IMG/VR virus record: IMGVR_UViG_3300044730_000689
Span: 1-24,789 of that record
Origin: a virus
DNA: 24,789 nucleotides
Direction: 5' to 3' (one strand)
Positions 1 to 24,789 of the stretch are shown piece by piece. The notes beneath the pieces were generated by a model. It searched no databases. It was not told where the DNA came from and saw only the letters and a program-made list of their open reading frames with translations. The stretch's first letter is position 1; each line of letters opens with the position of its first letter. A program made the translations under genes and the position numbers.

Positions 1-526
1 CCAAAAGTGAATTGCCAAAATATAATAGATTGTCGCCTGCTCTACCAGTTCCAGCCCTAAAATCTCTTTCGTTTGTGAGTCTCGCTCTAACGATAAAATA
101 ATAAACAAAATCTTGACCTAAAACTCTATCACCGCAACGATTTAAGCCTGCTCTAAAAACTTCAAAATCATCTATAACCCTAACCAAAAAGCCTGCGGCC
201 TTTGCCACCTCTTGGAAATAAATTCTATCAGCGCCACCAATTGAAGCCAATCTAGCTAAAACCGCTTTTTTAAGCTCATCACCATTATTAGATAAGCCGT
301 TACATCTATGATCGCCAAGTGCTACATTTATCCACTCTTGTAAAAGATCGTTCGTTGTCAAAGGGTTGATTTCTTTGATTACTTTTAGAGCTTCCTCTTC
401 AAGCCGCGCATATTCGATAGCCTCGCCACTTAGTAATTTTTGCAGTGTTGAATCTGGGCTTTTATTCCAAGCCAAACCCTCTGGCAATAATTGATTTAGT
501 AAATTTTTGTACGCTGTTATATCCAA
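1..526 (-). CDS. Mu gp48-like baseplate/tail protein (DUF2313), 3' end cut by window
   Basis: I translated this frame by hand. It starts at a TTG at base 526 and stays open for 175 codons to the window edge. The product begins LDITAYKNLLNQLLPEGLAW and has the DUF2313 (YmfQ/Mu gp48) pattern: LLPxGxAW near the N-terminus, then a Leu/Glu-rich helix, a P-L-T-T-N-D-LLxEW segment, an R-x-A-V-x-A-R-L helix and a GG-x-x-x-x-YF segment. The family sits at the end of Mu-type baseplate operons, just before fibre genes, and is thought to link baseplate and fibres. The TTG start is preferred because GGGGA lies 7 bases upstream and no ATG or GTG precedes it in frame after a stop. It overlaps the gp47-like gene by 10 bases, which suggests coupled translation. 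The C-terminus is not visible. Confidence 0.85.
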   Translation of the reverse strand, partial: MDITAYKNLLNQLLPEGLAWNKSPDSTLQKLLSGEAIEYARLEEEALKVIKEINPLTTNDLLQEWINVALGDHRCNGLSNNGDELKKAVLARLASIGGADRIYFQEVAKAAGFLVRVIDDFEVFRAGLNRCGDRVLGQDFVYYFIVRARLTNERDFRAGTGRAGDNLLYFGNSLL

Positions 527-1599
527 GTTATTGTCCCCAAAATTGGAACCTGTCCAATCGAATATTGCACATTAGCGGATGGGACTGTTACCGAGTTATC
601 ATTTTCGCCAGCCGCATTTGAAACCGCTTCTCTGACTTTGGAAAGCAGTAAAGTCCATCCTACGATTGTATTACTGACTGTATCAGCGGGTTTTCTTTCT
701 CTTGCCAAAAGATCTTTTAAAGCATTTGTAATATTTGCCCTAATTTCTGGTGTATCTGGGTTAATATCAATTGTAAAATTTTGGGCTGTAGTCGAAACCG
801 CGCTGACTGTCAAATTTGCTGTAATTGGCTTTCTTGATGGCTCTTCAATATAGTTTTTTACATTTGTAACCACTGTGTTAGATGGGACGATATTCTCTGG
901 ATCTTGAGAAGTAAGATAGATTCCCACTGTACCAGCGCCGTTTAAAAATGGAATAACGTAAGCTTCACCCACGCCAGAAACCGATTCAGCCCAATTTTTA
1001 TAATCGTTTGCTGATCCACCTTGAGGCGGAGTTTGGATTCTGCTAATAATTCTTGCTCTAAGCTCTGTGTCTGTTTCTTGATCTAATCCGCCAGTCAAAC
1101 CGCCTGAAGCTACAGTTACTGAGTTATTAATTAGGTTGATGGGATTTAAAAGAGTCAAACTTGCGCCAGCCGCAAGATTCCCCGCTAATCCTGGAGCCAA
1201 AGCCACGATTGGAGCGATTGCGGTTCCAGTTGCAATTGTTACGCCTGATGTAGTTTTGTAAGTTATATCAGTATCAGAAATAAGTAAGGTTCCGCTAGGA
1301 ATCAAAGTTCCATTTGTGCCCGTAAAAGTAGCATTTCCAGCCGCGTAAGTTCCAGCGTTGCGCGCTACCCCGTAAACAGTCGCCCAAGAATTTAAAAAAT
1401 CCCCAATTGCGTTATCTGGTAAAGCTTCTTTTGATAGGGTTTGCAAGAAGCCATAAAGACCATAAAAAGCACCAGCGTTTGCGTTTGCTAAAGCTCTTAA
1501 AAATGACCCATCCAGAAATGGAGATGAGTTCAATTCACTTTGTAAATCGGTTTCAATTCTTTGTATTATTTGCTCTAGTGTTGGTTTTATTAATGGCAT
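517..1599 (-). CDS. Baseplate wedge protein, Mu gp47 / gpJ family
   Basis: The 360-residue product is a baseplate J-like protein, the wedge component that joins the central hub to the baseplate periphery in Mu- and P2-type contractile tails. The N-terminus (residues 1-60) has the typical helical start (TLEQIIQRIETDL). Residues about 80-150 hold the Gly/Ala/Thr-rich beta region (NATFTGTNGTLIPSGTLL). The segment GGLDQETDTELRARIISR at about 189-206, followed by PPQGGSANDYKNWA, is the clearest family signature. Length is normal for the family. It lies between the gp46-like and gp48-like genes as in Mu. The start follows the gp46-like stop by only a few bases, without an obvious strong Shine-Dalgarno sequence, so coupling is likely. 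Confidence 0.95.
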   Translation of the reverse strand: MPLIKPTLEQIIQRIETDLQSELNSSPFLDGSFLRALANANAGAFYGLYGFLQTLSKEALPDNAIGDFLNSWATVYGVARNAGTYAAGNATFTGTNGTLIPSGTLLISDTDITYKTTSGVTIATGTAIAPIVALAPGLAGNLAAGASLTLLNPINLINNSVTVASGGLTGGLDQETDTELRARIISRIQTPPQGGSANDYKNWAESVSGVGEAYVIPFLNGAGTVGIYLTSQDPENIVPSNTVVTNVKNYIEEPSRKPITANLTVSAVSTTAQNFTIDINPDTPEIRANITNALKDLLARERKPADTVSNTIVGWTLLLSKVREAVSNAAGENDNSVTVPSANVQYSIGQVPILGTITWI

Positions 1600-1606
1600 A
1601 TTTTTT

Positions 1607-2068
1607 TTATTCGAATAGAATTAAATATTCGCTCCTGTCAAAAGTATAATTTTCGCTGTTGATATTTTCCCATAAATAGTTATAGCGGTTACTATCTGAC
1701 TTTTTGATTTTTATTATAAATGTAAATTTAGATTTATTTTCTAAGTATCCAGAAACTGAAATGCTTTTAGCGATTTCCTGTACAATAAGCCAATTAAGAG
1801 CGTTTTTAATATAGCTGATGCCTTTCTCTAAATTTTCAATTGTAGTTTTTGATCTTGCCAAAAGCCATAGTAAAGACCCGACATCTGAAGCCCACCAGCC
1901 GCGCGGATCTTCATCAGGCAAAAGATCATCTTTGTTTGCTCTTTGATCGGTAAAAAGTGAAACTAAAATAGCTGTTTTGAGATCTTGCCCAGTTTGTAAA
2001 TCTGTGTTTGATTCATTTAGCAAAATATCAGCTAAACCATCTTTCCAAATTAAGCCTATATCTGCCAT
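1607..2068 (-). CDS. Baseplate protein, Mu gp46 (GP46) family
   Basis: The 153-residue product matches the Mu gp46 family, a small baseplate wedge protein comparable in role to T4 gp25. The diagnostic stretch is at about residues 23-60: a D-L-x-T-A-I-x-V-S-L-F-T-D-Q-R-A run, then DDLLPDEDPRGWW, where the RGWW motif is highly characteristic. After it comes a helix-rich section (SLLWLLARSKTTIENLEKGI) and a C-terminal beta section. It sits between the gp45-like spike gene and the gp47-like wedge gene, the order expected in Mu-type tails. The last 30 residues (SNRYNYLWENINSENYTF) are Asn/Tyr-rich and look more lineage-specific. Nothing suggests truncation. Confidence 0.93.
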   Translation of the reverse strand: MADIGLIWKDGLADILLNESNTDLQTGQDLKTAILVSLFTDQRANKDDLLPDEDPRGWWASDVGSLLWLLARSKTTIENLEKGISYIKNALNWLIVQEIAKSISVSGYLENKSKFTFIIKIKKSDSNRYNYLWENINSENYTFDRSEYLILFE

Positions 2069-2082
2069 AAAAAAATTATAAC

Positions 2083-2583
2083 TTACATTGGTAAACTTGG
2101 AGTACTACCGCCTGGATGAGTGTGCCCGTTGTACTGGCTTCTCATAGCCGAAACAGTCCTAGTATTGGTTCCTGAATTGTCTAGAATATCACCAGTTACT
2201 TGAAGATTGCCATTAATTTTTACGTTTGGAGCTGTGATTTCAATAATTCTATTTTGCTTAAAATGGATCTTATCGCCAAAATTATTGTAAATCACCACTT
2301 CGCCAGCGTTTAAATTTATTGGTCTGTAGCGTGTATCTTCAGTTGCTATAACTATGCTATTGTCCCTAGATCCACCAAGCGAAACCAAAAGCGCTTGACA
2401 TCCAGAAACTGGAACCGAGCTAAAGCCGTAATCTTGATAACGATCTACGTCATTATGCGTTTCATTTTCCATCAATGAAATTTGTACTTTTTGGATCTTC
2501 TTAGTATCGTCAATAATTCTAAGGATCCCGATCCCAAGCGCCATCAAAATTTTTCTTTTTAAGTCTGTGATTAGCTCTTTCAT
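2083..2583 (-). CDS. Baseplate spike (Mu gp45 / P2 gpV family) with HxH metal-binding tip
   Basis: The 166-residue product is a gp45/gpV-type central spike, the trimeric needle at the distal end of the tail tube that pierces the outer membrane. The N-terminal half (to about residue 100) is the OB-fold-like region with the family segments ETHNDVDRYQDYGFSS and ATEDTRYRPINLNAGEVVIYN. The following repeats (IIEITAPNVKINGNLQVTGD) fit the triple-stranded beta-helix. The C-terminus carries HTHPGG (His154, His156), the HxH motif that in P2 gpV and relatives binds an iron ion inside the trimer tip. Its start overlaps the gp44-like stop by four bases (ATGA). Function assignment is firm; metal binding is inferred from family structures. 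Confidence 0.95.
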   Translation of the reverse strand: MKELITDLKRKILMALGIGILRIIDDTKKIQKVQISLMENETHNDVDRYQDYGFSSVPVSGCQALLVSLGGSRDNSIVIATEDTRYRPINLNAGEVVIYNNFGDKIHFKQNRIIEITAPNVKINGNLQVTGDILDNSGTNTRTVSAMRSQYNGHTHPGGSTPSLPM

Positions 2584-3629
2584 TTTAAAAGTATTGAATC
2601 CTCTAAATCTTGTTTTTTTATAACGGGCTCTGGCAAATATGAATCTGGATGTACCAGTTCTAAATCTGTTGTTTGTCCTGTAATGTCATCATAAGTAAAA
2701 GATATTGATTTTATTAGCATATATTTTCTAAAGCGAATCGGCGCTATATCTACTGCAATTAATTGGTTTACTTGCCAAAGATTAGCACCTGAATCAGTCC
2801 AGCCATCTAGCTGTATTGAAAGCGTTTGAGATCTTGCCGCTCTAACTGCCGCTTCCCATTCAATCCGCGCTTTTGCTTGAGCTGTATTGATAGCACCTGA
2901 CGCAATTAAAACAAATGGTCTATAACGTTCGATATTCTGATCTTGGCATTTTGCCCTAACTGAGACTTGCTGATCTGCTGTCAAACTATCATCATTAGCG
3001 CTAGTTTGCTGTCCTTTGATTGTATACTCGCTAAACCTGGAGCTAATATCAACATCTGAATTAAATTTTAAAATATTGCCAGGGCATACTAAACGCGTTT
3101 GATTTATTGAGTTCCCGATCTCATCAATCACTAAATCGCCGTTTATATCTGAATATAGAAAAACTCCGATCCTGCGGGCTTCTCTTTCTAGCTCTTCAAA
3201 AACGGTTCCTTGCTGAAGTGTGATTTTAGAAAATTTAGTATTGGCTTTTTCTGTTTTAGAGATGATATTGATTTTAAAGTTTGTAGTAAGCTTTTGGGCA
3301 AATTGTAAATAAGATAGATTTGTAAATTCGCTTGATGTAAAAACCGCGCTGGAGTCGATTAAATCTGCTGTTTTGTCCCGGCCATTGATAAGTATGTCAA
3401 AACTTGTATCTGAACCATCAATTGAAACACTTTCCAAATAGCCTGTAATAATTGGCTGGTTTGCAATTAAAATTTTTATTGTGTTTCCAGGAATAAAATT
3501 AAAAATATCTGGTTGCGTGATTTTAAAACTGTAACTACTAGATAAATTTTCAATAGATTTTTTTATTTCCACTTGCCTGAAATTTTCGTAAATTGCACCA
3601 TTAACAATTACTGACAATTTATCACGCAT
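2580..3629 (-). CDS. Baseplate hub protein, Mu gp44 (gpP) / P2 gpD-like
   Basis: The 349-residue product is a Mu gpP-type hub protein, related in fold to T4 gp27 and P2 gpD, forming the ring between tube end and spike. The N-terminus contains VIVNGAIYENFRQVEIKKSI and then a P-G-N-T-I-K-I-L-I segment, typical of this family. Around residues 130-180 is the region EELEREARRIGVFLYSDING, also conserved. A segment near 270-310 (GWTDSGANLWQVNQLIAVD) matches the 'G-W-x-x-x-x-G-x-L-W' pattern seen in gp44 proteins. It overlaps the upstream circularization-like gene by 8 bases and the downstream spike gene by 4. Order and length support the call. Assembly role is by homology only. Confidence 0.92.
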   Translation of the reverse strand: MRDKLSVIVNGAIYENFRQVEIKKSIENLSSSYSFKITQPDIFNFIPGNTIKILIANQPIITGYLESVSIDGSDTSFDILINGRDKTADLIDSSAVFTSSEFTNLSYLQFAQKLTTNFKINIISKTEKANTKFSKITLQQGTVFEELEREARRIGVFLYSDINGDLVIDEIGNSINQTRLVCPGNILKFNSDVDISSRFSEYTIKGQQTSANDDSLTADQQVSVRAKCQDQNIERYRPFVLIASGAINTAQAKARIEWEAAVRAARSQTLSIQLDGWTDSGANLWQVNQLIAVDIAPIRFRKYMLIKSISFTYDDITGQTTDLELVHPDSYLPEPVIKKQDLEDSILLK

Positions 3630-4851
3630 TAATAATAGCCTCTATTTTTTTATTAGGATCTATAAAGCCTGGATGCCTGATTTTGTTTCTTGCCACTATA
3701 TCGCTTTCTAAGTCTATATTCCCGTAAATTTTATAAGCAAAAACCAAGCTGGATGTAATACCTTTGGTATAAAAAGTTTTTAGTTCTGGTAAATCAATAT
3801 TGCTTGGCGGGAGCGATCTTACAATATTAGCTTTTAGATTTTTTAAAGCGTTAAATTCTGAATCCTCTGAAGAGCTGTTAATAAGCGTGTTTGCCTCTGC
3901 CACTAAATCATTTTTAATTTGATTAGCTTCTTGTCTAGATTCAAAAGTCATATTAGTAACTGATTTAGCTTTGTTAGCAAAACCAGCGGTCTCTATTAAT
4001 CTTGCTGTCGCCTTTGCATTTCCATTTTGTGCTTTGTTTACTGAAGTGTACTCGCTGACTGTTGGATAGCTTACATTTTGAGTTTCTTTCAAAACTTTAT
4101 TGGCGCTCTTGCCATTAGGGCCAGTTTCGTTTATTAAATTAAAAGTATCAATTATAAACCCTGCAAAATTTCTTGTATCCGCCAAAAATGATGATGAGGG
4201 ATTAATTAAAGTATCTAAGTTAGCTTTTAATGTCGCATACGCAATTTGGTAAGTACGCGATCCAAGTATTTCTTGAGTTACCGCGCCGACAAAAGAACCA
4301 AGATTTATTTGACGCAATAAATTAGAAAATATTGGCTGAGAAACCAAGCCAATTACTTGCCGCGTGTATTCTGGAACCCCGTTTACAATTGTATTTAAAA
4401 CAAAATTGTCAAAAGCTACTGATTCCAAATTTTCTGCTGAGTTGATTAAATTAAAATTACTATCTTCTGTAATCTGCGGAAATTTATTTTTTCCAGCCTC
4501 TACGAAAGTAACATTTAAAAAAGCGATTCCGCCATCTTCTGCGGATTCTGATAAAGAATAATTTTGGATATAAACATTTTTCTGGCCAATATAGGGATGT
4601 ACTAAAATTCCAGGTTCTGCATTATTAACCGCATTTAGAAAATTGTCGCGGTCTTGCATATAGTTAGCGCCAATAAAAAATATTTCAAGATTGTATTGCT
4701 CTGACTTTCTACCAAGATCCTGCGTTACTACATCTTCGGTTAAAAGATATGAATAGCTAATAAGATTTCTGCCAAAAGTTGTATTAGTGCTTCTAGTGTT
4801 AAAGTTTACATTTTTAAAGGATCCAGGTTGTATTTGATTTTGCCAATTCAT
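3622..4851 (-). CDS. Mu gp43 (N)-like tail/DNA circularization protein
   Basis: The 409-residue product begins with a recognisable DNA-circularization N-terminal domain (pfam DNA_circ_N), as in Mu gp43/N. The opening W-Q-x-x-x-x-P-G-S-F-K-N-V segment, then a G-R-x-L-I-S-Y-x-Y region, E-Q-Y-N-L-E-I-F-F-I-G and GILVHPYIGQKNV are the family pattern, with the domain covering about residues 1-95. The rest is helix-rich and less conserved. In Mu this gene lies between tape measure and gp44, as here, and the protein is regarded as a tail/baseplate component although the family name comes from a proposed role in joining phage DNA ends. There is a 3-base gap to the tape measure stop. Confidence 0.9.
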   Translation of the reverse strand: MNWQNQIQPGSFKNVNFNTRSTNTTFGRNLISYSYLLTEDVVTQDLGRKSEQYNLEIFFIGANYMQDRDNFLNAVNNAEPGILVHPYIGQKNVYIQNYSLSESAEDGGIAFLNVTFVEAGKNKFPQITEDSNFNLINSAENLESVAFDNFVLNTIVNGVPEYTRQVIGLVSQPIFSNLLRQINLGSFVGAVTQEILGSRTYQIAYATLKANLDTLINPSSSFLADTRNFAGFIIDTFNLINETGPNGKSANKVLKETQNVSYPTVSEYTSVNKAQNGNAKATARLIETAGFANKAKSVTNMTFESRQEANQIKNDLVAEANTLINSSSEDSEFNALKNLKANIVRSLPPSNIDLPELKTFYTKGITSSLVFAYKIYGNIDLESDIVARNKIRHPGFIDPNKKIEAIINA

Positions 4852-4854
4852 TTT

Positions 4855-6273
4855 TTAAACTCCAGGTAACGCATAACCGACATTTAGATTTTTGATATTA
4901 GAGCTGTTGTTTTTAAATACCTTTGCGCCCTGTGGTAGATTGCTAAACGTAACTTCTACTTGTCCAGGAATTGAATTAAAAGCTGTATTAGAAAAGTTCA
5001 AATCACCAGTACCGAGCGGGATTCGGTTGTTAGTTCTACCGACTGGACCGCTAGTATTAACTGCGTTTATAGATGGAATTAAACCCACCACGCCAGTAAG
5101 CAAGCCTGCTAATTTCAATACTGCGCCGACTACAAAACCAATTGCTTTGCCTAGCGCTTCAGCAATTTTTATTGTAGATCCCATATCCAAGCCCATTGCA
5201 GAAAAAATCTTTTTGGATATGATACCTAAGGTATTAAGAAACTTTCCAAGCGCTCCAAATTCAAAATTAGCACCTTTAAAACCCTCTTTGAGACCATCCC
5301 AAAAGCCAATAAAAAACGCTGAGATTGGTTCCCAGAAAGTAATAATCAAAGCCGCCGCCGCAATAAAGCCCCCAGCAATTGCCGCTATTTCAAATGTTGC
5401 CGCTCCAATTATCGCCGCTAAACTACCAATCAAAAATATTAATGGGCCAATAGTTGCCGCCAAAAGTCCAAAAATTACAATTTTCTTTTTAACCGAGTCT
5501 GATAAACCATTTACAAAACCGACCGCCTGTTGAAGCAATCCTACTAAGGGTTTAAGCATTTCATTTATAATTTTTCCAAAGGGTTCCAGTAAATCCCCAA
5601 AAGCGTTCTCTAGCTTTTTATATGGGTTTACATCTGAAGCCGCTTCAGCCGCGCCGCCGTATTGCCTTTGCAATTCCTCTAAAATTAGCGCTTGCGCTTC
5701 TGCTAATCTGCCTGTTGTAGCTAAGTTTTTGATTAGCGCTGTTTGTGATTCGCTAAACTGAATCCCTGATTTAGAAAGAGCTTTAAGGTTTTTAACTGGA
5801 TCGTTTAAAGCCTTACCAAGCTGGATAGCTGTTGGTAAAAGTCCTTTCTTTGTTACTGTTGCAACATCTAAAACCGCTTTTTGTGTATCTAAAAAGTTTT
5901 TGCCAGTGATATTAGTAAAAGTTAAAAGCTGAGTAGTTACATCTCGCAATATTTCCTCATCACCAAAAAGAGTTTGAAATTGTAAAGTTTCCGCTACACT
6001 TGCAAATTGTTTCTCTGTGATTCCGACCTGATCGCCGACTTCTTTTAATCTGGTTCTAACTTGTGCTAGCGCATCTTCTTGCGTAAGAAAGTTTTTAACA
6101 GCAAAAGTACCAAGCGCCGCTAAAGGAGCTGTAACGCTGAAAGTCAGTTCAGTACCGAGTTTCTGAAATGATTTTCCGACATTAGAAACTTGACGTTGAA
6201 GTTTGCTAAACATCCCAGAAACTTCATCTATGCCTTTGATTTTTATAAAAAATGGAAAAGAGTTAGCCGCCAT
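4855..6273 (-). CDS. Tail tape measure protein (short)
   Basis: The 472-residue product has the layout of a tape measure protein: a coiled-coil-prone N-terminus (FSKLQRQVSNVGKSFQKLG), a long helical body (residues about 80-260), and a strongly hydrophobic block at about 270-325 (several Ala/Ile/Leu-rich runs that could span a membrane), then a Gly/Ala-rich section and a small C-terminal beta tail (QVEVTFSNLPQGAKVF) like that of Mu-type tape measures. It lies directly downstream of the chaperone frameshift product, the near-universal position. It is short for a myovirus. With the usual rule of about 0.15 nm per residue, the tail would be near 70 nm; this is inference. The hydrophobic block fits a role in channel formation during DNA entry. 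Confidence 0.9.
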   Translation of the reverse strand: MAANSFPFFIKIKGIDEVSGMFSKLQRQVSNVGKSFQKLGTELTFSVTAPLAALGTFAVKNFLTQEDALAQVRTRLKEVGDQVGITEKQFASVAETLQFQTLFGDEEILRDVTTQLLTFTNITGKNFLDTQKAVLDVATVTKKGLLPTAIQLGKALNDPVKNLKALSKSGIQFSESQTALIKNLATTGRLAEAQALILEELQRQYGGAAEAASDVNPYKKLENAFGDLLEPFGKIINEMLKPLVGLLQQAVGFVNGLSDSVKKKIVIFGLLAATIGPLIFLIGSLAAIIGAATFEIAAIAGGFIAAAALIITFWEPISAFFIGFWDGLKEGFKGANFEFGALGKFLNTLGIISKKIFSAMGLDMGSTIKIAEALGKAIGFVVGAVLKLAGLLTGVVGLIPSINAVNTSGPVGRTNNRIPLGTGDLNFSNTAFNSIPGQVEVTFSNLPQGAKVFKNNSSNIKNLNVGYALPGV

Positions 6274-6275
6274 AG

Positions 6276-6751
6276 TTAATATTTACCAATCAAGCCTTTC
6301 TTTATGTCAAAATTTATTCTTTTTATTGCTCGTTCTGACCAAAAAAACAATTGCTTAATAGTCATATTGTATAACTCTTTTGGCGAAATGTAAAACGGAT
6401 AGCCCGCCAGCAATTCGATTGTCTCGTTTAAGTCTTGTCGCCCAGGGACTCCTGCAAAAAATACATAACCGCCGATATAATTTTTTTGATGTCTTGCCCT
6501 TTGATTCTGCCAAGTCTCGCCGAATCTAAACCGCACATTTTGGAAGCTAGCTTTCTAATATTTTGATAACCGATTTTAGTTAAGTCGATAGAATCTAAAA
6601 CTTCCCAAGTTGGAGCTAAAAATTCTAGTTCGGTGTAAACCTCTTGCCCAAAAGTTAGCGGTTTTTCTAGTTTGACAATTACCGCGTCTTTTGTCTCATC
6701 ATAAAGAATCTCGACATCTTTATCTTCAAATTTTATTGTTTTAATTTCCAT
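6276..6751 (-). CDS. Tail assembly chaperone, long form made by -1 ribosomal frameshift
   Basis: The -1 frame relative to the short chaperone is open through the overlap and continues to a stop at 6276. A -1 slip in the overlap would give a 158-residue fusion: about 99 residues of the short form, then a 59-residue extension starting AGVPGRQDLNETI and ending in a basic helix (KRINFDIKKGLIGKY). Conserved programmed frameshifts here are known for lambda G/GT, P2 E/E+E' and Mu 41/42-type genes. The extension ends 2 bases before the tape measure start. Reading it as a separate gene from an internal ATG at 6536 is less likely because its N-terminal part then only shadows the chaperone frame. Frameshifting itself is inferred. 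Confidence 0.82.
6428..6751 (-). CDS. Tail assembly chaperone, short form (P2 E / Mu gp41 family)
   Basis: The 107-residue product matches the E/41/14 family of tail assembly chaperones. It has an acidic beta-strand start (residues 1-35), then KPLTFGQEVYTELEFLAPTW, the conserved 'g-x-x-x-x-x-l-x-l-x-x-P-T' region, and helices ending in KKIISAVMYFLQESLG. Such proteins coat the tape measure while tube protein polymerises round it and are not part of the virion. It lies between tube and tape measure genes, with 25 bases to the tube stop. The 3' end overlaps a second reading frame by more than 100 bases, which carries the frameshift extension described separately. Confidence 0.9.
   Translation of the reverse strand: MEIKTIKFEDKDVEILYDETKDAVIVKLEKPLTFGQEVYTELEFLAPTWEVLDSIDLTKIGYQNIRKLASKMCGLDSARLGRIKGQDIKKIISAVMYFLQESLGDKT
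6455..6461 (-). other. Candidate -1 frameshift slippery site T TTT TTG
   Basis: On the minus strand the short-form frame reads TAT TTT TTG CAG, so T TTT TTG sits in the correct X XXY YYZ phase. After a -1 slip the ribosome reads GCA GGA GTC into the open -1 frame. An A7 run 20-26 bases upstream (bases 6481-6487, phase C AAA AAA A) is a weaker alternative site. Both give a 158-residue fusion. Confidence 0.7.
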
Positions 6752-6776
6752 GGTTGCAAGTCCTTTTTTTTATTTG

Positions 6777-7145
6777 TTATTGAATCTCATCAGCTGGAAA
6801 GCGCGATGTAAATTTAACTGTGATATTTCCCTCTTCAGTTTGAACATTGCCGTCCCCTGAGTACCAAGCTTGGCGCAAAACTATCGCTTTGCCGTTGCCA
6901 AGTGAAAGCGTAACAGTTACATCAGAAATATTCACCAAAGCCGCTAAATCTACGTTTACTGAATCGGTAAACTCGCCTTCGATATAACTAGCTTGATGTG
7001 TTTCTTTGTAGCCATGTACGCCATCAGCACCTATAACCTCTTCTCTGAGCGGGTATCCAAGATTGTAAGTAAAGTTTCCTTTAGCCTCGTAAACTTGTCC
7101 GTCTATGTTAAATGATAAAATCCCACCGCGTCTATGTATTGCCAT
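6777..7145 (-). CDS. Tail tube protein, Mu gpM family
   Basis: The 122-residue product matches the Mu-type tail tube family. Typical features are the N-terminal RRGGILSFNIDGQVYEAKGN (a conserved G-x-x-x-x-x-x-D-G-x-x-x-x-x-K-G-x-F/Y strand pair), then G-A-D-G-V-H-G-Y-K-E-T, a beta-hairpin characteristic of the family, and a closing strand IEGEFTD...TVTLSLGNGKAIVLRQAW. Length is close to Mu gpM. It forms stacked hexameric rings inside the sheath through which DNA passes. The gene lies between sheath and chaperone genes, the standard order. A 9-base gap separates it from the sheath stop, with a purine-rich AAGGA about 6 bases before its ATG. Confidence 0.95.
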   Translation of the reverse strand: MAIHRRGGILSFNIDGQVYEAKGNFTYNLGYPLREEVIGADGVHGYKETHQASYIEGEFTDSVNVDLAALVNISDVTVTLSLGNGKAIVLRQAWYSGDGNVQTEEGNITVKFTSRFPADEIQ

Positions 7146-7154
7146 AATTTCCTT

Positions 7155-8624
7155 TTATAGAATAAATCCTAATTTTACCCCTGCTTGTAAGAATTGATTA
7201 ACTAAATTAATTGGTAGTAAGAAATCTAATCTGTTTGGATTTTGAGCGTTTCTTTCAACTACTAGATCAGCTTTAAACTGATTAAAATCTTCTACCAGTA
7301 CCATATTTTCCCATTCTCTAAATTTAGCAATTGCATGAGCTTTGCCAATCATTGGAGTTATGACTGCTTGACCAGCCGCAATTCTGTCTGAATCGTTTGC
7401 TAGTTTATGACGCGGGAATTTTAGCGCTAGTGAATTTCTAAAATCATATCTGATATAAGAAAGAGTCAATAAAGTGTTTACATCTAGGTATGATGTATCT
7501 GGAGATCCGCCAGCGTTTGTTTTGTAAGTGGTGATCAATCTTTGTATTGCTACCTCGCCAGTACTAGAAATATTAATAGTTGAAATCCCGTTGTTAAGTT
7601 GTGATTCTTGCTCTGCAACAGTATTTCTATTTGCTACTTTTGGAGCTATAATCCCAGTCAAACTTAAAGTTTGGAAAGGTCTAGCAGGATCAATATTGCC
7701 AGCAATCATTACTTTTTTTGCAATTGCCGCCGCAATTTCATAGCCTAGGTTTGGGCATCCTTTAATATTTGCAATAGATAGCCACTTAGAGTTCTGTGAA
7801 TTGCCGACTATATTCGCATTTGAAACAGTATCAGCTAAAGCGCTAAAGCAAATAGCTTCTATCATTCTTGACGCTGAACCTCTGGAATCAAGCTCTAGTT
7901 CGATTGCGTCTAAAGTAGTTGTATCAGTCCATGGGGAAATCAAAATATTGTAATGAGTGTCGCCCATAGCCGCAAAAGCGCTTGTCAATGATGGGTTGCC
8001 AGATCCTGAAGCAAAACCAGTAATAGTTAAAACTAATCCCGCTGGAGTTGAATCGGTTTCAAAGAAATTTGTTTGTACTGAAATCAAATTTCCGACTAAG
8101 CCTTTCTGCTTAGCAGTTAAATCTATTTCGTAATTATTGACGCCATCAATAGCCGCTGTGCATGGTAAATCAGTTCTTGCATTGATCGCTGAAACTAAAC
8201 CGCTTGCTACTGTTGCCGCTGTATCGCCTGAAGCTACAGCCAAATTAACTACTTTTCCAGCAATATAAAGCGCAATAGTTCCCGCCGCTGTTGCTGGTCC
8301 TGTAATAGAAATCCCAGCTGTCGCGTTTACGCCAGTTGGTTCTGCTACCGCAATCGCTGAAAAATCGGTTACTGCGGGATCAGCAAAATAGGATTGTGCG
8401 ATATTATGCAAAACTGATCCTGGGCCAAATAGGAGTTTGGCTTGGTCTGCGCTAGTAACCGAGTAAATTGTATTAGTCGTTGCTGTCCCTGCATTGGTTT
8501 TTAAACCAAGCGCCATAGCTTTGTATGGTTGAATTGATGGGCCTGCTAGCGCCGCTGAAGAATCATATTCTACGCGAATATAAGGGACTCTTAAATTTGT
8601 GATTTCATTAAAACTAATAGGCAT
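7155..8624 (-). CDS. Tail sheath protein, Mu gpL family
   Basis: The 489-residue product is the contractile sheath subunit. The start MPISFNEITNLRVPYIRVEY is typical of Mu gpL. It is followed by GPSIQPYKAMALGLKTNAG and a domain rich in Ala/Gly/Thr. The C-terminal third holds the conserved sheath core, including TGIIAPKVANRNTVAEQESQ (about 325-345), a TYKTNAGGSPDTSYLDVNTL segment and a final basic/hydrophobic stretch (RNAQNPNRLDFLLPINLVNQ) that forms the inter-subunit strands in related sheaths. Length agrees with Mu gpL. AAGGA lies about 9 bases upstream of the ATG. It is expected to assemble round the tube and contract on infection. Confidence 0.96.
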   Translation of the reverse strand: MPISFNEITNLRVPYIRVEYDSSAALAGPSIQPYKAMALGLKTNAGTATTNTIYSVTSADQAKLLFGPGSVLHNIAQSYFADPAVTDFSAIAVAEPTGVNATAGISITGPATAAGTIALYIAGKVVNLAVASGDTAATVASGLVSAINARTDLPCTAAIDGVNNYEIDLTAKQKGLVGNLISVQTNFFETDSTPAGLVLTITGFASGSGNPSLTSAFAAMGDTHYNILISPWTDTTTLDAIELELDSRGSASRMIEAICFSALADTVSNANIVGNSQNSKWLSIANIKGCPNLGYEIAAAIAKKVMIAGNIDPARPFQTLSLTGIIAPKVANRNTVAEQESQLNNGISTINISSTGEVAIQRLITTYKTNAGGSPDTSYLDVNTLLTLSYIRYDFRNSLALKFPRHKLANDSDRIAAGQAVITPMIGKAHAIAKFREWENMVLVEDFNQFKADLVVERNAQNPNRLDFLLPINLVNQFLQAGVKLGFIL

Positions 8625-8627
8625 AAA

Positions 8628-8825
8628 TTATTTTCCTTTTTTTGGCTTGTCTAAATTATCGTCTGTTAAAACTGTTTCGTCAATGATTTCAATCTCATTA
8701 TCAAGCAATCTTCTTTGCCAATAAGAATCAAAAATTACAAATTGACCAAGTGAATCTATATTTTTTTTTGCAATAGGATCGAATACTATAGAATCGTTTT
8801 TTGGTTTAATTTTTTTTCTATCCAT
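8628..8825 (-). CDS. Small Mu gp38-like protein (DUF2635)
   Basis: The 65-residue product resembles the DUF2635 family found immediately before the sheath gene in Mu-like phages (Mu gp38 position). The recognisable part is residues 23-48: L-G-Q-F-V-I-F-D-S-Y-W-Q-R-R-L-L-D-N-E-I, matching the family's hydrophobic-x-x-x-YWxRRLxDxD/E pattern. The protein is highly charged, with Lys-rich ends. Its role is unknown; the constant position next to sheath suggests a tail-assembly function. It lies 3 bases upstream of the sheath gene. Confidence 0.75.
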   Translation of the reverse strand: MDRKKIKPKNDSIVFDPIAKKNIDSLGQFVIFDSYWQRRLLDNEIEIIDETVLTDDNLDKPKKGK

Positions 8826-8837
8826 AATTAAATTTTA

Positions 8838-9233
8838 TCATAAAGGGTAAACTACGCAAGTATTACCACCGCTTGCAAGTGCCACGCCAGTATTGTTGAT
8901 AATTGAGAAATTAGTTAAAAATGTAGCTGGTATATCTAAAAATTCTATTTTTTTAGCGCTTGATGTCGTATCAATAGAAATTTGATAAAAATTAGTACCA
9001 TTATCAATTTGAATATTAGCGCCAACGGTTGGAGTGATTTTTTGCAAGATTATTTCTACTTTTGCATTTATAGCACCAGCGGCATTTTCGTAAGTTAGCC
9101 CGCTTAATGTGGAACCATTAGCTAAAGAATTTAGTGCCGCGTCTGCTACTTTTTGGATTCCAAAGCCAGTAGTAATATTATTTGCTACAGATCCCGCTGG
9201 AATTGAAATTTCAATTGATTGTTCTAAAGGCAT
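8838..9233 (-). CDS. Unrecognised probable virion protein, 131 aa
   Basis: I do not recognise this protein. It starts MPLEQSIEISIPAGSVANNI and is rich in Ala, Asn, Ile and Thr, with alternating hydrophobic patterns that suggest an all-beta fold, and a single Cys near the C-terminus. No signal peptide or membrane segment is evident. AGGAG lies 6 bases before the ATG, so it is well translated. Its place between the SGVWK-repeat protein and the gp38-like gene, in a block of surface-type proteins, suggests a small structural or decorating component of the tail, but that is inference from context. Confidence 0.6.
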   Translation of the reverse strand: MPLEQSIEISIPAGSVANNITTGFGIQKVADAALNSLANGSTLSGLTYENAAGAINAKVEIILQKITPTVGANIQIDNGTNFYQISIDTTSSAKKIEFLDIPATFLTNFSIINNTGVALASGGNTCVVYPL

Positions 9234-9242
9234 AAATTTCTC

Positions 9243-9431
9243 CTATTTCCAAACCCCTGACACTTTAATATATGGAGTGATTGTTTTCCAAACCCCTGAC
9301 ACTTTTAGATAAGGAGTGCTTTGTTTCCAAACTCCAGAAATTTTTATCCAGATTTTTGTAATTATTGATTTAACTATTGGTAGAGATCCAATCTCTATTT
9401 GTGCTCCATCAAAAAATCTTCTAGTTGCCAT
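9243..9431 (-). CDS. Small SGVWK-repeat protein, 62 aa
   Basis: The product has 62 residues. The second half consists of three tandem copies of a 13-residue unit ending I-K-V-S-G-V-W-K: WIKISGVWK, then TPYLKVSGVWK, then TPYIKVSGVWK, ending exactly at the stop codon. Such K-V-x-G-V-W-K repeats occur in many phage minor structural proteins, where function is not established; a short beta-stranded surface or binding repeat is likely. The first half (MATRRFFDGAQIEIGSLPIV) is unremarkable. AGGAG lies about 9 bases upstream and the start overlaps the preceding stop by one base (TAATG), so translation is coupled. The repeat is visible in DNA as 39-bp units from about 9243 to 9350. Confidence 0.7.
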   Translation of the reverse strand: MATRRFFDGAQIEIGSLPIVKSIITKIWIKISGVWKQSTPYLKVSGVWKTITPYIKVSGVWK

Positions 9432-10255
9432 TACGATTCTCCTATAAATATTGACATAGCACCATTTGAAGCAGTACTACTAAAAATACCCATCAAACTT
9501 AAATGTGTTGTATCTGAAAGCTCTGGAATCCCACCAATAAAGCCACCAGTGATGATATCGTTCCAACTAATGCCCTGCGCATTTTCCACACACACCGCTC
9601 CAAGAATCTTGAATAATGCAACTCCAAAGTTCCCAGCAGTTCCAGTGGTTGCTGTCAAAGTTACGCTTTCCACCGACCTGACACCTGTATCACCAGCTTG
9701 CAATGGTAAAAAAATCATTCTAGCTGATGAGCTATTACCAGAACCACCGAATGCTTGTACTGCTGTGGTTCTGCCTGAAGTGCCTGCTTGGTTTGTATAA
9801 CTTACTGTCACTGTGGTTGCTGTACCACCAATTGCTGTATAAATTGTTAGGCCAATCATCACCCCCACTCCATCAGTGTAGCGAGTGAGTGCGGCTGTTG
9901 GTAGATTTGTTGTTTGTGCTGTGGTGAGAGTGCCATCTAAACCGCCTTGGTGAGACAATCTATCAATTATATAATAAATACCTGTGGCCGATGCTGTACC
10001 TAATCTAGCACCAATAATATACGGGCTTTCGGGCGAATAATTAGGTAGATAATAATTTAGTGCGCTGGTATCTGATTTGCTTAGAGCTGCTGCTGTGGAT
10101 GGAACCGCTGGAAATGATCCAGTTGTGGGGTCTAATGTGAGTCTGTAAAGGTCATGCAATCTAGCGTTAGCGGCAGTGGATCCAGTGATGGTAGCATTGA
10201 CCATGCTCTGCTCTTCTAAAGAAGATAAAAATGTACTGTATCCACTAAAAGCCAT
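9431..10255 (-). CDS. Paralogous surface-type structural protein B, 274 aa
   Basis: The function is not known to me. The protein is rich in Thr, Ala, Gly and Ser with little charge, as in phage beta-rich decoration or fibre-associated proteins. From about residue 85 to 215 it aligns with the next gene upstream: shared features include IDRLSHQGGL, ALTRYTDGVGV, a V-T-V-S-Y-T-N-Q-A-G-T-S-G-R-T-T run, L-P-L-Q-A-G-D-T-G-V-R-S-V-E and ATTGTAGNFGVALF. The two are therefore tandem paralogs. GGAGA lies 8 bases upstream of the ATG. Base composition and codon choice (frequent ACC, CCA, GTG) differ from the surrounding A+T-rich genes, which points to separate acquisition. A phage virion surface role is inferred from context. 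Confidence 0.65.
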   Translation of the reverse strand: MAFSGYSTFLSSLEEQSMVNATITGSTAANARLHDLYRLTLDPTTGSFPAVPSTAAALSKSDTSALNYYLPNYSPESPYIIGARLGTASATGIYYIIDRLSHQGGLDGTLTTAQTTNLPTAALTRYTDGVGVMIGLTIYTAIGGTATTVTVSYTNQAGTSGRTTAVQAFGGSGNSSSARMIFLPLQAGDTGVRSVESVTLTATTGTAGNFGVALFKILGAVCVENAQGISWNDIITGGFIGGIPELSDTTHLSLMGIFSSTASNGAMSIFIGES

Positions 10256-10257
10256 TG

Positions 10258-11106
10258 TTATTTCTCCACAAAACTTAAACCATAACTATATTCTCCCACC
10301 GTTGTTGTGTTTTGTAAAAATGCAAAAGCTAAACAAGCGTTAGTATCAATCTTTGGCAATCCTGGTAATCCTGTGGTGAAATCTCTAAACCCTGGTGCTG
10401 CTGCCGCTCCAATAGGAATATAGGCAATCGGCCTAGCAATCGTAATCCCAAAGTCTCCAGCCGTTCCTGTGGTTGCATCTAACTTCACTTTTTCAATCGC
10501 TTGAATCCCTTTGTCGCCTGCAGCTAATGGAATCGGAGTCATTCTTGTAGCTTCTCTAAAACCAGCACTACCAATCGTTTGCGTGGAAGTGCGGCCTGTG
10601 GTTCCTGCACTATTGGTGTAAGTCATTGTAAGAGTTCTATTTGTTGAACCTATGGTTGTATAAATCTCATAAAAAGCAATATTGCCCACCCCACCTGTGT
10701 TGCGTGTGAGTGCTGGTGTTGGTGTGGTTCCTTGCACTGTTTGGTCTGCTGTGGAAACTCCACTTAAACCGCTAATATGCAAAAGCCTATCATACACTAG
10801 TAATATTCCTGGTGTGGTACAAGTGGCAAATATTTGTGTGAGCCATTTCTCTCTTGAACCACCTGGATTTGTGATTGGCAATGCACCATTGGTACTATTC
10901 GTTGGTACTGCCACCGCTCCTGGAGCCGCTCCATTGCCATAAGTGCCATCATATTGCCAAAGTGAAGTGTAGCGACCCCCCACTGGTGTGGTTGCTCCCA
11001 CTCCGTTCACCCTACCTGCTTTAAAAGCAAAAATGTTTTCAGGAGTGCCATTATTACCGCCAGTAAAGCGATTGATTAAATCTGATAAATCTGTTAATGC
11101 TGCCAT
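10258..11106 (-). CDS. Paralogous surface-type structural protein A, 282 aa
   Basis: This is the partner of the downstream 274-residue protein. The N-terminal third (MAALTDLSDLINRFTGGNNG, then GGRYTSLWQYDGTYGNGAAP) differs, while residues about 110-230 align: YDRLLHISGLSG, ALTRNTGGVGNIAF, L-T-M-T-Y-T-N-S-A-G-T-T-G-R-T, IPLAAGDKGIQAIEKV and ATTGTAGDFGI. The compact repeated fold looks like a beta-sandwich. No enzymatic motif is seen. One 60-base line in the gene (10681-10740) is 57% G+C, compared with 30% in a line of the gp44-like gene (3241-3300), so composition is clearly different. It has only a 2-base gap to its paralog. Head or tail decoration or adhesion is possible; I cannot choose. 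Confidence 0.65.
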   Translation of the reverse strand: MAALTDLSDLINRFTGGNNGTPENIFAFKAGRVNGVGATTPVGGRYTSLWQYDGTYGNGAAPGAVAVPTNSTNGALPITNPGGSREKWLTQIFATCTTPGILLVYDRLLHISGLSGVSTADQTVQGTTPTPALTRNTGGVGNIAFYEIYTTIGSTNRTLTMTYTNSAGTTGRTSTQTIGSAGFREATRMTPIPLAAGDKGIQAIEKVKLDATTGTAGDFGITIARPIAYIPIGAAAAPGFRDFTTGLPGLPKIDTNACLAFAFLQNTTTVGEYSYGLSFVEK

Positions 11107-11327
11107 TAGTTACCGCTCCAATTAACGCCTCTGCCAATAGCATCAGCTTTCACTTGCCCAATGAAACCTGCCAAATTATCATAATTCACCCCAGACGACA
11201 TCTCCATCGTGCCTAAATTGGAACCAAACTCGATTTCGATTTCGCTGCCACTAGCTTTTATGTTTGCGATCCAGTCGCCCGTGCCTGCCTGATAAAAAAT
11301 TGTTCCGCCTATAATTTCTACGATCAT
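11106..11327 (-). CDS. Small unrecognised protein, 73 aa
   Basis: The 73-residue product (MIVEIIGGTIFYQAGTGDWI, ending RGVNWSGN) is not recognised. It is predicted mostly beta, acidic, and without a membrane segment. Its start has AAGGAAA 5-6 bases upstream. Its stop overlaps the ATG of the 282-residue protein by one base (TAATG), so the two are translationally coupled and it probably belongs to the same acquired module. A chaperone or small structural partner for the paralogous pair is possible, but nothing in the sequence shows that. Confidence 0.55.
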   Translation of the reverse strand: MIVEIIGGTIFYQAGTGDWIANIKASGSEIEIEFGSNLGTMEMSSGVNYDNLAGFIGQVKADAIGRGVNWSGN

Positions 11328-11336
11328 ATATTTCCT

Positions 11337-13712
11337 TTATGTGTATTGTAAATAAATATCCCCATCATTACCACCGCTTGGTGCTGCTGTTCCTGATGTT
11401 ATCACAGGCACTGCTGCATTTAGAGTGGTTCCACTAAAACTTAAATTACTGCCAAGTGTTATTTCTTGCATTGTACCGTTTGTACCGCTCTCTCTACCAA
11501 GCAAACGGTTATTAGTTATGTTTTGAATTTTTGCATACGTTACCGCTTGATTATCAATTGTCCAAGTCGATCCAGATCCTGATACTGAGATGTCGCCTTT
11601 GTCCCCGTCTGAAATACCGCCGCCGCCTGTTGAGTTGATTGTAATTGTATCTGTGGTTGCGTCTGTTGTGATTGTTACGTTTGTACCAGCTACTAAAGTT
11701 AGCGTGTCTGAAGTACCATCTGCTATTACATTTGATTGGCCCGCTACTGCTATAGTGCTAAATAAATTCTGATCGCCTGTATTAGTCCCTGAGCTGGTTC
11801 CAGAAAAAGTGCCGCTTTGGGTTGCCAGGGTTCCAAGTCCAAGAGTAGTTCTTTGCGCCGCCGCGTCTGCGTCATCAAGAAGAGCTTTCCCAGCTGTCGT
11901 TATATCGCCACCAAGCTTGCTAGTACTGACTGCGCCGTTTGCAATTGTTGCCGCAAAAGAGCCTGTACCTGTACCAGTTACATCACCCGTTAAAGTTATA
12001 GTTTGATCGCCAGTATTAGTGCCTGAGCTGGTTCCAGAAAAAGTACCGCTTTGGGTTGCCAAGGTTCCAAGTCCAAGAGTAGTTCTTTGCGCCGCCGCGT
12101 CTGCGTCATCAAGAAGAGCTTTACCCGCTGTCGTTATATCCCCGCCAAGTTTACTAGTGCTGACTGCGCTGTTTGCAATTGTTGCCGCAAAAGAGCCTGT
12201 ACCAGTACCAGTTACTTCACCCGTTAAAGTTATAGTTTGATCGCCAGTATTAGTGCCTGAGCTGGTTCCAGAAAAAGTGCCGCTTTGGGTTGCCAGGGTT
12301 CCAAGTCCAAGAGTAGTTCTTTGCGCCGCCGCGTCTGCGTCATCAAGAAGAGCTTTCCCAGCTGTCGTTATATCCCCGCCAAGCTTGCTAGTACTGACTG
12401 CGCCGCTGTCAATAGTCCAAGTAGATCCAGATCCAGATACAGAAATGTCGCCTTTGTCGCCATCTGTAACGCCTGGATTTGTGGTTGCAATTGTAACCGC
12501 GCCCGCCGCGTTGGTAATTGTAATATTTGAACCTGCTGTTAAATTTGCATTTTTCCAAAGCTGATTGGTTTGATCTCTAATTAATAAATTTCCATTAGCT
12601 GGGTTTGAAATTAAAACATCATGGATCTCATTAAGCTCATAGCCGTTTTGTGGTTTGACGTAAATTTGACCATTACCAGCATTAGCGCGTTCTACCACTC
12701 CAATAAAAACTAAATGATTCGGCTGTATTGGTTTGGTTCTGGTAAATTGTCCCGCTGTAGAATCAAGCCAAAGAATATCACCATTTACAAATGGAGCGCC
12801 AAGATTTAAACCATCAATTACGCCTTGAGTAATTACAAAACCTGTTTGATTTGAAGAGATAGATTCTGCTACAATCCCCAAAGTTTTTGCGCTGGTTGTA
12901 TCGCTAGTATTTGAAGCTCTTTTAACTGAAGCGCGGTTTCCTGAAGCCCCAAATAAATAAACTATTTCGCCTTTATTAAGTGTAGTCGCTTCTGCGTTTA
13001 TAACTCTTACGTGTAAATCTTGACCAATAACGTTTGATACATTACCGCCTTTGAAACCAAGTTCCAAAGAGCCGTCTGTACCATTCCAGCCAAGAGTTCC
13101 CTCTACAATTGTTGGAGCGGTTGCCGCTGTGTCAATTTGAATATAATCAGTTACTAAATTAGAAATATTTAACTGGCCTGCGTCCGATAAAATTGCATTT
13201 GAATTTTGTACAAGCTTACCAGTAGTCCCATCAAACTTTACTAAAGCGTCATCAGTACTAACGCCATTGTTTATTACATTTCCAGAAAATTGAGTTCCTA
13301 TAGCAGAAATAAGCCAGTTGGAGCCATTTGAAATTATTAAGATACTAGAATAATTTTCACTTAAAACATGATTTGCATTTCCGCTGACTGTTTCCGCGCC
13401 TGCTGGTGTGATTGTCAAAGTATTTGAAGCGCCGATTTTGTGAATTTCAAAAATTTTTCCTTTGATTCCTGCCGCGCTAGGTAAACTAGCAATTAAATTT
13501 CCGCCAGTAGTATTAAATAAAATTACCTCATCTGAAGTTTGTAAAGTATAGTTTGCGGTTTTTGCGGTTGCCTCTAAAATCTTTTTATTGTTATTGATTC
13601 TATTAATTTGCTTTGTGATTCGTGTACCAGTAGAATTTTCTGCTACTGGGAATAAGTCATCAGATCTAGGATCTGAGCTGACTGGTAAACCGCTAATTGG
13701 CAAATTAGGCAT
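11337..13712 (-). CDS. Repeat-containing tail fibre-like protein, 791 aa
   Basis: The 791-residue product is a fibre-like virion protein. The start (LPISGLPVSSDPRSDDLFPV) is the common attachment segment of phage fibres. Residues about 60-140 (TLQTSDEVILFNTTGGNLIA) match the small beta domain often seen next to it. Residues about 230-350 (NKGEIVYLFGASGN, GIVAESISSNQTGFVITQGV, VNGDILWLDSTAGQFT) resemble a domain frequent in fibres. Residues about 436-647 hold three 78-residue repeats with SKLGGDITTAGKALLDD and GTFSGTSSGTNTGDQ. The repeats are flanked by two copies of DGDKGDISVSGSGSTW. The C-terminus APSGGNDGDIYLQYT is also common in fibres. It overlaps the tail terminator stop by 8 bases. Adsorption is inferred; no receptor-binding or chaperone domain is identifiable. 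Confidence 0.8.
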   Translation of the reverse strand: MPNLPISGLPVSSDPRSDDLFPVAENSTGTRITKQINRINNNKKILEATAKTANYTLQTSDEVILFNTTGGNLIASLPSAAGIKGKIFEIHKIGASNTLTITPAGAETVSGNANHVLSENYSSILIISNGSNWLISAIGTQFSGNVINNGVSTDDALVKFDGTTGKLVQNSNAILSDAGQLNISNLVTDYIQIDTAATAPTIVEGTLGWNGTDGSLELGFKGGNVSNVIGQDLHVRVINAEATTLNKGEIVYLFGASGNRASVKRASNTSDTTSAKTLGIVAESISSNQTGFVITQGVIDGLNLGAPFVNGDILWLDSTAGQFTRTKPIQPNHLVFIGVVERANAGNGQIYVKPQNGYELNEIHDVLISNPANGNLLIRDQTNQLWKNANLTAGSNITITNAAGAVTIATTNPGVTDGDKGDISVSGSGSTWTIDSGAVSTSKLGGDITTAGKALLDDADAAAQRTTLGLGTLATQSGTFSGTSSGTNTGDQTITLTGEVTGTGTGSFAATIANSAVSTSKLGGDITTAGKALLDDADAAAQRTTLGLGTLATQSGTFSGTSSGTNTGDQTITLTGDVTGTGTGSFAATIANGAVSTSKLGGDITTAGKALLDDADAAAQRTTLGLGTLATQSGTFSGTSSGTNTGDQNLFSTIAVAGQSNVIADGTSDTLTLVAGTNVTITTDATTDTITINSTGGGGISDGDKGDISVSGSGSTWTIDNQAVTYAKIQNITNNRLLGRESGTNGTMQEITLGSNLSFSGTTLNAAVPVITSGTAAPSGGNDGDIYLQYT
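11771..12405. repeat. 234-bp tandem repeat in the fibre gene (2.7 copies)
   Basis: The string GAGCTGGTTCCAGAAAAAGT recurs at 11791, 12025 and 12259, exactly 234 bp apart (78 codons). Copies are about 11771-12004, 12005-12238 and 12239-12405, the last incomplete. They differ at only a few bases. Copies 1 and 3 share variants (CCAGGGTTCC, TTTCCCAGCTG) that copy 2 lacks (CCAAGGTTCC, TTTACCCGCTG). Confidence 0.95.
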
Positions 13713-14874
13713 TTAATTGTATTTTACTACCATTTTCCTGTAATAGCAAATAACCATCTTCTTGTAGTAAAAATATATCTGTGATTGGGAAATTGATTAA
13801 GTCTGATTCTGAGCCGCTAGTATTAAATTCGTATTCTACAAAAGCCGCTTCGATTTCGTTTGGCTCTTCTGAGTAAGCATAAGCGTTATAAATGATATTG
13901 AATCTAATCTGTCCAAAACCAAAAACTTTGTTTCCATCTTCATTAAAAACTTGATCACTAGAAACATAGGTTAAATCGCCCCACGCTGGTATTTGGTTAT
14001 ATTGATCAATCTCGTTTCTTAAAAGTACTTGAATAATTTTGTCGATTTTATCATCAAGAATATTGCCAAGTTCGCTGTTTGATTCGACTACTATTTCGAT
14101 CGTTAGCGGGATTTGCATTTCATAGATTCTAGTTGGTGAATCAGATAAAATTTTATTTACTGTTTCTAACTTTGTATTAATTGCAATCGCTGGCAATCGC
14201 TGATTTGCAATCCATTCTTGCGATCTGTTTACAAAAATATTTTGCGATAAAACTTGAATTTCGTTTGAAGCATTTACAAAAATTTCTTTTAAGCGATCTT
14301 TAATTTTTTTTCTTTGGCTTTTAAATGTTGGTAAAGTTTGGCTTTGATCTTCTTGCGCTTGTGGTGTGAAATTTAGTTGTATGTCTATAAAATATTCTTC
14401 CCAGTTTGAAACTGGGACTATATCCGCTTTTGCTTGATAAACCACGCTAAAATTTAATTTGCATAAGCCTATATTTTTATTGCCAGTTTCGTATAATGTT
14501 TGATCGCTTGAAGTATAAGTTAAGTCGCCCCATTTTGGGACTGCGTTATACTGATCCATTTCATTCTTTAATAAAATATCTATAACCCCACCAGCTAAAT
14601 CATCTAGCTGATCTGTGATTTCTGCGGAGCTTTGAACCAAACAATCAATTTCTACATCAAGCGTTATTTCGTATTCTCTGACTGGGACGTCAGAAATAAT
14701 CCTGTTTACAGTTTCTTTTTTTGTATTAATTATCACGCATGGCAAAAAGTCTAAATTATCAAGCTCTCTTGCTCTGTTTACTAAAATTTTATTTGCTGTT
14801 AATCCAAGCACTCCAGCTGAGCTTTGCAAGATTTCTGCAATTCGGTTTTTTATATCTCTTCTATAATTGTTCAT
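13705..14874 (-). CDS. Tandem-duplicated tail terminator-like protein, 389 aa
   Basis: The product is an internal duplication. Residues 11-150 and 194-333 align without a gap over 140 positions, 61 of them identical. The best blocks are TKKETVNRII / TKLETVNKIL, LLKNEMDQYN / LLRNEIDQYN and WGDLTYTSSDQ / WGDLTYVSSDQ. The fold pattern (N-terminal helix, central beta strands, helix, D-L-x-Y-x-S-x-D-Q, final strand) and position between head-tail joiner and sheath fit the tail terminator/completion family (lambda gpU, Mu gp37-type). Such proteins form hexameric rings capping the tail. The C-terminus adds FLLQEDGYLLLQENGS, a repeated LLQEDG-type motif seen at the ends of other phage structural proteins. 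It overlaps genes on both sides (1 and 8 bases). Family assignment is by context and pattern; the duplication is directly visible. Confidence 0.75.
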   Translation of the reverse strand: MNNYRRDIKNRIAEILQSSAGVLGLTANKILVNRARELDNLDFLPCVIINTKKETVNRIISDVPVREYEITLDVEIDCLVQSSAEITDQLDDLAGGVIDILLKNEMDQYNAVPKWGDLTYTSSDQTLYETGNKNIGLCKLNFSVVYQAKADIVPVSNWEEYFIDIQLNFTPQAQEDQSQTLPTFKSQRKKIKDRLKEIFVNASNEIQVLSQNIFVNRSQEWIANQRLPAIAINTKLETVNKILSDSPTRIYEMQIPLTIEIVVESNSELGNILDDKIDKIIQVLLRNEIDQYNQIPAWGDLTYVSSDQVFNEDGNKVFGFGQIRFNIIYNAYAYSEEPNEIEAAFVEYEFNTSGSESDLINFPITDIFLLQEDGYLLLQENGSKIQLNA

Positions 14875-15260
14875 TAGTCAAAGGTTACCACCAGCGCGCC
14901 AGCGTTCCAAATGACCTGATCTGAAGTATAAATTACTTTTGCTGTAGCAAAATTTTTATACATGATTAAATTTCCGCCGCTTTGCGCGTCAAAAATTGCA
15001 AAATGAGTAATAGTTACATCATTATTTGAAATTCCAAAATCTAAATTATTAGTATTAGAAATTACGCCATTAACTGGAGTACCAAAAGTAATTGGGATCC
15101 TGCCAGCTGGTCTTATTAAAGTTGTTGCTTCAGTACCTGAGTTATCATCATTGGGATTTGAGCTATAAAGCGCTAAATACGGAGTTATGGTATTAGGCAT
15201 ATTGGCATTGCCTCTAAGCCAGTTAGATAAATTTGTTTCCATATAGTTTGAAAGAACCAT
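14874..15260 (-). CDS. Phage tail fibre / virion protein family, 128 aa
   Basis: The 128-residue product belongs to a widespread small phage protein family. It starts with a helix and N-W-L-R-G, then YLALYSSNPNDDNSGTEAT, the family 'ALYxxxPxxxxxGxE' pattern, R-P-A-G-R-I-P-I-T-F, a 'N-N-x-L-D-F' segment, THFAIFDAQSGGNLIMY and a final strand pair. Members are often annotated as tail fibre or minor tail proteins, but function is rarely shown. It lies between the head-tail joiner and the duplicated terminator. Its stop shares one base with the next ATG. Confidence 0.7.
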   Translation of the reverse strand: MVLSNYMETNLSNWLRGNANMPNTITPYLALYSSNPNDDNSGTEATTLIRPAGRIPITFGTPVNGVISNTNNLDFGISNNDVTITHFAIFDAQSGGNLIMYKNFATAKVIYTSDQVIWNAGALVVTFD

Positions 15261-15263
15261 AAT

Positions 15264-15578
15264 TTAAACCTTGTAAAGTAAAATTGTAGATCCTGCTTCG
15301 CCGTCTCTGTGTAAAGTGTGTACTGAATAATTTACGTTTCTAATTGTAAAAATATCGCCCTGGTTCGGTAAAGTTGCAAAATCCGAGTTTCTAATCGACA
15401 AATTTGGTTGATCTGTTAGCACCTGGTAACCTGTCTGAGAGTCAATTTCCAAAAACTGATCTCTAAAAATTCCTAGCTTATTACTAGCCAGTCCGCCAGA
15501 TGGAGTAAAAACTACAGTTTCCCCAAAGGTATTTGTAGCTACTCGCATTACTCCATCTGTTAGATCCAGCCAAGACAT
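15264..15578 (-). CDS. Head-tail joining protein, lambda gpFII-like
   Basis: The 104-residue product resembles lambda gpFII (Phage_attach). It has the family order: an N-terminal helix, V-V-F-T-P-S-G-G as the first strand region, GIFRDQFLEID, then a 'P-N-L-S-I-R-x-S-D-F-A-T-L-P-x-x-G-D-I-F' block (conserved L-P-x-x-G-D) and YSVHTLHRDGEAGSTILLYKV at the C-terminus. Length is close to lambda gpFII (117 residues). gpFII joins the filled head to the tail. It follows the decoration-type gene with a 3-base gap, as expected in the lambda order. Confidence 0.8.
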   Translation of the reverse strand: MSWLDLTDGVMRVATNTFGETVVFTPSGGLASNKLGIFRDQFLEIDSQTGYQVLTDQPNLSIRNSDFATLPNQGDIFTIRNVNYSVHTLHRDGEAGSTILLYKV

Positions 15579-15581
15579 TTA

Positions 15582-15935
15582 TTATGCTTCAACAGTTACG
15601 TCTATGTCGTTTAACTTAACTTTGCATTTTGTTGTAGCCGCGCCAGCCGCTTCAATTAAAGTACCAATTTTATAGTTAGTGCTTGCTGTTGAAGTGATTT
15701 CGCCTGGTGTAACATCCCAATAAACTTTTGCGCCTACTGCGATATTATCAGCCGATTTTTTTGGCAATTCAAAAACGCCTTTGGTTACCAAAACAAATGG
15801 TTCACCTACAGCCGCTGTTTGAAGTGCTACGCCGATTAAGTTTCCGATTACGTAAACATTTCCTGAAACCACTCCACCGACTGGAGCCGCTAAAGAAATA
15901 TTTGAGCCGTCTGCTTGAATTTGATTTGTACTCAT
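15582..15935 (-). CDS. DUF2190 capsid decoration-type protein
   Basis: The 117-residue product matches DUF2190, a family coded next to the major capsid gene of many phages and thought to act as a capsid cement or decoration protein. Diagnostic features are A-P-V-G-G-V-V-S-G-N-V-Y-V, IGNLIGVALQTAAVGEPFVL, KGVFELPKKSADNIAVGAKV, Y-W-D and a final V-K-L-N. AAGGA lies 9-12 bases upstream of the ATG. The gene follows the protease-capsid fusion by 24 bases. Position replaces lambda gpD. The function is by family, not proven. Confidence 0.85.
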   Translation of the reverse strand: MSTNQIQADGSNISLAAPVGGVVSGNVYVIGNLIGVALQTAAVGEPFVLVTKGVFELPKKSADNIAVGAKVYWDVTPGEITSTASTNYKIGTLIEAAGAATTKCKVKLNDIDVTVEA

Positions 15936-15959
15936 TGTTCTATTTTCCTTTTTTATTTA

Positions 15960-17870
15960 TTAGGAATCGTTATTAGTCGATTTTCCTAAACCTCTCCAAT
16001 CAATAGCTTTTGCCGCAAAATCAAGTTTCATTTTGATTTGTACGCCATCCACTAAGAACCCGTTTTGAGTTGTGATCTGCGGTCCCTCTTCGCCAGTTAA
16101 ATAAGCGTATTCGATTGTGTCGATTACGTTTGGCGATTCAGCTCCGTAGTAACTAGAATCAGTAATTCTAGGATCAACAATCAATTGAGTTAGATTAGCA
16201 AAAATATTAATATTGTTTGCTGAATCTGCGCTGATTGGTTGAAGCATACGTTTTGCGTCTACTTCTAGCTCTGGGCCTACGATCAAATATTTTGGATATA
16301 AATTCATAGGTGAACCTTTAAGCTGTTTTTGAGTTCTAAACATTTTCACGAATTGCTTAAAGTAATTAAGCGTTGCATGATAGTTCAAAAGTAAAGCGTC
16401 AGTTAAGTTAGCGTGAGCTACAGAAAATAACGCATTACCATCAGCCATATTAGGGTTGCCAGTAAGTATAGCGTAAACTATATCGCTTTCTAATCTTGCC
16501 GCCGCTGAACCCATTTGAGCAGGGACTCTACCAAAAGCAGATAGATCATCATTGATGATAGTCTGTCTAGTAATAGAAATCACTTCGCCGTAAGTTGATA
16601 GGCTGTAAGATTCTTTCCCATCAGAAACACTAGCTTGCTTGAATTCCCCGCCCTCTGTAACGATTGTTGGAGTTGGGACTTCAGAAAGCTGTACTCTGTT
16701 TACAGGTTTGAAATCGTTTAAAGTAACTCTTCTGCAGAAAGGCAAAAAAGTTCTTTCGGTTTCGTCATAAGCTCTTCTAAGTGTTTTGTTTGCTACGTTT
16801 GCCAAGATGTTTGGAAAATCGCTTGTGCTGTGCATTGCGAATTCTGCAATCTTTGATTCTGTCATATCAACAATATTTGCACCTGCTGAGCTAGCAAAAA
16901 ACTTTGCCATCTCCATTAAGCGCATATTGTTAAACTGGTTTCCAGCTTCAAATTTGCCGTATCCTGCTCTAGCTTCTAAAGCATTCATAGCCGCCTTAGT
17001 AATTTTTTCGCTATGAGTTTCACCCATTGCGATATTTGAATTAACTTCAAACTTTTTGCTTTTTTCTGCTAATGCGTCAAAAGCTTCTTTTCTGATCTCA
17101 TCTACTGATTTAGTTGATTTGATTTTTTCTACAGCAAAATCATTTCCCAAATTGCCAGCAATAGCAATTTTAAAAATTTCGTCTGCTCTGTTTTTTTCTG
17201 ATTCAATAGCTTCAGCCTTAATTTTTTCAATATCAAGGGCCGCTGAAGCTATCGGTTCTTTTGGTTCCATTTGTTTTTGCTCCTCTGTTTGTTTTTCATT
17301 TAATTGACTTCCTGCCAAATTAAATGTTTGTGCTTGCGGATCTGCGGGACTTGCAACAAAACTAATTTCGTATGGTTCCCACTTAGTTATTTCTAGAGTG
17401 CGATACTTATCGCCCTCTTGAGTAACGTCTTTTGTCTCGTGAATGAAAAAACCAGGGCTTACAAAACGTATAATCCCTGCTTTTATGTCTTCAATTAAAG
17501 GTTTAACCTCTTCACGTGTTGAAAATTTTATAGTCGCTTCTGATTCTGTCGCTGAGCCAGGAACCACCGCGCCTAAGATTTTAGAAAGCTCTGAAGTATT
17601 ATGACTGTCTACTACTGCCGCGCCGTTATTCAATCTTGTAAGATCCACTGCGCCTGGAGCTGAGCTTAATACCATATGAAAATACTCATCTCTTGCGTAT
17701 GAGTATCTAAGCACCTTGTTGTTATTGGTATATCTAACTTTTATCGTATTGTCATCAGTATTAAAAGTTTCTGGATCTAAAGCAAAAAAATTACTAGAAA
17801 ATTTATTTCCATCTAAACTTTTTTGATTTTCGAAATATTCTAAGAAATCCATACTTGCATTATAAACCAT
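15960..17870 (-). CDS. Fused prohead protease / scaffold / major capsid protein (Mu gpT-like)
   Basis: The 636-residue product fuses three functions. Residues about 40-185 are an HK97-type prohead protease with a likely catalytic His90 (VVDSHNTSEL) and Ser170 (WEPYEISFVASPADP). Residues about 190-290 are charged and helical (KIKAEAIESEKNRADEIFKI), like a scaffold or delta domain. From about 300 on it is a Mu gpT-like HK97-fold capsid subunit: TERTFLPFCRRVTLNDFKPV, VTEGGEFKQASVSDGKESYS, REx-like ITRQTIINDDLSAFGRVP and GNPNMADGNALFSVAHANL. Fusions of this type are an established family. The start (ATG 17870) is 4 bases after the portal stop, without a clear ribosome binding site. Maturation would require self-cleavage, or separate synthesis of the capsid part from an internal start (see the nested site). 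Capsid assembly occurs in the cytoplasm. Confidence 0.93.
   Translation of the reverse strand: MVYNASMDFLEYFENQKSLDGNKFSSNFFALDPETFNTDDNTIKVRYTNNNKVLRYSYARDEYFHMVLSSAPGAVDLTRLNNGAAVVDSHNTSELSKILGAVVPGSATESEATIKFSTREEVKPLIEDIKAGIIRFVSPGFFIHETKDVTQEGDKYRTLEITKWEPYEISFVASPADPQAQTFNLAGSQLNEKQTEEQKQMEPKEPIASAALDIEKIKAEAIESEKNRADEIFKIAIAGNLGNDFAVEKIKSTKSVDEIRKEAFDALAEKSKKFEVNSNIAMGETHSEKITKAAMNALEARAGYGKFEAGNQFNNMRLMEMAKFFASSAGANIVDMTESKIAEFAMHSTSDFPNILANVANKTLRRAYDETERTFLPFCRRVTLNDFKPVNRVQLSEVPTPTIVTEGGEFKQASVSDGKESYSLSTYGEVISITRQTIINDDLSAFGRVPAQMGSAAARLESDIVYAILTGNPNMADGNALFSVAHANLTDALLLNYHATLNYFKQFVKMFRTQKQLKGSPMNLYPKYLIVGPELEVDAKRMLQPISADSANNINIFANLTQLIVDPRITDSSYYGAESPNVIDTIEYAYLTGEEGPQITTQNGFLVDGVQIKMKLDFAAKAIDWRGLGKSTNNDS
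17268..17286 (-). promoter_or_regulatory. Possible internal translation start for the capsid part of the fusion
   Basis: Inside the fusion, AGAGGAG (bases 17286-17280) precedes ATG (17270, Met201) by 9 bases on the minus strand, in frame. Starting here would give a 436-residue scaffold-capsid protein without the protease. It falls exactly in the linker between protease and scaffold regions. Confidence 0.45.
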
Positions 17871-17874
17871 ATTT

Positions 17875-19347
17875 TTAATTTGTCTGTGGTTCGATTTGAT
17901 TCATACCCGCTTGAGTCATGTGTTTTGGAATCGAATCTAATACTAAATTTCTAGTTTCTAGATCTTTTAGATCTTGCTCTAACTGATCGAATACCTCTTG
18001 CGGATCCCGGCCAAGTTCACGAATTGCGCCTGATAAGGAATTTAAACCCGCTCTAACCTCATCTCTAATAGCTTTGATTTCTGAAGATGGATCAATCATT
18101 GCGCGGCGCTGTGGAGTCCAAACTACATAAGCATTTGACGTATCTAAACCAGAAATATCTGCATATTGCCTAAACCAATCCCAAATCGTTGGTAAAAAGT
18201 TAGACAAAAATATATCATTTTGCCACTCTTCAATTGATCTATGAAATTCTAGCCATCCCATTCTAGCGGAGCTAAAATTTACTTGCGAATAGTCGCTAGT
18301 TAAAACTTCATACGGAACCCCGACCCCGACCGAGATCCCGCGTAAAATCTGAGTTGAATATTCTTTGTAATTTTCTACTGTTGGCGGATTTGCAAAAACT
18401 ATATCCCTGCCATGCGGTAAAGCCTCTATTAAAGCTGGTGTAACCTTGTCAATAAATTGACCGCTTTCGTTTTTAGGTAAATCTGTAAGATTAGGATCTA
18501 TATCCTTGTAAAAAGCCATAAAGCAAGCCGCAATTTTTTGTCTTACTAACTGCGTTTGCTCATAGTCGTTAAAATCTTTTAAATGTACAATTGCTGGAGT
18601 TAGCCAAGGGATTCCGCGAATTTGACCAGGTCTATCTACCCTGAATAAATGGATTATTTCTGACGCTGGCACTCTAACGCTAGTATGATTTAGATGTCTA
18701 AGGCGATCCTCGCCAGGATGTTCTGGGTAAAGCCAATAGGCAACAGGGTTTCCAAGTGAATTAAATTCAATCCCTTTATAAATATAATTTTCTGAAGCTT
18801 TGTTTGTGAAATATTCTTTGCTATCATCCAAAAACTCTGGTTCCATTACTTGAAGCTCCAAAGGAATTGAATTATTAACATTTGAGCGGCGGCGGCGCTT
18901 GCGGATTAATACCTCGCCAGATTCAAAAATTGTTTTTATAACTTGTCGTTGTATCCCATATAAATTAACTTTGCTTTGTGAATCGCAATCTGTAGAATCT
19001 GCCCATTTCCACCAAAGTTCTTGTATCTTTTGAGCTAATAGTAAATTTTTATCATCTTTGATTTGTGCTGTAATACCTTTGCCAATTACATTAGAGCCAA
19101 TCGCTTGTTTTGCTTTAACTGCATAAGGGTTATTTCTTGCTAAATCTCTTGATCTATCTCTAAGCGTTTGAATCACGCCCGACATAGAACCATTTACGCT
19201 AGTACTAGGACTATACCAAGTAGAAAAGCGATCACGTTTTGAACCACCATCAAAAGAAAATTTTGAATCTAAAACTTCACGCGCTAGCTTGCGTTTCAAA
19301 GCAGATTGCGGATCAAAGATTTCAATAAATTTATCTATAAAGTTCAT
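17875..19347 (-). CDS. Portal protein, lambda gpB family
   Basis: The 490-residue product is a lambda-type portal, the dodecameric ring at the capsid vertex through which DNA is packaged and released. The N-terminus has the typical RDLARNNPYAVKAKQAIGSN and VIGKGITAQ, followed by WWKWADSTDCD. Later come VLIRKRRRRS, LELQVMEPEFLDD (about 165-180), a 'R-V-P-A-S-E-I-I-H-L-F-R-V-D-R-P-G-Q-x-R-G-I-P-W-L' region and DYSQVNFSSARMGWLEFHRS, all standard features. Length is slightly shorter than lambda gpB (533). Its ATG overlaps the gpW stop by four bases (ATGA). The C-terminal extension contains a Glu/Asp/Leu-rich helix (EVFDQLEQDLKDLE). Confidence 0.95.
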   Translation of the reverse strand: MNFIDKFIEIFDPQSALKRKLAREVLDSKFSFDGGSKRDRFSTWYSPSTSVNGSMSGVIQTLRDRSRDLARNNPYAVKAKQAIGSNVIGKGITAQIKDDKNLLLAQKIQELWWKWADSTDCDSQSKVNLYGIQRQVIKTIFESGEVLIRKRRRRSNVNNSIPLELQVMEPEFLDDSKEYFTNKASENYIYKGIEFNSLGNPVAYWLYPEHPGEDRLRHLNHTSVRVPASEIIHLFRVDRPGQIRGIPWLTPAIVHLKDFNDYEQTQLVRQKIAACFMAFYKDIDPNLTDLPKNESGQFIDKVTPALIEALPHGRDIVFANPPTVENYKEYSTQILRGISVGVGVPYEVLTSDYSQVNFSSARMGWLEFHRSIEEWQNDIFLSNFLPTIWDWFRQYADISGLDTSNAYVVWTPQRRAMIDPSSEIKAIRDEVRAGLNSLSGAIRELGRDPQEVFDQLEQDLKDLETRNLVLDSIPKHMTQAGMNQIEPQTN

Positions 19348-19547
19348 AAGCCTGAATCAAAAACTGCCTGTATTCTGTATGGTCTCTTGCCATTTGTACT
19401 TAAACCGAGTTCCTGTTTAAGACTATCACGAATTTTGTAAAGCTCTGCTAAAGAATTATAAGTAACTTCTCTATCTTGATACTTTACTTTTGTAGCACCT
19501 GAGTTAATCGCATTTTCTATAGCTGTTAGATCTGCTAGTGTTGCCAT
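19344..19547 (-). CDS. gpW head-tail joining protein
   Basis: The 67-residue product matches lambda gpW (68 residues): L-x-A-I-E-x-A-I-x-S-G-A at the N-terminus, VKYQDREVTYNSLAELYKIR in the middle (the family's hairpin and second helix), and a C-terminal basic R-P-Y-R-I-Q-A-V-F-D-S-G-L. gpW binds below the portal ring after packaging and prepares the head for gpFII and tail attachment. It lies between large terminase and portal, as in lambda. A 9-base gap separates it from the terminase stop, and it overlaps the portal start. Confidence 0.93.
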   Translation of the reverse strand: MATLADLTAIENAINSGATKVKYQDREVTYNSLAELYKIRDSLKQELGLSTNGKRPYRIQAVFDSGL

Positions 19548-19556
19548 AAACTTATA

Positions 19557-21470
19557 TTACCAGAAATCTGATTTTTTGCGGTTTACTGGTTTATCTGGAA
19601 TTACTGATACATTTTTTTTATTTATTAGAGTAGTTTCTAAAACAGAAAAATCCTCATCATCAAAACGATCAATCCCGTAAACATACGCGGCCGCTCTTGC
19701 GTAAACTCTGCAATCTAAAGCTTCGTTACGTTCCCTGATTTTTTCCCAGCTGTAAGCACTAATCCCGCCGCGCGTGATTCTTTTTTTCTCTTCTGCTGTA
19801 AGCATTTTAAAATATTCGGTATCGTAATTATTTGGGAATTGACAATAGCCGCGCGGATAGCCATCATCTTCATTCAATGGCGGGTCTAATTTTAAAAACG
19901 AATAAAGCTCTTCTTTTACCAAATTGGTAGAAACTGGAAAATATTTCATACCCCTATAAATCCGCTTGCCATCCTTTCTCATGTCTACAATTCTTGGAAT
20001 CTCGACCATCACCACGCCTGAAGCTCGACCCTTAACTGCAATAATTCTTGAATCGCTTTGAGATCTTACCCAGTTGTAAACAATTTGCGTATTGTCCCCG
20101 CTGTCAATAGCAATTTTTTCAATTCTATAAATCAAACCATCAGCTGAATAATAAATTTTATTGATTTCTTTTTGGAGCTTAGCCCAAACTTCTTGCTGTG
20201 TCGTATCGCCCTCTATTCGTAAATAGTCAATTGACCAAGATTGCATATTTTGGCCCCAGCCTACGATTTCCATCTCTAAGCGATCCCGCTGTACATCCAC
20301 GCCAGCGGTTACCAAAAGCACGCCATTTGGTACAGTTCCGCGTAAGTAATTTGCTTTCAATCTATACAATCTTTCCCAGTCTGGCGATTCTCCGCGCTCT
20401 ACCCACGTTTCACCAAGCACCGTATTCACAAAATACTTAAGTTTGAGTATATTTCCCTGCGCCTCATCCCAATCTCTAGCAATATCTGACCAAGAATACC
20501 AGCCCAGCGGACTGTATAAAGAATTAAGATGATAGCCTCTAACTTTTTTGTTTTGGGTTTCTGCTGTTGCAATCCATTCACCACTTGCCAAAAAAGAATT
20601 TTTATGACCCTCTGAAAATCCCTCGCCGCAATACTTGCAAGAATAAAAAACATTTTCGTATTTGCCTTTGTCCCAGCGCAAATTTTCAAAAACTAATTTT
20701 TGTTTTTTATTGCAATACGGGCATGGTATAAAAAAATATCTTTGGTCTGAATCTAAAAACAATGGTTCGATTTGTGAAGTCTGCTGTACTGTTGGAGTTG
20801 AAACAATAAAAATTTTTTTGTTTCTAGTAAAAGTTCTGGTTCTCGCTTCTGCTAATTTTAACGGCGATCCCTCGCCGCCGCAATCTTCAGGATACGCGTC
20901 TACCTCATCTAGAAATAAATATCTGATTGGAGCAGATCTTAATCCAGTTGGGGAATTAGCACCAGCCAAAAGTAAAATACCGCCTGGAAATTCTTTTAAA
21001 AAAATTGTATTTCCTGAGTCTCGACTTTTTTTATCTAAAACTTTTTCTTTTAGTGCTGGAGTTTCGATAAACATTGGATCCAAGCGCTGACGCGTCAAAC
21101 GTCTGAGCATATCAACAGTTGGTTGAACCATCATGGCCGGCCCTGGAGCCATATCTACGATATAACCTAGCCAATTGTTGCCCATCTCCGTTGCCCCGAT
21201 CTGCGCCCCTTTCATAAAAATCACTTGCTGAATAGGATTATTAGAGCTTAAAGAATCCATAATTTCCCTTAAATAAGGAGTTCGATCGGTACGCCAGCGC
21301 CCTGGTTCTGAAGATGATTTTGTTGATAACATTCTGTTTTGATCCGACCATTCAGAAACTGTCAAATGAGTTGGATCTGGCTTCAAAGATTGCATACATA
21401 ATCTAAAAAGCATTTTTTCTTTTTGTCGATCGTTTAAATCTTTTTCAATATCTTCTTTATTTGTAATCAC
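19557..21470 (-). CDS. Large terminase subunit, lambda GpA family
   Basis: The 637-residue product is a GpA-type terminase, the packaging ATPase and nuclease, nearly the length of lambda gpA (641). It has the conserved P-x-x-x-x-x-x-E-W family start, a Walker A-type segment MKGAQIGATEM (86-96), Walker B YLFLDEVD (184-191), a Cys4 zinc-binding set (C250-P-Y-C253 and C278-K-Y-C281), and nuclease-domain acidic residues such as GVDVQRDRLE (390-399). A 'VRGYHLNSLYSPLGW' block (about 310-324) is also typical. The start is GTG at 21470, inside the small terminase gene (14-base overlap); AGAGGA lies further upstream than usual. Lambda-like GpA enzymes usually cut at cos sites, but no cos site was found in the window. 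Confidence 0.96.
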   Translation of the reverse strand: MITNKEDIEKDLNDRQKEKMLFRLCMQSLKPDPTHLTVSEWSDQNRMLSTKSSSEPGRWRTDRTPYLREIMDSLSSNNPIQQVIFMKGAQIGATEMGNNWLGYIVDMAPGPAMMVQPTVDMLRRLTRQRLDPMFIETPALKEKVLDKKSRDSGNTIFLKEFPGGILLLAGANSPTGLRSAPIRYLFLDEVDAYPEDCGGEGSPLKLAEARTRTFTRNKKIFIVSTPTVQQTSQIEPLFLDSDQRYFFIPCPYCNKKQKLVFENLRWDKGKYENVFYSCKYCGEGFSEGHKNSFLASGEWIATAETQNKKVRGYHLNSLYSPLGWYSWSDIARDWDEAQGNILKLKYFVNTVLGETWVERGESPDWERLYRLKANYLRGTVPNGVLLVTAGVDVQRDRLEMEIVGWGQNMQSWSIDYLRIEGDTTQQEVWAKLQKEINKIYYSADGLIYRIEKIAIDSGDNTQIVYNWVRSQSDSRIIAVKGRASGVVMVEIPRIVDMRKDGKRIYRGMKYFPVSTNLVKEELYSFLKLDPPLNEDDGYPRGYCQFPNNYDTEYFKMLTAEEKKRITRGGISAYSWEKIRERNEALDCRVYARAAAYVYGIDRFDDEDFSVLETTLINKKNVSVIPDKPVNRKKSDFW

Positions 21471-21972
21471 TACTTGCCAATTCCTCTAGCGCTTGATTTA
21501 TTTCTTGTGCTAGTCGCTCTTCAATTTCTTTTATGTCCGAGATCTGCGCCAGTTCTGCGGCGATCCTGCCAGGGATAGCACTTAGACTATTTTTTGTAAT
21601 CTTGCATACTGTAGAAAAAACTTTTTTTACCGATTTGACTTTTACTAAAGTTTTGATTTTTTCTAAATATTCAATTTCAGCCATGTTTGCTAAAAATCTT
21701 TCTTTTTTAGTTTTCGATTCTGAAAGAGTTGGGCCGTTTTGTGAATCCTCGCCAGATGGAGCCTGAGCCATAGCAAAACGATTTTCAATAAATTTTATTA
21801 GCGCGTCTTTTTTGTAAAATTGAGATCCGCCTTTTTCATACAAAAAAAATTCTGTTAAAAAGCCTCTTTTTGCCCACGCGTAAACTGTAGCGCGATTAAC
21901 GTTCAATTCTTTACAGATTTCTGTAACTGTTGTCTCGTTATTGTGTATTACTTGTGTCTTTGGTCTACCCAT
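21457..21972 (-). CDS. Small terminase subunit, Nu1/DUF1441-like, with HTH
   Basis: The 171-residue product has an N-terminal winged helix-turn-helix (about residues 13-60: TVTEICKELNVNRATVYAWA, then a basic wing and YKKDALIKFIENRF), as in lambda Nu1 and the DUF1441 family. The middle (SESKTKKERFLANMAEIEYL) is a coiled-coil helix and the C-terminal part (AAELAQISDIKEIEERLAQE) is a probable contact surface for the large subunit. It binds the packaging site on DNA and recruits the large terminase. The ATG is preceded by an A-rich stretch without a clear ribosome binding site. It is the first gene of the head operon, with a leader of about 200 bases in front. Confidence 0.85.
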   Translation of the reverse strand: MGRPKTQVIHNNETTVTEICKELNVNRATVYAWAKRGFLTEFFLYEKGGSQFYKKDALIKFIENRFAMAQAPSGEDSQNGPTLSESKTKKERFLANMAEIEYLEKIKTLVKVKSVKKVFSTVCKITKNSLSAIPGRIAAELAQISDIKEIEERLAQEINQALEELASSDYK

Positions 21973-22152
21973 TTATTTTTTTTGCAATCCGTAAATATAT
22001 TGACTAGAAAAATTCCGCGCCCTTGCGGCACCCGCTAAATTGTATAGCTGGAAGTACCTAAAGATACCCCCCCTATAGGTATATACCCTAGCAAAAATAT
22101 GTATAAATATGTATTTAATATATATAAAAAGATTTATCATGGTTGCAATCTG

Positions 22153-22174
22153 TATAGTAACAATAATTACTATA
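22153..22174. promoter_or_regulatory. Dyad operator candidate at the late promoter start
   Basis: TATAGTAA (22153-22160) and TTACTATA (22167-22174) form a perfect 8-bp inverted repeat with a 6-base spacer. It covers about +1 to +22 of the candidate late promoter. A related half-copy lies at 22211-22228, and the 15-mer AATAATTACTATAAA is repeated at 22162-22176 and 22218-22232. Confidence 0.5.
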
Positions 22175-22180
22175 AAATTA

Positions 22181-22209
22181 ATTTTAACTTATTAAAATAT
22201 ATTTGTAAA
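22181..22209 (-). promoter_or_regulatory. Candidate late promoter for the head-tail operon
   Basis: On the minus strand, TTTACA (22209-22204) and TAAAAT (22186-22181) are 17 bases apart, each 5 of 6 matches to the sigma-70 type consensus. Transcription would start near 22174 and run into the terminase genes. It overlaps the end region of the upstream 22226-22843 gene. Such sites arise easily in A+T-rich DNA. Confidence 0.45.
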
Positions 22210-22225
22210 TTAGTATTAATAATTA

Positions 22226-22843
22226 CTATAAAGCCTTACTTAGATTCTTGCTAAATTTTTCAGCATAATTAGATCTAACAATTTCCCTAGCATTGTCTAC
22301 AAATGGCCAATTCTGGTCAATTTGTACATTGTCTTTAAGTGTAAATAGTATTTCCAATGGTTTGCGTTCTTTGCTGGTTCTAACTGCTACAAATTTTTTA
22401 TTAGATTTAGTTTGTAGTAAAAACGGTCTGTTGCCGTAATAAGTTTTTTTTGATGATAAAACTCGATTTGGAAATCGCGGCGCGTTAAGGGTTTCCTTGC
22501 CAGGGTTTAAAAGTTTCCTAGTTTCTGAGCCTGGAGCCGCTACAATCCCTGAATCGGACGTTCTAAAGCCGCCAGTAACGTTTAAAGCCATGATTTTATC
22601 TCTTATTCCGACTATGGAGCTTTGGTCTGGATAGTCGCGCTTTTCTGCTCTAACTGCTTTTAAGGATCTTTTGCTCCAGTTTGTACGAATTTTAAAATAC
22701 CGATCTAAACCAGCGGTTTCTATATCCCTGACATCAAAAGCCAAGCCAGATAGCGTCTGAGCCATCACGAAAGGCATTTGTTTTGAAGCTATAGCACCTA
22801 ATTTGTCAATTAGTTCTGTTGCGTTTGTTTGGATCGTTACCAT
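22226..22843 (-). CDS. Tail-completion / minor tail protein candidate (gpZ or HK97 gp10-like)
   Basis: The 205-residue product looks like a tail-completion protein of the lambda gpZ/HK97 gp10 type. The N-terminus (TNATELIDKLGAIASKQMPF, then MAQTLSGLAFDVRDIE) gives a long amphipathic helix followed by the usual A-x-x-x-x-A-x-x-V-R/K pattern. It continues with Y-F-K-I-R-T-N-W, a beta-rich core and a basic C-terminus. In this family the protein seals the tail end or neck. The location upstream of terminase, separate from the other head-tail genes, is unusual. The start (ATG 22843) lacks a Shine-Dalgarno sequence; TAAAAT ends 6 bases before it, consistent with a leaderless mRNA. Family assignment is by pattern only. 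Confidence 0.5.
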   Translation of the reverse strand: MVTIQTNATELIDKLGAIASKQMPFVMAQTLSGLAFDVRDIETAGLDRYFKIRTNWSKRSLKAVRAEKRDYPDQSSIVGIRDKIMALNVTGGFRTSDSGIVAAPGSETRKLLNPGKETLNAPRFPNRVLSSKKTYYGNRPFLLQTKSNKKFVAVRTSKERKPLEILFTLKDNVQIDQNWPFVDNAREIVRSNYAEKFSKNLSKAL

Positions 22844-22855
22844 AGAAATATTTTA
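22844..22855 (-). promoter_or_regulatory. Leaderless promoter candidate for the 22843 gene
   Basis: The minus strand reads TAAAATATTTCTATG into the start codon. TAAAAT ends 6 bases before ATG, so transcription would begin at about the A of ATG. No ribosome binding site is present. The same 15 bases precede the divergent gene at 23481. No clear -35 hexamer is seen. Confidence 0.5.
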
Positions 22856-22888
22856 CTACATAGCTAAATAATTAAGAAAATTAATAAT

Positions 22889-23407
22889 TGCCACCAAAAA
22901 AAGCCCAAAAAAACCAGTAATACGAAAAAATTTTAATACAAACTTGTATATATAACTTGCCGTGGCAATATATTATCTAACCCAAAATGCCAGCAAAATG
23001 CCACCTATTATTTTGACTTAAGTTTTTTACAAAAACCCAAAAAAATCAATAAACAAGCCACCTATAATAATAATAATAATATATTTATATAAATAATTAT
23101 TATTATTATTATACCCTGGCAAGTGTGGTTTAATACATAGTGTATACTTTTTGCTTTTTATTGTTTTTTTAAAAAAAAGCTATTTTTTTTTAGGGTATAC
23201 TGTGTTTTTTTACTTGCCACTTGCCAAAAACGCTAAAACCCGCATGGTTGAGCCATAAATCGCGGTTTTTAAGTGGCATAAGTGGTTTTTTTATTAGATA
23301 ATACTCCAATTTTACTGGCAAAACCCCATGCCAGCTATACAGATTATCTGTAAGAGTGCAGGAAACTTTTGCGGTTTTATTAAAGCTTTTTAAGTTTCAT
23401 ACTGGCA
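22889..23407. repeat. Array of eleven TGCCA/TGGCA motifs
   Basis: Sites start at 22889, 22963, 22988, 22999, 23117, 23215, 23222, 23274, 23316, 23329 and 23403, in both orientations. Notable pairs are TTGCC-GT-GGCAA (22957-22968), AAAATGCCA twice 11 bp apart (22984 and 22995), CTTGCCACTTGCCA (23213-23226) and CTGGCA/TGCCAG inverted (23315-23334). Many extend to TTGCCA or ACTGGCA. Confidence 0.85.
23063..23113. repeat. 51-bp A+T-only perfect inverted repeat
   Basis: TATAATAATAATAATAAT (23063-23080) is the exact reverse complement of 23096-23113, with a 15-base A+T spacer. Short GCCA and TGGC sequences flank the arms on the left and right (23057-23060 and 23117-23120), extending the symmetry. 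Confidence 0.95.
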
Positions 23408-23413
23408 ATTAAT

Positions 23414-23438
23414 AGCCGAGTTTAACAGCCGAGTTTAA
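23414..23438 (+). promoter_or_regulatory. Tandem AGCCGAGTTTAA repeat upstream of the plus-strand gene
   Basis: AGCCGAGTTTAA occurs at 23414-23425 and 23427-23438, a 13-bp period, ending 42 bases before the ATG at 23481. With no recognisable -35 for that promoter, an activator site is a reasonable guess. Confidence 0.6.
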
Positions 23439-23468
23439 GCAAAACTACCCAAAAAAAGTATTATCAAT

Positions 23469-23480
23469 TAAAATATTTCT
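23469..23480 (+). promoter_or_regulatory. Leaderless promoter candidate for the 23481 gene
   Basis: TAAAAT (23469-23474) ends 6 bases before ATG 23481, with no ribosome binding site between. The sequence TAAAATATTTCTATG is identical to that at the divergent gene starting at 22843. Confidence 0.5.
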
Positions 23481-23687
23481 ATGAAAATTGCTGAAATGTT
23501 TGCTTTAAGATTGGCTGAAGAGCTTAATATCATCAGCATTTTTTTACTGCTTTTAGTTGCTTTTATGGGTTTTTGTGTCTATTCAATTTATTATATGCTT
23601 CGCTCTGAGCGCCAATTTTGGCTTGAAACTAATAAAGAGCTTCAAAACCAAATAAATACTTTACTGGACCGCTTAACGCATTTATAA
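23481..23687 (+). CDS. Small membrane protein with coiled-coil tail, 68 aa
   Basis: The 68-residue product has one clear membrane segment at about residues 17-40 (IISIFLLLLVAFMGFCVYSI), preceded by an amphipathic start (MKIAEMFALRLAEELN) and followed by a charged, heptad-like tail (ETNKELQNQINTLLDRLTHL). This layout fits a small inner-membrane protein such as a spanin- or holin-associated factor, but no family is recognised. It is on the plus strand, divergent from the late operon across the control region. Translation probably starts without a leader. The stop TAA lies within the TATAAT that precedes the next gene. Confidence 0.6.
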   Translation: MKIAEMFALRLAEELNIISIFLLLLVAFMGFCVYSIYYMLRSERQFWLETNKELQNQINTLLDRLTHL

Positions 23688-23694
23688 TTTTTTT
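23683..23694 (+). promoter_or_regulatory. Leaderless promoter candidate for the 23695 gene
   Basis: A perfect TATAAT (23683-23688) ends 6 bases before ATG 23695, with TTTACT 17 bases further upstream (23660-23665). No Shine-Dalgarno sequence is present. The spacing repeats that of the genes starting at 22843 and 23481. The region lies in the end of the preceding gene. Confidence 0.45.
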
Positions 23695-23922
23695 ATGGCA
23701 ATTGAGATTATTTTTTGTATCGTAGTTTTGTTTTTCGCTGGAGCGATTAAATCCAAAGCTAATGGAATCCAAAAAGAGCTAGATCTTCAGCGCGCAAGTT
23801 TGGAAATCACGCGCCAAAAACTAGCACTAATAAAAACCAAGCTAAATCAAGCCGATTTCCGCAAGAATATAATTCAAATAAATAAAAAGAGCGCCAGCTC
23901 CAAAAATCAAAAAACTTGCTAG
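23695..23922 (+). CDS. Spanin-like small membrane/coiled-coil protein, 75 aa
   Basis: The 75-residue product has an N-terminal membrane segment (AIEIIFCIVVLFFAGAI, residues 2-18) followed by a basic, helical region with coiled-coil character (KELDLQRASLEITRQKLALI, then KTKLNQADFRKN). An N-terminal anchor with a periplasmic coiled coil is the layout of inner-membrane spanins (Rz-like), but sequence identity to a known family is not seen. The 7-base gap to the preceding gene supports a two-gene unit. The last 81 bases overlap the end of a minus-strand gene, so one of the two C-termini may be incidental. Confidence in coding is moderate; confidence in function is low. Confidence 0.5.
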   Translation: MAIEIIFCIVVLFFAGAIKSKANGIQKELDLQRASLEITRQKLALIKTKLNQADFRKNIIQINKKSASSKNQKTC

Positions 23923-24054
23923 CCAAAAAGCTAGTTTATTTCCTGAGGATCCAGGCCCAAAAAGTATCTCTTGTTTAATTTCTTGTTTCATATTTACTCT
24001 AGACTTATCGCGGTCTCTAAGGTTCCTAAATTCATATTTTTTAATTATCGGCAT
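23842..24054 (-). CDS. Small membrane protein, 70 aa, holin-like layout
   Basis: The 70-residue product has a basic N-terminus (MPIIKKYEFRNLRDRDKSRV), a polar middle (EILFGPGSSGNK) and one membrane segment near the C-terminus (about 43-63: FWLASFLIFGAGALFIYLNY), then AEIGLI. No family is recognised; a holin or other membrane accessory protein is possible. The ATG at 24054 is chosen because GGAG lies 8 bases upstream. A second ATG (Met22, 23991) has a poorer site. It is the last of three minus-strand genes packed end to end. Its 3' end overlaps the plus-strand 75-residue gene. Confidence 0.5.
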   Translation of the reverse strand: MPIIKKYEFRNLRDRDKSRVNMKQEIKQEILFGPGSSGNKLAFWLASFLIFGAGALFIYLNYILAEIGLI

Positions 24055-24058
24055 ATTT

Positions 24059-24154
24059 TTAACTCCATTTTTTTAGTAAAAACCCAAACAGTATCAGCAA
24101 CATGGTATTGACATTATTAACCATGTGATCAGCTAACATTTCCATATTACTCAT
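24059..24154 (-). CDS. Very small membrane protein, 31 aa
   Basis: Read directly from the minus strand, ATG at 24154 opens 31 codons: MSNMEMLADHMVNNVNTMLL, then ILFGFLLKKWS and TAA. It has a hydrophobic segment (MLLILFGFLL) ending in KKWS, like a minimal membrane protein. Its start overlaps the end of the exported-protein gene (stop at 24147), and it ends 4 bases before the ATG of the 70-residue membrane protein, whose ribosome binding site lies inside its last codons. This tight packing supports it as a gene. In-frame alternative starts are Met4 and Met6. No function is recognised. Confidence 0.5.
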   Translation of the reverse strand: MSNMEMLADHMVNNVNTMLLILFGFLLKKWS

Positions 24155-24491
24155 TATCTACCAGCCTTGCGCCTGTCTGCGCCTGATCTCTGTTGAAATT
24201 GAACATCTTTCTTGATGGCTGTCCGTAATAGGCGATAGCTTCACGATACGCCGATTCTCTGTTGATACCCTCTTTTTTTACAGCTGAAACGCGCCGCTTT
24301 TGGGCTCTGTGGAGCTTTTTTAAAGCTTGCATATAGTTTTGTACCCTTTCGAGTTCTGGTTGAACCTGGCGCATTTCAGCGCTGATTCTGAAAAGCTCCG
24401 ACTCTTCCAGATACAGGATCGGATCTTGCGCCTTTACAGCACCACTGGCCAGATTTGTAATTACTATTCCCAATATTATGTATTTCCTCAT
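24147..24491 (-). CDS. Exported protein with signal peptide, 114 aa
   Basis: The product starts MRKYIILGIVITNLASGAVK and has a good signal peptide, with likely cleavage after AVKA (before QDPILYL). The mature part is helical and charged (LFRISAEMRQVQPELERVQN) and has an Arg/Lys-rich centre (KKLHRAQKRRVSAVKKEG), ending DQAQTGARLVDNE. No domain is recognised. ATG 24491 is preferred over ATG 24506 because GAGAGGTG lies just upstream of it; the longer form would put five extra residues before the signal peptide. G+C is higher than in neighbours (47% in 24241-24300). It could act in the periplasm as an outer part of a lysis or exclusion system; this is only a guess. Confidence 0.6.
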   Translation of the reverse strand: MRKYIILGIVITNLASGAVKAQDPILYLEESELFRISAEMRQVQPELERVQNYMQALKKLHRAQKRRVSAVKKEGINRESAYREAIAYYGQPSRKMFNFNRDQAQTGARLVDNE

Positions 24492-24526
24492 TGTTTCACC
24501 TCTCATACTGGATCTATTCCCCAGAA

Positions 24527-24548
24527 ACCCCTAATATTTACCCCTAAT
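24527..24548. repeat. Direct repeat ACCCCTAAT, 13-bp period
   Basis: ACCCCTAAT occurs at 24527-24535 and 24540-24548 in the gap between divergent genes starting at 24491 and 24658. It is a candidate regulator site; the 13-bp spacing equals that of the AGCCGAGTTTAA pair at 23414. Confidence 0.5.
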
Positions 24549-24581
24549 TAAGTTATTAATATTTATTTAATCATTTTCTTA

Positions 24582-24611
24582 TTGACAATATAATCTAAAA
24601 ATGGGAATATA
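24582..24611 (+). promoter_or_regulatory. Promoter candidate for the 24658 gene
   Basis: A perfect TTGACA (24582-24587) is followed at 17-18 bases by GAATAT/AATATA (24605-24611), a fair -10. The same bases read on the other strand give TTGTCA (24588-24583), so divergent promoters may share this element. Confidence 0.5.
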
Positions 24612-24620
24612 TTTTATACA

Positions 24621-24637
24621 AGCGATCGGAAATCGCT
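24621..24637 (+). promoter_or_regulatory. Leader hairpin before the 24658 gene
   Basis: AGCGAT (24621-24626) and ATCGCT (24632-24637) form a perfect 6-bp stem with a 5-base loop, 7 bases before the AAGGAGA ribosome binding site (24644-24650). It could act as an operator in DNA or a hairpin in the mRNA. Confidence 0.5.
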
Positions 24638-24657
24638 AAATCAAAGGAGAAATTAAA

Positions 24658-24789
24658 ATGACAATCAAAACTAACGACGGCCGTAATACTGGAATCATTA
24701 GCCCATGTGGAAATTTCAAGTATCATCTTTTCGACACTTGCGCTGATCAATACAATCTTGTAAACGGAGATTGGGTTTTAAATGGCCAA
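24658..24789 (+). CDS. Unrecognised gene, 5' part only (44 codons)
   Basis: The frame is open from ATG 24658 to the window end: MTIKTNDGRNTGIISPCGNF, then KYHLFDTCADQYNL, VNGDWVLNGQ. AAGGAGA lies 7 bases upstream, the strongest ribosome binding site in this region, with a promoter and hairpin before it. Two Cys residues (17 and 28) and several Gly/Asn turns are visible, but 44 residues do not allow a family call. It is on the opposite strand to the late operon, so it may start another transcription unit. Confidence 0.6.
   Translation, partial: MTIKTNDGRNTGIISPCGNFKYHLFDTCADQYNLVNGDWVLNGQ

Follow-up and report, generated by a model that had tools for sequence, protein, structure and literature searches.

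A two-strand array of short sites around an A/T-only core is a probable replication origin of an uncultured tailed phage

What does a dense cluster of one short motif do in a stretch of phage DNA that carries no gene? The question is raised by the right end of the window analyzed here, a 24.8-kb fragment (24,789 nucleotides) of the IMG/VR virus record IMGVR_UViG_3300044730_000689. A sequence-only reading had reported 11 copies of TGCCA or its complement TGGCA within 22889-23407, arranged as inverted pairs (TTGCC-GT-GGCAA and CTGGCA-8-TGCCAG) and as direct pairs 7 and 11 bases apart in a gene-free region, and had offered an operator, the sites of a replication initiator or a transposase/recombinase array as explanations. 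Counting the pentamer on both strands of the window recovered all 11 copies and each of the pairs in place, and the 637 bp between the flanking genes hold no convincing ORF (Table 1).

In dinucleotide-preserving shuffles of the array region, the pentamer occurred 1.7 times on average and at most 6 times, and none of 2000 shuffles reached 11. The excess is therefore real, but it is about 6-fold rather than the 20-fold implied by an expectation of roughly half a copy. The bare pentamer is also equalled elsewhere in the window: a coding stretch at about 10727-11246 likewise holds 11 copies of TGCCA/TGGCA in 520 bp, nine of them on one strand, so that for the pentamer, though not for the longer motif described below, the refuting condition named by the sequence-only reading (equal density elsewhere) holds. 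Since the pentamer is not unique and on its own constitutes weak evidence, the case for the array is carried by a longer motif, which is not equalled elsewhere, and by comparison with relatives. The functional feature would be this longer motif, about GTGGCAAG, with degenerate copies included. A long gene at 11337-13712, which probably encodes a fibre-like protein, has tandem internal repeats that place TGCCA every 234 bp (11823, 12057, and 12291).

Among the products of the window are the two terminase subunits, the large one of lambda type, together with baseplate J and a gpZ-like minor tail protein. Its terminase is closest (about 50%) to those of Wolbachia phage WO and Rhodobacter phages, and searches of bacterial genome contigs with the terminase and tail protein gave no close relative. 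The relatives are the contigs L003/L006, of which L003 is nearest, L004, and the 43-kb contig G003, whose terminase is 87% identical to that of the window; searches with the genes around the array returned the same three contigs each time and no further relatives. GenBank phages contained no DNA similar to the array region, and an Rfam search of the region gave no match. Since the ends of G003 overlap by 157 bp at 97.5%, this contig is close to a complete circular map. On this map the array is the starting point of the late genes, which extend leftward around the circle, and the early genes stop on the opposite side of the array. Base skews around the G003 array and codon-position skews in G003 were uninformative. 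Compared with L003/L006, the stretch 19557-23480 is mosaic: the terminase large subunit and a 68-aa protein are 100% identical, the minor tail protein 83% and the array region 79%.

The gene-free region has homologous regions in L003, L004, and L005. Over the array, the window is 79% identical to L003 and about 50% identical to L004/L005, and the exact pentamer occurs 8 times in the former and 4 times in the latter, with copies of GGTGG and GGCAAG remaining. The array as a whole is thus kept in the relatives, but the single sites are not: identity between the window and L003 is 67% at the sites and 80% in their flanks. Individual sites are gained and lost while the array persists. The longer motif was scored with a fixed-site matrix; free EM motif discovery converged on poly-T. 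When trained on the window and L003, the matrix found its densest 600-bp bin at the homologous region both in G003 (6 versus 0.7 expected, P about 1e-4) and in L004 (5 versus 0.5 expected). When trained on L004/L005, it found its top bin at the array in L006 and, more weakly, in the window. Both trainings converged on GTGGCAAG, and the window, L006, and G003 each contain one dominant motif cluster. An exact pattern scan with TATAGGTGGCTTGNTTAT also returned L186 and L187, which were rejected as chance matches with no homologous genes.

Motif sites flank an A/T-only stretch on both sides, and nearest-neighbour energies place the window's least stable 50 bp within it. In all four contigs compared (the window, L006, G003, and L004), the least stable 50 bp, rank 1 in each, lie inside the array, even though the core sequences differ, being (AT)n-like rather than (ATA)n-like in G003 and L004. 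At one border of the core, GGTGGCTT, the reverse complement of AAGCCACC, is common to the window and L003, and part of it (TGGCTTG) occurs in L004/L005. The edge of the array (23409-23434) carries a tandem 13-bp repeat, TTAA(T/C)AGCCGAGT, which is found in L003 as well and is absent in L004/L005.

Table 1. Features of the array region and its surroundings (window coordinates)
Feature	Position	Strand	Basis
TGCCA starts	22889, 22988, 22999, 23215, 23222, 23329	+	pentamer count
TGCCA starts	22963, 23117, 23274, 23316, 23403	-	pentamer count
Candidate cos: conserved G+C-rich block upstream of terS, core GCGGGTGCCGCAAGGGCGCGG	22000..22059	-	conservation, L011 end
Gene of minor-tail (gpZ-like) protein, first leftward of array	22226..22843	-	PHROG 1924, E 9.5e-21
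Gene-free region, proposed replication origin	22844..23480	.	motif array on both strands around A/T-only core
-10-like TAAAAT, 6 bp before ATG of leftward gene	22850..22855	-	inferred promoter
Site TGCCA (ATTGCCACC)	22889..22893	+	pentamer count
Overlapping inverted sites CTTGCCGTGGCAA	22957..22969	.	sequence inspection, pentamer count
Two direct sites TGCCAGC and TGCCACCT, 11 bp apart	22988..23005	+	pentamer count
Degenerate site AAGCCACC, borders A/T core on one side	23055..23062	+	alignment with relatives
A/T-only inverted repeat, 51 bp, proposed DNA unwinding element	23063..23113	.	stability minimum, inverted repeat
Site CTTGCCA (+ strand TGGCAAG), right border of A/T core	23117..23123	-	pentamer count
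Direct pair CTTGCCACTTGCCA, 7 bp apart	23213..23226	+	pentamer count
Site TGCCAC (+ strand GTGGCA)	23273..23278	-	pentamer count
Inverted pair CTGGCA-8-TGCCAG	23315..23334	.	pentamer count; conserved in L003
Site TTGCCAG (+ strand CTGGCAA)	23402..23408	-	pentamer count; conserved in L003
-10-like TAAAAT, 6 bp before ATG of rightward gene	23469..23474	+	inferred promoter
Small gene, predicted membrane/coiled-coil product, first rightward of array	23481..23687	+	ORF list, prediction

The primase gene is absent from the 24.8-kb window, and the candidate initiator comes from G003 and partial contigs. G003 encodes an 853-residue primase-helicase with a zinc ribbon and Toprim, homologues of which are present in GenBank phages. 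Seven such phages were scanned for hexamer clusters and stability minima with no preset motif. Five of them (phi1422, Acjo_20, MQ-4, PY223, and ZRG1) contain an intergenic array of the GTTAC/GTAAC/GTTAG type around the 50 bp with the lowest stability in the genome; S-H1 carries its array at the primase 3' end, away from its stability minimum, and the hexamer cluster scan found no strong array in Mwe-JY13. In PY223 and ZRG1, the array lies upstream of the terS-terL block, and in ZRG1 an annotated minor tail gene stands between the two, as in the window. The literature searched yielded no published description of the primase-gene arrays of these five phages or of S-H1. ZRG1 (L105) also carries direct repeats, ATCCTA and ATCGGG, inside a gene at about 39500-40280.

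The survey was then based on 80 further IMG/VR loci with a homologous primase-helicase, 85 loci being usable. The strongest hexamer array fell on the stability minimum in 56 of the 85, compared with 2.7 expected at random, 17.9 expected if the minimum is placed randomly in ORF-free DNA, and 8 of 70 control loci selected by terminase. After removal of proteins >90% identical, 56 non-redundant loci remained; in 43 of them, against 6.7 expected, the array sat at the primase 3' end, and the core of 38 of those 43 arrays fits GTNR[C/G], as do 6% of eligible hexamers. With stricter redundancy cuts the array had this position in 13 of 24 loci at 70% identity and in 2 of 9 at 50%, counts too small to carry the rule with confidence past one large clade. 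Most arrays are GTNAC-like, with one two-strand hexamer array per locus, and sites flank the minimum in every one of the 51 cases where an array with a GT-type core falls on it; since GTNAC is nearly palindromic, the way the sites point with respect to the A/T core is ambiguous in the survey loci. The window's GTGGC fits GTNR[C/G], and its motif is one to two bases off the commonest cores of the family, and looser. In an exact-hexamer scan of the part of G003 contained in L106, a different cluster ranks first. Among the controls, L023 (549-986), L026 (1688-2125), L053 (198-484), and L057 (1711-2158) have two-strand arrays (TGGAAA, ACATTC, ATCCAC) on the stability minimum, which are perhaps other origins. 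Two further loci stood out: L179, with 19 copies of GTACTA on both strands at 20466-20631, and the survey outlier L172, with an 11-copy CGCAAC array (13742-14020) about 1 kb downstream of the primase gene and off the stability minimum.

The N-terminal primase part of these proteins varies, being of the PriCT_2 type in Acjo_20 and of Toprim or zinc types elsewhere, and yet the kind of array is the same. Considering that the C-terminal half is common to all of them, the helicase/C-terminal part is the likely reader of the motif. For the G003 protein, an AlphaFold2 model (mean pLDDT 80) matches the primase-helicase structures of NrS-1, poxvirus D5/E5 and SaPI5/PriRep1 with low global TM-scores, a match that supports the helicase class rather than a detailed superposition. 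Residues 723-786 of the model are predicted to have the order of a winged helix (helix-strand-strand-helix-helix-strand-strand), as read from secondary structure rather than from a fold match. The C-terminal 139 residues were also modelled from a single sequence, with pLDDT 48, and that model was discarded.

Taken together, we consider it probable that the array is a replication origin with iterons, of the SaPI/PICI/P4 kind, which is recognized by the primase-helicase of the phage itself and has been displaced from the gene of that protein. About ten or more asymmetric sites near GTGGCAAG would form two groups on either side of the 51-bp A/T-only stretch. The primase-helicase would bind copies of the site through its C-terminal domain, assemble on both flanks, melt the A/T core and load itself there as the helicase. 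The origin would not adjoin the primase gene; it would occupy the junction where the early gene block ends and the late operon starts. Of the three options offered by the sequence-only reading, initiator sites are thus favoured, on the strength of the conserved densest cluster, the least stable 50 bp and a layout like that at primase-helicase genes; an operator is not favoured, and neither is a recombinase array, for which no evidence was found.

In the operator reading, many sites for a phage activator or repressor would govern two divergent promoters and switch on the late operon to the left and the small genes to the right. The region is indeed divergent and situated at the early/late boundary, and the -10-like TAAAAT stands near both start codons in the window and in L003, at 6 bp from the ATG, which suggests leaderless transcripts. 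On the leftward side, where the element is a possible leaderless start of the late operon, TAAAAT precedes the ATG in the window, L003, L004, and L005; on the rightward side it reads TAAAAT in L003 and TACAAT in L004/L005. Both divergent gene starts carry an identical TAAAATATTTCTATG, and similar sequences occur in the relatives. However, the nearest site stands at varying distances from the late gene's -10-like element (about 38 bp in the window, 66 bp in L003, 30 bp in L005), where a late-promoter activator usually needs a fixed spacing, and such an activator should have sites at several phage promoters rather than the single dominant cluster found in the window, L006, and G003. Moreover, an A/T-only core surrounded by some ten sites within 520 bp exceeds the usual promoter switch, and in the primase relatives the same layout is found at the primase 3' end and not at a late promoter. 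We therefore regard regulation as an unlikely main role, although an origin and promoters may share one region and promoter function may coexist with the origin here.

The proximity of the array to terS also raises the idea of a packaging site (cosB or pac) bound by the terminase small subunit, a protein with a helix-turn-helix domain, and such sites can have repeated binding sites. A separate candidate for that role exists in a strongly conserved G+C-rich block directly upstream of terS, which is common to the window, L003, L004, and G003 (about 4600-4700 in L006 and about 3270 in L004). Contig L011 begins exactly at the block's GGTGCCGC, as expected of a cohesive end. A lambda-type cosB array would adjoin the cleavage site beside terS, whereas the present array lies about 800 bp from the cos-like block, beyond a gene, and most primase relatives have the same type of array at the primase gene; packaging is accordingly a very improbable explanation. 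A DNA alignment that set the block against ZRG1, PY223, and G003 was discarded for its poor placement; the L005 stretch used in it fell in an inserted gene. Extra genes occur near the block in G003 (11633-12175, 180 aa, no known family) and in L011 (about 90-1470, ParB/methyltransferase-like by eye). Least credible of all is a statistical accident or a by-product of base composition in A/T-rich intergenic DNA. The coding stretch of equal pentamer density and the lack of positional conservation of the sites speak for it; the shuffles, the cross-validated enrichment in an independent genome and a layout common to dozens of loci speak against it.

Origins of the proposed kind are known from mobile elements. 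In SaPIs, the C-terminal domain of the Rep helicase recognizes an iteron origin directly downstream of the rep gene (PMC7581432), and the SCCmec helicase Cch2 requires AAGTG repeats (PMC7581432). The initiator of satellite phage P4 is a fused primase-helicase (PMC7145576). The window shares with the rep-ori of SaPIs and Gram-negative PICIs (PMC7581432, PMC6092414) many copies of one short intergenic motif in two sets flanking an AT-rich region. Origins of this type come with an SF3/D5-like helicase fused to or beside a primase and carrying a C-terminal DNA-binding domain; the candidate for it is the G003 protein, encoded outside the 24.8-kb window, and its model has a fold match to the SaPI5 and PriRep1 structures. 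In contrast to these elements, the window belongs to a full-size tailed phage and not to a satellite, its motif (GTGGCAAG) differs, and in its lineage the proposed origin lies between the early and late blocks, away from the initiator gene (about 6.5 kb in G003), which also sets G003 apart from most of its primase relatives. A position directly downstream of the initiator gene is typical of SaPI/PICI/P4-type origins though perhaps not universal. The P4 ori is not adjacent to the alpha gene, and the P4 type I repeats, GGTGAACAG, resemble GGTGGCAAG. P4 (alpha, ori, crr) thus resembles the window lineage in its fused primase-helicase initiator and repeated short sites, while host and genome organization differ and the likeness to alpha is one of initiator type. 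Cch2 is likewise a D5-type helicase, and its C-terminal domain binds short repeats downstream of its operon, but that system has only three iterons, no fused primase and a different type of element (PMC7581432). The phages phi1422, Acjo_20, MQ-4, S-H1, PY223, and ZRG1 share with G003 a homologous C-terminal helicase half, and with both G003 and the window a two-strand motif array, with GTTAC, GTAAC, or GTTAG as the core where the window has GTGGC.

A wider proposal, which we put forward tentatively and consider somewhat doubtful, is that a large group of full-size tailed phages uses self-loading primase-helicase origins, that the motif code (GTTAC, GTTAG, GTGAG, GTGAC, GTGGC) drifts with the C-terminal domain, and that in the window lineage the origin has been relocated to the meeting point of early genes, late promoter and cos. 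If so, a mechanism described for satellites and islands would extend to full-size phages, and an origin at this point could couple the start of replication to late transcription and packaging. To our knowledge, the origins of most environmental phages are unknown. The signature described here, a two-strand array of a short motif on the stability minimum together with the primase-helicase family, points to candidate origins in dozens of phages that are uncultured, and the differences in motif from one relative to the next form a natural data set on how the C-terminal domain reads DNA.
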